Notes under the pieces: model-generated
What the model was told of the DNA's origin: nothing
What the model saw: only the letters and a program-made list of their open reading frames with translations
Database searches by the model: none
Made by a program: the position numbers and the translations under genes
Source: Cellvibrio sp. 79
GTDB taxonomy: Bacteria > Pseudomonadota > Gammaproteobacteria > Pseudomonadales > Cellvibrionaceae
Assembly: GCA_003056245.1 (NCBI GenBank)
Contig: MVDH01000001.1
Location: 1,674,716-1,738,715, forward strand
Length of the DNA: 64,000 bases
Reading direction: 5' to 3'
In this document: positions 1 through 64,000 of the stretch, piece by piece
Layout: every line of letters starts with the position of its first letter
How positions within the stretch are numbered: position 1 is the stretch's first letter

Positions 1-11
1 AAATTCATAAG

Positions 12-44
12 CCGATAAAATTAAAGGCCGCATCAGCGGCCCTT
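12..44 (-). terminator. Terminator after the PA4642-family gene
   Basis: A GGCCGC/GCGGCC hairpin with an ATCA loop lies just past the stop codon at 48. Read on the minus strand it is followed by a T-rich tract, as in an intrinsic terminator. Confidence 0.6.
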
Positions 45-47
45 AAC

Positions 48-344
48 TTATTTAGCCCCGGCTGCTGCCAGTGCTTGGGCGTATTCTTCGCCGTTGCGAT
101 GGCCTTTAATTGATTGCAGGAAGGTTTTGCCGTGCGGGCCTACTGCATTGATATCTTTACCGGCTTCGACAAAAAATTTTACAAAAGTGGCAAAGTTTCC
201 GCCAAGCATACCGCGGTAAGCTTTTTCGAGCAGGTGGTAATCTGCATTAACGCCTGCAGGGGCGGGATAATCCAAAAAGGTTTTGATTCGTGCATCATCG
301 AAAGTTTCGCCGAGTACTTTTTCTTTGTCTTTGCGTAGGCTCAT
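48..344 (-). CDS. PA4642-family small conserved protein
   Basis: This 98-residue soluble protein has no signal peptide or membrane segment. From memory it resembles the uncharacterised Pseudomonas PA4642 family (K-D-K near the N-terminus, a central AYRG segment, then FFVEAGKDINA and a GKTFL stretch). The FVEAGKDINAVGPHGKT segment looks like one degenerate ankyrin-type turn, which is inference. The gene is the last before a terminator and lies 30 bases past the stop of the large lipoprotein gene, so the two could be co-transcribed. Function is unknown. Confidence 0.65.
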   Translation of the reverse strand: MSLRKDKEKVLGETFDDARIKTFLDYPAPAGVNADYHLLEKAYRGMLGGNFATFVKFFVEAGKDINAVGPHGKTFLQSIKGHRNGEEYAQALAAAGAK

Positions 345-374
345 TTGGTCGCTCCAAGGTTATATTTTTAAATG

Positions 375-3353
375 TCATTGAAGGTGATGTTTGGGTACCT
401 TAAATAAGGTGCCGCTTCCTTCTTTTACTAAAAGCTCATCGGATAATTCGAGTAATTTTGAATTTGTTAGGTCTGCAGAATTGTAATATGGACGCAAGTT
501 AAACGAGGTCAGGAATTCTCCGGTCGTTGAATTAAATGTATAAAGGGTTCCGCCCTGAACAGAGTAATGCTGACCTAACTGATATAACCGGCTTTTATCA
601 TCTGATGGCAAATGGGCATACATACTGATGTCGATGTTTGGTTTTTTTATTCTTTTTTCTATACTGCTATTGCTTAGATTTACCACTGTGCCATCCAGAA
701 AAAATAGTTCATCGCCTGAAATGCTCATTGGGCGCGAATCCAAATCACCATCTTGAACTGTTAGGGAAAAATCCTGCACTGCCGCTGAATCGGCAATTGA
801 AAATTTACGGATGATGGTGTTAATTCCAGCATCCAAAACTGTATAAAGTTTTTCATCTTCGGCGAATCGAAATTGATAATCCAAATAGTTTGATGCCGTA
901 TTGTCGGGCGCAAACTGAGTCCACACCATTGTATAAGGAAGTCGTTCGCCATTCTTGAAAATGTTCAGCCTCTCTTTAGGTTTTGAGCTGTTGTTAGCGA
1001 GGGCGCCGACAAATAAATCATCATGCAGTGCAACGCTAATTGATATGTCATCAACGGATTGAAAAAGGGCCGCTGTCGGGAATGGAATAAGAGTAATTTT
1101 GCGATTCTGTTGCGATAAATCCAATCTGCCTACATAACTGGATTGATCAAATACTATGTAGATAATTTGCTGATTACCTGCGACATAAATGCTCTTTGGG
1201 GTGGCGGGTAGGGGGATGTATTCCTGAACATCAAAAGCGTCTTTATTTATTAGCAAGAGGGATTTACTTTTAATTCCAGCATTTTCTCCCAGTCCAGCCA
1301 AAATAATATTTGGGTAGTCCGTAGAATGGGCAATATCGGTGACACCACAAGAAAGGCTTGTGATCTCAATGCCATCTTTATTTTTTTCGCTGGCAGGGCC
1401 ACAGCTTGTGGGGGATAGGTGCTTGTTAAAATCATCAATTTTGATTTCTTTAATTAAATTGCCAGTGCTTAAATAGACATGATCATTCAGCGCAATAAGG
1501 TTATGTACTTTTGTGTTGTCAGGTAGCTTGAGATCATTTTGTGCAATGGTAGCGTGAGTACTTTGGTTATAAACATTCAGTCGAGCGTCGATAATAAAGT
1601 TTTGGTTATCCAAAAACACCATCGGCGGTTGTATATAGTGAGAGCCTATGCGCAAATATTTATCTTCAGATATGTAATTGCCATTGGCATATAAGATTTT
1701 GTTGTGTCTTTTAACTTTGCCACGAATAGTAGAATTGGAATGGTTGATTACCTGGGTAATACCCGTTGTGTCAATTGTCAATGTGACTGCACCATCTGAC
1801 CTTCTGATACCACAAAATAATTTGTCACCTTGTGTTGAAAATGTTGCGGAGTCAACAGTCTGTCGTTTTAGTGCGGGGTGAGGAAAATTACCGTAAGTGG
1901 CCGGTAAGGCTATGCCATTTTGAAATACCTTCACATCGCTTTCAAAATAATCAATTGAGTCTGTTTCTTCCAGGGGTTTGGTAACAACAGCAATCAGGTC
2001 AGGTTTCACTATCGTTGTGTCAATATCCAGAACTTCCAATCCAGTTCCTACATTGATTTGTTGTATTAGGGTGAAATTGGATGTTTCATATTTGTCTATA
2101 GTTGAATCATCCTTATAGGCTACATACAGAACTGATTCGTCCTCACTCATATGCAGGATATCAACCTTCTTGCGAACTGATTTGATTAATGTGCGTTGCT
2201 GTGTGGATTCGTTGTATAAATAAAGTGACGGTTCCCCATTTGTGTTGTTACTAGCAATAATGAGCGATGCCTGTTTTTTCAGTGGCGCTATCTTATCGTG
2301 CGTAATGAATAAATTTTTTACCGGTAATGTTGACTCATTTGACGGGAATCTATTGCTATAGTCGCCAAATAGAAAGCCTTCCATGTAACTGTTTTGGTCT
2401 TCAAGGCCAATAGATGTAGTTTTAAAAGAGCCATTTCCTGTTGCGTCTATTTCTACTGGTGAGGTGTTATTTTTCCAGCGTATGGCATTGGAATTTTTTC
2501 CTTTACATACAACATGACTGGTATTGTTGGCTGAGGTGCTGTAACTATCTGCGGAACAAGTAAAAGAATTGTTAATTGAGCCTTGTTCATAGAACAAACT
2601 GAAACTTACATCGGTACTTGATTGGGAGGCATTAATAGGGGTTACATTTTTCGTTATTTTAAAATCACTAATTGTTTCAGAGGTTGCCCCATTCTTGATA
2701 GTAAACTTTTGACCACTGATTGATTCTGATACAAGAACCTCCGCATAACCAGAGTCATTTTTTTTGAGCTTGTAATTAAATAGGTTACTTCCTTCAATAG
2801 TGGTACTATCGAGCGACTTTGCGCCTATAGTAAGGGGGGCGATGTAATCAATGCTGCCTGAGAACTCCAGATCGTTGTTTGAGGTGGAATAGTTCTTGAT
2901 CGTTATCCGCATTTTTCCCGTTATAACATCATTTATGATGTTATTTATATAAATATCATCTTGGCCCAGATATTCAATCAATAGTTCATCACCTGAAGAG
3001 ATTTGTAAGTTCAGGTCGTTATCATTAAATAAAATTTTAACTGTATCGTTATGGTTATAGCGCTGTGTTGGTTGCCCATCGTTAATAAATTTAACAATAC
3101 TGCTAATAGGCACTTGAGTCAGCTGTTGAATACTTTCGGCAATTATCAACGAGGCGGGTATTGCTACGAAACTATCATCTTTTTCACTAAAGACGATAGT
3201 TCCAAAGTGTTGATTAGATTGGGAGCTTGATGATTCGGCGGTGACGGTGGAACTCTGTGTATTACCACCCCCACCACCACCACCGCCACCACCACAACCT
3301 ACAAAAAATATTGTCAGTAGGGAAAATGTTAACTGTTTTATATCTGGTTTCAT
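375..3353 (-). CDS. Large Gly-rich lipoprotein, probable outer-membrane or surface protein
   Basis: The protein has 992 residues if the start is the Met at 3353, which begins a clean lipoprotein signal (MKPDIKQ, hydrophobic core, FVGC with Cys20). Ten glycines follow the cysteine directly, then a Ser/Thr-rich stretch. An earlier in-frame ATG at 3395 would put a charged extension before the signal and is less likely. Residues from about 60 to 380 are Asn/Ser/Thr-rich beta sequence resembling Ig-like modules. The remainder has short repeated beta units suggesting a propeller, e.g. LIIASNNTNGEPSLYLYN and LSEDELLFLDG-like turns. I recognise no catalytic motif. The gene is visibly more AT-rich than gatB next to it, and sits 65 bases upstream of the gatB stop side. 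It looks like a lineage-specific insertion. Function unknown. Confidence 0.75.
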   Translation of the reverse strand: MKPDIKQLTFSLLTIFFVGCGGGGGGGGGGNTQSSTVTAESSSSQSNQHFGTIVFSEKDDSFVAIPASLIIAESIQQLTQVPISSIVKFINDGQPTQRYNHNDTVKILFNDNDLNLQISSGDELLIEYLGQDDIYINNIINDVITGKMRITIKNYSTSNNDLEFSGSIDYIAPLTIGAKSLDSTTIEGSNLFNYKLKKNDSGYAEVLVSESISGQKFTIKNGATSETISDFKITKNVTPINASQSSTDVSFSLFYEQGSINNSFTCSADSYSTSANNTSHVVCKGKNSNAIRWKNNTSPVEIDATGNGSFKTTSIGLEDQNSYMEGFLFGDYSNRFPSNESTLPVKNLFITHDKIAPLKKQASLIIASNNTNGEPSLYLYNESTQQRTLIKSVRKKVDILHMSEDESVLYVAYKDDSTIDKYETSNFTLIQQINVGTGLEVLDIDTTIVKPDLIAVVTKPLEETDSIDYFESDVKVFQNGIALPATYGNFPHPALKRQTVDSATFSTQGDKLFCGIRRSDGAVTLTIDTTGITQVINHSNSTIRGKVKRHNKILYANGNYISEDKYLRIGSHYIQPPMVFLDNQNFIIDARLNVYNQSTHATIAQNDLKLPDNTKVHNLIALNDHVYLSTGNLIKEIKIDDFNKHLSPTSCGPASEKNKDGIEITSLSCGVTDIAHSTDYPNIILAGLGENAGIKSKSLLLINKDAFDVQEYIPLPATPKSIYVAGNQQIIYIVFDQSSYVGRLDLSQQNRKITLIPFPTAALFQSVDDISISVALHDDLFVGALANNSSKPKERLNIFKNGERLPYTMVWTQFAPDNTASNYLDYQFRFAEDEKLYTVLDAGINTIIRKFSIADSAAVQDFSLTVQDGDLDSRPMSISGDELFFLDGTVVNLSNSSIEKRIKKPNIDISMYAHLPSDDKSRLYQLGQHYSVQGGTLYTFNSTTGEFLTSFNLRPYYNSADLTNSKLLELSDELLVKEGSGTLFKVPKHHLQ

Positions 3354-3418
3354 TGACCTGCGTCCAATATCCAATTTGTAAATTATACGGTGCAACCTAT
3401 ACGGTAATCCTGAAAAGA

Positions 3419-4864
3419 TTACCCATTCAATTTCTTAATTAATAACTCATTCAACGCCTGCGGATTCGCTTGGCCTTTAGACGCTTTCATCGCCTGGCCA
3501 ACAAAGAATCCAAGCATTTTTGCGCGCTTGTCTTCTGCGGCGGCACGATAGCCTTCAACCTGCGCAGTGTTAGCAGCAATGATGTCGTCGATAATTTTTT
3601 CCAGCGCGCCAGTATCAGAAACCTGTTTCAAACCTTTGGTTTCGATAATGGTGTCAGCATCGCCTTCGCCATTGGCAATCGCTTCAAATACTTGCTTGGC
3701 AATTTTGCTGGAGAGTGTGCCGTCTTTAATACGTACCACTAAACCGGCGAGTAATTCCGGAGTGACGGGTGAGTGATCAATGCGTTGCTCGGTGCGATTC
3801 AAATACGCGCCCAGGTCGGCCATGATCCAATTAGCGGTGAGTTTTGGTTCGCCGGAAATTTTGGTCGAGGCTTCAAAAAATATCGCGCTGAATTTATCCA
3901 TAGTGATTTGGCCTGCGTCGTAGCTGCTCAAACCATATTGCTCTACAAAACGCGCTCGTTTTGCTTCCGGTAATTCCGGCATTTGTTTGCGTACAGTTTC
4001 GATGTATTCATCATCCAAAATTACTGGCAATAAATCAGGGCAAGGGAAGTAGCGGTAATCGTTGCTGTCTTCTTTGCTGCGCATGGAACGGGCTTTTTTG
4101 GTGTCGCCGTTGTACAAGCGAGTTTCTTGCGTGATTTTTCCGCCGTCTTCCAGTACATCAATTTGACGCTCTACTTCCAGCGCAATTGCCTCTTCCATAA
4201 ATTTAAAGGAGTTGAGGTTTTTGGTTTCAGTGCGCGTGCCGAGTTTTTCGGTGCCTTTCGGGCGAACGGAAATGTTTACGTCAAAACGCATGGAACCTTG
4301 TGACATTTCGCCATCGCAAATTTCCAATGATGTAACGATTGAATGCAATTTTTTCGCGAAGGCGACAGCTTCTTCTGCGCTGCGCATATCCGGCTCGGTG
4401 ACCACTTCAATCAATGGTGTTCCGGCGCGGTTTAAATCGATTCCGCTCATGCCGGCAAAATCTTCGTGCAACGATTTACCCGCATCTTCTTCCAGGTGTG
4501 CGTGATGAATACGAACGCGTTTGGTGCGACCACCTTCCAATTCCAAATCTATAAAACCGGTGCCGACAATTGGTTCAGCGAGTTGCGTGGTTTGATAGCC
4601 TTTGGGCAAATCCGGATAAAAATAATTTTTACGCTCAAACACTGAGCGTTTGCCGATTTCTGCATTGACTGCCAAACCAAACATGGTGGCAAAACGAAAT
4701 GCTTCTTCGTTGGCGACAGGTAATGTTCCCGGTAATGCCAAATCAACAGCAGAGGCTTGCGTATTTGGTTCGGCGCCGAACGCAGTGCTGGAGCCGGAAA
4801 AGATTTTGGTTTTGGTGGCAAGTTGTACGTGAACTTCCAACCCGATTACAGTTTCCCATTGCAT
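3419..4864 (-). CDS. gatB: Aspartyl/glutamyl-tRNA(Asn/Gln) amidotransferase subunit B
   Basis: GatB (481 residues) is the kinase-like, tRNA-recognising subunit of the GatCAB amidotransferase, which converts Glu-tRNA(Gln) and/or Asp-tRNA(Asn) to the amide form in the cytoplasm. The N-terminus [13 protein letters not shown] is the family signature. Further on are [11 protein letters not shown], the DFNRAGTPL-like segment ([14 protein letters not shown]), and [25 protein letters not shown], of which parts line the ATP site. The C-terminal YqeY-like tail ends [11 protein letters not shown]. Length is normal. A strong Shine-Dalgarno (TAAGGAG) precedes the ATG at 4864. It is the last gene of gatC-gatA-gatB, 12 bases after gatA. 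Confidence 0.97.
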
Positions 4865-4876
4865 GGAAGGGGCTCC

Positions 4877-6331
4877 TTACTCAATGCCAGCGGCAGTTTG
4901 TTGGTGGAAGTTAGTAGCTTGCTGGAATTGGTGTGCTGCATTTAACAGTTGTGATTCCGCGAAGAAATTACCAATCAATTGCAAGCCAACCGGTTTGTTA
5001 TCCACTAAACCACAAGGAATAGATAGGCCGGGCAAGCCCGCCAGGTTAGTGGCGATGGTGTAAATATCTTCCAGGTACATTGCAACCGGGTCTTTGGTTT
5101 TTGAACCAAACTGGAACGCCGGTGATGGCGAGGTTGGGCCAAGAATTACATCAACACTTTGGAATGCATCGACAAAATCCTGCTTGATCAAGCGGCGAAT
5201 TTTTTGCGCTTTGCTGTAATAGGCATCGTAATAACCGGCAGACAATGCGTAAGTTCCAACCAGGATGCGGCGCTTCACTTCTGCACCAAAACCTTCGCTG
5301 CGTGAACGCATATAAAGATCATTTAAATCTTTTGGATTTTCACAGCGATGACCGTAACGCACGCCGTCAAAACGCGACAGGTTTGCAGAACACTCTGCCG
5401 GAGCAATTACATAATATGCGGGTACTGCAAGATGTGTGTGCGGCAAGCTGACGCTGTGAATAGTTGCACCCAAACTTTCGTAAACTTTGATGGCAGACTC
5501 AACATGCGCCGCTGTTTGCGGATTCAAACCTTCACCAAAATATTCTTTTGGTACACCAATGCGCAAACCATTCAAGGGTTTGTTTAAGTCAGCGGTGTAA
5601 TCTGGAACATCGCGCTCAACACAAGTGGAATCTTTGGTGTCGTAACTCGCCATATCGTTTAACAAAATGGCGGCGTCTTCGGCGGTGCGCGATAAAATTC
5701 CGGCCTGATCCAGACTTGATGCAAATGCGATCATGCCCCAGCGCGATACACGGCCGTAAGTGGGTTTAATGCCGGTTAATCCGCACAATGCGGCGGGTTG
5801 GCGAATAGAACCACCAGTATCCGATGCAGTTGCTGCCGGAGCCAAATGCGCAGCAACAGCTGCTGCGGAACCACCGGAAGAACCACCGGGAACGCAATCA
5901 ATTGCCCATGGATTTTTTACTGGCCCGTAATAACTTGTCTCGTTTGATGAACCCATTGCGAATTCATCCATATTGGTTTTACCCAACATGACGACCCCGG
6001 AATCCAAATAATTATCGACGATAGTGGCGTTGTACGGCGCGATAAAATTATCGAGCATTTTTGATCCGCAACTGGTTCGCACACCCGTGGTACAAAAAAT
6101 ATCTTTGTGTGCAATAGGCACACCGCACAGCGCGGGTTGATTGCCATCAGCGAGGCGTTTGTCTGCCGCTTTTGCCTGTGCTAATGCCAGCTCGGGCGTG
6201 ACAGTAATATAGCTGTTGTAAGTTTTATCCAGGCGCGCGATGCGCTCCAGATAATGTTGCGTTACTTCGGTGCTGGAAAAGTCTTTGTTGCGCAGACCTT
6301 TTACCAGCTCGGCAATGGTGAATTGATGCAT
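4877..6331 (-). CDS. gatA: Aspartyl/glutamyl-tRNA(Asn/Gln) amidotransferase subunit A
   Basis: GatA (484 residues) is the amidase subunit that releases ammonia from glutamine. The amidase-signature Ser-cisSer-Lys triad is visible: Lys in VPIAHKD near residue 76, the Gly/Ser loop [13 protein letters not shown] near 150, and [10 protein letters not shown] near 175. Length and N-terminus are typical of the family. It lies 12 bases upstream of gatB and 173 bases downstream of gatC, a gap filled by a hairpin cluster. Together with GatB and GatC it gives a complete GatCAB set. Confidence 0.97.
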
Positions 6332-6427
6332 TGCAATGTCCTGAAATTTTTTCGTAATTCGAATAATTTTATGACGAAGATAATTGCTGGTTCAGAGTGA
6401 AAAACTTGAAGGCTTCGTCTTATTTAG

Positions 6428-6495
6428 TCCCCCCTTTAACAAAGGGGGGGTTAGGGGGATTAATCCCTCCCGACCTCCCTTATTAAAGGGAGGGG
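6428..6495. repeat. REP-like cluster of three G/C-run hairpins between gatC and gatA
   Basis: Three back-to-back inverted repeats occur: CCCCCCTTT/AAAGGGGGG around AAC, then AGGGGGATTAATCCCTCCC, then CCTCCCTT/AAAGGGAGGG. The pattern of C-runs and G-runs around short A/T loops resembles dispersed REP-type palindromes found in many genomes. It sits inside the gatC-gatA operon, where it could limit read-through or mark an mRNA processing point (inference). Confidence 0.7.
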
Positions 6496-6504
6496 AAAAA
6501 TGCT

Positions 6505-6792
6505 TTATTCAATAACCTGAGGAACCAGATACAAACCATCTTGCACAGCCGGTGCGATGGACTGGAACATTTCGCGTTGATTTGCTTCGGTTACAACATC
6601 AGCGCGCAAACGTTGTACGGCATCCAATGGGTGCGCCATCGGCAATACGCAATCGGTGTTTACGGCTTGTAACTGATCAACCAGGGCCAGTACATCGGAA
6701 ATACTTTTCGCTGCTTCATCAGCAGCTTCATCGGAAATCTGGATACGCGCCAGCTTGGACAGCTTGGCGATATCGGAACGGTCAACAGCCAT
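6505..6792 (-). CDS. gatC: Aspartyl/glutamyl-tRNA(Asn/Gln) amidotransferase subunit C
   Basis: GatC is a small helical belt protein that wraps GatA and GatB. With the ATG at 6792 (MAVDRSDIAKLSKLARI) it is 95 residues, the usual length; the longer in-frame start at 6822 adds ten residues not expected in the family. The pattern of LAxI and a C-terminal LVPQVIE matches GatC. It is the promoter-proximal gene of the gat cluster and is divergent from mreB. Confidence 0.93.
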   Translation of the reverse strand: MAVDRSDIAKLSKLARIQISDEAADEAAKSISDVLALVDQLQAVNTDCVLPMAHPLDAVQRLRADVVTEANQREMFQSIAPAVQDGLYLVPQVIE

Positions 6793-8267
<1,475 letters not shown>

Positions 8268-8324
8268 TGATGACGGGGGCGATATGTCGCTCCCGCCCCC
8301 TGTTTGCCGGGGCTAATAACAGAC

Positions 8325-8340
8325 AGGAGATAAGGCCATT
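8325..8340 (+). promoter_or_regulatory. mreC: Ribosome binding site and ATT start of mreC
   Basis: AGGAGA at 8325-8330 is followed after seven bases by ATT at 8338-8340. The frame is closed upstream by TAA at 8317. The spacing and the conserved protein segment that follows favour ATT as initiator. Confidence 0.75.
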
Positions 8341-9258
8341 AAACCGCTCTTTGCCCGAGGCTCATCCGCAACCAGTCGCGCTTTCCTGTTCATTGTGATC
8401 ATGATGGTGCTGGTGGTGGTTGGTCTCTATACCGACAAACTTGAGCCATTGCGCGAAAAACTGGCGCAATTGGTGACTCCTTTTTATCAAATCACGAATG
8501 TGCCCACCCGTGTAAATGACTGGCGTAAGGATACCTTTGTTTCCCAGGTTGATCTCAAAATGGAAAACGAGGCACTCAAAACCGAGTTGTTAATCCATCA
8601 GCGCAAACTTCAGCAGCTTGCATCATTAGCGGCTGAAAACGTGCGCCTGCGTCAGTTACTCAATGCTAGCCAGATGTTGCAGGATACAGTGCTGATCGCC
8701 GAGTTAATCGGCGTTTCGCCCAATCCGCTCAGCCATAAAGTGATTATTAACCGCGGTACTAAAGATGGCGCCTTCAAAGGCCAGCCAGTATTGGATGCGT
8801 TTGGCCTGATGGGGCAAGTTATCGAAGTGAGTGAAAACTCCAGCACGGTGCTGCTGATTTCCGATTCAACCCATGCGATTCCGGTACAAGTGAATCGTAA
8901 CGGCGTGCGTGCGATTGCTGAAGGTACTGGCGATTTGAATAGCCTGAGCCTGCGTCACGTATCTGCCAACACCGATATCCGCGCAGGCGATTTGCTGGTG
9001 AGTTCCGGCCTTGGGGATCGTTTCCCGGTGGGCTATCCCGTTGCGGAAGTACTGCAAGTGGTGCGCGATCCGGGCAAGGCATTTTTGACGGTGATCGCCA
9101 AACCTATGGCAAGACTTGATCGCAGCCGTCATTTATTGCTGGTGTTTGAAAATCGCGATCAAGCAAGTGTGCCCGGTGCGTTGAATGTAACGATTTCCTC
9201 GTCTTCTTCTATCTCCTCCAGCAGTTCCTCTGCCAGCTCACAGGGCGGGGCGCAATAA
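8338..9258 (+). CDS. mreC: Rod shape-determining protein MreC, apparent ATT start codon
   Basis: MreC is a bitopic inner-membrane protein whose periplasmic domain links MreB to the synthesis enzymes. From the ATT at 8338 the product is 306 residues: cytoplasmic KPLFARGSS, one membrane helix (about 17-36), a coiled coil (about 60-105), and the beta domain with VIINRGTKDGAFKGQPV and LLISDSTHAIPVQV. It ends in a poly-Ser tail. There is no ATG, GTG or TTG in frame between the stop at 8317 and a GTG at 8395. Starting at the GTG would cut off the conserved cytoplasmic segment and half the helix. KPLFARG aligns with MKPIFSRG of E. coli MreC with ATT exactly at Met1. A Shine-Dalgarno (AGGAGA, 8325-8330) is spaced correctly for it. 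Confidence 0.9.
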   Translation: MKPLFARGSSATSRAFLFIVIMMVLVVVGLYTDKLEPLREKLAQLVTPFYQITNVPTRVNDWRKDTFVSQVDLKMENEALKTELLIHQRKLQQLASLAAENVRLRQLLNASQMLQDTVLIAELIGVSPNPLSHKVIINRGTKDGAFKGQPVLDAFGLMGQVIEVSENSSTVLLISDSTHAIPVQVNRNGVRAIAEGTGDLNSLSLRHVSANTDIRAGDLLVSSGLGDRFPVGYPVAEVLQVVRDPGKAFLTVIAKPMARLDRSRHLLLVFENRDQASVPGALNVTISSSSSISSSSSSASSQGGAQ

Positions 9259-9743
9259 TGCCCGCCCAGTCCCTCAACCTGTATGTGATTATCGCGTTGA
9301 GCGTGTTGTTGGCGCTGGTACTTTCCGTATATCCATTACCGATGGATATGCGTTGGTGGCGTCCGGAATTTGTATTGGTAGTGGCAATTTACTGGATGTT
9401 CTTTATGCCGCTCACCGTAAGCTTCCTGTTTCTTTGCGCATTGGGTTTGTTTCAGGATTTGCTTGAAGGTGTGCCCTTTGGCCAGCACAGTTTAGGGTTG
9501 GTGATTGTGGGCTATATCTGCATTTTGTCTTATCAACGTGTACGCAATTTTTCGCTCTGGCGTCAATCGGCCTGGGTTTTTGTGTTAGTTGGTATCGCCC
9601 AGCTTACCGACAATTGGGTCCAGGGTATGGCCGGCCGGCCGCTGTCGGGGATTCAATTTCTTTATCCTGCACTAACCAGTGCGCTTATCTGGCCGTTGTG
9701 CTCTCTATGGCTGGATCGTTTAACCCATCGCCACCACCATTAG
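9258..9743 (+). CDS. mreD: Rod shape-determining protein MreD
   Basis: MreD (161 residues) is a polytopic inner-membrane member of the elongasome. About five hydrophobic helices are visible; the family segment FLFLCALGLFQDLLEGVPFGQHSLGL carries the conserved GxxxDxxxGxxxG(x)H pattern. Its ATG overlaps the mreC stop in TAATG, indicating translational coupling. It completes mreBCD. Confidence 0.94.
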   Translation: MPAQSLNLYVIIALSVLLALVLSVYPLPMDMRWWRPEFVLVVAIYWMFFMPLTVSFLFLCALGLFQDLLEGVPFGQHSLGLVIVGYICILSYQRVRNFSLWRQSAWVFVLVGIAQLTDNWVQGMAGRPLSGIQFLYPALTSALIWPLCSLWLDRLTHRHHH

Positions 9744-9814
9744 TTGATTCCTGTATTCAGGATGTATCCATAAACAATTAATTAGAATAACGTTTTGAGT
9801 TTTCAGGAGTAGTG

Positions 9815-10432
9815 ATGGTGCCACCGGTGATTCCAGACTTGTACCTTGCCAGCCAGTCACCCCGCCGGCGGGAGTTGCTGCAGCAGATTGGTGTTAAGCA
9901 CGCGATTATTCGCGCCGCTGTTCCGGAACAGTCAGCTGCTGGTGAAACTGCCCTTGATTACGTTCAACGCCTTGCGCGCGAAAAAGCCGCTGCCGGTTTT
10001 TCGGAATTGCAGCGCCAGCAATTGCCGTTGGCACCGGTATTGGGCGCCGATACTTTGGGGTTAATTGATGGCGTGATTCTGGAAAAGCCGCGCGATAAAA
10101 CCCATGCCCACCAAATCTTGCGCCAGCTTTCCGGCCGCACCCATGAAGTTATCACCGCCGTTGCCCTGCACAACCAATCCCTCCAGTCACAACGCCTTTC
10201 GATTACACAGGTAACGTTTCGCGAATTAAGCGATGCAGAAATTGCGGCCTATTGGGAAACCGGTGAACCGCAAGATAAAGCCGGCGGCTACGGAATTCAG
10301 GGTTTAGGTGCGGTCTTTGTTAAAGAAATCCATGGAAGCTACTCCTGTGTAGTGGGCTTGCCGATTGAAGCAACTTACGAATTATTGCGTGAATTTAATG
10401 TGCCCTGGTGGTCCGCTGGAGTAGACGTATGA
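9815..10432 (+). CDS. maf: Maf-family nucleoside triphosphate pyrophosphatase (YhdE type)
   Basis: Maf proteins hydrolyse non-canonical or excess nucleoside triphosphates to the monophosphate; the YhdE group prefers dTTP/UTP. The start signature LYLASQSPRRRELL is at the N-terminus, VLGADTLG supplies the catalytic Asp region, KPRDKTHAHQILRQLSGRTHEVITAV follows, and DKAGGYGIQG is present. CAGGAG at 9804-9809 fits the ATG at 9815 better than the GTG at 9812. Length is 205 residues. Its stop overlaps the rng start (ATGA). mreBCD-maf-rng is the canonical order. Confidence 0.94.
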   Translation: MVPPVIPDLYLASQSPRRRELLQQIGVKHAIIRAAVPEQSAAGETALDYVQRLAREKAAAGFSELQRQQLPLAPVLGADTLGLIDGVILEKPRDKTHAHQILRQLSGRTHEVITAVALHNQSLQSQRLSITQVTFRELSDAEIAAYWETGEPQDKAGGYGIQGLGAVFVKEIHGSYSCVVGLPIEATYELLREFNVPWWSAGVDV

Positions 10433-11898
10433 GCGAAGAAATTCTAATTAACGTCTCGCCGGTAGAAACTCGCGTTGCCTTGGTAGAAAACGGCGTCGTA
10501 CAAGAGTTTTATATCGAGCGCAGCCACGGCGAAACCTACGTCGGAAATATTTATAAAGGCAAAGTAGTGCGGGTGTTGCCTGGCATGCAGGCAGCCTTTG
10601 TCGATATTGGCCTGGAGCGCACCGGCTTTATCCATGCTGCCGATATGATGCCTGAACCGCCTGAAGGTGAAGTCCGGCGTACTGAGGTTCCCGATATTCG
10701 TTCGTTGGTGCGTGAAGGCCAGACGTTGTTGGTGCAAGTCGCCAAAGATCCGATCAGTACCAAAGGCGCACGCCTGACGACGCATCTCACCTTGTCCTCT
10801 CGCTATCTGGTGTATATGCCGAATGCCAATCACATTGGTGTTTCCACCCGTATTGAAGACGAACCCGAACGCGAACGTTTGCGCGGTGCGGTGGAAGCGG
10901 CCGTTGCCGAGCAGGAAATACGCGGCGGTTTTATCGTGCGCACGGTGGCTGAAGGTGCTGATGCCGATGCAATTGTTGCTGACATCCCGTTCCTGTTGCG
11001 CCTGTGGGACGATTTGACACTAAAGTTGCCGAGCCTCGGTGTCCCTGCGGAACTTCATCGCGATATGCCGCTCTATCTGCGCGCCCTGCGCGATATGGCG
11101 CGTGCACCGATTGATCGGGTGCGGGTGGATTCGCGCCTGACTTACCAGCAAATGCTGGAGTTTGTGTCCAAGTATTCGCCGCAATTAATCGATTTGATTG
11201 ATCTCTACAGCGGTGATCGCCCGTTGCTTGAACTCTACGGCGTGGAAGAAGAAATTCATCGCGCATTGGAACCGCGCGTTGCCTTGAAATCTAATGGTTA
11301 TCTGATTATCGAACAGACCGAGGCCATGACCACGGTAGATGTCAATACCGGTGCGTTTGTTGGGCATCGCAATCTGGAAGAGACGATTTTCAAGACCAAC
11401 CTGGAAGCGGCAACCGCTATTGCGCGGCAACTGCGGTTGCGTAACCTGGGCGGGATTATCATCCTCGATTTTATCGATATGAAGGACCCTGAGCACCAGC
11501 GCCAGGTTTTGCGCACACTGGAAAAGGCGCTGGAGAAAGACCACGCCAAAACCCGGATTACCGGTGTATCCGAATTGGGTCTGGTGGAAATGGCGCGCAA
11601 GCGGACGCGCGAATCCCTGGAGCAAATGATGTGCGAACCGTGCCCGGTGTGTCAGGGGCGCGGCCAGGTGAAATCGGCGGAGACCGTATGCTACGAAATT
11701 TTCCGTGAAATCCTGCGCATGGCGCGCACCTACGATAACGAAAAGTTTCTGGTGCTGGCATCGCAACTGGTGGTTGATCGTCTGCTGGATGAGGAAGCTG
11801 CTTATGTGGCGGACCTTGAAGCATTTATCAAGCGCACCATTGAGTTCAGGGTTGAGGCGCTCTTCCATCAAGAGCAATACGACATTGTGTTGGTTTAA
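10429..11898 (+). CDS. rng: Ribonuclease G
   Basis: RNase G is an endoribonuclease of the RNase E/G family that matures the 5' end of 16S rRNA and decays some mRNAs. The ATG at 10429 gives MSEEILINVSP and 489 residues, normal for RNase G; the upstream GTG at 10408 lies inside maf. An S1 RNA-binding domain covers about residues 35-130. The catalytic Mg-binding aspartates lie in TVDVNTGAF near 303 and ILDFIDMKD near 347. The zinc-link CPVCQGRG is near 407. No RNase E-type C-terminal scaffold is present. Confidence 0.96.
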   Translation: MSEEILINVSPVETRVALVENGVVQEFYIERSHGETYVGNIYKGKVVRVLPGMQAAFVDIGLERTGFIHAADMMPEPPEGEVRRTEVPDIRSLVREGQTLLVQVAKDPISTKGARLTTHLTLSSRYLVYMPNANHIGVSTRIEDEPERERLRGAVEAAVAEQEIRGGFIVRTVAEGADADAIVADIPFLLRLWDDLTLKLPSLGVPAELHRDMPLYLRALRDMARAPIDRVRVDSRLTYQQMLEFVSKYSPQLIDLIDLYSGDRPLLELYGVEEEIHRALEPRVALKSNGYLIIEQTEAMTTVDVNTGAFVGHRNLEETIFKTNLEAATAIARQLRLRNLGGIIILDFIDMKDPEHQRQVLRTLEKALEKDHAKTRITGVSELGLVEMARKRTRESLEQMMCEPCPVCQGRGQVKSAETVCYEIFREILRMARTYDNEKFLVLASQLVVDRLLDEEAAYVADLEAFIKRTIEFRVEALFHQEQYDIVLV

Positions 11899-11925
11899 TT
11901 TTTATTCTGGAAACCCTGAAGGTAC

Positions 11926-14900
11926 ATGAGCCGCACATTTCGCAAATTGGTTAAGTGGTGCTACCTGCTGGCCGCCATCGCCGTGATTTTACTGGCGGTG
12001 TTGGTGCAGTCCGGGCGCAGCTTTTCCCATTTGCTGGGCGATTACAACCAGAGTATTGCCGCTTATTTTTCCTCCCAATTAAATGCCCAGGTCAGCATTG
12101 GTCGTATCGAGTCCGAATGGGCAGGCTTGAAGCCCAGTCTGGTGGTGCAGGATTTCACCATCAAAAGCCTCGATAACCAACCGATCATCGCCTTGAAGCA
12201 GGCGCGTTTGCGCCTGGATATGCTGGAATCTTTGCTCAACTTCAGCCCGGTCTGGAGCAATTTGATCCTCAATCAAGTGGATATGAGTTTTGTCCAGACT
12301 GCGGATGGTTTTTGGGAGATTCCCGGCTTGCCGCGCAGGGCTAAACCTGAAGACGATGGCAAGGTTCAGCTCGATTCATTAATCGATATGCTGCTGTTAT
12401 CCGGCCGCATTGAATTCCAGCGCAGTCATCTCGGTTTTACGTTTAGTTCCGGCCAGCAAATGGTGCTGGATTCTCCTTATTTATTGCTGGAAAACGCCGA
12501 TGAGTTTCATCGGTTATCGCTACAGATTGATGTGGATGAGCAGCCGCGCAGTGTTTATCTGGTGGCTGAAGGTAAGGGTGACCCGCGTGACCAGCAGCAT
12601 TTCCATAGTAAAGGTTATTTGCAACTGAATCGTTTCCCTACCAGCGAGCCGATTGCGGCAGCCAGCGCATTTTTGCTCGGTGGTAAATCGGCGCTGCAAG
12701 GGGAAGGGCAGGTTGATGCCAATGTCTGGTTCGAAACCCGCAAAGATGCGAAAGGCGGTGCGGGTAAAGGTTATGACCTGGTAGGCAGTTTGGGGGTGCA
12801 ACGGTTGTCTGTACCTTTCGGCGAGCGCCATTTGGCGATGGACGATTTCGCCACCGAAATGACTGGTTTCTGGATGCCCGGCGGGGAGTGGCGTTTGGGC
12901 TTGCAGCAAATTAATGCGGCGATTAAGGACGAGCAGATCAATGGCCTTAATGTGGCAGTTTCATCAAATGGTTTCCAGCAGCCTGTCAACGTTAATCTGG
13001 ATCGCCTTGATCTCGAACGTTTTAACCATATCGTTAAGGATACGGGGGTGTTGGGCGAAGGGCGGTTGAGCGAGGTATTGCAGACATTGAATCCGCGCGG
13101 TCAGTTGCGCAATGTGCAATTGACTCTGCCGGTAAAGAACCCCAAAGACTGGCGGGTAGGTGCCAATCTGGATCAAGTCGCCGTTCAGGCATGGCAAGGT
13201 GTGCCGGGGCTGGTGGGAGTAGACGGGTATCTGCAAGCCGGGCAAACCGGTGGTTTTGTTGATATCGATTCGCGCCGCGGTTTTTCCATGCATTATTCCC
13301 CGACGTATAGCGAACCGATGGCATACGACACTGCCAAGGGGCAGGTCGCATGGCATTTGCAGCCGGAAAAAAACCAGATTTATGTAAATAGTGGCTTACT
13401 CGAATTTCGTCAGGGCCAGGAAATTGCACGCGGTTATATGTGGTTGGGATTACCCTGGAAACGCAACACCGGCGACATCGATCTATTCCTGCAGATTGGC
13501 GGCCAGCAGCTAAACGCCAGCCTTTATAAAAAATATACGCCGGCAACGGTGCCCGCATCCCTCGCTGAATGGCTGGATAAAAGTATCGGTCTGGAAAATC
13601 CCGGCATGGCCAGTGAAGCCGGATTTGTATATCGCGGCACACTTAACACCAAAAATCCGATGGCGCGCACTTTCCAGTTATACCTGGATCTACATCAGGC
13701 ATCCCTCAACTATCACCCCGGTTGGCCAGCGCTTACAGCGATGAACGGGCGCCTGTTGGTCGGTGATGCGCATATTGCCGCCAGTGTTTCGGCTGCCAAC
13801 GTATTTGATAGCAAAGTTGAGCAAGCGGAAGTGCGGGTTACCCCCCAGTCTGGAAAACCGGGTTCATTACTACAAGTCAAAGGGCAAATCGTAGGCTTGG
13901 CCAGCGATGGTATTCGCGTTTTGCGCGAAGGCGAATTGCGCAAGTACATGGGCTCCAGCCTGGATTCATGGACCATGCAGGGCGACATGGTGGCGCGTCT
14001 GGATCTGGATATTCCAATCGGAACCGGCGAATCCAATGCCAAAGGCCATCGCCAGCAAGTAGATATCGATCTCAAATCACCGTTGTTCGAATTGCAGAAT
14101 TTGAATTTGAGTGTGACTGACCTCAGTGGCCATATCAGTTACAACAGCGATACCGGTGTGGGAAGCGAGCAGTTACGCGGGTTGGTGTTTGGCCAACCAT
14201 TGGATGCCCAGTTGAGTACCCGGAAACTTGAGGGTTTCAATAAAACGCTAATTAGCCTTGGTGGTGCAGTTGATGCGCGCCAGCTCGCCTTTTGGAGCAA
14301 ACGCCCCGAAGTGCTATTTATGCAGGGAACCTTGCCTTATAAGGCGATGGTGGAGCTTAATCATCGCCCCCGTGTGAATGCGGCACCGCCTGAATTGAGT
14401 CCGGAAGAGGTGGAAATCAAAACGGAAACGCCAGTCGAATTTGCCAATAAGGCCTTCGCCACTATTACCGTTACCAGTGATTTACAGGGCGTAACAGCAG
14501 ACTTGCCTGCACCCTATGGTAAGGCGGGTATGGCTACCAAGCCTCTGGTGTTCCAGTATTGGCTGCAGGAAACCCAGTCCCAGATCCATTTGGCTTATGG
14601 TGATAATGTCCAGGCTTTACTGCGTATGGATCGCCGCAACAATAATTTGCTCGCCGCCAATATCGCTCTGGGAGCAGATGCGCACCTGAGCGATAAACCC
14701 GAGTTTGTGGTGTCCGGGTTTGTTCCCGACGTGGAGCTTGATCAGTGGAAAGTGGTGCAAGCCCGCTACTTTTCTTACATTGAGCAACTGACATCGGTCA
14801 TCGTTAATCCGCTCAAACATCCCTCTACGCCGCAGGAAGTGGAAGAGTTATTGGCTGCCGAATCCGAAGCGGTCGGGCGGATAGGCGGTTTACCCTTCAG

Positions 14901-16209
14901 AACGGATCTGGTGATTGGCCAATACGATGTAGGCAGCTTGCGCTTGGAAAATCTGAAGCTGGTTGCGGTTCCGGTTAAAGCGGGTTGGAAACTGCACATT
15001 GATAACCCGCAGGTTGCGGGCGAGGTGTTAGTCCCCACCAGCAAGTTTGCGCCGTTGGAGGTTAATCTTGAGCATTTGGCGTTAACCAAAGCGGCCTTGG
15101 GACAGGAGGAGACGGCAGTTGCCAGTGTTGCTCCCGAAAAATCCGTTTCACCAATAACAGAATCGCAAACATCGGAAGCCGCCAGTATTCCTGCGGACCC
15201 GAGCCTATCGCCCGAAGAGACATCACCTGCACAAAGTGCTTCACCGGTTGCAAATGCCGCACCGGAGCCTGAGCGCAAACTGCTGGATCCGCGCTCCATG
15301 CCATTAGCCAACATCGCCGTTAAAGCGCTTTCACTGGATGGTAATAATTACGGCAATTGGTCCTTGCAACTGCGCCCTAACGACAATGGTGTATTGATTG
15401 ACCGGATTCGCGGCAGTATCCGCGGGGTTACTATCAGTGGGGCTAATGATCAGGGCGCGCAAATTTTCTGGAATTACACGACCCAGGGACAACAGACCCG
15501 ATTCGTCGGTACGCTGACCGCAGGTGATATAGGGGCTGTTCTGCGTGAATGGCAAAAACCTGACACCATCGAGAGTACTCGCGCCCATTACCAGGCGGAT
15601 TTGTTTTGGCCCGGCTCGCCGCAAGACTTTTCAATTGTTGAACTGGGTGGCGACATGATCATCCACATGGAAAACGGTCGCTTTAAACGTGAAGCCAGTG
15701 CGGGCGACGGAATCCTGCGCTTATTATCCATTCTGAACTTTGATTCGCTGGCACGGCGCATGCGGCTGGATTTTTCCGATCTCTATAAAAGCGGCCTGGC
15801 TTACGATGAGATCAACGGCAAAATGCGCTTCAACCAGGGCACGCTGGTGTTTGAGGATCCATTAGTCGTCCGTACCCCGTCCAGTGGTTTACAAATGGCA
15901 GGCACTATTAATTTGCGCGATGAAACCATCAATACCCGCTTGGTGGCGACCTTGCCGGTGGCAAGTAACCTCACATTCTTCGCCGCGTTGGCGACAGGAT
16001 TACCGGCAGCGGCAGGTATTTATCTGGTGAGCAAGTTATTTAAGAAACAAGTTGATCAGGCAACCAGCATCAGCTACACCATCAACGGTAGCTGGGATGA
16101 GCCACAAATGAGTTTTAATCGGTTGTTCGAGAGCGAACAAAGCCTGCGCGACAGTGTAAACAAACCGCAGAAAGGGGAAGATGTGTCGCAGGAAAAACCG
16201 CCGCCGTGA
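11926..16209 (+). CDS. yhdP: YhdP family AsmA-like protein
   Basis: This 1427-residue protein has one N-terminal membrane helix (about 12-30, LLAAIAVILLAVLV) and a very long periplasmic region of AsmA/DUF3971-type beta repeats. It ends with the AsmA_2-like segment containing RRMRLDFSDLYKSGLAYDEI and a final hydrophobic stretch. E. coli YhdP helps move phospholipids from the inner to the outer membrane; the same role here is inferred. It is longer than E. coli YhdP, partly because of a low-complexity Ser/Pro/Ala/Glu insert around residues 1060-1125. It lies 27 bases after rng and is followed by a terminator. tldD, its usual Pseudomonas neighbour, is absent. Confidence 0.92.
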   Translation: MSRTFRKLVKWCYLLAAIAVILLAVLVQSGRSFSHLLGDYNQSIAAYFSSQLNAQVSIGRIESEWAGLKPSLVVQDFTIKSLDNQPIIALKQARLRLDMLESLLNFSPVWSNLILNQVDMSFVQTADGFWEIPGLPRRAKPEDDGKVQLDSLIDMLLLSGRIEFQRSHLGFTFSSGQQMVLDSPYLLLENADEFHRLSLQIDVDEQPRSVYLVAEGKGDPRDQQHFHSKGYLQLNRFPTSEPIAAASAFLLGGKSALQGEGQVDANVWFETRKDAKGGAGKGYDLVGSLGVQRLSVPFGERHLAMDDFATEMTGFWMPGGEWRLGLQQINAAIKDEQINGLNVAVSSNGFQQPVNVNLDRLDLERFNHIVKDTGVLGEGRLSEVLQTLNPRGQLRNVQLTLPVKNPKDWRVGANLDQVAVQAWQGVPGLVGVDGYLQAGQTGGFVDIDSRRGFSMHYSPTYSEPMAYDTAKGQVAWHLQPEKNQIYVNSGLLEFRQGQEIARGYMWLGLPWKRNTGDIDLFLQIGGQQLNASLYKKYTPATVPASLAEWLDKSIGLENPGMASEAGFVYRGTLNTKNPMARTFQLYLDLHQASLNYHPGWPALTAMNGRLLVGDAHIAASVSAANVFDSKVEQAEVRVTPQSGKPGSLLQVKGQIVGLASDGIRVLREGELRKYMGSSLDSWTMQGDMVARLDLDIPIGTGESNAKGHRQQVDIDLKSPLFELQNLNLSVTDLSGHISYNSDTGVGSEQLRGLVFGQPLDAQLSTRKLEGFNKTLISLGGAVDARQLAFWSKRPEVLFMQGTLPYKAMVELNHRPRVNAAPPELSPEEVEIKTETPVEFANKAFATITVTSDLQGVTADLPAPYGKAGMATKPLVFQYWLQETQSQIHLAYGDNVQALLRMDRRNNNLLAANIALGADAHLSDKPEFVVSGFVPDVELDQWKVVQARYFSYIEQLTSVIVNPLKHPSTPQEVEELLAAESEAVGRIGGLPFRTDLVIGQYDVGSLRLENLKLVAVPVKAGWKLHIDNPQVAGEVLVPTSKFAPLEVNLEHLALTKAALGQEETAVASVAPEKSVSPITESQTSEAASIPADPSLSPEETSPAQSASPVANAAPEPERKLLDPRSMPLANIAVKALSLDGNNYGNWSLQLRPNDNGVLIDRIRGSIRGVTISGANDQGAQIFWNYTTQGQQTRFVGTLTAGDIGAVLREWQKPDTIESTRAHYQADLFWPGSPQDFSIVELGGDMIIHMENGRFKREASAGDGILRLLSILNFDSLARRMRLDFSDLYKSGLAYDEINGKMRFNQGTLVFEDPLVVRTPSSGLQMAGTINLRDETINTRLVATLPVASNLTFFAALATGLPAAAGIYLVSKLFKKQVDQATSISYTINGSWDEPQMSFNRLFESEQSLRDSVNKPQKGEDVSQEKPPP

Positions 16210-16223
16210 CCGATTAAGTTCTA

Positions 16224-16255
16224 CAAAAAAAGCGCCATAACGGCGCTTTTTTTTT
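16224..16255 (+). terminator. Terminator of the mreBCD-maf-rng-yhdP cluster
   Basis: AGCGCC/GGCGCT hairpin (16231-16247) with a run of nine T. An A-run precedes the stem, so it may also act on the other strand. Confidence 0.9.
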
Positions 16256-16337
16256 GCAATAAATTGCAGCGAGATATTATTTTTAACCTTGAGCGTGTGA
16301 CCGGTCGAAGTTATGCACGGGGGGTGAATCTTACACG

Positions 16338-16366
16338 GCCATTTTAAGTGAACCTTAAAATGGCCA
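16338..16366. repeat. Perfect 12-13 bp hairpin between yhdP and darP
   Basis: GGCCATTTTAAG and CTTAAAATGGCC surround a short loop. It has no T-run on either side, so it is not a classical intrinsic terminator. It lies just past the darP stop, where it could protect or process the 3' end (inference). Confidence 0.6.
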
Positions 16367-16380
16367 ATGGAAGGGGGAGA

Positions 16381-16899
16381 TTAATCTTGCTGTTCCAACT
16401 GCTCGCGGATAAAACCAAATAACTTGCGTGCGCTCGCCGCCGGTTTGTTCTCTTCGCGCTCTTTTTGTGCTGAACGGATCAGTTGGCGCAAATGCTGGAC
16501 ATCAATGCCCGGGCAAGATGTCACCAATGTCTGGAAAATCTGTTTATCGCCTTCAATCAGCAAATCGCGGTAACGCTCAATCTGATGCTGGCGGTGGATG
16601 TATTGATCGCTACGGTTTTGCATTTTCTCAACCGCGGCTTTAATTTCCTCGTGGTTGCCTTCACGCATCAAGCGGCCGATGTACTGGATCTGGCGGCGAC
16701 GGCCATCTTTGAGTGGCATTTTGCGCGCCAGATAAATGGCCTCCAGCAGGTCTTCACTCAATGGGAGTTGCGCCAACTGTTTTTCATTCATCGTGATAAA
16801 GCTTTCACCCAATGCCTGTAGCGCATGCATATCGCGCTTGACCTGGGATTTGCTCAGGATGTAATCGTCGGGGTTGATATCGTCGTAGTTGTAAACCAT
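16381..16899 (-). CDS. darP: Ribosome biogenesis factor DarP (YjgA, DUF615)
   Basis: DarP/YjgA binds late 50S precursor particles and aids assembly of the peptidyl-transferase region in E. coli. The ATG at 16899 (MVYNYDDINPDDYILSKSQ) gives 172 residues, the usual length; the extra 22 residues from the ATG at 16965 are not family-like. The segment SKSQVKRDMHALQALGE and the later RQIQYIGRLMR are DUF615 hallmarks. It is highly charged and helical. pmbA and tldD, which flank it in Pseudomonas, are missing. Confidence 0.92.
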   Translation of the reverse strand: MVYNYDDINPDDYILSKSQVKRDMHALQALGESFITMNEKQLAQLPLSEDLLEAIYLARKMPLKDGRRRQIQYIGRLMREGNHEEIKAAVEKMQNRSDQYIHRQHQIERYRDLLIEGDKQIFQTLVTSCPGIDVQHLRQLIRSAQKEREENKPAASARKLFGFIREQLEQQD

Positions 16900-17001
16900 G
16901 GCAGTGCCGTCGAGCTGAAATAATAAAAGGGCGCGCAGCTTAGTGCAGATGCTGTCCAAGAACAACCTTTGCTGCTGGCTAGAGAGTAAACAATAGGTGA
17001 T

Positions 17002-17274
17002 TTATTCACCTTCTTCAAAGCGATCGGCAATCAGGGCGCGGATTGCATTCATCGCTGCTTCGGCATCATCACCTTCAATATTGATTTGCAGGGCCGTACC
17101 GCAACTGGCCGCCAGTAACATCAGGGACATAACACTTTTAGCGTCGGCCCAGTTACCTTCGCCTACACGCGCTTGCACCTTCGCCTTGAACTGGTTGGCA
17201 AGGGTGGCGAGTTTAGCTGCAGCCCGTGCATGCAGTCCGCGTTTATTAATAATGTCGAGAGTTTCTATGAGCAT
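17002..17274 (-). CDS. ptsO: HPr-like phosphocarrier NPr of the nitrogen PTS
   Basis: This 90-residue HPr-fold protein carries phosphate from EI-Ntr to PtsN. The active histidine lies in GLHARAAAKL near residue 16, and the regulatory serine region is AKSVMSLMLLAAS. It is the last gene of rpoN-hpf-ptsN-rapZ-npr, 21 bases after rapZ. No EI-Ntr gene is in the window. Confidence 0.93.
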   Translation of the reverse strand: MLIETLDIINKRGLHARAAAKLATLANQFKAKVQARVGEGNWADAKSVMSLMLLAASCGTALQINIEGDDAEAAMNAIRALIADRFEEGE

Positions 17275-17295
17275 CGCCTGGTTCTGTGTTTGAAA

Positions 17296-18165
17296 TCAGT
17301 GTTTTTTGTGTTTGTTGATATCGCGATGACGCACCTGTACATCGTGAAAACTCTGGTCGAAGTGTTTTTGCAACCGCTCCGCCAGATATACGGACCGATG
17401 TTGTCCGCCAGTACAGCCAACCGCAATAGTGATATAGCTGCGATTATTGGCTTGATAGCGTGGCAACCAACGGGCCAAGTAATGTTCTATATCGTCATAC
17501 ATCTCCCTGACCGTGACCTGTTCTTCCAGAAAATCAATCACTTCCTGATCCTTTCCTGTTTGCGGGCGTAGGTTAGGTTTCCAATGGGGATTGGGTAAAC
17601 AGCGCGCATCAAATACCAGGTCGGCATTTACCGGCACGCCATGTTTGAAGCCAAAGGATTCAAACAAAATCGCCATGGTTGATTCACTGCGCCCCACCAC
17701 CCGTTCTTTTACCAGATCACGCAACTCATGTAGATTTAAATGGCTGGTATCGATAACCTGGTCAGCGGTGTCGCGAATGGGTTCGAGCAGGTGTTGCTCG
17801 GCGGCGATCGCTTCTTCCAGGCTGGTGTGTTTGTCTGACAATGGATGTTTGCGCCGGGTTTCACTAAAGCGCTGGATTAATACCGCTGGTTGCGAATCCA
17901 GGAACAAGGTCTGGAAGGGCAGGTGTGCTTCCTTGAGGGTGCTAATCATCTGCGGGAATATCGCCAGGTCTTGCCAGGCATTGCGGACATCTATACCAAT
18001 CGCAAACTTTTGCTTCTCATCTTTATGAATCTGGATTTGTGCGACCAGGGCGGGCAATAGGCTTACCGGTAAATTGTCGATGCAGTTAAAGCCCACGTCT
18101 TCAAGAACATGAAGCGCGGTACTTTTTCCTGAGCCGGAGAGGCCACTGACAATTACCAGATGCAT
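17296..18165 (-). CDS. rapZ: RNase adapter RapZ, P-loop nucleotide-binding protein
   Basis: In E. coli RapZ delivers the sRNA GlmZ to RNase E and so controls glucosamine-6-phosphate synthase. The Walker A motif GLSGSGKST is at residues 7-15, with GIDVRN further on. The conserved C-terminal half holds CTGGQHRSVYLAERL, the RNA-binding and signal-sensing region. Length 289 is normal. The three-gene order ptsN-rapZ-npr is the classical nitrogen PTS arrangement. Confidence 0.95.
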   Translation of the reverse strand: MHLVIVSGLSGSGKSTALHVLEDVGFNCIDNLPVSLLPALVAQIQIHKDEKQKFAIGIDVRNAWQDLAIFPQMISTLKEAHLPFQTLFLDSQPAVLIQRFSETRRKHPLSDKHTSLEEAIAAEQHLLEPIRDTADQVIDTSHLNLHELRDLVKERVVGRSESTMAILFESFGFKHGVPVNADLVFDARCLPNPHWKPNLRPQTGKDQEVIDFLEEQVTVREMYDDIEHYLARWLPRYQANNRSYITIAVGCTGGQHRSVYLAERLQKHFDQSFHDVQVRHRDINKHKKH

Positions 18166-18177
18166 AGTGTTAAATCC

Positions 18178-18630
18178 CTACAGAGGCGCTATCGCGGCTT
18201 GATACAGGGCTTCATCGCTGGCGGCTTTTCTCAGTCGCTGGCGATATTCAGGGTTATTCAATGCTCCCGCCAGGGTTGCCAGGGTTTGCAAATGTTCATC
18301 GTGGGCGTCTTCCGGCACTAACATTGCGAACAGGATATCAACGGGTTGTGAATCAATGGCGTCAAAATCAATCGGATCAGTGAGGGTAATCAGAGCTCCA
18401 ATAGTGCCGGTGCATTTTTCAACCCGGCAATGCGGTATGGCGACACCGTGGCCAATACCTGTTGACCCGAGCCGCTCACGGCCTATCAGGCGGCGGAATA
18501 ATTCGTCGCCATTGATAGCGGGAATATCCTGCGCAATGGTATTGGCGAGCAATTCCAATGCGCGTTTTTTACTGCCGCCCTCAATACTGCATAAGGTACG
18601 GCCAGGACTAATAAGGGATTCAATTTGCAT
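18178..18630 (-). CDS. ptsN: Nitrogen regulatory EIIA protein PtsN
   Basis: PtsN (150 residues) is the EIIA domain that ends the nitrogen PTS phosphorelay and modulates K+ and phosphate signalling. The phospho-histidine lies in GIGHGVAIPHCRV near residue 68. The gene follows hpf by 42 bases and precedes rapZ by 12. Confidence 0.95.
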   Translation of the reverse strand: MQIESLISPGRTLCSIEGGSKKRALELLANTIAQDIPAINGDELFRRLIGRERLGSTGIGHGVAIPHCRVEKCTGTIGALITLTDPIDFDAIDSQPVDILFAMLVPEDAHDEHLQTLATLAGALNNPEYRQRLRKAASDEALYQAAIAPL

Positions 18631-18672
18631 AGCTTAATGATGCCGGAGCATTCTCTATTGAGCGCAGTATCG

Positions 18673-18963
18673 TTAACGGTGACTACGCAATTTCTCTTTG
18701 TGTTTGATTAATTGACGATCCAGCTTGTCCGCCAGTGCATCAATTGCCGCATACAAATCATCATGGGTAGCGTCAGCATGGATATCCTTGCCGCTTACAT
18801 GCAAAGTGGCCTCTGCTTTTTGAATCAGTTTATCCACTGAGAGAATAACGTTAGTGCTGGTGATTCGGTCGTGGTGATTGCTCAGACGTTCGAGTTTACT
18901 GGTCACATAATCTTTAATTGATTCGGTTACTTCGAGGTGATGGCCACTGATATTTATTTGCAT
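18673..18963 (-). CDS. hpf: Short ribosome hibernation promoting factor
   Basis: At 96 residues this is the short HPF form that acts with RMF to form 100S ribosomes. MQINISGHHLEVTESIKDYV at the N-terminus and the C-terminal LDRQLIKHKEKLRSH are typical. It lies downstream of rpoN, as in Pseudomonas and E. coli. Confidence 0.94.
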   Translation of the reverse strand: MQINISGHHLEVTESIKDYVTSKLERLSNHHDRITSTNVILSVDKLIQKAEATLHVSGKDIHADATHDDLYAAIDALADKLDRQLIKHKEKLRSHR

Positions 18964-18985
18964 AGGTGCTTCCTCATTAGGGTTT

Positions 18986-19010
18986 GCAGGCTCGTATAAG
19001 CCTGCTTTTT
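18986..19010 (+). other. Hairpin between rpoN and hpf
   Basis: GCAGGCT/AGCCTGC stem with a six-base loop. The T-run lies on the plus-strand side, opposite to the direction of rpoN-hpf transcription. It therefore looks like a terminator only for antisense transcription, or a processing hairpin in the mRNA. Confidence 0.5.
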
Positions 19011-19059
19011 AGAATTCAGTAAATCCTGTCGGTAATGATCCTTATTTTTGTTTCCTGAA

Positions 19060-20694
19060 TTAAATAGTTTTGCGTTCATTAGAGGGCGGAATATTTAATG
19101 ACTCGCGATATTTGGCAATAGTGCGGCGCGCTACCTGAATACCCTGTTCAGCGAGCAGGTCGGTAATTTTGCTATCGCTCAATGGTTTTTTCGGATTCTC
19201 TGCATTCACCAGTTTTTTGATGATGGCGCGAATCGCTGTCGATGAACATTCGCCACCACTGTCGGTGCTCACATGGCTGGAGAAAAAATATTTCAGCTCA
19301 AAAATACCTTGCGGGGTGTGCATGTATTTTTGGGTGGTTACACGGGAAATAGTCGATTCATGCATCTCAACAATTTCAGCAATATCGTGTAGTACCAGTG
19401 GTTTCATCGCTTCAGGGCCGTACTCCAGAAATCCGCGTTGTTTTTCAACAATGCAACTGGCAACTTTCAATAACGTTTCGTTACGGCTTTGCAAGCTTTT
19501 CAAAAACCAGCGCGCTTCCTGCAAATTATCTTTGAGGAACGTGTTGTCGCTGCTGGAGTCTGCACGCTTTACCATCGATGCATAATCAGCATTAATACGC
19601 AAGCGCGGTGCAATTTCCGGATTGAGTTCTACCAGCCAACGGCCATCACGTTTTTCGACAAATACATCGGGTACTACGTATTCGGTATCGCCGTTGGCGA
19701 TCATATCGCCCGGGCGCGGATTCAAACTTTGAATCAGCGCGACCGCCTGGCTTAATTCGGATTCCTTTAATTTGGTGCGACGCATTAACTGGCGATAATC
19801 GCGGCTACCGAGAACCGGCAAATATTGTTTCGCAATTAATTTTGCTGAATCCAGAAAGGGAGTTTTGGGATCGAATTGTTGCAACTGGACGAGCAGGCAC
19901 TCGGAAAGATTCTGGCTGCATACACCGCATGGATCAAATTGTTGCAATCGATGCTGGACGGCAACGACTTCATCCAGTTCAAGCTCATCAAAGTCATCGC
20001 GCATGCCGTCGAAAATTTCTTCGAGGGTTATCGATAGCATTCCGCTGGGCTCAACGGCATCAATAATTGCCATTGCCAACACACGGTCGCGATCTGACAT
20101 GGGGGTGAGGTTCAATTGCCACATCAGATGGTCGTAAAGTGAATCGGTGGCAGCGCGACGACTTTCAAAGTCGTTGTCTTCGTTATCGTAATTACTGGAG
20201 CTACTGGATGACGATGCTTGATACACGTCATCCCAACTGGTGTCTACCGGCAGGTCACTGGGAATGGCATCACTCCAGTCGCCGCTATCGGCACTGAAGC
20301 TTTCGCCTTCGCCGTAGACATCAGCATCACCAAAGGAATCGCCATCACTAAAACTTTCACCCTCGGAATAATTACCGCTTTCCTGGTAATTATCAGTACT
20401 CGCCGAGTAATTCTCACTCGCGCTGAAATCTGTGGTGTTCTCTCCATGGGTGTCAGCGGCGATTTCCTGTTGGCGCGTGTAATCAGCGTTATCCAGATCA
20501 CTACCATCATAATCGGTAGTCTGGCTAGGTGAATCGAAGCCTTCTTCTACTTCCAGCATAGGGTTGGATTCAAGGGCTTCCTGAATCTCTTGTTGCAAAT
20601 CCAATGTGGAAAGTTGCAAAAGGCGAATTGCCTGTTGCAACTGGGGAGTCATGGTCAGCTGTTGACCGAGTTTAAGCTGGAGCGATTGTTTCAT
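19060..20694 (-). CDS. rpoN: RNA polymerase sigma-54 factor RpoN
   Basis: RpoN directs RNA polymerase to -24/-12 promoters and needs AAA+ activators. Region I is intact ([20 protein letters not shown], rich in Leu and Gln). The core-binding and DNA-binding region III spans about 180-544. The RpoN box [10 protein letters not shown] is at residues 522-531. At 544 residues it is longer than usual (roughly 480-500) because acidic region II, about residues 50-180, is expanded with repeated GEGESFS/SDGDSF units and a run of seven Ser. The gene heads rpoN-hpf-ptsN-rapZ-npr and follows lptB. Confidence 0.96.
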
Positions 20695-20938
20695 TGTGAG
20701 GTAAACAAACCCTTATGGCGCAGAATGGTTAAACGGGCGCTGGATGAAAACATCTGATAAGTGGAGTTTAGTCAGGGTTTGCGCCGCAAGCAATAACCAT
20801 AAGCAATCTCTATGCCTAAGAAATAAAGATTGTTACTTGTCAAGTGATTTGTCGGAAGAATCCACTGTGTAGATGGGTAATATCAGGGGATAAGATGAGT
20901 CGAATAGTGATGCTCATCCACCCCCAAGTCAGCAATTT

Positions 20939-21664
20939 CTATAAGCGGAAGTTCTCACCCAGGTAAACCTGGCGAACTTTAGTGTTGCTTAGTACGGTTT
21001 CTGCATCGCCCTGGGCGATGATGTGGCCTTCGCTCACGATGTAAGCTGTTTCGCAAATATCCAGTGTTTCACGCACATTGTGATCAGTGATGAGTACGCC
21101 AATGCCGCGGTCTTTCAAATGACGGACGATTTCCTTGATGTCATTCACTGAAATCGGGTCAACACCGGCAAAAGGTTCATCCAGCAGGATAAATTTGGGG
21201 TCTGTTGCCAATGCACGGGCAATTTCTACGCGGCGGCGCTCACCACCCGAAAGTGCCATGCCCAGGCTGTCGCGAATATGGGTAATGTGGAATTCATTGA
21301 GCAGTGATTCGAGTTTCTCCTTACGGTGCTTGCTATCCAGATCCTGCCGTGTCTCCAGGATGGCCATAATGTTGTCAGCCACACTTAATTTGCGAAAAAT
21401 GGATGCTTCTTGCGGGAGGTAACCTATTCCTGCGCGGGCGCGGCCATGAATGGGCAGGTTAGTAATGTCGCGGTCATCTATTAATACGGTGCCATTATCG
21501 GCGGGTACCAAACCGGCGATCATATAAAAACAGGTGGTTTTTCCTGCGCCATTAGGTCCAAGCAGGCCAACGATGTGGCCACTTTCTACGGTGATGGAAA
21601 CATCAATAACAACCTTGCGTTTCTTATAGCTTTTGGCGAGATGACGGGCATGCAAAGAGGACAT
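20939..21664 (-). CDS. lptB: LPS export ABC transporter ATP-binding protein LptB
   Basis: LptB (241 residues) powers lipopolysaccharide extraction from the inner membrane with LptF, LptG and LptC. Walker A is GPNGAGKTT, the Q-loop region is [11 protein letters not shown], the signature is [15 protein letters not shown], and Walker B is [13 protein letters not shown]. The C-terminal YLGENFRL is family-specific. It is 5 bases downstream of lptA. A 244-base gap separates it from rpoN; I see no clear promoter there. Confidence 0.97.
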
Positions 21665-21669
21665 AGGGA

Positions 21670-22344
21670 TTAATTTGTTGGGGCGTCAGTGGACGCGTTG
21701 GCAGAAGAAGTTGCGCTGCTGGAAGGGATCGCGGACTCTGGTGGTGAAGCTGTTTTGGCTGGCTCTTTGATTTCAATAGCTACATCACCTTTAGCCCCCT
21801 TTGGCGGGATCACAATTTCGATGCGCTCGGCGTTGCCATCCGGGCTACTGGTGCCGCCAGCCGCTTTCATAACTTCTTTCACCAGGTCGTAATCGATGCG
21901 TGGCCCTTTCATGACCGCGCCATTTTGTTCAACGGAAGCATCTTCAATCAGCAGCAAGCGCTGGTTGTCAGGTGTGTAAGTAATCTGTTTGGCGGCTGCA
22001 GTAACCAGACCCTGGTCCTGTTCCGGCTGTTGCTGGAAGCGTGCCGGAGCACCCTGGGCGACCATTTTTTCTACGTCGTTATCTGCATTGGTGTGAATCA
22101 CAATAGAGTCAGCAGATATCACCAGGGTTCCCTGCTGGATAATTACCGAGCCGGTGTAGGTGGCAACCCCGTTTTTTTGATCCACTGTCAGTTTGTCGGC
22201 AGAGCCACGAATAGTTTCGTTTTTATCAGTAGGCAAGGCGAATGCCTGACTGCTGTAAAGGCTGGCCAGCAAGCTGGCAAGAGCAAAGAAACACCCGTGG
22301 CGATGTTTTTTAAGGGAAGACATAAACAGTTTAGCGGGGATCAT
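21670..22344 (-). CDS. lptA: Periplasmic LPS bridge protein LptA
   Basis: LptA carries LPS across the periplasm as a beta-jellyroll bridge. A signal peptide ends at AFA before [11 protein letters not shown]. The OstA/LptA domain covers about 40-170 ([20 protein letters not shown]). The C-terminus is a Pro/Ala/Ser-rich tail. The ATG at 22344 has an AAGG six bases away and lies within lptC; an ATG at 22323 has no ribosome site. Total 224 residues. It is coupled with lptC and lptB. Confidence 0.93.
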
Positions 22345-22942
22345 AAACAGCCTTAACCTGGGACTTTAACTGGAGGCGACTTTGCGCGAGATCGGCATCC
22401 ATACCTAGAGCATCTATCTGGCCTTTTGCGCTGCGCATCTTAACAGCTTTGTCAGTTTCCGCGAATTGTTCGCGGGTGCGCACCTGAAGCTCATCCGTTG
22501 TAACACGTATCAGGCCTTGGCTGGGGGAGTTTTGCTGGATGACCACATCGCCTAATAAGCGAATCAATTCATTGTTGGTTTCGCTTCTGCCATCGGCAGC
22601 GGACATATGCCAGGGCGTACCATCCTGATTGTTGTAAAAAACCATTTCGGGCGCTTTTATCAGGGTGTAATCACTCGGTGATGGGCCTTCAATGGAGGGT
22701 TGATAAAAGGCAACTTCAGGTGTGGTCAATTCAAAATTCAACTTGCCTGTCGCATCAAATTCGCGGGTTTGCACTCCCTTCATAAAAATTTGCGGGAAGC
22801 CGCTGGGATCATATTCGTGGTCAGAGGGATCATCCTTCTGGCGTAACGAAAACAGGAAAAAACATATCACCAAAATGCCTGCGACTAGCCATGGGCCAGG
22901 AATGTGTTGGTGAATTCTATGGAGACGTTGAAGTAAATGCAT
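22331..22942 (-). CDS. lptC: LPS export system protein LptC
   Basis: LptC (203 residues) is a bitopic inner-membrane protein linking LptBFG to LptA. One N-terminal helix (about 18-34, WLVAGILVICFFLF) is followed by a periplasmic beta domain with LIKAPEMVFYNNQDGTPWHMSA. Its last codons overlap the lptA start by 14 bases. kdsC lies 37 bases upstream. Confidence 0.93.
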   Translation of the reverse strand: MHLLQRLHRIHQHIPGPWLVAGILVICFFLFSLRQKDDPSDHEYDPSGFPQIFMKGVQTREFDATGKLNFELTTPEVAFYQPSIEGPSPSDYTLIKAPEMVFYNNQDGTPWHMSAADGRSETNNELIRLLGDVVIQQNSPSQGLIRVTTDELQVRTREQFAETDKAVKMRSAKGQIDALGMDADLAQSRLQLKSQVKAVYDPR

Positions 22943-22979
22943 GGGTCAGATTGTTTAATCCTTAAATTTCAACGATAGG

Positions 22980-23522
22980 TTAATTCGCGGCAGCGGGCGC
23001 AATATAGGCAGCCAGTGCAGCATCAAAGGTATCTTGCGCTTGCATGATCAAATCACACGCAGCACGCACTGCACCATCACCGCCGCGCTCACGGCTTTGC
23101 CAATCTGCCCGTGCTGCGACACTGACATGGGCATTGGCCACAGCAAATGCGAGGCCTACGCGAGTCATAATTGCCAGGTCGGGCCAATCGTCACCCATGA
23201 ATGCAATCTCATCCAAATGCAGCGGGTGTTCCTTCAGGATTTCTTGCAGTGCTTCCCATTTATCTTCCCGGCCTTGTACCAGGATTTTAATACCCAGATC
23301 GCTGGCGCGGCGCGCAACCAGGTTACTGGTGCGCCCGGTGATAATGCCGACCTTAACCCCGCTTTTCTGTAACAGTTTGATGCCGTGGCCATCCAGGGTG
23401 CTGAATGCTTTGAATTCTTCACCGTTATTGCCGAAATAAAGCTTGCCATCGGTGAGTACGCCATCTACATCCAGCAGTAAAAGTTTTATACGCGCAGCGC
23501 GTTCACGCAGTTCGGGATTCAT
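22980..23522 (-). CDS. kdsC: 3-deoxy-D-manno-octulosonate 8-phosphate phosphatase
   Basis: KdsC removes phosphate from Kdo-8-phosphate in the LPS inner-core sugar pathway. It is a C0-type HAD enzyme: motif I LLLDVDGVLTDG at residues 14-25, motif II threonine in GIITGRTS, and motif IV GDDWPDL. It has 180 residues. It is 18 bases after kdsD. Confidence 0.96.
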   Translation of the reverse strand: MNPELRERAARIKLLLLDVDGVLTDGKLYFGNNGEEFKAFSTLDGHGIKLLQKSGVKVGIITGRTSNLVARRASDLGIKILVQGREDKWEALQEILKEHPLHLDEIAFMGDDWPDLAIMTRVGLAFAVANAHVSVAARADWQSRERGGDGAVRAACDLIMQAQDTFDAALAAYIAPAAAN

Positions 23523-23540
23523 AAAATTTCCAAATCGATT

Positions 23541-24512
23541 TTAGATAATGCCGGCGCGCAGCAAGTCATTGATCTTTACGACACCAACCAGTTTTTTTTG
23601 TTCGTTGGTGACCAATAGAACGTTTATTTTTGCTTGTTCCATCAAGGCTAGCGCTTCGGCGGCGAGAGTGTTATCACGCAGGCTTCTGGGCATGATATTC
23701 ATGAGTTCACCCACTTTAGCGATGCGAATATCCACCCCGCGATCAATGCTGCGACGCAAGTCACCGTCGGTGAATATTCCCAGCAAATCGCCGGCAACAG
23801 TCATCACTGTCGTCATTCCAAAACCTTTTTGAGACATCTCCATTAATGCATCCAGCATCGGTGTATCGGGTAACACGCGGGGGATCTCTTCGCCGCTGTG
23901 CATGACATCGCTCAGGCGCAGTAACAATTTGCGCCCCAATGCACCGCCGGGATGGGAGAAGGCAAAATCCTCAGCGGTAAATCCGCGCGCTTCCAGCAAT
24001 GCAATGGCCAGGGCATCGCCTAATACCAGTGTCGCTGTTGTACTTGAGGTGGGTGCAAGGTCAAGCGGGCAGGCTTCATGTACAACGCTGATATCCAGAT
24101 TAACTTCGGCGACTTCAGCGATGGTGGAGCCCGGGTTGCTGGTCATGCTGATAATTTTTATCCCGGTGCGTTTCAGTAATGGCAATAACGCCACAATTTC
24201 GCTGGAGGTTCCCGAGTAGGAAATGGCGAGCACAATGTCGTCTTTGGTGATCATGCCCAGATCGCCGTGGCTGGCTTCGCCGGGATGCACAAAAAACGAG
24301 GGAGTGCCGGTACTGGCCAGTGTGGCGGCAATCTTTTTGCCAACATGGCCTGATTTGCCCATGCCGGTAACTATGACCCGGCCGGTGCAGTTGATGATCA
24401 GTTCGCAGGCCTGGGTAAATTGGCCGTCAATGCGGTTCATTAATTGAGTAACAGCTTCTGCTTCCAGGCGAATAGTGCGCAATGCGGAGCTGACATAATC
24501 AAAGGCGGCCAT
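23541..24512 (-). CDS. kdsD: D-arabinose 5-phosphate isomerase KdsD
   Basis: KdsD interconverts ribulose-5-phosphate and arabinose-5-phosphate, the first step of Kdo synthesis. An N-terminal SIS domain holds VIVTGMGKSGHVGKKIAATL and FVHPGEASHGDLGM; two CBS domains make up the last 120 residues. I chose the ATG at 24512 (MAAFDYVSSALRTIRLEA), giving 323 residues; the upstream ATG at 24566 adds an unlikely 18-residue lead. It starts the kdsD-kdsC-lptC-lptA-lptB cluster. Confidence 0.95.
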   Translation of the reverse strand: MAAFDYVSSALRTIRLEAEAVTQLMNRIDGQFTQACELIINCTGRVIVTGMGKSGHVGKKIAATLASTGTPSFFVHPGEASHGDLGMITKDDIVLAISYSGTSSEIVALLPLLKRTGIKIISMTSNPGSTIAEVAEVNLDISVVHEACPLDLAPTSSTTATLVLGDALAIALLEARGFTAEDFAFSHPGGALGRKLLLRLSDVMHSGEEIPRVLPDTPMLDALMEMSQKGFGMTTVMTVAGDLLGIFTDGDLRRSIDRGVDIRIAKVGELMNIMPRSLRDNTLAAEALALMEQAKINVLLVTNEQKKLVGVVKINDLLRAGII

Positions 24513-24830
24513 AAAAAATCCCATTGCAGGCGAATCGGGGTTGGGCATTATAGCGAGCAGCGCCATTTAGGCGAGTTGTGTTTACGTCTTTTTCCCGGCA
24601 AACGCTTAAGAATTTAATCGTAGCGGTGTTATAGTGCGCCCCGCAAAGCCGTCCGCTTCGCTTCCGCTCAACAAATCGCCACATCCAGCTTACAAGATAG
24701 GTTTGCAAAGTAGGCCTTATAAAGAATGGCACCTTAAGGAGTTGGAGCTGTCTGACAGCTTGGCTGTATAGCAATCAGGGCATAAGGCAATCAGGCTTTA
24801 GCCTCACTTGGTTAATGGAAGGTTTATACG
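24513..24830. promoter_or_regulatory. Divergent kdsD/mlaC intergenic region
   Basis: This 318-base stretch occupies the place where mlaF, mlaE and mlaD lie in Pseudomonas. I see no gene or coding remnant. A candidate plus-strand promoter is TTAAGA (24606-24611), 18-base spacer, TATAGT (24630-24635), leaving a leader of about 190 bases before mlaC. Confidence 0.45.
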
Positions 24831-25460
24831 ATGAAAACTGTTTCCCTGTTTAAATCCCTGTTCGGATTTTCTCTTTCAATCGCATTGGTTTGGTCACAAG
24901 TGGCTGGTGCGCAGGAATCTGCCAAGCCTGCTGCAGATCCAAAGGCCATTGTTGAGGCTGTTGCCCAGGAGCTATTTGGTCTGGTGAAGGCTAAAAACGC
25001 TGCCAAAACGCCGGATGACCAGTACTACAAGCAAGTTGAAAAAGTAATGGATCCTGTTGTTAATTTCCCGTTTATCGCCGGTTCGGTAATGGGGAAGGCT
25101 ACTTACAAGCAAGCGACTCCAGCCCAGCGTGAACAATTTCTCAAAGTCTTCAAAGACGGTATGGTGAAATCATTGGCCAAAGGTATTTTGGGCTATGCCG
25201 ACAGCAAGGTGGTTATTGCTGGCGTAGATACAGTGAAAGCTGATCGCGTGGTAGTAAAGCAGGAAGTTAGCGCCGAAGGTGCGACCCATAAGCTGGATTA
25301 CACCATGGTGAAAGGTAAATCTGGCGAGTGGAAATTAATTAATGTGGTGCTGAATGGTGTGAACCTTGGCCAATCCTTCAGCAGCCAATTCAAGGCTGGC
25401 CTGAAAAAGCACAACAACAATATCGATCAGGTAATCGCGAATTGGTTAGCGGATGCCTGA
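24831..25460 (+). CDS. mlaC: MlaC/Ttg2 family periplasmic phospholipid carrier
   Basis: MlaC shuttles phospholipids between the outer-membrane MlaA complex and the inner-membrane MlaFEDB transporter. A signal peptide ends at AGAQE (about residue 27). The Ttg2 domain follows with VEKVMDPVVNFPFIAGSVMGK, the QREQFLKVFKDGMVKSLAKG segment, and a C-terminal VNLGQSFSSQFK. Length is 209, as usual. None of mlaF, mlaE, mlaD or mlaB is adjacent, which is unusual. A terminator follows. Confidence 0.92.
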   Translation: MKTVSLFKSLFGFSLSIALVWSQVAGAQESAKPAADPKAIVEAVAQELFGLVKAKNAAKTPDDQYYKQVEKVMDPVVNFPFIAGSVMGKATYKQATPAQREQFLKVFKDGMVKSLAKGILGYADSKVVIAGVDTVKADRVVVKQEVSAEGATHKLDYTMVKGKSGEWKLINVVLNGVNLGQSFSSQFKAGLKKHNNNIDQVIANWLADA

Positions 25461-25486
25461 TTAACGAAAAGATCCGTTAATCCCCA

Positions 25487-25518
25487 AGCCCCGGCCTAAA
25501 AACCGGGGCTTTGTTTTT
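25487..25518 (+). terminator. mlaC terminator
   Basis: AGCCCCGG/CCGGGGCT stem, A-rich loop, then TTGTTTTT. Confidence 0.9.
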
Positions 25519-25635
25519 GTACTAATCGGGTTTTTGGGGTGCTAGTTGCCAGTAGTTCCGGTAAACTTCGCGCCTTATTTTAAGATTGCAATCTACCTGC
25601 ATTGCAATTCAGGCCAAATCCTTCCGAGTAGAACT

Positions 25636-25890
25636 ATGCAAGCCGAACAAATCAAAGCGCTTATTGAGAGCCAAATCCCCGATTGCGATGTTAAATCTGT
25701 AGAAGTGCAGGGCGATCACATTGGTCTGGTAATTGTCAGCCCGGCATTCGCGGGGTTAACGCCGGTCAAGAAGCAGCAACTGGTGCTTTCTACCCTTAGT
25801 CAGCAGTTTGCTGATCGCAGTATCCATGCGGTTGATTACATTAAATCCTTTACCCCTGAGCAGTGGCAGCAGCAACAACAGCAACAATAA
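25636..25890 (+). CDS. ibaG: BolA family protein IbaG
   Basis: IbaG (84 residues from the ATG at 25636) is a BolA-type protein that works with monothiol glutaredoxins on iron-sulfur centres. MQAEQIKALIESQIPDC and the helix TPVKKQQLVLSTLS match the family; the longer upstream frame is not family-like. The C-terminus ends in a run of seven glutamines, an odd but small extension. It keeps its usual position just before murA. Confidence 0.9.
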   Translation: MQAEQIKALIESQIPDCDVKSVEVQGDHIGLVIVSPAFAGLTPVKKQQLVLSTLSQQFADRSIHAVDYIKSFTPEQWQQQQQQQ

Positions 25891-25930
25891 ATTTGTTGTT
25901 AACCCAGGCAATTTTCTTTTCATTTTTTAA

Positions 25931-27211
<1,281 letters not shown>

Positions 27212-27213
27212 GC

Positions 27214-27849
27214 ATGAGTCAGACGCTGACTATCGCCCTGACCAAAGGGCGCATTCTGGATGAAACGTTGCCCTTACTGGCAGCAGCAGATATTCGCCCG
27301 CGCGAAGATATGGAAAAAAGCCGCAAGCTGGTTTTTGAAACCACCCAGCCCAATGTGCGCTTCTTATTGCTGCGCGGCGCCGACGTCCCAACGTACGTGC
27401 AATTTGGGGCGGCGGATATGGGAATTTCCGGCAAAGATACCTTGATGGAAAATGGTGCTGATGGTTTATATGAGCCATTGGATTTAAACATCGCGCACTG
27501 CAAATTAATGACTGCCGGCGTGAAAGGCCAAACGACGCCACCGGGGCGCATCCGTGTGGCAACCAAGTATGTAAATATCGCCAAGCAGTATTATGCGGCG
27601 CAAGGTCGTCAAATCGATGTAATCAAGCTTTATGGTGCGATGGAATTGGCTCCGATTATGAATCTGGCCGATGAAATTGTAGATATCGTTGATACCGGCA
27701 ATACCTTGCGTGCAAATGGTTTGGAGCCGCGTGAATTTATTGCGGATATCAGTTCACGTTTAATCGTGAATAAGGCATCCATGAAAATGAAGCACGTACA
27801 AATCCAGGCGATTATTGATTGCGTTGCCGGTGCAATTTCTGCTAAGTAA
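27214..27849 (+). CDS. hisG: ATP phosphoribosyltransferase, short form
   Basis: HisG starts histidine synthesis from ATP and PRPP. At 211 residues it is the short form that needs HisZ as regulatory partner; no hisZ is in the window. [17 protein letters not shown] opens the protein and [17 protein letters not shown] is the PRPP-binding segment. It is 2 bases after murA, so it is probably co-transcribed. Confidence 0.97.
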
Positions 27850-28017
27850 ATTCTCCGTGCCACCGGTAATTGTGGACATGGATGTAGTTGATTCGCTATC
27901 GGTGCAATTGGCTCTTTATGAGAGTGATTGAATTAGTTAATGAGTAATTACAATCACTAGTAGGCATCATAAGTTTTCCGTTTTTTATTTTTCTATTGTT
28001 ATCGCAACGAGTTTTCT

Positions 28018-29325
28018 ATGTCTGAATCTGTTATCACGCGATTGGATGCGAGCCAGAGCGATTTTAATCAGCAGCTGGATCAATTATTGGCTTGGGAGTC
28101 GGTAAGCGATACCCGGGTTGCCGCCGTTGTCGATGACATTTTGCATCAGGTAAAAACACGTGGTGATGCAGCGGTATTGGAGTACACCAACAAGTTTGAT
28201 CGCCGTACTGCGCAAACAATTGATGATTTGATTGTTGTTCCCTCGCAACTGCAAGCGGCCTTAACCCACATTACACCCGAGCAGCGCACAGCATTGGAAA
28301 TAGCTGCAGAGCGTATTCGCAGTTATCACAAGCACCAATTACAAGCTTCATGGCGTTATACCGAAGCGGATGGCACTGTGCTTGGCCAGCAAATTTCTGC
28401 AATGGAACGTGTGGGCTTATATGTTCCCGGCGGGAAAGCGTCTTACCCCTCGTCAGTATTAATGAATGCAATTCCTGCCAAGGTGGCGGGCGTTGATGAA
28501 TTAACAATGGTAGTTCCGGCACCGGATGGTGAAATTAGTCCAATTGTATTAGCTGCCGCTGCTGTTGCAGGCGTAGATCGTGTAATTACTATTGGTGGTG
28601 CGCAAGCAGTTGCTGCTTTGGCATTTGGTACTGAAACAATTACCAAGGTCGATAAAATTGTTGGCCCCGGCAATATCTATGTTGCTACTGCAAAACGTGC
28701 AGTGTTCGGGCAAGTGGCAATTGATATGATCGCAGGCCCTTCCGAAATTTTAGTGGTGTGCGACGGCCTGACTGATCCGGACTGGATTGCGATGGATTTG
28801 TTTAGTCAGGCTGAGCATGATGAGCAAGCGCAAGCAATTTTATTGAGTCCGGATGCAGAATTTTTAAATAATGTTGAAGCATCCATTAAAAAATTATTGC
28901 CGACGCTTGCGCGTAAAGATATTGCCAGTGTGTCATTAAAAAATCGCGGCGCATTAATTCAGGTTGCGGATATGCAACAAGCTATTGATATCAGCAATCG
29001 CATCGCGCCGGAACATTTGGAATTATCGGTTGCTGATCCTGAAGTGTTGCTACCGCAAATTCGCCACGCCGGTGCAATTTTTATGGGGCGCCACACACCG
29101 GAAGCGCTCGGTGATTATTGCGCTGGCCCTAATCATGTGTTGCCGACATCAGGTACTGCACGTTTCTCTTCCCCGTTGGGTGTTTACGATTTCCAGAAGC
29201 GCAGTTCAATTATTATGTGTTCGCCCGCAGGTGCATCGACGTTGTCTAAAACAGCGTCGATATTAGCGCGCGGCGAACAACTTGAAGCGCATGCGCGTTC
29301 GGCGGAATATCGAATTATTGATTGA
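28018..29325 (+). CDS. hisD: Histidinol dehydrogenase
   Basis: HisD (435 residues) oxidises histidinol to histidine in two NAD-dependent steps. [39 protein letters not shown] and the zinc/catalytic region [13 protein letters not shown] are present, with APEHLEL later. It lies 168 bases after hisG; I saw no distinct promoter or terminator in that gap. hisC, next in Pseudomonas, is not here. Confidence 0.97.
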
Positions 29326-29350
29326 AATAATTTTTATCGTAGTGCTAATA

Positions 29351-29390
29351 AAAACGGGTGCAGTTCAATAGGCACCCGTTTTTTTATTTT
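29351..29390. terminator. Shared terminator between hisD and algW
   Basis: AAACGGGTGC/GCACCCGTTT stem with T-runs on both sides. It sits between convergent genes and fits both directions. Confidence 0.85.
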
Positions 29391-29407
29391 TGTGGTGAGC
29401 CGCTGAA

Positions 29408-30535
29408 TCAGGTTTTTGTTGGAGGAAATGCCGCTATCGCTTTTATTTCCAATGATTTTCCATCGCGAATAACCCGGAATACAACTTCAGCATTCGGTTG
29501 GATATTCGAAAGCGCATGGCTTTCGAATTTACCAGGGGCAACACCAATAGGAATGCTATCAATGTGGGTAATTACATCATTGATTTGAAAGCCTGCTTTC
29601 GCAGCCGGACTATCTTGTTCGATCTCGTGGACCACTACACCGCTATTGGTCCCTAATTGTTCGGCTTGCTCGCGATTGAGATAGCCAACACTTAATCCCA
29701 ACCAGCCACGTCTTACCGTACCAAATTCAATAATTTGCTTTAATGAGTTCATTGCTTTATCAACGGGCACGGCGAAACTGATTCCGAAGGAAGCGCCGGT
29801 TTCATCCAGCATGGCGGTGTTAATGCCAATTAAATTGCCATAGGCATCAATCAGCGCACCACCTGAGTTGCCGGGGTTGATTGCTGCATCGGTCTGGATA
29901 AAATTTTCCGCGCTGTTGATTCCCAAATTCCATCTGCCCGTAGCGCTGACGATTCCCTGACTCACACTTTGGCCAACACCAAACGGATTGCCGATGGCGA
30001 GAACTACATCGCCCACGCGAATATTGTCGGAATTGCCGAGATTAATGGCGGTAATATTTTCCAGTTTAATGCGCAATACGGCGAGATCGTTGGCCCTATC
30101 GATACCTACTAATTCAGCCGCTGTGTAGCGTCCGTCATAAAGCAAAACAGATATGCGATCAGCGCCGTTGATCACATGGTTATTGGTCAGAATAAAACCG
30201 GCACCATCAACAATAACGCCGGAACCAAGGGTTTTTTCCATGCGTTCCTGTTGCGGTGTATTGGAGTTGTTATAGAGCTGGCGAAAAAAAGGATTGTTAT
30301 AAAAATTCTGGTAGCGTTGCACAACGCGTTTCTGGGTATAAATGTTAACGACTGCTGGTGCTGCACGAGTGACAGCATCCGCATAAGAAACAACACCGGT
30401 ATTGACGTTGGTGGGGGTGTTGGTTACCGGTATTGGCGAGTTGCGTAGTTGCGGAAATAAAAGCAATACAAGTAACGCGATAATTACGCCTGCGATAACC
30501 GGCCAGCCGATAAAACTTAGCAAGCGTTGTAACAT
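29408..30535 (-). CDS. algW: DegS/AlgW-type site-1 periplasmic serine protease
   Basis: AlgW/DegS senses misfolded outer-membrane proteins through its PDZ domain and starts cleavage of the anti-sigma factor of sigma-E/AlgU. One N-terminal helix (about 10-27) anchors it. The trypsin-like triad is visible: His in NNHVING near 118, Asp in NDLAVLRI near 148, Ser in GNSGGAL near 222. One PDZ domain follows from about 265. Total 375 residues. It keeps its Pseudomonas position downstream of the his genes. The exact orthologue name (algW versus degS) is inferred from synteny. Confidence 0.92.
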   Translation of the reverse strand: MLQRLLSFIGWPVIAGVIIALLVLLLFPQLRNSPIPVTNTPTNVNTGVVSYADAVTRAAPAVVNIYTQKRVVQRYQNFYNNPFFRQLYNNSNTPQQERMEKTLGSGVIVDGAGFILTNNHVINGADRISVLLYDGRYTAAELVGIDRANDLAVLRIKLENITAINLGNSDNIRVGDVVLAIGNPFGVGQSVSQGIVSATGRWNLGINSAENFIQTDAAINPGNSGGALIDAYGNLIGINTAMLDETGASFGISFAVPVDKAMNSLKQIIEFGTVRRGWLGLSVGYLNREQAEQLGTNSGVVVHEIEQDSPAAKAGFQINDVITHIDSIPIGVAPGKFESHALSNIQPNAEVVFRVIRDGKSLEIKAIAAFPPTKT

Positions 30536-30571
30536 GAACTCTGTCCTCGTCGATTTATTTTTTCAGGCCAA

Positions 30572-30598
30572 CAAAAACCCCGCGAAAGGCGGGGTTTA
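30572..30598 (-). terminator. zapG terminator
   Basis: AACCCCGC/GCGGGGTT hairpin; on the minus strand it ends in TTTTTGTT. Confidence 0.85.
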
Positions 30599-30643
30599 AC
30601 AATGATATTCGACGTCCTGTACCCTGATCTGCTTGGGTAAATC

Positions 30644-31147
30644 CTAGTAGCGATTGGCCTTGCCATCAAAGTCAAAATCATCTGCTGATTCCATTGGCAT
30701 GCGGCTATGATTTTGGTCTTCGCGTAAATCGTAATCTTCGCTCAGTGTTCCTTTTGCTCCCGGTGCCTTAGGGGCCCAGTCGCGTGGAGGTTCAATTCGT
30801 TGTTCATTGATATAAGCTTTGGTGTCGCCACTTAAATTGGCGTTGGCGGAGTCGATGATTTGGCGGCTAATTGCAGGGGTGGCCAATTTAAGAGCGCCGT
30901 TAGCCAAATGTTCATGTACTTCACGATAGGCCTGGGTCAGGTTATTTACCAGTTGCGATGTTTGGGTGAAGTGCTCGGCAACATCGCGTTGGTAGCCTTG
31001 CAATGAGCTTTCTGCTTCGTGCAGACGCTGTTCGAGATCGCGCCCTAATACTTGCGCGCGAAAAACATACAGCAATGCTGCGCCAATAGCGCCGCCGGCA
31101 AGCAGGCACAGTAAACCGGTAATAAATAATGCACTGAATGAATACAC
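30644..31147 (-). CDS. zapG: ZapG/YhcB family membrane protein (DUF1043)
   Basis: ZapG is a bitopic inner-membrane protein tied to division and envelope synthesis in gammaproteobacteria. A single N-terminal helix (FITGLLCLLAGGAIGAALLYV) is followed by a coiled coil (about 30-85) and a charged tail. I chose the GTG at 31147, because GAGGAG lies six bases before it; the upstream ATG at 31171 has no ribosome site. That gives 167 residues. It is monocistronic between terminators. Confidence 0.85.
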   Translation of the reverse strand: MYSFSALFITGLLCLLAGGAIGAALLYVFRAQVLGRDLEQRLHEAESSLQGYQRDVAEHFTQTSQLVNNLTQAYREVHEHLANGALKLATPAISRQIIDSANANLSGDTKAYINEQRIEPPRDWAPKAPGAKGTLSEDYDLREDQNHSRMPMESADDFDFDGKANRY

Positions 31148-31287
31148 GGGAATCTCCTCATCAACAAGCATGTATAAAGCGCATATGCGACCTTAAACAT
31201 TCATAGACCTATTATAAGTCCATTTTCTCATTAAAATGGGCAAAAATTATTGCCCTCCGGGCATAGTAATGAAATTTGGAGTAATTC

Positions 31288-31947
31288 ATGCATTTTCCTT
31301 TTGCAAAAGAAGAGTTATTGATGATTTCCGGTCCCTCCGGGCAATTGCAGGCCGCATTGCACCAAGGTGATGAGTCGGGAATTTTTGCTAGCAAAAATTG
31401 GCTGGCGATTCTTTGTCACCCGCATCCGGTACACGGTGGCACCATGGATAATAAAGTGGTTACGACCTTAATGCGTACTTATCGCGATCAAGGTATTCAT
31501 GTGCTGCGTTTTAACTTTCGCGGTGTGGGTAAAAGTGACGGTGTTTTTGATAATGCTATCGGTGAGCTGGATGACCTTCGGGCTATGGTGGTTTGGGTTC
31601 AGCAAAACCTGCCGGAAGCGGGTATGTTGCTTGCCGGGTTTTCCTTTGGTTCCTCTATCGCTGCCCGGATTAGTTATGAGGTTCCCGAATTGCGCCATCT
31701 TACGTTGGTAGCTCCCCCCATAGAGCGATATCTCTATGCTCGGGACAATCATTTCCCCTGTGCTACCTGCGTCATTCAGGGGGATCGGGATGAACGTGTT
31801 GTCGCACAAGGGGTTTACGATTGGAGTGCAGCTTTGCAGGGTGAGGTTGAGCTGCTTCGCTACCTGGAAGCAGGTCATTTTTTTCATGGTTTTTTAACTG
31901 CTTTGAAGGCTGATTTAAGCCAAATCCTGCAGCGGCAATTGCAATAA
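31288..31947 (+). CDS. Alpha/beta hydrolase (COG2945 type)
   Basis: This 219-residue cytoplasmic hydrolase has no signal peptide. The oxyanion motif HPHPVHGGTMDNKVV is typical of the COG2945 group. The nucleophile elbow is GFSFGSSIA near residue 115, the acid lies in QGDRDERV near 170, and the histidine in GHFFHG near 200. The substrate is unknown; the family includes esterase-like enzymes. It sits between zapG and zapE, as in many relatives. Confidence 0.85.
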   Translation: MHFPFAKEELLMISGPSGQLQAALHQGDESGIFASKNWLAILCHPHPVHGGTMDNKVVTTLMRTYRDQGIHVLRFNFRGVGKSDGVFDNAIGELDDLRAMVVWVQQNLPEAGMLLAGFSFGSSIAARISYEVPELRHLTLVAPPIERYLYARDNHFPCATCVIQGDRDERVVAQGVYDWSAALQGEVELLRYLEAGHFFHGFLTALKADLSQILQRQLQ

Positions 31948-32029
31948 ACATGGTTATTCCAAGGCGCAGCCGCTAAAGTGGCGACCCGGTGTAATTTTAT
32001 CTGATACAAATTTTTAGTTTCGAATCCCC

Positions 32030-33163
32030 ATGACAACACCAGATTCCAATTCTCCACTTGCACGCTATCAGCGCGACTTGCAGCGCCCGGATTTTCGCCA
32101 TGATCTGGCCCAGGAGGCTGCAGTCAAGCATCTCCAGCATTTATACGAACAACTAGTGGCTGTGTGGAAGGCTGAGCAACAGCAAAGTTTGTTCGGAAAC
32201 TTTTTCAAGCGTTTTACGGGAGACTCTTCGCGTGAGTTGGTGCGCGGATTGTATTTTTGGGGCGGGGTAGGGCGCGGTAAAACCTACCTGATGGATAATT
32301 TTTTTGAGAGTTTGCCCTTCGAGCAAAAACTACGCGCGCATTTCCATCGTTTTATGCGCCGTGTCCACGCTGAGTTAAAAAAACTGGATGGCAAAAAAAA
32401 CCCGCTCAAGTTGGTTGCCGATACTATTGCCGCCGAGGCGCGAGTAATTTGTTTTGATGAGTTTTTTGTATCGGATATCACCGATGCCATGATTCTCGGA
32501 ACCTTGATGGAAGAACTCTTTGCGCGCGGTGTTACGCTGGTTGCGACGTCCAATATTGTTCCTGATGGCCTTTATAAGGACGGCTTGCAGCGCGCTCGCT
32601 TTTTGCCGGCAATCGAGTTACTCAACAAGCATACCCTTGTGGTGAATGTGGATGGCGGGGTTGATTATCGTCTGCGCGCTCTGGAGCAGGCAGAGTTATA
32701 TCACCATCCGCTGGATGCGGCGGCTGATGAAAGTTTGATGTGCAGTTTTAAAAGCCTTGTACCCGCCGGTGCAGAAATTCGCGAGCAGCAGGAAGTAGAG
32801 GTAGAAGGGCGGATGATTTTGTCCCGCTGCATTAGTGAAGGGATTATCTGGTTTGATTTTGTGGAGTTGTGTGATGGGCCGCGCTCGCAAAACGATTACA
32901 TCGAGCTGGCGCGGGAATATCACGCGGTTATCCTCAGTAATGTCCCCGGGCTTGGGCGCGAAAAGGACGACCAGGCGCGACGTTTTGTGAATCTGGTCGA
33001 TGAATTCTATGATCGCCAGGTAAAGCTGATTATTTCTGCCGAACGCCCGCTTGCCGAACTCTATTCCACTGGTAAGCTCGATTTTGAATTCCAGCGTACC
33101 GTAAGCCGCTTGTTGGAAATGCAAAGCCACGAATATCTGTCTCGCCCCCATCGACCTGAATAG
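32030..33163 (+). CDS. zapE: Cell division protein ZapE (AFG1-like ATPase)
   Basis: ZapE is an ATPase that joins the divisome late and affects Z-ring stability. Walker A is WGGVGRGKTYLMD near residue 83, Walker B is VICFDEFFVSDITDAM near 140, and sensor I lies in LVATSNI. The C-terminal segment VNLVDEFYDRQVKLIISAE is family-specific. Length 377 is normal. It precedes rplM. Confidence 0.95.
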   Translation: MTTPDSNSPLARYQRDLQRPDFRHDLAQEAAVKHLQHLYEQLVAVWKAEQQQSLFGNFFKRFTGDSSRELVRGLYFWGGVGRGKTYLMDNFFESLPFEQKLRAHFHRFMRRVHAELKKLDGKKNPLKLVADTIAAEARVICFDEFFVSDITDAMILGTLMEELFARGVTLVATSNIVPDGLYKDGLQRARFLPAIELLNKHTLVVNVDGGVDYRLRALEQAELYHHPLDAAADESLMCSFKSLVPAGAEIREQQEVEVEGRMILSRCISEGIIWFDFVELCDGPRSQNDYIELAREYHAVILSNVPGLGREKDDQARRFVNLVDEFYDRQVKLIISAERPLAELYSTGKLDFEFQRTVSRLLEMQSHEYLSRPHRPE

Positions 33164-33190
33164 CCTATAGTTGTAGAGAGTATATTTTGG

Positions 33191-33219
33191 TTGAAAATTA
33201 CTCCCCGGGTGTGTAGTAT
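33191..33219 (+). promoter_or_regulatory. rplM-rpsI promoter
   Basis: TTGAAA (33191-33196), a 17-base spacer, then TAGTAT (33214-33219). This is a good sigma-70 match and would give a leader of about 57 bases. Confidence 0.7.
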
Positions 33220-33225
33220 GCCGCC

Positions 33226-33242
33226 TCCCTGTTTTCAGGGGT
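33226..33242 (+). promoter_or_regulatory. Leader hairpin before rplM
   Basis: CCCTG/CAGGG hairpin with a short TTTT loop lies in the 5' leader of rplM. E. coli rplM is autoregulated by L13 through its leader; whether this hairpin plays that role is inference. Confidence 0.4.
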
Positions 33243-33283
33243 ATTTAACATTTAGTTCCACATCCAATTTAGGCAGGAATAAC

Positions 33284-33712
33284 ATGAAGACCTATATTGC
33301 CAAACCTGAATCTGTCGTACATGACTGGTTCATCGTGGATGCGGCGGGTAAAACTCTCGGCCGTTTATCTGCGGAAATTGCTTCGCGTTTGCGTGGCAAG
33401 CACAAGCCAGAATTCACTCCACACGTTGATACCGGTGATTACATCGTTGTTATCAACGCTGCTCAAGTGCGTGTGACTGGCCGTAAAGCTACTGACAAGA
33501 TTTATTACCACCACACCAACTTCGTTGGCGGTATCAAATCGACTACCTTCGAGAAGTTGATCGAGAAGGCTCCAGAGCGCACCATCCAGATCGCTGTTAA
33601 AGGTATGTTGCCGAAGGGCCCACTGGGTCGTGCAATGTTCAGAAAATTGAAAGTTTATGCGGGTAATGAGCATCCACATGCTGCTCAGCAACCTAAAGAA
33701 CTGAGCATCTAA
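33284..33712 (+). CDS. rplM: 50S ribosomal protein L13
   Basis: The ATG at 33284 ([11 protein letters not shown]) gives 142 residues, identical in length to E. coli L13; the GTG-type extension from 33191 covers the promoter and is not real. [38 protein letters not shown] and [20 protein letters not shown] are family hallmarks. It binds 23S rRNA early in 50S assembly. It is 11 bases upstream of rpsI. Confidence 0.98.
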
Positions 33713-33723
33713 GGGGAGCCGAC

Positions 33724-34116
33724 ATGTCTGCAGCACAATTTTACGGCACAGGCCGTCGCAAGACCTCTACCGCACGTGTGTTCATCACTGCTGGTACTGG
33801 CACTATTACTGTAAATGATCGTCCTCTGGACGAATACTTTGGTCGTCCAGTAGCGCGCATGGTTGTTCGTCAGCCGCTCGAACTGGTTGGTCTGGTAGAA
33901 AAGTTTGATGTGAATGTTACTGTCTCTGGTGGCGGTAGCTTCGGTCAAGCAGGTGCTATTCGTCACGGTTTGACTCGCGCTCTGATGGAGTACGATGACA
34001 ACCTGCGTAGTGAATTGCGTAAAGCCGGTTACGTTACTCGCGATTCTCGCGAAGTTGAACGTAAGAAAGTTGGCTTGCGTAAAGCACGTAAAAAGCCACA
34101 ATTCTCCAAGCGTTAA
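33724..34116 (+). CDS. rpsI: 30S ribosomal protein S9
   Basis: S9 (130 residues) contacts the P-site tRNA through its C-terminal tail [22 protein letters not shown] at the N-terminus and [14 protein letters not shown] are conserved. It is co-transcribed with rplM and followed by a strong terminator. Confidence 0.98.
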
Positions 34117-34162
34117 TGATTTCTTGCAGTGGCTTTTATGGTTGCTGCTTGATGATCATCAA

Positions 34163-34201
34163 AAAAACGCCCAAGTCTTTTCTGGCTTGGGCGTTTTTTT
34201 A
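34163..34201 (+). terminator. rplM-rpsI terminator
   Basis: ACGCCCAAG/CTTGGGCGT stem with seven T after it and seven A before it. Confidence 0.92.
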
Positions 34202-34403
34202 CGTCTAAAATTGCGGGTCTATAACCCACTGATTGTGTGTGGTTATTCTTGTAAGCCGTGTGTGAATTCATTAAGATTGCCCGCCTTTTCTTGAGTCACC
34301 CAATAAATCCTTTGTCGTCGGACTTGGTATCAGAGTTTTTGCAAAGTCGCAGTGCGATTTTAGGCGATTTGCTAGCCGTTAGCTGTTAGGGGAGAAATTC
34401 GTC

Positions 34404-35003
34404 ATGAGTAATGACGCTGTAAATAAAACGCGCCGTCGCGTATTGATCGGAGCCACTTGTGCAGTGGGTGCGGTTGGTGTAGTGGGTGCTGCTGTTCCTT
34501 TTGTGGGTTCCTGGAACCCGAGTGCCAAAGCGAAAGCTGCCGGTGCTCCTGTAAAATATAACCTCAGTAAAGTGGAGCCTGGCTCCATGGTTACCGTAGA
34601 GTGGCGCGGCAAGCCGGTGTTTATTGTCCGCCGTACCCAGGCAGCCCTTGATAGTTTGAAAAAAGTAGAAGATCAAGGTGTTCTGCTCGATGCAAACTCG
34701 GATGAACCCCAGCAGCCTGAATACGCAAAAAATCCTGAACGTGCAATCAACAAAGAATTTGCCATTTTGTTGGGTGTTTGTACCCATTTGGGATGCGCAC
34801 CTGCGTTTCGTCCAGATGTAGGCGCTGCAGATCTGGGTGGTGATAAGTGGCAGGGTGGATTCTTTTGTCCGTGCCATGGTTCCAAATATGATTTGGCCGG
34901 TCGCGTTTATGTCGGTGTACCAGCACCATTAAATCTGGAAGTTCCTCCTCATCGCTATGAAAGCGATGCTGTAGTTGTAATTGGTGAAGATCAGGGGGCT
35001 TGA
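34404..35003 (+). CDS. petA: Ubiquinol-cytochrome c reductase Rieske iron-sulfur subunit
   Basis: This 199-residue subunit carries electrons from ubiquinol to cytochrome c1 in the bc1 complex. A twin-arginine signal/anchor (TRRRVLIGATC and a hydrophobic stretch) is at the N-terminus. The 2Fe-2S ligands lie in CTHLGCAP and CPCHGSKYD near residues 131 and 152. It is one base upstream of the fused cytochrome b/c1 gene, indicating a tight operon. The 286 bases upstream hold the rpsI terminator and no other gene. Confidence 0.97.
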   Translation: MSNDAVNKTRRRVLIGATCAVGAVGVVGAAVPFVGSWNPSAKAKAAGAPVKYNLSKVEPGSMVTVEWRGKPVFIVRRTQAALDSLKKVEDQGVLLDANSDEPQQPEYAKNPERAINKEFAILLGVCTHLGCAPAFRPDVGAADLGGDKWQGGFFCPCHGSKYDLAGRVYVGVPAPLNLEVPPHRYESDAVVVIGEDQGA

Positions 35004-35004
35004 T

Positions 35005-37239
35005 ATGAATTGGTTAGTGGGTTTATGGCAGTGGGTTGATGATCGTCTCCCGGTACAACGTGCCTGGGATACGCATATGGCAAAGTATTATGCGCCCAAG
35101 AATTTTAACTTCTGGTATTTCTTCGGTGTGCTTTCGCTGCTGGTATTGGTAAACCAATTGGTTACCGGTATCTGGTTGACCATGAGCTACAACCCTTCCG
35201 CAGAAGGCGCTTTCGCCTCTGTTGAATATATTATGCGCGATGTGGATTTTGGCTGGTTGCTTCGTTATATGCACTCCACCGGTGCGTCGGCATTCTTTGT
35301 TGTTGTTTATCTGCATATGTTCCGCGGCATGATGTATGGCTCTTATAAGGCCCCGCGTGAGCTGGTGTGGATTTTCGGTATGACTATTTATCTGGTGCTG
35401 ATGGCCGAAGCCTTTATGGGTTACGTATTGCCATGGGGCCAAATGTCCTATTGGGGTGCGCAGGTCATTGTGTCGCTGTTCGGTGCTATCCCGGGTATTG
35501 GTGAAGATCTGGTGCAGTGGATCCGTGGCGACTACCTGATCTCCGGTATTACCTTGAACCGTTTCTTTGCGCTCCACGTTGTTGCTCTGCCAATCGTGTT
35601 GTTGGCACTCGTTGTAATGCACATTCTTGCATTGCACGAAGTGGGTTCGAACAACCCGGACGGCGTTGAGATCAAAAAGAACAAAGATGAAAACGGCATT
35701 CCACGCGATGGTGTTCCTTTCCATCCTTTCTACACTGTGCACGATCTGGTTGGCGTTACTGTTTTCCTGTTCGCCTTCTGTTTCATTATGTTCTTTATGC
35801 CGGAGATGGGTGGTTTCTTCCTGGAATACGCTAATTTCGAAGAAGCGAATAACCTGAAAACCCCGTTGCATATTGCTCCCGTCTGGTATTTCACTCCTTT
35901 CTATGCAGTATTGCGCGCAGTGACCATGCCAATTGAAATTGGCCCAATGGTGTTGACTGCAAAACTACTGGGTTTTGCGGCGATGGGTGCAGCAATTGCG
36001 TTGCTGTTTGTGCTGCCGTGGCTTGATCGCAGCAAAGTGAAATCCATGCGTTATCGTGGGCATATCCCGCGTGTGATGCTGATTGCATTTGCGTCTATGT
36101 TCGTCGTTCTCGGTTATTTGGGTGTTAAGGCGCCTACGGAAGGTAGAACTCTGTTGTCACAAATTGCAACGGCGTTCTATTTTGCCTATTTCCTGACGAT
36201 GCCGGTGTGGACAACAACCAGTCCGGAAAAAGCCAAATCAAAAATATCCTGGATTCTGTGCGGTCTTTTTGTCGTGGTTTTCACCTGGATGGGAATTGAA
36301 TACATCGGTGGCGATGTGCCAATCCTGTTGTTGATTCTGTGCTTCTTGTTGGCCGCTCTTTTTGCTGTGTTGCCAATATTGGCTGCACGCGATAAAGATC
36401 TGGTTGAGCCGACTCGCACCCAATCCAAAGGTTTACCTGGCTTGTTGGTAGCTGCCGGTTTTGTACTGTTTGTGGTTCTCGCCGTTGTGCCCATCAAAGC
36501 TGTAGCCTCGGAAGGCGCATTCAACTGCGGTGCTATTCCTTGCGACCACATGGAGGCGGATCTGAATGACAAAGAATCCTTGCAGCGTGGTGCAAAGTAC
36601 TTCACTAACTACTGCATGGGTTGTCACTCGTTAAAGTACTCCCGTTATGAGCGCGTTGCTGATGACTTGGGTATTCCTCATGATGTGATGGAGCAAAACC
36701 TGATTTTTGGCGATCAACGTATTGGTCAGTTGATGGACATTGCGATGAAACCGCAGCAGGCGAAAGTCTGGTTTGGCGTGGTTCCTCCTGATTTGACGCT
36801 GGTTGCTCGTGCTCGTTCGCCTGAGTGGATCTACACCTACCTGCGTAACTTCTACAAAGATGAAACCCGTCCCTGGGGTGTAAACAACCGTGTATTTCCT
36901 AACGTAGGTATGCCGCATGTGTTGATTGGCCCACAAGGTTTGCTGGAGTGTGGTGCTGGTCCAAAATTAAACCATCATGGCGGCGCATTGCGTAACGATG
37001 TGGGACAGGTTGAAATCGATGAGCATTGTGGTGCGCTCAGAGAAGGTAAAGTGAAGGGTTCTATGTCGCAGGCTGAATTTGATGAGGCTGTGTATGACCT
37101 GGTTAATTTCCTTGAGTATGTTGCTGAACCTGTTGCGGTTAAACGCCAGTCGATTGGTTATTACGTTCTTGGCTTTCTGGTAATCCTGTTTATTTTTGTG
37201 TACTTCCTGAACCGTGAGTTCTGGCGAGATATTCACTAA
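35005..37239 (+). CDS. petB-petC: Cytochrome b / cytochrome c1 fusion protein of the bc1 complex
   Basis: A single 744-residue reading frame encodes both haem subunits. Residues 1-404 are cytochrome b: paired haem histidines in RYMHSTGAS...VYLHMFRG and ALHVVALP...VMHILALH, and the quinol-site motif PVWY. Residues 405-500 form a linker with three hydrophobic segments, the last resembling a signal sequence ending AVA before SEGAF. Residues 500-744 are cytochrome c1: CMGCH near 537, a probable Met ligand in NVGMPHVL, and a C-terminal anchor helix. Most gammaproteobacteria have separate petB and petC; Bradyrhizobium fbcH is a known fused precursor cleaved after translation. No stop or frameshift separates the halves. 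The ATG at 35005 is preceded by AGGGGG. Confidence 0.95.
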   Translation: MNWLVGLWQWVDDRLPVQRAWDTHMAKYYAPKNFNFWYFFGVLSLLVLVNQLVTGIWLTMSYNPSAEGAFASVEYIMRDVDFGWLLRYMHSTGASAFFVVVYLHMFRGMMYGSYKAPRELVWIFGMTIYLVLMAEAFMGYVLPWGQMSYWGAQVIVSLFGAIPGIGEDLVQWIRGDYLISGITLNRFFALHVVALPIVLLALVVMHILALHEVGSNNPDGVEIKKNKDENGIPRDGVPFHPFYTVHDLVGVTVFLFAFCFIMFFMPEMGGFFLEYANFEEANNLKTPLHIAPVWYFTPFYAVLRAVTMPIEIGPMVLTAKLLGFAAMGAAIALLFVLPWLDRSKVKSMRYRGHIPRVMLIAFASMFVVLGYLGVKAPTEGRTLLSQIATAFYFAYFLTMPVWTTTSPEKAKSKISWILCGLFVVVFTWMGIEYIGGDVPILLLILCFLLAALFAVLPILAARDKDLVEPTRTQSKGLPGLLVAAGFVLFVVLAVVPIKAVASEGAFNCGAIPCDHMEADLNDKESLQRGAKYFTNYCMGCHSLKYSRYERVADDLGIPHDVMEQNLIFGDQRIGQLMDIAMKPQQAKVWFGVVPPDLTLVARARSPEWIYTYLRNFYKDETRPWGVNNRVFPNVGMPHVLIGPQGLLECGAGPKLNHHGGALRNDVGQVEIDEHCGALREGKVKGSMSQAEFDEAVYDLVNFLEYVAEPVAVKRQSIGYYVLGFLVILFIFVYFLNREFWRDIH

Positions 37240-37261
37240 TAATCAGTGGTTAGATCAATGA

Positions 37262-37288
37262 AAAGGGCGGCGCAAGTCGCCCTTTTTA
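37262..37288 (+). terminator. petA-petBC terminator
   Basis: AAGGGCG/CGCCCTT hairpin followed by TTTATT. It separates the bc1 genes from sspB. Confidence 0.85.
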
Positions 37289-37351
37289 TTTGAGTCTGCG
37301 GTTAAATCCCTGTACCTTGTTCGCGATGTTTATTTTTAAGGAATAGCGTGT

Positions 37352-37777
37352 ATGTCCATGTCATCCAGTCGCCCTTATTTTTTACGTGCTATCTATGAGT
37401 GGATATTGGATAACAATTGCACCCCGCACATTCTTGTTGATGCCCATGTGCAAGGCACCCAGGTACCACAACAACACGTTAATAAGGATGGCCAGATAAT
37501 TCTCAATATATCGCCCACCGCCGTAAAAGATTTTTTTATGGATAATACGGCCGTTTCTTTTAATGCCCGTTTTAGCGGAGTTGTAAATAATCTCTATGTT
37601 CCTTGTGGTGCGATCCTTGGTATCTACGCCCGTGAAAACGGCCAGGGAATGATGTTTGAGTCTGAAGTGAATCCTCAGCCTCCATCAACACCATCACCAA
37701 CGCCACCAACTTCCCCGTCTCCGGTTCGATCTATAGGCGATAGCCCCAAGCGTCCGGGTTTAAGAGTCGTTAAATAG
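37352..37777 (+). CDS. sspB: ClpXP protease specificity-enhancing factor SspB
   Basis: SspB tethers ssrA-tagged proteins to ClpXP. The substrate-binding domain spans about residues 1-108 (RPYFLRAIYEWILDNNCTPHI, then ILNISPTAVKDF and FSARFSG-like FNARFSG). A flexible Pro/Thr/Ser linker follows. The last eight residues RPGLRVVK match the ClpX-binding tail RPALRVVK of E. coli SspB. It has 141 residues. sspA, normally directly upstream, is absent. Confidence 0.95.
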   Translation: MSMSSSRPYFLRAIYEWILDNNCTPHILVDAHVQGTQVPQQHVNKDGQIILNISPTAVKDFFMDNTAVSFNARFSGVVNNLYVPCGAILGIYARENGQGMMFESEVNPQPPSTPSPTPPTSPSPVRSIGDSPKRPGLRVVK

Positions 37778-37790
37778 AACTGTTCTGATG

Positions 37791-37826
37791 TCAACAACAC
37801 CAGCTGCGGCTGGTGTTGTTGTTTTT
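37791..37826 (+). terminator. sspB terminator
   Basis: CAACAACACCAGC/GCTGGTGTTGTTG, a 13-base stem with a TGCG loop, followed by TTTTT. Confidence 0.9.
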
Positions 37827-37876
37827 GGAGCAGGTTTGTGACGCTTGTGAGACATATTTGTGACAAAAAATTCGCG

Positions 37877-37910
37877 CAGTCACATTAGTGTCATATTCGC
37901 TCGTTAGAGT
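37877..37910 (+). promoter_or_regulatory. Pho box and -10 of pstS
   Basis: CAGTCACATTAGTGTCAT (37877-37894) fits two PhoB half-sites of 7 bases with a 4-base spacer and matches the consensus at about 12 of 18 positions. Exactly ten bases later is TAGAGT (37905-37910) as -10. Upstream there are further TTGTGAC-like repeats (37836-37863) that may be extra half-sites. Confidence 0.75.
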
Positions 37911-37978
37911 AGCTGCCAATGGTGAGAGATAAATCTTGCCATCTTAAACCTCTAATGTGATGACTAACGGAGCGCTCT

Positions 37979-38950
37979 ATGAACGCCAAGAACATTATCA
38001 AAGGGCTGGTACTTGCTGGCTCTATGGTTTGCGCCGCTGCGCTGCAAGCTGCTGTTGATGCAAAGCTGCCAGAGTACAAGGCGACAACTGGTGTTTCAGG
38101 TAACGTGAACTCAATCGGTTCCGACACCCTGAACAACCTGATGACCTTATGGGCTGAAGATTTCAAAAAATTGTATCCAAACGTAAATATCCAGATTCAG
38201 GGCGCTGGTTCTTCTACCGCACCACCAGCATTGATCGAAGGTACTGCTAACTTCGGCCCAATGAGCCGTGAAATGAAATCCGAAGAAATCCAGGCGTTTG
38301 AAGCTAAACACGGTTACAAGCCAACTGCTGTACCGGTAGCGATTGACGTTCTGGCTGTTTATGTCAACAAAGATAACCCGATCAAAGGTTTGTCCCTGCA
38401 ACAAGTTGATGCCATTTTCTCTGCTACCCGCAAGTGCGGCGAAGCAAAAGACATTACCCGTTGGGGGGATGTAGGTTTGCAAAATGCATGGGCAAATCGT
38501 GATTTCACCATTTATAGCCGTAACGCTGTATCTGGAACTTATGGTTACTTCAAAGATGAAGCGCTGTGTAAAGGCGACTTCAAAGCTAGCATCAATGAGC
38601 AACCAGGTTCCGCATCGGTAGTACAGGGTGTATCTGAGTCGATTAACGGTATTGGTTACTCAGGTATCGGTTACGTGACTTCTGGTGTGCGTGCGCTGCC
38701 ATTGTCCAAAAAAGATGGCCAGCCTTTTGTGACTCCTGATGCAGCTCATGCGTTGGATGGCACTTACCCATTGGCGCGCGTCCTTTATGTGTACATCAAT
38801 AAGCATCCGAACCGTAAATTGGACACCCTGCAACTCGAATTCCTGAAAATGGTTCTTTCCAAGCAAGGTCAGGAAACTGTAGTTCGCGATGGCTACATTC
38901 CATTGCCGGAAACAATGACCAGTAAAGCATTGGCTGTTCTGCAAAAGTAA
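37979..38950 (+). CDS. pstS: Phosphate ABC transporter substrate-binding protein PstS
   Basis: PstS (323 residues) captures phosphate in the periplasm for PstCAB. A signal peptide ends near LQAAVDA (about 24). Phosphate-binding elements are visible: [33 protein letters not shown] and [14 protein letters not shown]. It is the Pseudomonas-like PstS type. It has its own Pho box and its own terminator, which lets it be expressed more strongly than the membrane genes. Confidence 0.96.
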
Positions 38951-38963
38951 TTGTGCTCCCACG

Positions 38964-38993
38964 GAAGCCGCCGATATATCGGCGGCTTTTTTT
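38964..38993 (+). terminator. pstS terminator
   Basis: AAGCCGCCGATATATCGGCGGCTT, a nearly perfect palindrome, followed by a run of T. Confidence 0.93.
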
Positions 38994-39039
38994 CGCTTGC
39001 AATAATTGTGTTACAGAAAAATGACAGTGATTTTTTGAT

Positions 39040-39073
39040 TTGTAACAAAAGTGTCATTTTTGCTTGTTAGCAT
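39040..39073 (+). promoter_or_regulatory. Pho box and -10 of pstC
   Basis: TTGTAACAAAAGTGTCAT (39040-39057), ten bases, then TAGCAT (39068-39073). The geometry is the same as at pstS. An inverted TGACAG-like half-site (39022-39027) lies upstream. Confidence 0.75.
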
Positions 39074-39107
39074 TCTCGTGCCAGAAGTTTAATCAGGTGA
39101 GCAGACC

Positions 39108-41399
39108 ATGTCCGAACCCATTCCCTTGGTAAAAGAACCAGTCAGTTTGATGCCGACGCTCGAGCAGCGTAACCGTCTGCGTCGCCTTCGTAAATTTAAG
39201 GATGGTCTTTCCCGTTACGGAGTCATGGCCGCCGGTATGGCGGTTGTTTTTTCATTAGGCTTGATATTTTTCTACCTCTTTTCCGAAATCGCTCCGTTGT
39301 TTCGCGGTGCATCGGTAGAGGTTGTTAAAACCTATACGCCTGAGGCCCTGCATCAAGCGCCGGAAGATAAAACCGAATTCCTCACGCTTGAGCGTTACGA
39401 GGAAATTGGCGGCAATTTCAAACGTAGTGGAGCAGTGAGTTTTTTTACGGTCGATGACGGTAAAACCTTGTTGTCAGCGCAAATGCCCAAGCCCGAGGCG
39501 GCCGAATTTTCGGTCTTGGCAACCAGTACCGCAGATCATGGTTTGGTGGCATACGGTTATAACAATGGCCAGGTTGCGATTGCCAAAACTGAATACGAAC
39601 TCAGTTATCCAAATGATAAGCGCCAGATTACTCCGAACCTGACATTTCCATTGGGTGATCAACCTATCCAATTGGATGCGCAGGGGAGTGCTCTCAATAT
39701 ATTGGCGATCCAGGAAACTTCCAGTGGTACGTTGATTGCTGCAGCGACAGCAGATAATCGTTTGTTGTTAGGCGTATTCAATAGCAGTAGTAATTTAATC
39801 ACTGGCGCAGTTACTGTCGAACAAGAAATTTTTACTTTGCCCGCGCTTCCTCAGGGGGCGACCGCAACTCACATACAAATTGATGAGCGTGCACAGCACC
39901 TGGTAGTGGCAACGAATAAATCACAAATTATTTTATACAAAATTGTTAGCCCTTCTGCCGCAGAGCGTAAAGAAGCAATTGTTGTTCCCCATGGCAAAAT
40001 TACCGCAATGCAATTTCTGGTGGGCACCGGTTCATTGGTTGTTGGTACTAGTGAAGGCCATATAAGCCAGTGGTTTTTAGTGCGCGATCCGCACAACGAA
40101 TATCACGTAACCCATGTACGTGATTTTGATTCTCTTGAAGGTTCAATTACCAATTTTGCTCCCGAGTTTGCCCGTCGCGGTTTTTGGGCTGGCGATGATA
40201 AAGGCAACATCGGAATTTATTTTGGTACTTCACAGCGCACTTTATTGATTGAATCCATGGGTGATAAATCCATTAGTAATATTGCGATATCGCCCATCAA
40301 CAATCGTGCGTTATTAATTGATGACAGTAAAAATTTATCGCTGTTGGATGTATGGAACAGACACCCGGAAGTGTCATTCAGCTCGCTCTGGCAAAAAGTC
40401 TGGTACGAAGGTCGCGATGCGCCGGAATATATTTGGCAAGCATCATCCGGTAGTGACAATTTTGAAGCAAAAATGAGTTTTGTTCCGCTGTCATTAGGTA
40501 CATTAAAAGCAGCATTTTTCGCAATCCTGTTTGCGGTTCCACTCGGGGTGATGGGCGCGATTTACACGGCCTATTTCATGACTCCAAAATTGCGCGGAAT
40601 CGTTAAGCCTACGATTGAAATTATGGCGGCATTACCAACAGTAATTCTCGGTTTCCTCGCAGGGTTATGGCTTGCACCGTTTATCGAAAATCATTTGCCC
40701 GCAATCTTCAGTATTTTGATTTTGTTGCCAGTAACAATGTTGGTTACCGGATTTATCTGGAGCAAATGCCCGGAGAGTGTGCGTAATAAAATGCCGGAAG
40801 GTTGGGAAGCGGTAATCGTCATCCTTCCGATAATTGCCACAGTTTGGGCTTGCGTATCACTCAGTCCATTAACCGAGATCTGGTTTTTTAATGGAAGTAT
40901 GCGCCAATGGTTCACTGACAACGGCGTTAACTATGATCAACGCAACGCATTAGTCGTTGGCATTATCATGGGCTTTGCGGTTATCCCCAGTATTTTTTCA
41001 ATCGCAGAAGATGCAGTGTTCAGTGTGCCGCGTCACTTGACCCAAGGTTCATTGGCATTGGGCGCAACATCGTGGCAAACCATGGTTGGTGTTGTGTTAC
41101 CAACAGCAAGCCCTGGTATTTTTTCGGCAGTAATGATGGGTTTTGGTCGCGCAGTCGGTGAAACCATGATTGTGTTGATGGCTACCGGTAATAGCCCGAT
41201 TGTGAATTTCAACATCTTCGAAGGGATGCGTACGCTCTCGGCAAATATTGCAGTGGAATTACCGGAAACCGCAGTGGGTAGCACACACTTCCGTGTCTTA
41301 TTCCTGGCGGCACTGGTATTGCTGGCGCTCACGTTCGTAGTAAATACCCTTGCTGAAGTTATTCGTCAGCGTTTGCGTCAACGCTATAGCAATTTGTAA
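39108..41399 (+). CDS. pstC: Phosphate ABC transporter permease PstC with large periplasmic domain
   Basis: PstC forms the membrane channel with PstA. At 763 residues it is more than twice the E. coli size. Residues 38-62 are a membrane helix; residues about 65-455 form a soluble insert with WD40/propeller-like beta repeats (GLVAYGYNNGQVAIAK, RGFWAGDDKGNIGIYFG). The permease core follows from about 456 (LGTLKAAFFAILFAVPLG, then EIMAALPTVILGFLAGLWLAP). The coupling EAA-like loop is LALGATSWQTMVGVVLP. Large PstC proteins with such inserts are known in Pseudomonas; the insert's function is not known to me. Confidence 0.95.
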   Translation: MSEPIPLVKEPVSLMPTLEQRNRLRRLRKFKDGLSRYGVMAAGMAVVFSLGLIFFYLFSEIAPLFRGASVEVVKTYTPEALHQAPEDKTEFLTLERYEEIGGNFKRSGAVSFFTVDDGKTLLSAQMPKPEAAEFSVLATSTADHGLVAYGYNNGQVAIAKTEYELSYPNDKRQITPNLTFPLGDQPIQLDAQGSALNILAIQETSSGTLIAAATADNRLLLGVFNSSSNLITGAVTVEQEIFTLPALPQGATATHIQIDERAQHLVVATNKSQIILYKIVSPSAAERKEAIVVPHGKITAMQFLVGTGSLVVGTSEGHISQWFLVRDPHNEYHVTHVRDFDSLEGSITNFAPEFARRGFWAGDDKGNIGIYFGTSQRTLLIESMGDKSISNIAISPINNRALLIDDSKNLSLLDVWNRHPEVSFSSLWQKVWYEGRDAPEYIWQASSGSDNFEAKMSFVPLSLGTLKAAFFAILFAVPLGVMGAIYTAYFMTPKLRGIVKPTIEIMAALPTVILGFLAGLWLAPFIENHLPAIFSILILLPVTMLVTGFIWSKCPESVRNKMPEGWEAVIVILPIIATVWACVSLSPLTEIWFFNGSMRQWFTDNGVNYDQRNALVVGIIMGFAVIPSIFSIAEDAVFSVPRHLTQGSLALGATSWQTMVGVVLPTASPGIFSAVMMGFGRAVGETMIVLMATGNSPIVNFNIFEGMRTLSANIAVELPETAVGSTHFRVLFLAALVLLALTFVVNTLAEVIRQRLRQRYSNL

Positions 41400-41428
41400 T
41401 TTCAGATGACTTTTTTCGGAATCATGTG

Positions 41429-43117
41429 ATGAAAAATTTATTGAAACGAAAAACTTCCTGGTTCAGCAGCGGTTCGCCCTGGATCTGGTTAAACGGTGGT
41501 GCGGTTGCCATTTGTATGTTGATGGTAGTCGGGCTGCTGGGTTTGATCGCAGTGCGCGGTTTTGGTCACTTTTGGCCCGCGGATATTTTGCAAACTTCAA
41601 TCGTGGATCGTGACGGCCAACGCCAGATCGTAATGGGTGAAGCCGTGCGCGATGAAATTATTTCTGCTTCTGTGGCGCGTGATGGTGGTTATACCATCGC
41701 GCCGGATGTGGAATTAATTACTCGTCATTTATTTAAGTTGGGCAATCGCGATGTAAATGGTCGTGACTTTGTCTGGTTCCTCGATATCGGTATGGAAAAG
41801 TGGGAATATCCTGCTGATGCAATTTCCATTGAGCGTCGTGAGTGGGGGAATTTTTACGGTTATCCGGTCGCCATTAAAGAACAGGATAACGTGGTTAGTG
41901 AATTAAGTAGTGCTGATTTTTGGGCGCAACTCGATCAGCGCTTGACTCGCGCGCTGGATTTGCACGATAAAATCCATCGCATCGAAAAAGTAGATATTGG
42001 TCGTATCAACAATCAAATGGATGAGTTGCGTCTGGAGCGCCGTCGTTTGGAGCTGGATGGAATTACCGGAGCGCAGCTGGCAAGTGCGGATGCTGAGCTG
42101 GCAGAGCGTCGCGCTGCGCTGGAAGCAGAATACGATGTCGTTAAAAAAGAGCGCGATGAAATTCTTGCACAAGCAACACGCGATAAATTATTAGCACGCA
42201 CTGCAGATGGCAAAGAAGTTGTAATTGCATTCGATCATATTGTCCGCGTGACTCGCCCTAACGAAATGGGGGTATTTGCAAAGTCGGGTCAGTACCTGGA
42301 GCGCTTCTGGGAATTTATGACCGCTGAACCGCGTGAAGCCAACACTGAAGGTGGTATTTTCCCAGCCATTTTCGGCACACTCACCATGGTAATTGTAATG
42401 TCTATCATGGTGACTCCGTTTGGTGTGCTGGCTGCAATTTATTTGCGTGAATATGCCAAGCAAGGAACCTTCCTGAAAATTATCCGCATCTCTGTGTATA
42501 ACCTCGCCGGTGTTCCGTCAATTGTATACGGTGTGTTTGGTTTGGGATTTTTTGTGTATACGCTCGGGGGCAATCTCGATGAATTATTTTATGCGGAATC
42601 ATTGCCTTCACCTACGTTTGGTACACCCGGTTTGTTCTGGGCTTCATTAACGCTCGCGTTGTTAACCTTGCCGATTGTTATTGTTTCTACTGAAGAAGGT
42701 TTATCGCGTATTCCAAGCACCATTCGCCAGGGTAGCCTTGCATTAGGTGCGACCAAAGCGGAAACCCTGTGGAAAGTTGTTGTGCCGCTCGCGACACCGG
42801 CAATGATGACTGGTTTAATTCTTGCCATTGCACGTGCAGCAGGTGAAGTAGCTCCATTGATGTTGGTAGGTGTGGTTAAGCTTGCTCCTGCATTGCCGGT
42901 TGATGGTAATTACCCTTACTTGCACCTTGACCAAAAAATTATGCACTTGGGTTTCCATATCTATGATGTGGGTTTCCAAAGTCCAAACGTGGAAGCCGCT
43001 CGTCCACTGGTTTATGCAACATCATTAACACTGGTGCTGCTGATTATTGCCCTGAACATCAGTGCAATCAGAATTCGTAACAGCTTGCGTGAAAAATATC
43101 GCAGTGCATCAGATTAA
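41429..43117 (+). CDS. pstA: Phosphate ABC transporter permease PstA with coiled-coil insert
   Basis: PstA (562 residues from the ATG at 41429; a GTG at 41426 is also in frame) is the second channel subunit. After a first helix (about 27-48) comes a periplasmic region with a strong coiled coil, about 175-250 (RINNQMDELRLERRRLELD and following). The permease core starts near 310 (FGTLTMVIVMSIMVTPFGVL), with LALGATKAETLWKVVVPLA as the coupling loop. E. coli PstA is about half this size. It is 29 bases after pstC. Confidence 0.95.
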   Translation: MKNLLKRKTSWFSSGSPWIWLNGGAVAICMLMVVGLLGLIAVRGFGHFWPADILQTSIVDRDGQRQIVMGEAVRDEIISASVARDGGYTIAPDVELITRHLFKLGNRDVNGRDFVWFLDIGMEKWEYPADAISIERREWGNFYGYPVAIKEQDNVVSELSSADFWAQLDQRLTRALDLHDKIHRIEKVDIGRINNQMDELRLERRRLELDGITGAQLASADAELAERRAALEAEYDVVKKERDEILAQATRDKLLARTADGKEVVIAFDHIVRVTRPNEMGVFAKSGQYLERFWEFMTAEPREANTEGGIFPAIFGTLTMVIVMSIMVTPFGVLAAIYLREYAKQGTFLKIIRISVYNLAGVPSIVYGVFGLGFFVYTLGGNLDELFYAESLPSPTFGTPGLFWASLTLALLTLPIVIVSTEEGLSRIPSTIRQGSLALGATKAETLWKVVVPLATPAMMTGLILAIARAAGEVAPLMLVGVVKLAPALPVDGNYPYLHLDQKIMHLGFHIYDVGFQSPNVEAARPLVYATSLTLVLLIIALNISAIRIRNSLREKYRSASD

Positions 43118-43131
43118 TTGCACAGTATTTT

Positions 43132-43165
43132 TTGTAATAATTTTGTCACTATTTTGAAATATATT
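43132..43165 (+). promoter_or_regulatory. Internal Pho box and -10 before pstB
   Basis: TTGTAATAATTTTGTCAC (43132-43149), ten bases, then TATATT (43160-43165). The 88-base gap between pstA and pstB therefore seems to hold a separate Pho promoter for pstB-phoU. Confidence 0.7.
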
Positions 43166-43205
43166 GTTCATCAAAATTTAACCGAGTCTTATACAGGCCC
43201 CGATT

Positions 43206-43982
43206 ATGAGCCCAACAGCACTGGTAGAACCTATCAAGCTTGAAGTGAAAAACCTCGACTTGTTTTATGGTCCGAAACGCGCATTAAACGCTGTCAACAT
43301 GAAAATTCCGGAGAAAAAAGTGACCGCATTTATCGGTCCGTCCGGTTGCGGTAAATCTACATTGCTGCGTTGTTTCAATCGAATGAATGATTTGGTTGAT
43401 GCTTGCCGTATTGAAGGCGAAATATTATTGGAAGGCTCCAATATTTATGACAAGGCTGTTGATGTCGCTGAATTGCGTCGTCAAGTGGGAATGGTTTTTC
43501 AAAAACCAAATCCATTTCCAAAAACTATCTACGAAAATGTTGCCTATGGTCTACGCTTGCAAGGTGTGAAATCCAAACGTGTGTTGGATGAAGTGGTAGA
43601 GAAGTCGTTGCGCGGTGCAGCATTGTGGGATGAAGTGAAAGATCGCCTGCATGACAATGCATTTGGTTTGTCAGGTGGCCAGCAACAACGTTTGGTAATT
43701 GCGCGCGCAATTGCGATTGAACCGGAAGTCATCCTGCTGGATGAACCGGCATCGGCACTCGATCCAATTTCGACATTAAAAATTGAAGAACTGATTAACG
43801 AATTAAAACACCAATACACTATTGTGATTGTGACCCACAACATGCAGCAGGCTGCGCGTGTTTCGGATTACACCGCATTTATGTATATGGGGGATTTGAT
43901 TGAGCACGATTTAACAGACACGCTCTTTACCAACCCCAGCAAAAAACAAACTGAAGATTACATCACCGGCCGTTACGGTTAA
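43206..43982 (+). CDS. pstB: Phosphate ABC transporter ATP-binding protein PstB
   Basis: PstB (258 residues) drives phosphate import. Walker A is [19 protein letters not shown], the Q-loop is [18 protein letters not shown], the signature is [16 protein letters not shown], and Walker B is [13 protein letters not shown] with the switch histidine in VTHNM. Length and all motifs are normal. Confidence 0.98.
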
Positions 43983-43997
43983 TGCAGAGGTCGCATC

Positions 43998-44723
43998 ATG
44001 GTTATGGATATTACGAGTCACACTCATCATATCTCGCAACAATACAATCTTGAGCTGGAAACCATTCGCACACACTTGTCGGAAATGGGCGGTATGGCCC
44101 AGCGTCAGGTAAACGATGCGATCCAGGCGTTAATCGATGCGGATCTGGAGCGCGCTGAACAAGTGGTGCGTGCCGATACCAAAGTGAATTCCATGGAAGT
44201 CACTATCGATGAAGAATGTGTGCGCATTCTTGCCCGTCGCCAACCGGCGGCGAGCGACTTGCGTTTGGTGATTGCGGTTACCAAAGCAATTACGGATCTT
44301 GAGCGCGTTGGCGATGAAGCTACAAAAATTGCCCGCCAGGCAATCGCCATGAACAGAGATGGCCATGCCCCGCGCGGTTATATTGAAGTGCGTCATATCG
44401 GCAATCATGTTTCACGCATGTTGCAGGATGCCCTGGATGCATTTGCTCGCCTGGATATGGACCTTGCATTGACCGTTGTGCAAACCGACAAGCAGGTTGA
44501 TATGGAGTACAGCACCGCTATGCGTGAGCTGGTCACTTTTATGATTGAAGATCCGCGCAGTATTACGCGTGTGCTCAATATTATTTGGTCGCTGCGTGCG
44601 TTGGAACGTATTGGTGATCATGCGCGCAACCTTGCGCAGTATGTGATTTACCTGGTGAATGGCGAAGATGTTCGCCACTCGAACCTGGAAGAGATTGCCG
44701 ATAATATTGCGAACAAGGAATAA
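43998..44723 (+). CDS. phoU: Phosphate signalling protein PhoU
   Basis: PhoU (241 residues) couples the Pst transporter to PhoR and keeps the Pho regulon off when phosphate is plentiful. It is two three-helix bundles, each with the metal-binding E/DxxxD signature: DLERVGDEATKIARQAI near 95 and ALERIGDHARNLAQYVI near 200. It lies 15 bases after pstB. phoB and phoR are not in the window. Confidence 0.97.
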   Translation: MVMDITSHTHHISQQYNLELETIRTHLSEMGGMAQRQVNDAIQALIDADLERAEQVVRADTKVNSMEVTIDEECVRILARRQPAASDLRLVIAVTKAITDLERVGDEATKIARQAIAMNRDGHAPRGYIEVRHIGNHVSRMLQDALDAFARLDMDLALTVVQTDKQVDMEYSTAMRELVTFMIEDPRSITRVLNIIWSLRALERIGDHARNLAQYVIYLVNGEDVRHSNLEEIADNIANKE

Positions 44724-44796
44724 CCGAAGGAATCAATCCTTTATGGTTATCGCAATGCATATTTTGCGTGACTAAAGCTATATCCTCTTGTTAAAT

Positions 44797-44832
44797 AACC
44801 CGCGCCCGTTTTCAGGCGCGGGTTTTGTTTTT
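44797..44832 (+). terminator. pst-phoU terminator
   Basis: AACCCGCGCC/GGCGCGGGTT stem followed by TTGTTTTT. Confidence 0.92.
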
Positions 44833-44897
44833 ATGGGGTCACAACAGCGTTTCCCTCTCCAACCCGGGACTTATTGATTTCATCCAACGCGAATAGG

Positions 44898-44926
44898 TCT
44901 TGTCGGGGAGCGCATAAATATATAAT
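44898..44926 (+). promoter_or_regulatory. Candidate promoter of the GntR gene
   Basis: A perfect TATAAT (44921-44926) lies 19 bases before the ATG at 44946, with TCTTGT (44898-44903) 17 bases upstream as a weak -35. Transcription would start within about 15 bases of the ATG, and no clear ribosome site is visible. Confidence 0.5.
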
Positions 44927-44945
44927 ATAAATAGGCTAATTAAAT

Positions 44946-45656
44946 ATGCTGGATACAGGGCGTAATCTTACTCACCAGTTAACCCATCAACTGGGTGCGG
45001 CGATAGTTCAAGGTCAATATGCGATTGATAAATCCTTTCCTACGGAAGCGGAGTTATCACTGCAATTTAACATCAGCCGCAGCGTTACTCGCGAAGCGGT
45101 AAAAATGCTGACCGCCAAGGGCTTGATTGCCTCGCGGCCACGGCAGGGTATCAGGGTTATGCCCAGTACCCATTGGAATATGTTTGATGCCGATGTCTTG
45201 GGTTGGACGCTAAATGCGCGCCCGTCATTGGAGTTGCTGCGTGAATTCACGCAACTACGGATGGCTATTGAACCGGAAGCCGCTGCACTGGCAGCAGAAA
45301 ATTATAAGGATGCAGCAGCCATCAAAGTGATTGGTGATGCGCTTGCCCGTATGAAAAAAGCGGATGAAGGGCAAGATGATCCGCTTTCGGCGGATATTGA
45401 ATTTCACTGTGCAATTCTGGCCGCGAGTAAAAATCGCTTTTTCTTCCAGTTGCGCGAATTTATCCAGGTGGCCCTGCGTGTAAGTATCGCCAGCACCAAC
45501 CAATTAAAAGGTGTGCTGACCGCCGACTACGATGACCATAAGCGTATTTACGATGCGATTTGCGCTGGCGATCAGGAGTTAGCCAGTAAAGCTGTAAAAA
45601 CCTTGTTACAAGAGGTGATGCAGCTAATTAATGTCTCTCTGGTAAAACCGAAATAA
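44946..45656 (+). CDS. FadR-subfamily GntR transcriptional regulator
   Basis: This 236-residue regulator has an N-terminal winged helix (about 10-75: FPTEAELSLQFNISRSVTREAVKML, GLIASRPRQGIRVMP) and a C-terminal FCD ligand domain (about 95-225: DIEFHCAILAAS and DYDDHKRIYDAI supply the usual Asp/His metal ligands). The best match from memory is the DgoR/galactonate-type group. It heads the sugar cassette and probably represses it until an aldonate or related sugar acid binds (inference). Confidence 0.88.
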   Translation: MLDTGRNLTHQLTHQLGAAIVQGQYAIDKSFPTEAELSLQFNISRSVTREAVKMLTAKGLIASRPRQGIRVMPSTHWNMFDADVLGWTLNARPSLELLREFTQLRMAIEPEAAALAAENYKDAAAIKVIGDALARMKKADEGQDDPLSADIEFHCAILAASKNRFFFQLREFIQVALRVSIASTNQLKGVLTADYDDHKRIYDAICAGDQELASKAVKTLLQEVMQLINVSLVKPK

Positions 45657-45728
45657 ACTGCAAAGGTCAGGGTTTTCTGCCTAAGCTAAGTAACGGTATC
45701 TACCGCGTGTAACCAGAGAGAATTCAAC

Positions 45729-46514
45729 ATGCAAAGCTATTCAAGCCATCAAGGATATACCCGCTACCCCAGTCTGGATGGGCGTATCGTGTTTATTACT
45801 GGCGGCTCCACGGGAATCGGCGCGGCGCTGGTTGAGGCATTTGCCTCCCAGGGCGCAAAGGTAGCGTTTGTCGATATAGATGTACCGAGCGGTGAAGCGC
45901 TGTGCGATGAGCTTGCCCAAAAAGGCTGGGCTCGCCCCTGGTTTGCGGCGTGTGATGTGAGTGATATCAGCTCACTTAAACAAAGCATTCTTAAGGCGGC
46001 TGAAAGCCTCGGTGAAATCAGTGTATTGGTAAATAACGCCGCTAATGACCAGCGTTACGACACGCGTAGTATCACAGAAGAAAATTGGTATCGCGGTTTG
46101 GCGATCAATTTGCATCCGGCATTTTTTGCTGCACAAGCAGTGCAACCAATGATGGCAAAATCGGGTGGTGGTTCGATCATTAATATCAGTTCCATCAATG
46201 TGCAATTTGGTCCGCCCAACCTTGCCAGTTACATCACTGCCAAAGCCGGCATTTTAGGAATTTCAAAAGCGCTGGCGACGGATTACGGTGTGGATAATAT
46301 TCGTGTGAACTCCATTTTGCCGGGCTGGGTTGCAACGCCGAAGCAATTGGAAAAATGGCTTTCACCGGAAGAAGAAGCAGAGTTGATGAAACGTGTGTGC
46401 CTGAAAAAACGTTTGGGTGCACACGACGTTGCCAAGCTCGCCTTGTTCTTGGCATCCGACGACGCCGCCATGATTACCTCGCAAGAGTTTGTCGTAGATG
46501 GGGGGCGCATTTAA
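45729..46514 (+). CDS. SDR-family sugar 1-dehydrogenase (XylB/galactose-dehydrogenase-like)
   Basis: This 261-residue short-chain dehydrogenase has the cofactor motif TGGSTGIGAAL, the structural NNAA, the catalytic Ser in ISSINV and YxxxK in YITAK. The start YPSLDGRIVFITGGSTG and end KLALFLASDDAAMITSQEFVVDGG resemble Caulobacter xylose dehydrogenase XylB and related aldose dehydrogenases. It would oxidise an aldose to its lactone. The Asp after the second strand (VDID) suggests NAD rather than NADP. The exact sugar is not determined; with the vSGLT-like transporter, galactose or arabinose is likely. Confidence 0.85.
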   Translation: MQSYSSHQGYTRYPSLDGRIVFITGGSTGIGAALVEAFASQGAKVAFVDIDVPSGEALCDELAQKGWARPWFAACDVSDISSLKQSILKAAESLGEISVLVNNAANDQRYDTRSITEENWYRGLAINLHPAFFAAQAVQPMMAKSGGGSIINISSINVQFGPPNLASYITAKAGILGISKALATDYGVDNIRVNSILPGWVATPKQLEKWLSPEEEAELMKRVCLKKRLGAHDVAKLALFLASDDAAMITSQEFVVDGGRI

Positions 46515-46535
46515 TGATTATGGCGTAATGGTTGC

Positions 46536-46551
46536 GGTAATCCTGATTACC
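46536..46551 (+). promoter_or_regulatory. Palindrome before the symporter gene, possible operator
   Basis: GGTAATC-CT-GATTACC is a perfect inverted repeat with 7-base arms, 57 bases before the symporter ATG. A second palindrome AGCTCA-T-TGAGCT lies at 46555-46567. GntR regulators of this subfamily bind GT...AC palindromes, so the first is a candidate operator (inference). Confidence 0.45.
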
Positions 46552-46607
46552 AAAAGCTCATTGAGCTATAAGAATAAAATTTAATAAGTAGTCAGGAGTT
46601 CTCCGTA

Positions 46608-48179
46608 ATGATCAATAGCCTCAATTGGTTAGACCTATCTATTTTGGCGTTGTACGCCATGGTTCTGATTTTCATCGCGTATTATGTTTCGCGCGAAAAA
46701 GCCGGGCATCAGAAAAACGCAGAAGATTATTTCCTTGCGAGTAAATCATTGCCCTGGTGGGCGGTCGGTACTTCACTTATTGCTGCAAATATTTCTGCAG
46801 AACAAATTGTCGGTATGTCCGGCGCCGGTTATGCCGCCGGTATCGCCATCGCATCCTACGAATGGATGTCTGCCATCACGCTCTTCATTGTTGGTAAATA
46901 TTTCCTGCCAATTTTCATGGCGAAGGGTATTTATACCATGCCGCAATTTTTGGAAAATCGTTACGACCGCCGCGTGCGCATTGTGATGTCGATTTTCTGG
47001 TTAACGCTGTATGTGCTGGTTAACCTCACTTCCATTTTGTACCTCGGTGCCTTGGCGATTGAAGCGGTAACCGGCGTTGAAATGACGTACGCGATGATCG
47101 GCCTTGCAGTTTTTTCATTTACTTATTCAATTTATGGCGGAATGAAAGCGGTTGCGTTTACCGACGTATTCCAGGTAACTCTGCTGGTGCTGGGTGGTTT
47201 ATTAATTACTTATCTCGGCTTGGAAAAAATTGGTGGTGATCAAGGCATCGTGCACGGTTTCACCACTTTACTGGAAACGGTTCCGGAAAAATTTGATTTG
47301 ATTCTTGACCCAAGTAATCCCCAATACCAAAACCTGCCAGGCATTTCCGTGTTAATTGGTGGTATGTGGGTGATGAACATGTCGTACTGGGGCTTTAACC
47401 AATACATCACCCAGCGCACACTCGCCGCAAAAAGTTTACAGGAAGCGCAAAAAGGCATCGCGTTGGCCGCTTACCTTAAAGTATTGATGCCAATTATTGT
47501 CGTATTGCCTGGCGTTGCTGCAGCGAGTTTGATTCCCGGTTTATCGCCATCCGACCGCGCTTATCCGGAAATGATGAAATTACTTCCACACGGTTTGTTG
47601 GGAATTGTATTTGCCAGTTTGGTTGCCGCAATTTGCGCATCGCTGAGCTCGAAGGTGAATAGTATTTCCACATTATTTACCATGGATATTTATAAATTAA
47701 TTATTAAACCATCTGCATCAGAAGCACATTTGGTAAATGTGGGTCGTATTGCTGCCACGATTTCATTAATTATTGCACTGGTTGTTGCTAAACCACTGAT
47801 CGGAAAATCAGATCAGGCATTCCAGTTTATTCAGGATTTCACTGCTTATTTCACTCCCGGTATTGTGCTGATGTTCCTGTTTGGTTTCTTCTGGAAAAAA
47901 GCGACGGCAACGTCTGCATTGGTCGCCGGTATATCTTCTATTCTCTTATCTATTGCATTTAAAGAGTTTTACCCAAGCTTGCCGTTTATGGATCGTGTAG
48001 GTTTGGTGTTTGTGATTTGTGCCATTCTTGCCGTTATCGTTACCTATGCGGCGGGCGGTAAGGATCAGGAAAAGGCAATCGATTTGAGTGGAATCAACTT
48101 TAAAACCGAGCCGGTTTATAACGCTGCTTGCGTTGGTGTAGTGGTGATACTCGTCGCCTTCTACAGTATCTGGTGGTAA
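46608..48179 (+). CDS. SSS-family sodium/sugar symporter, vSGLT-like
   Basis: This 523-residue protein has about 14 membrane helices. It closely follows the Vibrio Na+/galactose symporter vSGLT from memory: EDYFLASKSLPWWAVG, SLIAANISAEQIVGMSG, IASYEWMSAITL, YWGFNQYITQRTLAAKS and the later FTMDIYK. The residues forming the sodium site and sugar cavity appear retained. It would import a hexose or pentose with Na+. It lies between the dehydrogenase and lactonase genes, so it likely feeds them. Confidence 0.92.
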   Translation: MINSLNWLDLSILALYAMVLIFIAYYVSREKAGHQKNAEDYFLASKSLPWWAVGTSLIAANISAEQIVGMSGAGYAAGIAIASYEWMSAITLFIVGKYFLPIFMAKGIYTMPQFLENRYDRRVRIVMSIFWLTLYVLVNLTSILYLGALAIEAVTGVEMTYAMIGLAVFSFTYSIYGGMKAVAFTDVFQVTLLVLGGLLITYLGLEKIGGDQGIVHGFTTLLETVPEKFDLILDPSNPQYQNLPGISVLIGGMWVMNMSYWGFNQYITQRTLAAKSLQEAQKGIALAAYLKVLMPIIVVLPGVAAASLIPGLSPSDRAYPEMMKLLPHGLLGIVFASLVAAICASLSSKVNSISTLFTMDIYKLIIKPSASEAHLVNVGRIAATISLIIALVVAKPLIGKSDQAFQFIQDFTAYFTPGIVLMFLFGFFWKKATATSALVAGISSILLSIAFKEFYPSLPFMDRVGLVFVICAILAVIVTYAAGGKDQEKAIDLSGINFKTEPVYNAACVGVVVILVAFYSIWW

Positions 48180-48206
48180 GCTTCGCGCTTTAATGGGACC
48201 GGTTAA

Positions 48207-48231
48207 AAACGCCCTCGTGGGCGTTTTTTTT
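48207..48231 (+). terminator. Symporter gene terminator
   Basis: AACGCCC/GGGCGTT hairpin with a run of T. It isolates the lactonase-GNAT pair from the upstream genes. Confidence 0.88.
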
Positions 48232-48247
48232 ATTTGCAGGATTGCAA

Positions 48248-48288
48248 AACTGTTTTACAGTTAATTTTTAAAATAACTGTTTACAGAT
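48248..48288 (+). promoter_or_regulatory. Twin ACTGT/ACAGT palindromes before the lactonase gene
   Basis: AACTGT-TTT-ACAGTT (48248-48262) is a perfect inverted repeat; AACTGT-TT-ACAGAT (48275-48288) is a near copy 27 bases later. Both fit the GT...AC pattern of FadR-type GntR operators. They lie 34-74 bases before the ATG at 48322 and are probably sites for the cassette's regulator. Confidence 0.5.
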
Positions 48289-48321
48289 AAAAGAAAACGC
48301 AACGACATCCAGATAATAATT

Positions 48322-49203
48322 ATGATTACTTACAAACTCATCGATACTGTGCCCTGTGAAAATCTGTTAGGCGAGGGTATACAATGGAATACTCAGGACA
48401 AATGTTTTTGGTGGACAGATATTCATTCCGCAAAACTTTATCGCTACCATTTGGCCACCAAAAAGCTTTCACATTGGGATCTACCGGAAAAGCTCGGTTG
48501 TTTTGCGTTTGCAAAAAATGATTCACGTTTGCTGGCCGCATTTGCCTCTGGCTTTGCCTGGTTTGAACCGGAAACCGCTGCGCTTGAATGGATTGCAAAA
48601 CCGGAAGCGCATTTAATCGGTAATCGTTCCAATGATGGCCGCTGTGATCGCCAGGGGCGTTTCTGGATGGGCACCATTCGTGAACAAAAAAACACACCGG
48701 ATCAGTGCGCTTCACTTTATTGCTTAAATGTTGATGGTGAAGTAAACCAGCATCTCACCGGACTCCATATTTCCAATGCATTATGCTGGAGCCCGGATTC
48801 GCGCAAGTTATATCACGCGGATTCTCCTTCACACGCCATCAACGTTTATGATTTTGATGCAGTCAGTGGAACCCTTTCCAATCGCCAGTTATTTGCACAA
48901 ACTGAACCAGGTGTTGAACCGGATGGTGCCTGTGTCGACGCGCAAGGTTATGTGTGGAATGCGCAATGGGGCGGGAATCGGTTGGTGCGTTATGCACCTG
49001 ATGGCAGCATAAATTTTGTATTGCCGATGCCGGTGTCGCAAGCAACTTGTGCTGCATTTGGTGGTGAGCAATTAAATTTACTTGCTGTAACCAGTGCACG
49101 TATTGGTTTGAGTGATGAAGCTTTGCTGCAGCAACCCCTTGCGGGTAATTTATTTATTTTCCAAATGGATATTCACGGCTTGGAAGAGGCCCGTTTTGGT
49201 TAA
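48322..49203 (+). CDS. SMP-30/gluconolactonase family sugar lactonase
   Basis: This 293-residue six-bladed propeller enzyme opens aldonolactones. The metal ligands are placed as in regucalcin: Glu in LGEGIQWN near 14, Asn in NDGRCDRQGRFWMGT near 100, and Asp in HADSPSH near 175-180, with GACVDAQGYVWNAQWGG also present. It would act on the lactone made by the neighbouring dehydrogenase. It is probably cytoplasmic, since no signal peptide is seen. Confidence 0.9.
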   Translation: MITYKLIDTVPCENLLGEGIQWNTQDKCFWWTDIHSAKLYRYHLATKKLSHWDLPEKLGCFAFAKNDSRLLAAFASGFAWFEPETAALEWIAKPEAHLIGNRSNDGRCDRQGRFWMGTIREQKNTPDQCASLYCLNVDGEVNQHLTGLHISNALCWSPDSRKLYHADSPSHAINVYDFDAVSGTLSNRQLFAQTEPGVEPDGACVDAQGYVWNAQWGGNRLVRYAPDGSINFVLPMPVSQATCAAFGGEQLNLLAVTSARIGLSDEALLQQPLAGNLFIFQMDIHGLEEARFG

Positions 49204-49220
49204 TTCAGGAGGTTAGCGCC

Positions 49221-49715
49221 ATGACAGCTCCATCGATTGAAATTTTGTTGGTCGATTATAAAAATCCGCGGCACGCTCAAGATCTGGTGCATTTGCTAAA
49301 TGTTTATGCGATGGACCCTATGGGTGGCGGTGCCCCTTTAACTGACCAGGTAAAAAATACGCTCGCTGCTGAATTGGCTAAGCGTAATTTTGCAATATCG
49401 CTATTGGCTTATGTGGATGGAAAGCCCGCTGGGTTGATTAATGCGTTTGAAGGTTTTTCAACGTTTGCAGCAAAACCGCTATTGAATATTCACGATATTA
49501 TTGTGGCAAAAGAGTTTCGTGGTTTGCAGCTTAGCCAGGAATTATTAGGCGCACTGGAGACGATTGCGCGTGAACGTGGGTGCTGTAAGTTGACACTGGA
49601 GGTTTTGCAAGGAAATGAAACAGCGCAGCGTGCGTATCAAAAATTTGGTTTTGCTGGTTATGCGCTGGATCCCGCTATTGGGCAAGCGCTCTTTTGGCAG
49701 AAAAAATTATCGTGA
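49221..49715 (+). CDS. GNAT-family N-acetyltransferase
   Basis: This 164-residue GNAT protein carries the acetyl-CoA loop in VAKEFRGLQLSQELLGALE near 95-115 and the C-terminal GNETAQRAYQKFGF. It lies 17 bases after the lactonase gene with a GGAGG ribosome site, so it is co-transcribed. Its substrate is unknown; a role in sugar oxidation is not obvious. The last codons form one arm of a long terminator hairpin. Confidence 0.88.
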   Translation: MTAPSIEILLVDYKNPRHAQDLVHLLNVYAMDPMGGGAPLTDQVKNTLAAELAKRNFAISLLAYVDGKPAGLINAFEGFSTFAAKPLLNIHDIIVAKEFRGLQLSQELLGALETIARERGCCKLTLEVLQGNETAQRAYQKFGFAGYALDPAIGQALFWQKKLS

Positions 49716-49740
49716 TCGACGATAACTTTTTCTGCCAAAA
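49692..49740. terminator. Long bidirectional hairpin at the GNAT/lipoprotein junction
   Basis: Two 22-base arms beginning TTTTGGCAG and ending CTGCCAAAA pair with one mismatch around a GATCG loop. The left arm is inside the GNAT coding sequence. It separates convergent genes. Confidence 0.8.
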
Positions 49741-49757
49741 AACTGCTGCTGTAGTTT

Positions 49758-50825
49758 TTACTTCAACATAAGTTCAATTTTCTTTACGCTTATATCAAGC
49801 TCTTTAAAGCGCTCTGGCGGTGGAGTTGTTTCATTCCAGTCTTTAATGCTCCCGCGTAATACGGCATTGGTGCGAGTTTCCGCTACTACAAGCAAATTAT
49901 TAATGACTAAATTGGAAAACAATGATGCATCACGGCTGGCAGGTTGGAAGTTAACATCTTCATAATAACGCAAGCTACTCATCGGAATAGTGACTCTCAC
50001 CCATTGATCTGCATAAATCGCTTGATCAATTTCGATAGTAATTGCTGCGCGCAAATTATTACTGGTTTCAAATGTCAGCCCCAAATTCACTTTGCCAGCT
50101 TCTATGGTGTCAATTACCGAGGTATCCGCGAGATAGCCGGTGTAGACAGTCTTTAATTCTGCAGGTGTGTGTGTTTTGGTTTTTGCTGAATTCACTTTTA
50201 AATCCAGTACGATATTTTCTACATTGCTAAATTTATGCCCAAAGGACGTAAATTTTCTACCAAAACCATTCGCGTGTTGGCGATGCCAGTTAGCAATTTT
50301 TTTAACTAAAATGACATTCAAACTATCAACGTTATTGCAGCTGCTATTGGTCGCTGCATTGCCGGGGATGTTATAGCTGGCAGCTGGCAGCGTGATGTTA
50401 TCCCACTCGTTGGGAATTGGTGGGGTGTTAACGGTGCCTACATGATTCCAATTGTAAAAATCGAGGGCTGAAAGGTTTTGGTTTTGTTCGCCTCCATCAT
50501 AGTTAGCGAGAATCGCAAAACTTTTTTCCGGTTTACTGATGTTGACGCCACAATTTTCAATTTTTGCCAGGGTATAGCCTGCCTGGCTTGTTGCAGTCAG
50601 GGTGTTTTCACTACCAGCGGCCACACTTGATGGTGCGCTGCTGGACGATAGTGAAGAGCTGGCAGGAGCGGAAGAGCTTGCCGGGCTGGAACTGGACACG
50701 GCAACTGAGCTACTGGCTGAGCTGGTAGTTGGGCTTTTATCACTACCTCCGCTACCGCCACCACCACAGGCGGTCAGGCAGGAAACTATCAGGGAAAGGG
50801 TAAAAGTCTTCATTAGGGATTGCAT
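49758..50825 (-). CDS. Lipoprotein with Ser-rich linker, possible carbohydrate-associated protein
   Basis: This 355-residue lipoprotein has a signal ending in lipobox LTAC (Cys20), a short Gly run and a poly-Ser/Ala/Pro linker to about residue 72. The C-terminal domain (about 85-355) is beta-rich with no motif I recognise; segments such as WVRVTIPMSSLRYYEDVN recall carbohydrate-binding or galactose-binding-like folds. Ser-linked lipoproteins of this style are common in plant-cell-wall degraders. A LacI/XylR-type operator and a good promoter precede it. A role in binding or sensing a polysaccharide is inferred only. Confidence 0.75.
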   Translation of the reverse strand: MQSLMKTFTLSLIVSCLTACGGGGSGGSDKSPTTSSASSSVAVSSSSPASSSAPASSSLSSSSAPSSVAAGSENTLTATSQAGYTLAKIENCGVNISKPEKSFAILANYDGGEQNQNLSALDFYNWNHVGTVNTPPIPNEWDNITLPAASYNIPGNAATNSSCNNVDSLNVILVKKIANWHRQHANGFGRKFTSFGHKFSNVENIVLDLKVNSAKTKTHTPAELKTVYTGYLADTSVIDTIEAGKVNLGLTFETSNNLRAAITIEIDQAIYADQWVRVTIPMSSLRYYEDVNFQPASRDASLFSNLVINNLLVVAETRTNAVLRGSIKDWNETTPPPERFKELDISVKKIELMLK

Positions 50826-50959
50826 AGTAATTTCAACGCTCCGTTATTCTTATTCGTACTGATTTTTGTGGTCTTGCAGGGCATGGCGAGATCGCTTTGT
50901 GAAAGCGCAATCTTGTTTCTCTTCCATCATTTTTATTGTGAGATAAGGCCAGCGGCGCG

Positions 50960-51009
50960 ACTATATAGTGACTTTTGATGCCGGTAAACGCTATTTGATA
51001 GCGCTAACA
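50960..51009 (-). promoter_or_regulatory. XylR/LacI-type operator and promoter of the lipoprotein gene
   Basis: On the minus strand TTTACC (50983-50988) and TATAGT (50960-50965) are 17 bases apart. Just upstream, TGATAGCGCTAACA (50996-51009, plus-strand reading) is one base from the Xanthomonas XylR box TGGTAGCGCTAACA as I remember it, and nearly palindromic. A partial second site (ATAGCG) overlaps the -35. The rest of the 293-base gap to 51118 holds no gene. Confidence 0.55.
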
Positions 51010-51118
51010 AAAAAACAATCAAAACTGTTTTGGTTATCAATTTTTTAGGATGGGTGTCCGCAGTATTTTGATGGATAACAGCCGGATGATTGAGTAATCA
51101 TTCGGCTGCAGGGGAATG

Positions 51119-51757
51119 TTATTCCTGTTGGCGTAATTTCCGTGGGTTAGGGTTATCTGCCAGGCTCATTTGCTCTACCTTCAATCGCTCATTCTCTTCG
51201 GCATTTTCTGCGATCTTTTCGATTTCCGGATGATCCAGCCTGACCACGGCTTTTTGCAGGATCAAACTGTTGGGATAGCTAATTAAATTGCCATCCGCGC
51301 GCCTAAGGATTACATGGAAGAGGGTAATTTCTACGATCACACCGCGCATATCATCATCTTTATCGAGAATTTTAATGCGGTCATTTACTTTATAGGGGAA
51401 GCTGAAAAAGATAATCATGCTCGCGGTGACATTACTCAGGATCGACCATTGCGCAAACAGTGCGATACCGACCACGGCGAAAATCGATGAAAGAAATACG
51501 GAGATTTCGCTATAACCCAAGCCCAGAATCAAGCAGATCACAACAATGCAACAAAACACCATGCCGATATTCATCAGGCGTGTCATATAAAGCACACGCA
51601 AATCGCCGAATGCACGGCGTACACTGACATCGTGAATAATTTTATCGAGTAATTTGGATGCTGCATAAAATACTAATATGCAGGAAGCGACGATTAATAA
51701 TTTGGAAAACACACTGTGGGTGGTAATTTGTTCCAGTGTGGCGAGAATACTTTCCAC
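51119..51757 (-). CDS. MscS-family small-conductance mechanosensitive channel-like protein
   Basis: The protein has three hydrophobic segments followed by an MscS beta domain (FPYKVNDRIKILD, then VEITLFHVILRRADGNLISYPNSLIL), whose VxxI/PNS pattern is typical. The C-terminus is a charged tail. A GTG at 51757 has AGGTG five bases before it and gives 212 residues; an in-frame ATG at 51817 lacks a ribosome site. Either is possible. Its role would be osmotic release, but small MscS relatives may have other functions. It is divergent from the GDPD gene. Confidence 0.8.
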   Translation of the reverse strand: MESILATLEQITTHSVFSKLLIVASCILVFYAASKLLDKIIHDVSVRRAFGDLRVLYMTRLMNIGMVFCCIVVICLILGLGYSEISVFLSSIFAVVGIALFAQWSILSNVTASMIIFFSFPYKVNDRIKILDKDDDMRGVIVEITLFHVILRRADGNLISYPNSLILQKAVVRLDHPEIEKIAENAEENERLKVEQMSLADNPNPRKLRQQE

Positions 51758-51899
51758 AATAACACCTGTCTTGAAATCAAAAGGGAAAATTACAAATCCA
51801 CTATCAGAGACCTGCATGCGCTATAAGGGTTCCTGCACACTTGGCCGGCGCGGAAGTGACTGGCATTATAGTGAAAATCATCAACTGAACGAGCCCAAA

Positions 51900-52628
51900 A
51901 TGATGTCAAATGTAATAAAACCGCTCTTATGTATTGCTCATCGCGGTGGGCCGCAAATGGGGTCGATACCTTTACCGGAAAATAGCCTGGCTGCAATTTC
52001 CCGTGCACTGACCCTTGGTGTATTTGCCATTGAAATCGATGTATTTCAAATTGAGGGTGAGTTATTGGTCACCCATGATCGTCGCTTGGGGCGCGTTGTA
52101 TCAGGGCAGGGGATTATCACAGAGCAGTCTCTCGACTATTTGCGTGAGCAGCGATTGGATAATGGTGAACCAATTCCCACGCTGCAACAGGTTCTGGAGT
52201 TGGTTGGCGATAAAGCATTACTTAATATTGAAATCAAAGGCCAGAATTCGGTGCCTGCGTTGAAAAAAATATTACAGGATTACATTCAAAACCATCGCGG
52301 CTCTTACGAACAATACACGGTTTCCAGTTTTGATCATCAGCAACTATTCCAATGTTTGCGCGAATTGCCACACGTAAAGCGCGGCGTTCTTATTGAAGGT
52401 ATTCCGCTTGATTACGCTGCTTGCTGTGAGCCGCTCAACGCTTATTCATTCAACACCCATTTAAGCTTTATCACTCCAGAACTGATTGATGATGCAAAAA
52501 AACGTGGGTTAAAAAATTGGGTGTATACAGTGAATCAAGAGGACGATTGGCATTATTTGCAATCGCTGAGTGTGGATGCTGTTTTTACCGACAAGCCGGA
52601 TAAATTAATGGCGTTTAACCAGCAATAA
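51900..52628 (+). CDS. Glycerophosphodiester phosphodiesterase (UgpQ-like)
   Basis: This 242-residue enzyme would hydrolyse glycerophosphodiesters to glycerol-3-phosphate. Catalytic motifs are present: IAHRGG near 13, PENSLAAISRAL near 29, EIDVFQIEGELLVTHD with the metal acids and second His, and EIKGQ further on. No signal peptide, so cytoplasmic like UgpQ. The start is one of two tandem ATGs (51900, 51903). No ugp transporter genes are nearby. Confidence 0.92.
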   Translation: MMSNVIKPLLCIAHRGGPQMGSIPLPENSLAAISRALTLGVFAIEIDVFQIEGELLVTHDRRLGRVVSGQGIITEQSLDYLREQRLDNGEPIPTLQQVLELVGDKALLNIEIKGQNSVPALKKILQDYIQNHRGSYEQYTVSSFDHQQLFQCLRELPHVKRGVLIEGIPLDYAACCEPLNAYSFNTHLSFITPELIDDAKKRGLKNWVYTVNQEDDWHYLQSLSVDAVFTDKPDKLMAFNQQ

Positions 52629-52780
52629 TTTTTCCGTATTTTTCCCATCAATAAAAGCGCCGGCAGTATGCTGCTGGCCATCGAAATAATCGGGGTCATG
52701 GATGTGCCAGAAATAAAAATAGGTGTATGAATGTTTAAATTAAATTTAAGCAATATCATCGAACTTTATTTTCTTGATGA

Positions 52781-53038
52781 TTAATTCGAATTGTTTTCAG
52801 CAGGTTTCTCTTCATCATTTTCTTTGCCGCTTCGCGGTGCTTTCTTTTCGATGTAAACCTCTGGTTTTTTTACCGGCTCAAGGTCGATTAATTTATTAGT
52901 GATCCCTTCGAAAATGGTTCCCCATAATTCAGTGTTATGTTTTTTATTTCTCAGGTAGTTAATATATTTGAATCCGAGCCATAACAATAAAAATAGGCTG
53001 AGGACTATTCCTAGCAACGTATACTCGCGAAATGTCAT
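52781..53038 (-). CDS. Small single-pass membrane protein, unknown function
   Basis: This 85-residue protein starts at the ATG at 53038 (MTFREYTLLG), seven bases after GGGAG. One N-terminal helix (LLGIVLSLFLLLWLGF) is followed by a basic stretch, a short amphipathic part and an acidic/basic Lys-Glu-Asn tail. I do not recognise it. Neighbouring genes give no functional hint. Confidence 0.6.
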   Translation of the reverse strand: MTFREYTLLGIVLSLFLLLWLGFKYINYLRNKKHNTELWGTIFEGITNKLIDLEPVKKPEVYIEKKAPRSGKENDEEKPAENNSN

Positions 53039-53382
53039 TATCAATCTCCCTTTTTTCCGTATGCAAAGTTGTCTGGCTTAGCAAGCTATATTGGGCTAGT
53101 CAGTACATATTCAACGTGCGTAGCGGTGATATTTACAGCCAACATCCAAAGCTAGTGCTTGTTACTAACGCTAATAGCAGTGAGGGCAGGTTTGTTCTTG
53201 TGACTAGTATGAGGCAATGTGCGGCAATTACTGGCGAAGAGATAATGATTAACGGTAGGAAGATTGCCGATGCTTTTTTCGGCTAATGCAGGTTTTTTTG
53301 AAACCACGAAAGACTGATTGTTGGTACAATCACTGGTGCTGCGATGAGCGCAGCACCAGTGATTAAATGTATTGCGCTATGG
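53039..53382. other. Intergenic region with a possible coding remnant
   Basis: An open frame (about 53095-53286, plus) reads through sequences such as HPKLVLVTNANSSEGRFVLVT and NGRKIADAFFG, which look protein-like, but it has no ribosome site or plausible start. It may be a decayed gene. A strong hairpin follows at 53328-53364. Confidence 0.35.
53328..53364. terminator. Perfect 16-bp hairpin downstream of the YebC-family gene
   Basis: AATCACTGGTGCTGCG and its exact complement surround an ATGAG loop. It lies just past the stop of the gene at 53383. There is no T-run on either side, so it may be a 3'-end stabiliser rather than an intrinsic terminator. Confidence 0.6.
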
Positions 53383-54087
53383 TTAGCCTGCTGCTAGCCC
53401 CACGTAAACTTCATGCACATCATCATCGTTATCGATAGCTGCAAGAAATGCTTCTACTTCTGCCAATGCTTCCCCTGTCAGGCTTACCGGATTTTTAGGG
53501 CGATAGCCCAGTTTTGCAGAGACTACAGTGAATCCTTGCGCGGGAAGTGCTTTGGAAACCAAATCCAGATCAGTTAGATCGGTATAAAAAGTAACGCTGC
53601 CATCATCATCGCTTTCAAAATCCTGTGCGCCTGCTTCAATCGCCGCTGTTTCTACATCTGCATCTTTATTGGCAGGGCTGGCTTCAATAATTCCCAGGTG
53701 ATCAAAATCCCAGGAAACAGAACCTGATGTGCCGAGTTGGCCTTTGCGAAATAAACCGCGTACATTGGAAATAGTGCGATTCACATTGTCGGTAAGGCAT
53801 TCAACAATGACCGGCACTTGATGCGGTGCATAACCTTCATAGGTCACTTTTTCGTAGTTGATGTTGCCATCAAGTTGGCCTGAGCCTTTTTTAATTGCGC
53901 GTTCCAATGTTTCGCGAGTCATCGACGCTTTTTTAGCGGCTTCCACCGCGAGGCGCAGGCGCGGATTCATATCGGGGTCAGCACCGTTGCGTGCCGCCAC
54001 CATAATTTCCTTGGTGAGCTTGGTAAATAATTTACCTTTTGCGTTAGATGCTTCTTCTTTATGTTTGGCTTTCCACTGTGCGCCCAT
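53383..54087 (-). CDS. YebC/PmpR family protein (YeeN-like)
   Basis: The ATG at 54087 ([11 protein letters not shown], with GAGG upstream) gives 234 residues. Family signatures are [55 protein letters not shown] and the C-terminal acidic [13 protein letters not shown]. The MGAQWK start is closer to the YeeN subgroup than to canonical YebC (MAGHSKW). YebC-type proteins have been called regulators and more recently linked to translation through polyproline stretches; which applies here is unknown. Confidence 0.92.
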
Positions 54088-54135
54088 GATTATCGCCTCG
54101 GTGTTGCACAAAAATTTGTGCGTGGTGGTTATTGG

Positions 54136-54212
54136 TAGGGGCGCGATTTATCGCGCCCGGATTTATACGGTATTGATATTTAAAAACCAGGGCGCAATAA
54201 ATTGCGCCCCTA
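54136..54212. repeat. REP/BIME-like nested palindromic element
   Basis: TAGGGGCGCGATTTATCGCGCCC (54136-54158; arms GGGCGCGA/TCGCGCCC) and its inverted copy at 54190-54212 match at 21 of 23 positions. Each half is itself a palindrome, and 31 bases separate them. Such paired palindromes are typical of dispersed REP elements. It lies between dapD and the YebC-family gene. Confidence 0.8.
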
Positions 54213-54216
54213 CGGA

Positions 54217-55248
54217 TTAGTTTTTGTGTAGCGCGGTATTCAATTGCAACGCACTTTTATTGGTAACCACTTCAACGCGACCGGTGATGGAATTGCGACG
54301 GAACACCAGATCGGAAACGCCTGCCAGCTCACGGGCTTTTATGGTTTTAACTTCGTTGCCTTCATCATCCAATACGACAACTTTAGTGCCCGCCGTAATG
54401 TAAAGCCCGGATTCTACTTTGCAACGGTCGCCCAGTGGAATACCTATTCCAGCGTTAGCACCAATCAACGATTCCTTACCAACAGAAATTACAATATTGC
54501 CGCCACCGGACAACGTACCCATGGTGGAGCTGCCACCACCCAGATCCGAACCTGCGCCAACAAATACACCGGCAGAAATACGGCCTTCAATCATCGCCGG
54601 GCCTTCAGTACCTGCGTTAAAGTTTACAAAACCTTCATGCATGATGGTGGTGCCTTCACCCAGATAAGCACCCAAACGAACACGTGCAGTGTGCGCTACA
54701 CGCACACCCTTTGGCACGACGTAATTGGTCATTTTGGGGAATTTATCAACGCAGGATACTTCCAATTCTTCACCGTTCAAGCGCGCTTGCAATTGGCGTG
54801 CTGGCAATTCGTTGACATCAATTGCGCCTTGATTAGTCCAGGCAACATTTGGCAACACACCAAAGATTCCTGCCAGCACTGTACCGTGTGGTTTTACCAA
54901 ACGGTGAGACAACAAATGCAATTTTAAATAACCTTCGGGTACTGAAGCGGGATTGGTATCCGTGGCAAGTAAAGTGGCGACCAGCGGGCGCTTGCTGTTA
55001 GTGAGGGCTTTGGCGATTTCTGCTTGTGCGGCATCACCGGCAATAGTTAACGCTTGTACGATTTCGCTCGCCTGGTTGTTGCTAATTGCAATGGCCTGAT
55101 TGCCTTCGGTGTAACCCACAATGTTGGCAACAGCGCGCGCGCTGCCTTGTGATGGGTTAAGTACAGGTAACGCGTAAAATACTTCCAGCCATTCTCCTTT
55201 AGTATTTTGGGTGCCTATACCTAAGCCGAGTGCGTAGAGTTGAGTCAT
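54217..55248 (-). CDS. dapD: 2,3,4,5-tetrahydropyridine-2,6-dicarboxylate N-succinyltransferase
   Basis: DapD (343 residues) makes N-succinyl-2-amino-6-ketopimelate in lysine/meso-DAP synthesis. It is the long, Pseudomonas-type form. Left-handed beta-helix hexapeptide repeats are visible in GAYLGEGTTIMHEGFVNF, GRISAGVFVGAGSDLGGGSS and GANAGIGIPLGDRCKV. It belongs with dapC and glnD in this minus-strand cluster. Confidence 0.97.
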   Translation of the reverse strand: MTQLYALGLGIGTQNTKGEWLEVFYALPVLNPSQGSARAVANIVGYTEGNQAIAISNNQASEIVQALTIAGDAAQAEIAKALTNSKRPLVATLLATDTNPASVPEGYLKLHLLSHRLVKPHGTVLAGIFGVLPNVAWTNQGAIDVNELPARQLQARLNGEELEVSCVDKFPKMTNYVVPKGVRVAHTARVRLGAYLGEGTTIMHEGFVNFNAGTEGPAMIEGRISAGVFVGAGSDLGGGSSTMGTLSGGGNIVISVGKESLIGANAGIGIPLGDRCKVESGLYITAGTKVVVLDDEGNEVKTIKARELAGVSDLVFRRNSITGRVEVVTNKSALQLNTALHKN

Positions 55249-55273
55249 GATAGTTCCTGTTTATTTCAAAAAA

Positions 55274-55618
55274 TTAATTAAAAATAGTGCTGTATTCGGC
55301 ATCTTTAAATCCAACATATTTCTGTTTACCGGTATCCAGTAATGGGCGTTTAATTAATGTTGGATTGGCAGTGATGATAGTTACTGCGCTCTTTTCATCG
55401 AAATTATTTTTACTGGTTTCATCCAGTTCTTTCCATGTAGTGCTGCGTTTATTGACCAGCGTTTCCAGTCCCAGATCGCTGATCCAGGTGCTTACTTGTG
55501 TTTCGCTTAAACCGTCTGCACGAAGATCATGGAATTTATAATCGACTTTATTTTTATCCAGCCACGTGCGGGCTTTTTTTACTGTGTCACAATTTTTAAT
55601 GCCGTAAAGTGTATTCAT
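55274..55618 (-). CDS. ArsC/Spx-family thioredoxin-fold protein (YffB-like)
   Basis: The ATG at 55618 (MNTLYGIKNCDTVKKA) gives 114 residues; upstream in-frame sequence lies in nth and is not family-like. The single redox Cys in NCDTVKKAR and the RSTTWKEL and PTLIKRPLLD segments are typical of the YffB group. The activity is unknown; it is often found next to dapC/dapD. The stop is 25 bases before dapD. Confidence 0.92.
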   Translation of the reverse strand: MNTLYGIKNCDTVKKARTWLDKNKVDYKFHDLRADGLSETQVSTWISDLGLETLVNKRSTTWKELDETSKNNFDEKSAVTIITANPTLIKRPLLDTGKQKYVGFKDAEYSTIFN

Positions 55619-55656
55619 GTTGTTTCTCGCGTAGCCAGGGGGGGGCAAGGAAGGAA

Positions 55657-56328
55657 TTACGCTTTTAAGGTTAATTTCGGTTTCTTGCGATTGGGGTAGC
55701 ATGTCCTGCAAATATCACACACAGTGCCATCGCACCCACGTGCCGAGCAAAATTCGCGCCCGTAATAAATAATTTGCAAGTGCAATGCATTCCAGCTTGA
55801 TTCCGGGAACAAGCGTTTTAAATCCTTCTCTGTTTGCACAACATTTTTGCCAGTTGTTAGTCCCCAGCGTTGTGCAAGGCGATGAATATGGGTATCAACA
55901 GGAAATGCCGGATGGCCAAAGCCCTGGCTCATGACTACGCTAGCGGTTTTGTGGCCCACGCCGGGAAGGCGCTCAAGTGCATCCCAATCTTCCGGAACTT
56001 TTCCGTTATGCTCTTCAATAATTATTTTGGATAACACCGAAATCGCTTTGGATTTTTGCGGTGATAAACCACAAGGGCGAATAATTTCCTGGATTTTTTC
56101 CACTGGCACTTTGACCATGTCATACGGATTATCCGCCAATGCAAATAATGCAGGGGTTACAGTATTTACGCGTTCATCAGTGCATTGTGCCGAGAGCAAA
56201 ACAGCAATTAATAATGTATAGGCATCTTTATGCAGCAGCGGAATTGGTGGCTGCGGATAAAGGCTTTGCAATCGTTGCAGAATTAATTCCACGCGCGCGG
56301 CTTTGGATAAATTTTTCGCTTCGCTCAT
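55657..56328 (-). CDS. nth: Endonuclease III (DNA glycosylase/AP lyase)
   Basis: Nth removes oxidised pyrimidines and cleaves the abasic site. The helix-hairpin-helix LERLPGVGHKTASVV carries the catalytic Lys near residue 120, and the Asp is in PVDTHIHRLAQRW near 138. At the C-terminus five cysteines occur in CSARGCDGTVCDICRTC. The spacing differs from the canonical C-x6-C-x2-C-x5-C of E. coli Nth. It has 223 residues and starts 3 bases after the dapC stop. Confidence 0.94.
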   Translation of the reverse strand: MSEAKNLSKAARVELILQRLQSLYPQPPIPLLHKDAYTLLIAVLLSAQCTDERVNTVTPALFALADNPYDMVKVPVEKIQEIIRPCGLSPQKSKAISVLSKIIIEEHNGKVPEDWDALERLPGVGHKTASVVMSQGFGHPAFPVDTHIHRLAQRWGLTTGKNVVQTEKDLKRLFPESSWNALHLQIIYYGREFCSARGCDGTVCDICRTCYPNRKKPKLTLKA

Positions 56329-56331
56329 AGC

Positions 56332-57531
56332 TTACAGTGATTGTACAAATTGCTTGATTCGTTGTGCGGCTTCAATGCATTCCGCCAAGGGGGCGACCAA
56401 CGCCAGGCGTACATAATCTTCGCCTGGATTGATGCCATTAGTTTCCCGCGCTAAAAAACTACCGGGTAGAACAGTCACCTTTTGTTGGGCGAAAAGTTGT
56501 TGTGCAAAGAGCTCACCCTTGATGGGGGTTTTTGGCCACAGATAAAAACTGGCATCTGGTTTGGTAACGGGTAATACACCCGCCAACACATCCAGCACGG
56601 CATCAAATTTTTGGCGATAAGCGGCGCGGTTTTCAATTACATGCTGCTCATCTTCCCATGCAGCAGCGCTTGCTAACTGAGTCGGAACTGGCATCGCGCA
56701 GCCATGGTAAGTGCGGTATAACAAAAATTTTTCCAGAATTTTTGCATCGCCGCCGACAAACCCGGAACGCAATCCCGGCAAATTCGAACGCTTGGATAAA
56801 CTATGAAATACCACGCAGCGCGCAAAATCATCGCGCCCCAATTCCGCGCACGCTTGCAACAAACCTGCTGGTGGATTGGCTTCATCAAAATATAACTCTG
56901 AGTAACATTCATCAGAGGCGATAACGAAATCGTATTTATCAGCGAGTGCAATAAGGTCTTTCAATTGCGCTGTGCTCATTACTGCACCAGTGGGATTTCC
57001 CGGCGAGCAAATAAATAGCAGCTGGCAGCGTTGCCATATTTCAGCAGGGACTGTACTGAAATCAGGAATGAAATTATTTTCCGGCGTGCAATTTAGAAAA
57101 TAAGGTTGGGCGCCGGACAGTAACGCAGCGCCTTCGTAAATTTGATAGAAGGGGTTGGGTGATACGATCAGCGCGTCAGGTTTGCTGCGATCGGCAATAA
57201 TTTGTGCAAATGCAAATAATGCTTCGCGAGTTCCATTTACCGGCAAAACATGTTTATCTGCCGTAAAAGTTCCTGCATTTAATTGAAAGCGCTTGCTTGC
57301 CCAAGTAGCAATCGCCGTGCGTAATTCCGGTAATCCCTTGGTTGTCGGGTAATTTGAAAGTTTGGACAAATTTTTTACCAGTGTGTCCAACACAAATGCC
57401 GGCGGTTCATGCTTGGGTTCGCCGATAGAAAGCATAATATCGTTTAAGTGCGCCGGCGCTGAAACGGCCGCTTTAAGTGCGGCCAGTTTTTCAAAAGGAT
57501 AAGGATGTAATAGTGTTAAATCCGGATTCAT
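56332..57531 (-). CDS. dapC: N-succinyldiaminopimelate aminotransferase
   Basis: DapC (399 residues) is a PLP-dependent class I aminotransferase that follows DapD in the lysine/DAP pathway. The Schiff-base Lys is in FHSLSKRSNLPGLRSGFVGG near 240, the cofactor-binding Asp/Tyr in IASDECYSELYF near 205, and the Arg in VRLALV near the end. Position between glnD and nth agrees with Pseudomonas dapC. Confidence 0.94.
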   Translation of the reverse strand: MNPDLTLLHPYPFEKLAALKAAVSAPAHLNDIMLSIGEPKHEPPAFVLDTLVKNLSKLSNYPTTKGLPELRTAIATWASKRFQLNAGTFTADKHVLPVNGTREALFAFAQIIADRSKPDALIVSPNPFYQIYEGAALLSGAQPYFLNCTPENNFIPDFSTVPAEIWQRCQLLFICSPGNPTGAVMSTAQLKDLIALADKYDFVIASDECYSELYFDEANPPAGLLQACAELGRDDFARCVVFHSLSKRSNLPGLRSGFVGGDAKILEKFLLYRTYHGCAMPVPTQLASAAAWEDEQHVIENRAAYRQKFDAVLDVLAGVLPVTKPDASFYLWPKTPIKGELFAQQLFAQQKVTVLPGSFLARETNGINPGEDYVRLALVAPLAECIEAAQRIKQFVQSL

Positions 57532-57580
57532 GATGGCTTATGATTTAATGAGATTCTAATTAAATGAAAGTTTAGCGTGA

Positions 57581-60367
57581 TTAAAGTTTGTCGACACGCT
57601 TGTCTAATTGTTCACGAATTTCTTGTTGCAATTTTTCGCAGACGCTAGCATCACTCAATGGTTTGCCTTCGCTGTCGGCGATAAAGAACATATCTTCAAC
57701 CCGCTCACCTAATGTGGCAATTTTGGCATTCAGCAACTGGATATCGAAATCCATAAAGATCCTGCCAATGCAGGCCAGCAAACCTGGGCGGTCCGGGCTG
57801 ATAACTTCCAATACGCTACAATTGCGAATGGTGTCAGTGCTCAGCGATGTGCGCGTGGGTGACGCAAAATACTTCAAGCGGCGCGGTGTGCGGCGGCCAA
57901 TAACATCGCGATAGTTATCAACCAGGCTTAATTCATCAATTAGCGCTTTCTGGATTTGTTTGAGCAACGTTGCATTATTGCCCAGTGGTTTTCCGTCTTC
58001 ATTCAATACAAAAAATGTATCGATGGTGTAGCCGGATTTGGAACTGTAGATCTTGGCATCCTGAATGCTCAGGTTTGATTGGCTGAGCGCAGTGGCAGCT
58101 GCAACGAAAACATTTTTCTGGTTTTTGCTATAAACAAAGATTTGTGTTGCGCCGGCTAATTCCTTGCTGGTGGTTTTTTTAATTAACACGAGCGGCTTAT
58201 CGTCAGTGCGCGCCGCAATTGCTTCAGTGTGCCAGGCAATATCGACAAAGTTTTCGCGCAGGAAATAGTCGTCGCCCATATCACCCCAGAGTGCGAGGAC
58301 TTGTTCCTTGCTCAAGCCTTTGCGTGCGAGTTTGCGAATAGCGGCTTGTTGGGTTTCTTCGATGAGATCATGTTTGTCGACGTTATTTTCCAGGCCGCGA
58401 CGCAATGCCCGGCGAGTATCCAGATAAAGCTGGCGCAACAAGCTAGCGCGCCAGGTGTTCCATAATTCCTTATTGGTGCCGTTAATGTCAGCGACCGTGA
58501 GGCAATACAAATAATCCAGATGCAATTGATCGCCAACCGTTAACGCAAACTTATGAATGACATCCGGATCGGAAATATCCTGTTTTTGCGAAACTTGCGA
58601 CATCAATAAATGTTTTTCTACCAACCAGCAAATCAAACGGGTTTCGCGTGGTGAAATACCGTGGCGAGCGCAAAATTCTTCCGCGTCTACAGCGCCCAGT
58701 GTGGAGTGATCACCACCGCGGCCTTTGCCGATGTCGTGATACAAACCGGAGATATACAATAATTCCAGTTTGGGTAAGCGCGTCATAATATGCGCGGCGA
58801 CGGGGAAATCTTCTTTGGCGGAAGGCAGCAGGAAGTTACACATGTTTTGCACCACTTTTAGGGTGTGTGCATCCACGGTGTAGATGTGGAATAAGTCGTG
58901 TTGCATCTGGCCGGTGACTTGGCCAAATTCTGGCAAATACAACCCGAGTATACCGTAACGCGACATGCGTTTTAATTGTTCAACCAGCCCGGCGGGTTGT
59001 TGCAATAATTTGATAAACAGTTGGGTGTTTTTAGGATTGGTACGGAAGTTGTCATCAATTAAATGACGGCTTTCGCGAATCCAGCGAATAGTTGATGCGC
59101 GCACTCCAACAATTTGCGGGTTCTGTGCCATCAGCACAAACATTTCCAGCAGTGCGGAGGGATTCTCTTCAAATACATAAGTGTGTGTTGCTTCGATAAA
59201 GTTATCGCGCAACTGAAAGCGTTCATTAATCGACACAACACTTTTGGTTTTGCCTTTTTGCAAAATCGCTTCAGACAAAAATTGCAGCACTACATCGTTT
59301 AATTCGCGTAATGCCAGTACGGTGCGATAGTACTTATGCATAAATTGTTCGACCGCCAAACCTTCATGGTTGTCGGTGTAGCCAAATAGTTTGGCGATTT
59401 CGCGTTGGTAATCAAATAACAATCTTTCTTCAGCGCGTTTGGCGACCATGTGCAGTGCATAGCGCACGCGCCATAAATATTCTTCGCCGGAGTTAAGTAA
59501 CGAAAATTCTTCGTCGGTAAAAAAACCTTTACCTTCCAGCTGTTTTAGCGTTCGTACACCGTAGTAACGTTTGATAACCCAGCTAATGGTTTGGATATCG
59601 CGCAAGCCACCCGGTGCATTTTTGATGTTGGGTTCCAGATTGTATTCAGTATCGTTGTATTTTTTATGGCGTTCTTTTTGTTCTTGATATTTTGCACGGA
59701 AAAATTCTTCAACTGACCAGATTTTATCGGGCGCTGATGCTTGTACTAATTCCTGGCGCAATGAAGGATCGCCTACTAGCGTGCGCGATTCCATGATATT
59801 GGTGGCGACGGTAATATCGGTGCGGGCGATTTCAATGGTTTGTTTTACTGTGCGTACACTGCTGCCGATTTCCAAACCTATATCCCACAGGAGCGTGAGA
59901 AATTTTTCGATATTACTTTTGCAACGCTCTAACACTTCCGGGCGGTGCAGAATTAATAAATCAATATCCGAACCGGGATGCAATTCGCCGCGGCCATAAC
60001 CGCCAACCGCTTCCAGGCTGATGCTGTCGGGCCATTCAAATTGATGCCAGGCGTAATGCAAAACGCAATCGATAAATAAAGCGCGTTCGTAAACCAGTGC
60101 ACGAATATCTTCACCTTCGATGAAGCGGCGATTGGCCTGGGTGCTGGCGGCGTTAATGGCATCTTTGAAGACAGTGATGATCGGTTTTTCAGCGAGCGCG
60201 CGGCGGAAGCGGCTTTGATCAAAGAAAAACAGCGGCCGCTCAAAGTAGGGCACAGAAGACATCGACATTGGCTTACCGGGTTCTTGGGTCGGTTGTGGTT
60301 CAGGGCTTGTGTCGAGCTGATCTGCGCGCTTGCCAAGCACGCGCGCAATCCAATCGTTAATAGCCAT
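57581..60367 (-). CDS. glnD: Bifunctional uridylyltransferase/uridylyl-removing enzyme GlnD
   Basis: GlnD (928 residues) adds UMP to PII when glutamine is low and removes it when glutamine is high. The nucleotidyltransferase motif GGYGRGELHPGSDID is near 120; the HD hydrolase motif LYHDIGKGRGGDHS is near 540; two ACT domains lie at about 735-815 and 845-928 (VISPDRPGLLACIGRIF). Its start overlaps the map stop by one base. Confidence 0.97.
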   Translation of the reverse strand: MAINDWIARVLGKRADQLDTSPEPQPTQEPGKPMSMSSVPYFERPLFFFDQSRFRRALAEKPIITVFKDAINAASTQANRRFIEGEDIRALVYERALFIDCVLHYAWHQFEWPDSISLEAVGGYGRGELHPGSDIDLLILHRPEVLERCKSNIEKFLTLLWDIGLEIGSSVRTVKQTIEIARTDITVATNIMESRTLVGDPSLRQELVQASAPDKIWSVEEFFRAKYQEQKERHKKYNDTEYNLEPNIKNAPGGLRDIQTISWVIKRYYGVRTLKQLEGKGFFTDEEFSLLNSGEEYLWRVRYALHMVAKRAEERLLFDYQREIAKLFGYTDNHEGLAVEQFMHKYYRTVLALRELNDVVLQFLSEAILQKGKTKSVVSINERFQLRDNFIEATHTYVFEENPSALLEMFVLMAQNPQIVGVRASTIRWIRESRHLIDDNFRTNPKNTQLFIKLLQQPAGLVEQLKRMSRYGILGLYLPEFGQVTGQMQHDLFHIYTVDAHTLKVVQNMCNFLLPSAKEDFPVAAHIMTRLPKLELLYISGLYHDIGKGRGGDHSTLGAVDAEEFCARHGISPRETRLICWLVEKHLLMSQVSQKQDISDPDVIHKFALTVGDQLHLDYLYCLTVADINGTNKELWNTWRASLLRQLYLDTRRALRRGLENNVDKHDLIEETQQAAIRKLARKGLSKEQVLALWGDMGDDYFLRENFVDIAWHTEAIAARTDDKPLVLIKKTTSKELAGATQIFVYSKNQKNVFVAAATALSQSNLSIQDAKIYSSKSGYTIDTFFVLNEDGKPLGNNATLLKQIQKALIDELSLVDNYRDVIGRRTPRRLKYFASPTRTSLSTDTIRNCSVLEVISPDRPGLLACIGRIFMDFDIQLLNAKIATLGERVEDMFFIADSEGKPLSDASVCEKLQQEIREQLDKRVDKL

Positions 60368-61140
60368 TAATTAAACACTTCACCGGTGCGTGCGGTTAAT
60401 ACTTCCACCCCATCTTTGGTCACGACCATGGTGTGTTCCCATTGGGCAGAGAGGCGGCCATCTTTGGTTTCTACGGTCCAGCCATCACCTTTTAATTTGG
60501 TATGTGGTTTGCCGGCGTTTACCATAGGTTCAATGGTAAAACACATGCCTTCTTGCAATTCCATGCCGGTCCCGGGACGACCGTAGTGGAGAATTTGCGG
60601 GTCTTCATGGAAAACTTTACCAATGCCGTGACCGCAGTATTCACGCACAATCGAGTAATAATTAGCTTCGGCATATTCCTGGATTACATGGCCAATATCG
60701 CCCAGGCGACAACCAGGTTTTACCAGTTTGATGGCCTTATACATGCAATCCTGCGTTACTTTAACCAGGCGCTCAGCGTGAGGTGCGGGTGGACCAACAA
60801 AATACATGGCACTGGTGTCGCCGTGGTATCCCTCATAAATAACGGTAACGTCGATATTGATAATATCGCCGGTTTTGAGGACTTTTTTATCGGACGGAAT
60901 ACCGTGGCAAACGACCTGATTTACAGATGTGCAGATCGATTTGGGAAAGCCGCGATAACCGAGGCAAGCAGGAATCGCTTTTTGCACATTCACAATGTGG
61001 TCGTGGCAAATCTTGTCCAGTTCAGCGGTAGTGACGCCGGGTTGGACATATTGGCCAATCATTTCCAGCACTTCGGCAGCCATACGGCCGGCGATGCGCA
61101 TTTTTTCGATTTCTTCCGGAGTTTTGATAGTAACTGACAT
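60367..61140 (-). CDS. map: Type I methionine aminopeptidase
   Basis: Map removes the initiator Met. The ATG at 61140 (MSVTIKTPEEIEKMRIAG) gives 257 residues; the 61161 ATG adds seven unlikely residues. The metal ligands are placed in NIDVTVIYEGYHGDTSAM, REYCGHGIGKVFHEDP and MCFTIEPMVN, with the last Glu in SAQWEHTMVVT. It is followed directly by glnD. rpsB lies divergently beyond uxuA. Confidence 0.97.
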   Translation of the reverse strand: MSVTIKTPEEIEKMRIAGRMAAEVLEMIGQYVQPGVTTAELDKICHDHIVNVQKAIPACLGYRGFPKSICTSVNQVVCHGIPSDKKVLKTGDIINIDVTVIYEGYHGDTSAMYFVGPPAPHAERLVKVTQDCMYKAIKLVKPGCRLGDIGHVIQEYAEANYYSIVREYCGHGIGKVFHEDPQILHYGRPGTGMELQEGMCFTIEPMVNAGKPHTKLKGDGWTVETKDGRLSAQWEHTMVVTKDGVEVLTARTGEVFN

Positions 61141-61312
61141 GAATTCAGGCAATCTCGACATTGATTAAAAAGATGCCGCATTCTAAACGATTCGCGCCGG
61201 GTTTGCCCAAGATCAATCCTTTATTGCGCTGATAGATTGGGGGCACCGAATTTGAGGAGGCTTAAAAGAAGAAACAGGGGAGGTTATCTCCCCTGGAGAT
61301 ATGAGTCAGATA

Positions 61313-62503
61313 TCAGGCAATACGGCGGCGCAAACTGGTCAGGGCATGGATGACGCCCCGTAACTCTGCCAGGCCTTTCATGCGTCCGGCATAGGAATAG
61401 CCGGGGTTAATGCCCGTCTTGCCGATTTCATCGCCCATTAAATGGCCGTGGTCAGGGCGCATCGCAATAGCCGGAAGTTCGATGCCAGCTTTTTTGCGAC
61501 GGTCTTCTTCATCTAATAAGGCTTCAATCAGGCCGACCATATCGTTGTCGCCATCAAGGTGATCGGATTCAAAGAAGGAACCATCCTCTTCGCGCTTGAT
61601 ATTGCGCAGGTGCACAAAGTAAATGCGCTCACCAAACTCACGCGCCATGGCGACCAGATCGTTATCGCAACGGGCACCGTAAGAACCGGCGCACAGCGTT
61701 AAACCATTGGCGGGGCTGGGGATTGCATTGAGCAATGCGCGCGCATCATCGGCAGTGGAAACCACGCGCGGCAAACCAAAAAGGGAGAAGGGCGGATCGT
61801 CAGGGTGAATTGCCATGCGCACGCCAGCTTCTTCGGCTACAGGAATCACTTCGCGCAAGAAGGCAAACAGGTTTGTACGCATGCCTTCGTCACCCATTTT
61901 GATAAACAGGTCGATGGCAGCACGAATACCTTCTCGATCATAAGAGCCTTCGCCGCCAGGCAGGCCAGCGATGATGTTTTTTTCCAGCAAGACTTTCTCC
62001 TCGTCGCTCATCACATCCAGGCGCGCCTTGGCTTTGGCGAGTACATCGGGGCGGTAGGATTGTTCAGCATTTGGGCGTTGCAGGATGTAAACATCGTACG
62101 CAGCAAAGTCACTCATCTCAAAACGCAAAGCACGGGCGTTGTTGGCCAGGGTGTAGTTGAGGTTGGTGCGTGTCCAATCCACTACTGGCATAAAGTTGTA
62201 ACAAACATCCCGCACTCCGGCAGCGCCAACATTGCGCAATGACTCTTTGTAATTGTCGATGTATTGCTGAAAATTGCCGGTACGGGTTTTGATATCGTTG
62301 TGGAGTGGAATACTTTCGATCACCGCCCACTCAAGCCCCTGATCTTCAATCAGTTTTTTGCGCTCCAGAATATCGGCCATCGGCCATGCCGCACCGGTTG
62401 GAATATGGTGGAGGGAGGTCACTATGCCAGTCGCCCCGGCTTGGGCGATGCTCTGCAGGCTAACGGTATCTTTGGGGCCAAACCAGCGCCAGGTTTCTTT
62501 CAT
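61313..62503 (-). CDS. uxuA: D-mannonate dehydratase
   Basis: UxuA (396 residues) converts D-mannonate to 2-keto-3-deoxygluconate in hexuronate breakdown. MKETWRWFGPKDTVSLQSIAQAGATGIVTSLHH opens it; metal-binding segments MAIHPDDPPFSLFGLPR, FVHLRNI and MRPDHGH are visible. No other uxu/exu/kdg gene is beside it. It sits between map and rpsB, where most relatives have only the divergent promoter region. Confidence 0.95.
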   Translation of the reverse strand: MKETWRWFGPKDTVSLQSIAQAGATGIVTSLHHIPTGAAWPMADILERKKLIEDQGLEWAVIESIPLHNDIKTRTGNFQQYIDNYKESLRNVGAAGVRDVCYNFMPVVDWTRTNLNYTLANNARALRFEMSDFAAYDVYILQRPNAEQSYRPDVLAKAKARLDVMSDEEKVLLEKNIIAGLPGGEGSYDREGIRAAIDLFIKMGDEGMRTNLFAFLREVIPVAEEAGVRMAIHPDDPPFSLFGLPRVVSTADDARALLNAIPSPANGLTLCAGSYGARCDNDLVAMAREFGERIYFVHLRNIKREEDGSFFESDHLDGDNDMVGLIEALLDEEDRRKKAGIELPAIAMRPDHGHLMGDEIGKTGINPGYSYAGRMKGLAELRGVIHALTSLRRRIA

Positions 62504-62865
62504 GATGGAGTCTCTGGAGTTTCTTGTTGGTTAATTTCACTAGTGTACAAGTTGAATCGGGTGCGGCCTAGGGGGATATGCAGTTCCTTACACTTGGTGA
62601 AATACAGTGGTTGCAAGGGATTTAGGTTTATCTGGCTGTTTTTTTGTGGTATAAAGCGCGCCTCTTTTTTAGGGCAGGTTTTTCGGTTTGGATCGATCCC
62701 GCCTGAAGATAAGAGAAAATCCTTTATCTATTTAACAAACGTCACACATACATCGACACGCAAAACCTGGGTGCCTAATGTTTGGCTCTGCATCTGTAGA
62801 GTAACGACAAACATGCTGGTTGGTGAGCGGGGTGTATGGAGGCCTAACCCAGTAGGAATACTAAA
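62504..62865. promoter_or_regulatory. Divergent uxuA/rpsB region with rpsB promoter and leader
   Basis: TTATCT (62628-62633), 16 bases, then TATAAA (62650-62655) with an extended TGG before it is a good rpsB promoter. The leader is about 200 bases and structured: CCTGGGT (from 62766) can pair with ACCCAGTAGG (from 62847), the latter holding the AGGA ribosome site. E. coli rpsB is repressed by S2 through its leader; the same here is inference. I see no clear uxuA operator. Confidence 0.5.
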
Positions 62866-63603
62866 ATGCCACAAGTAAGCATGCGCGACATGTTGTCCGC
62901 CGGTGTCCACTTCGGTCACCAAACCCGTTACTGGAACCCAAAGATGGGCAAGTACATCTTCGGTGCGCGTAACAAGATTCATATCATTAACCTGGAGCAC
63001 ACTGTTCCAGCGTTCAACGAAGCATTGGCTCTGATCACCCAATTGTCTTCGCAAAAGAAAAAAATCCTGTTTGTTGGTACCAAGCGCGCTGCGCAAAAGA
63101 CCATCAAAGAGCAAGCTGAACGCGCTGGCCAACCATATGTTAGCCATCGTTGGTTGGGCGGTATGCTCACCAACTACAAAACCATCCGCGCTTCTATCCG
63201 TCGTCTCTCTGACCTGACTGCTCAAAGCCAGGACGGCACTTTCGCCAAGCTGACCAAAAAAGAAGCTCTGATGCGTTCTCGTGATATGGAGAAGCTGGAG
63301 CGTTCTATCGGCGGTATCAAAAACATCGCTGGTCTGCCTGATGCACTGTTCGTAATCGACGTTGATCACGAGCGCATTGCAATCCAGGAAGCTAACAAGC
63401 TGGGTATCCCTGTTATCGGTATCGTTGATACCAACAGCAACCCTGAAGGTGTTGATTACGTAATTCCTGGCAACGACGACGCCATCCGCGCGATCAAGTT
63501 GTACGTATCTGCAATCGCTGATGCATGCCTGGAAGGTTCCAAGTCTGCTTCATCTGTACCAAACAAAGACGAGTACGTTGCTGCTGAAGGTTCTGCTGAG
63601 TAA
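62866..63603 (+). CDS. rpsB: 30S ribosomal protein S2
   Basis: S2 (245 residues) binds 16S rRNA late in 30S assembly. [44 protein letters not shown] and [26 protein letters not shown] are signatures. It is followed by tsf, the standard pair. Confidence 0.98.
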
Positions 63604-63669
63604 TTAGCGGCGTCAGTCATTAAACGACCATGAAACCCTGTTAGTGTTATGCGCAGGGTTGTCAGAAGA

Positions 63670-63690
63670 GGGGGCTATGCCCCCTTTTTT
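63670..63690 (+). terminator. Hairpin with T-run between rpsB and tsf
   Basis: GGGGGC-TAT-GCCCCC followed by six T. A partial terminator here would let rpsB outnumber tsf transcripts, as described for E. coli (the analogy is inference). Confidence 0.85.
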
Positions 63691-63728
63691 CAACTTGAAT
63701 TCGAACACTTTTATTTGAGGAATTAACC

Positions 63729-64000
63729 ATGAGCGCTGTTACTCCTGCACTGGTAAAAGAACTGCGTGACCGCACTGGCCTTGGCATGATGGAATGCAAA
63801 AAAGCGCTGGGCGAAGCCAATGGCGACATCGAACTGGCGATTGAAAACCTGCGTAAAGTTTCTGGCTTGAAAGCAGCTAAAAAAGAAGGTCGTACCGCTG
63901 CTGACGGCGTTGTGGCTGTTAAAGTTGCTGCCGATAACAGTTACGGTGTGGCGATCGAAGTTAACTCTGAAACTGACTTCGTTGCGCGTGATGCCGGCTT
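63729..64000 (+). CDS. tsf: Elongation factor Ts, truncated by the window end
   Basis: Only the first 90 or so residues are present. The UBA-like N-terminus ([24 protein letters not shown]) and the NSETDFVAR motif identify EF-Ts, which regenerates EF-Tu-GTP. GAGGAA lies upstream of the ATG. The missing part is beyond the window, not a mutation. Confidence 0.97.

Follow-up and report, generated by a model that had tools for sequence, protein, structure and literature searches.

Where does translation of mreC start in Cellvibrio sp. 79, and what would an unusual start codon mean for this gene? In the 64,000-nucleotide stretch of DNA analysed here (referred to as the window), mreC lies between mreB and mreD in a cluster with the order mreB-mreC-mreD that runs in one direction (Table 1). 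Its frame codes for an intact MreC, the product of which matched PF04085 with 141.9 bits (cut-off 28; E-value of 1.6e-41) and TIGR00219 with 205.7 bits (cut-off 92.75). Downstream of the TAA stop at 8317–8319, this frame reads CAG ACA GGA GAT AAG GCC ATT AAA CCG CTC TTT, and no canonical codon (i.e., ATG, GTG, or TTG) occurs in it between that stop and GTG 8395, just as the original prediction had it. The same prediction had matched ATT 8338 to the E. coli MreC initiator and had placed an AGGAGA motif seven bases ahead of it, and both claims held. More specifically, a phmmer search aligned residue 7 of the translated frame (i.e., the ATT) to residue 1 of the PDB 7eft chain, and mreC of E. coli K-12 (NC_000913.3) starts with ATG AAG CCA ATT TTT AGC CGT GGC. 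The gap of seven bases between AGGAGA (8325–8330) and ATT (8338–8340) corresponds to normal Shine-Dalgarno (SD) spacing, and the duplex energy with the anti-SD sequence, computed over the 20 bases upstream, was –7.4 kcal/mol at ATT 8338 vs. +1.5 kcal/mol at GTG 8395. On the sequence comparisons described here and below, it is very likely that mreC starts at the AUH codon (i.e., AUU, AUC, or AUA) itself.

Table 1. Features of the mreC locus, in positions of the window.
Feature	Position	Strand	Basis or remark
mreB, first gene of the cluster, ATG start	7233..8267	+	sequence
In-frame TAA stop upstream of the mreC start	8317..8319	+	sequence
SD site AGGAGA of mreC	8325..8330	+	duplex energy –7.4 kcal/mol
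mreC coding sequence (306 codons + stop), ATT to TAA	8338..9258	+	PF04085 and TIGR00219 matches
ATT, very likely start codon of mreC	8338..8340	+	homologous to residue 1 of E. coli MreC
GTG, first in-frame canonical codon in mreC, very probably not the start	8395..8397	+	duplex energy +1.5 kcal/mol
mreD, ATG overlapping the mreC stop by 1 base	9258..9743	+	sequence

A family-wide search matched 142 of 144 genomes, and the resulting tally covers 110 of these, with nine more read separately and 23 left out. The mreC start codon was ATT in 62 of the 110, ATC in 36, ATA in eight, TTG in three, GTG in one, and ATG in none, while the nine further genomes had ATT (6), ATC (1), GTG (1), or TTG (1). 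A separate collection of named loci, some assemblies of which may duplicate those in the family tally, had an AUH codon in all 33 (ATT 22, ATC 9, ATA 2), including Cellvibrio mixtus, Marinimicrobium, Exilibacterium, Pseudoteredinibacter isoporae, and Marinobacter caseinilyticus. Five of these 33 carried an additional canonical codon upstream in the frame of AUH (in part the Exilibacterium, Pseudoteredinibacter, and Marinobacter loci).

At larger distance, an MreC profile was matched in 389 of the 391 genomes searched for the order and in 250 of 276 for the class, and starts were read in 226 genomes outside the family (71 from the rest of the order and 155 from the rest of the class), mainly one per family. 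A strict class, defined by an aligned start that is AUH and is not separated from the upstream stop by any canonical codon, comprised 205 of 336 genomes and occurred at least once in 85 of 187 families (96/110 genomes in the family, 43/71 in the rest of the order, and 66/155 in the rest of the class). In another 25 genomes, AUH was accompanied by an upstream canonical codon (bringing the AUH total to 230), 36 had a canonical codon at the aligned start (ATG 27, TTG 6, GTG 3), and 70 either had neither kind of codon at the aligned position or an unreliable N-terminal alignment. In some of these 70, an AUH preceded by an SD lay one codon away and was followed by different residues, as expected if the start, rather than an isoleucine, is conserved. 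Of the 205 strict genomes, 18 had a canonical codon no more than 10 codons past the AUH. ATG was the mreC start of E. coli and other Enterobacterales-like loci (five genomes from two groups), and a search of the phylum returned only weak or partial matches outside the class. The ATT had originally been treated as a local oddity of Cellvibrionaceae; the ATT start stands, but the narrow scope does not, given that AUH recurs in 85 of the 187 families. Since the same AUH class is kept by many related gammaproteobacteria, the AUH start of mreC is a conserved feature among them.

Initiation at the AUH itself is further indicated by its upstream context. Of 206 strict loci, 152 had an SD-like match at a spacing of 3–10 bases (shuffled mean of 28, maximum of 42), as did 64 of 86 with one locus per family (shuffled mean of 12.6, maximum of 25; the Pseudomonas aeruginosa record was taken as one of the 86). 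As a control, the mreB starts in the same loci were canonical in 164 of 165 cases (ATG 154, TTG 6, GTG 4, none 1). An mreB match was present at 335 of 354 mreC loci, and the gap between mreB and mreC ranged from –15 to 435 bases, with a median of 67 (333 loci).

Translation from the downstream GTG 8395 would have in its favor that this is the first canonical codon of the frame, and that P. aeruginosa record CP123788.1 was annotated from a GTG of its own. However, such a start is very improbable, as GTG 8395 has no SD (+1.5 kcal/mol) and the protein sequence ahead of it is conserved, on which grounds it was rejected. In fact, variation in codons 2–5 and 8–10 of mreC was concentrated at the third base (in codons 6 and 7, all three bases varied), and since this applies to seven of codons 2–10, it indicates that the segment ahead of the GTG is translated. 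Moreover, the position of the first canonical codon downstream of AUH varied from index 2 to 67 over the genomes, with 14–16 being the commonest (90/206).

The P. aeruginosa record itself reads TAG GAG CGG ATC ATC AAA CCG CTA TTC around the mreC start, and its deposited annotation begins at a GTG located 16 codons beyond the second ATC, so that the annotated MreC lacks the cytoplasmic tail and much of the membrane helix. In the residue numbering of P. aeruginosa MreC given in a passage of PMC8137920, the tail and membrane segment together span only 14 residues, which is short for a membrane helix, and this numbering would seem to rest on the same truncated start. Misannotation of MreC may extend to further genomes. 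CP123788.1 (L331), although filed as a plasmid, is a P. aeruginosa mreB-mreC fragment of 1131 bases; another record filed as a plasmid, NZ_AP026896.1 (L503), is a 4.94 Mb record of Aeromonas caviae. In a named Aeromonas record, the corresponding stretch is without annotation.

Could the ATT then be an internal isoleucine codon, with the actual start lying upstream at a non-standard codon or with entry into the frame by frameshifting? The third base of AUH does drift synonymously, its usage (104:84:24) being like that of the isoleucine codons inside the same frames (1148:1053:220), i.e., what an internal isoleucine codon would show, and 160 of 212 strict loci have a canonical codon in another frame that runs across the AUH site. 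Any such codon is nevertheless missing in the other 52 of the 212 loci, which excludes frameshifting as a general device only. In addition, 16 of the 212 strict loci have an in-frame stop no more than one codon ahead of the AUH (with differing intervening codons), the SD spacing suits the AUH, and the codons that replace it in the 36 genomes with another start are ATG, GTG, and TTG. An upstream start or frameshift was therefore rejected on the combination of SD spacing, nearby upstream stops, and replacement codons, and is considered extremely unlikely.

Within the genus, 19 of 21 genomes were matched (the window's own counted, with two lacking a match), and the homologous mreC codon was ATT (13) or ATC (5) in all 18 others. 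The suggested check of aligning mreC starts over the family thus favored the ATT, with ATG absent from all 110 genomes and ATT or ATC in 18 of 18 congeners, and the main alternative offered at the time, i.e., a sequencing error by which ATG was read as ATT, is contradicted by these 18 relatives, has nothing found in its favor, and was rejected as having a negligible probability. In one same-genus genome (L017), an in-frame TAA is located one codon ahead of the mreC ATC, so that no standard upstream start is possible in that genome. A second mreC copy, with internal stops, was seen in a same-genus genome (L021, G008:C1:4701547-4702559).

Judged by sequence, mreC would thus join the AUH-initiated genes of the infC and pcnB kind, with no canonical start, an SD site, and conservation. 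It resembles E. coli infC in its AUH codon (AUU in infC), in the AAA second codon (in E. coli and here), and in its strong SD, but infC, unlike mreC, encodes the very factor that rejects its own start. To our knowledge, MreC has no part in translation, so that a direct feedback loop as for infC is not expected. Like E. coli pcnB, mreC would be a non-translation gene limited by an AUU start; in contrast to pcnB, mreC is a shape gene, and its AUH start recurs over many families. According to passages in PMC9410913, an AUU start is found in just two E. coli genes, infC being one of them, and the AUU start of pcnB in E. coli is there credited to Binns and Masters (2002). In the E. coli K-12 sequence, pcnB indeed starts at ATT. 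E. coli K-12 mreC shares the residue position of the start and the order mreB-mreC-mreD with the window, but has an ATG behind a weak SD (–3.0 kcal/mol). As such, mreC would be a third gene with this kind of start, central to cell shape and kept in at least 85 of the 187 sampled families, which suggests that AUH codons are a stably used control device rather than mere curiosities. Searches of a collection of open-access papers, judged by titles and term counts, yielded no link of mreC to a non-AUG start, with one review on engineered translation containing both terms once. The question raised is whether start-codon choice limits the dose of MreC and whether this dose follows IF3.

The SD strength of mreC differed with the start codon, the median energy being –7.1 kcal/mol for AUH (86 groups) vs. 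–3.0 kcal/mol for canonical starts (36 groups; p-value of 2.4e-10, from a statistic that ignores phylogeny), and only four of 213 AUH loci had an SD weaker than –4 kcal/mol. Such a difference was found neither in a control region 41–60 bases upstream (–2.5 kcal/mol for AUH and –3.3 kcal/mol for canonical starts) nor for the SD of mreB (–4.1 kcal/mol in both classes, with 41 and 19 families), indicating that the contrast belongs to the mreC site. Against a trade-off between codon and SD, ATG mreC starts had an SD energy of –6 kcal/mol or stronger in six of 36 cases, and the six TTG starts had a median of –7.4 kcal/mol. In two families that hold both kinds of start, the SD was about equally strong. 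A strong SD may simply be needed for a poor codon to work, and the simplest reading would be that selection keeps the product of codon and SD strength low.

Taken as a whole, the AUH start and strong SD probably constitute a conserved and deliberately inefficient start by which MreC output is held low. What the sequences offer for this is the codon and its conservation, the SD with its spacing, and the trade-off, and from them we infer a low MreC output, discrimination by IF3, and harm from excess MreC. The ordinary initiator tRNA would start mreC at AUU 8338 despite imperfect codon-anticodon pairing, which the strong SD site would make usable. With AUH codons being poor and rejected by IF3, as is established for infC, little MreC would be made per mreB-mreC-mreD transcript, and codon and SD would jointly set a low initiation rate, by AUH and a strong SD in many lineages and by AUG and a weak SD in others. 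For E. coli, parts of PMC7793260 cite about 180 MreC copies per cell and propose that the MreC-MreD balance determines PBP2 activity, while a reviewer printed with it regards the wider cells seen when MreC or MreD is overexpressed as a loss-of-function effect. These passages fit a need for a low, set MreC level.

The low-output explanation can be extended to control by the level of IF3, a link already suggested in the original prediction, in which case the MreC dose would track the IF3:ribosome ratio and thereby tie cell-wall elongation to the supply of initiation factor; this is conceivable, although we lean against it. IF3 discriminates against the AUU of infC (as stated in a passage of PMC9410913), and by the same biochemistry this discrimination should act on the mreC start, making the latter probably IF3-discriminated by analogy. 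Moreover, GTG and TTG, which are weak yet accepted by IF3, are rare at mreC (9/336, i.e., GTG 3 and TTG 6) vs. 230 AUH. The infC gene of the window's genome (L061, G000:C11) has an ATC start behind GGAGAT, with an in-frame stop six codons upstream and no canonical codon between, so that mreC and infC here both have an AUH, an AAA second codon, and a strong SD. On the other hand, the start types of the two genes are not linked. Among 29 genomes with an AUH mreC, infC was AUH-only in 24 and had a canonical codon in reach in five, whereas among 30 infC loci from 29 genomes with a canonical mreC, 15 were AUH-only, 12 had a canonical codon in reach, and three had neither; infC thus keeps AUH even where mreC has ATG. 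Furthermore, an ATG with a weak SD apparently does equally well in other lineages, and a fixed low output explains the trade-off between start codon and SD at least equally well. That mreC and infC form an IF3-sensed regulon, with an ancient AUH tying the dose of the elongasome activator to initiation factor, is a tentative idea that we rather doubt, and the same doubt applies to this regulon spanning much of Gammaproteobacteria, with E. coli and others having moved to AUG and a weak SD. The three infC loci with neither codon type (L477, L485, and L498) have no ATG, GTG, TTG, or AUH near the expected start, and other codons may serve as start there.

Alternatively, the AUH start might be a neutral relic that is kept by inertia and has no role, as could be suggested by its third base drifting as isoleucine codons do. 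This is unlikely, since a single change would give ATG, yet none of the 110 family genomes shows it. Passages in PMC5622118 likewise report a change from ancestral AUG to AUU in only one of 61,358 starts, and changes toward AUG as the frequent substitutions. In a tree of 120 MreC proteins (49 without a canonical start, 61 with one, and 10 undecided, under a looser label that applies to 208 of 336 genomes and takes in a few loci whose alignment misses the N terminus), 21 changes between AUH and canonical states were counted (shuffled mean of 36), of which at least six are forced by starred branches, with a resolution too poor for the ancestral state to be settled. Many sampled families have AUH starts and others have canonical ones, and an ancestral AUH start of mreC with repeated return to ATG seems likely.

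Finally, the stop codon of mreC (TAA, 9256–9258) shares one base with the ATG of mreD. Because of this overlap, mreD may be translationally coupled to mreC and be translated at the same rate.
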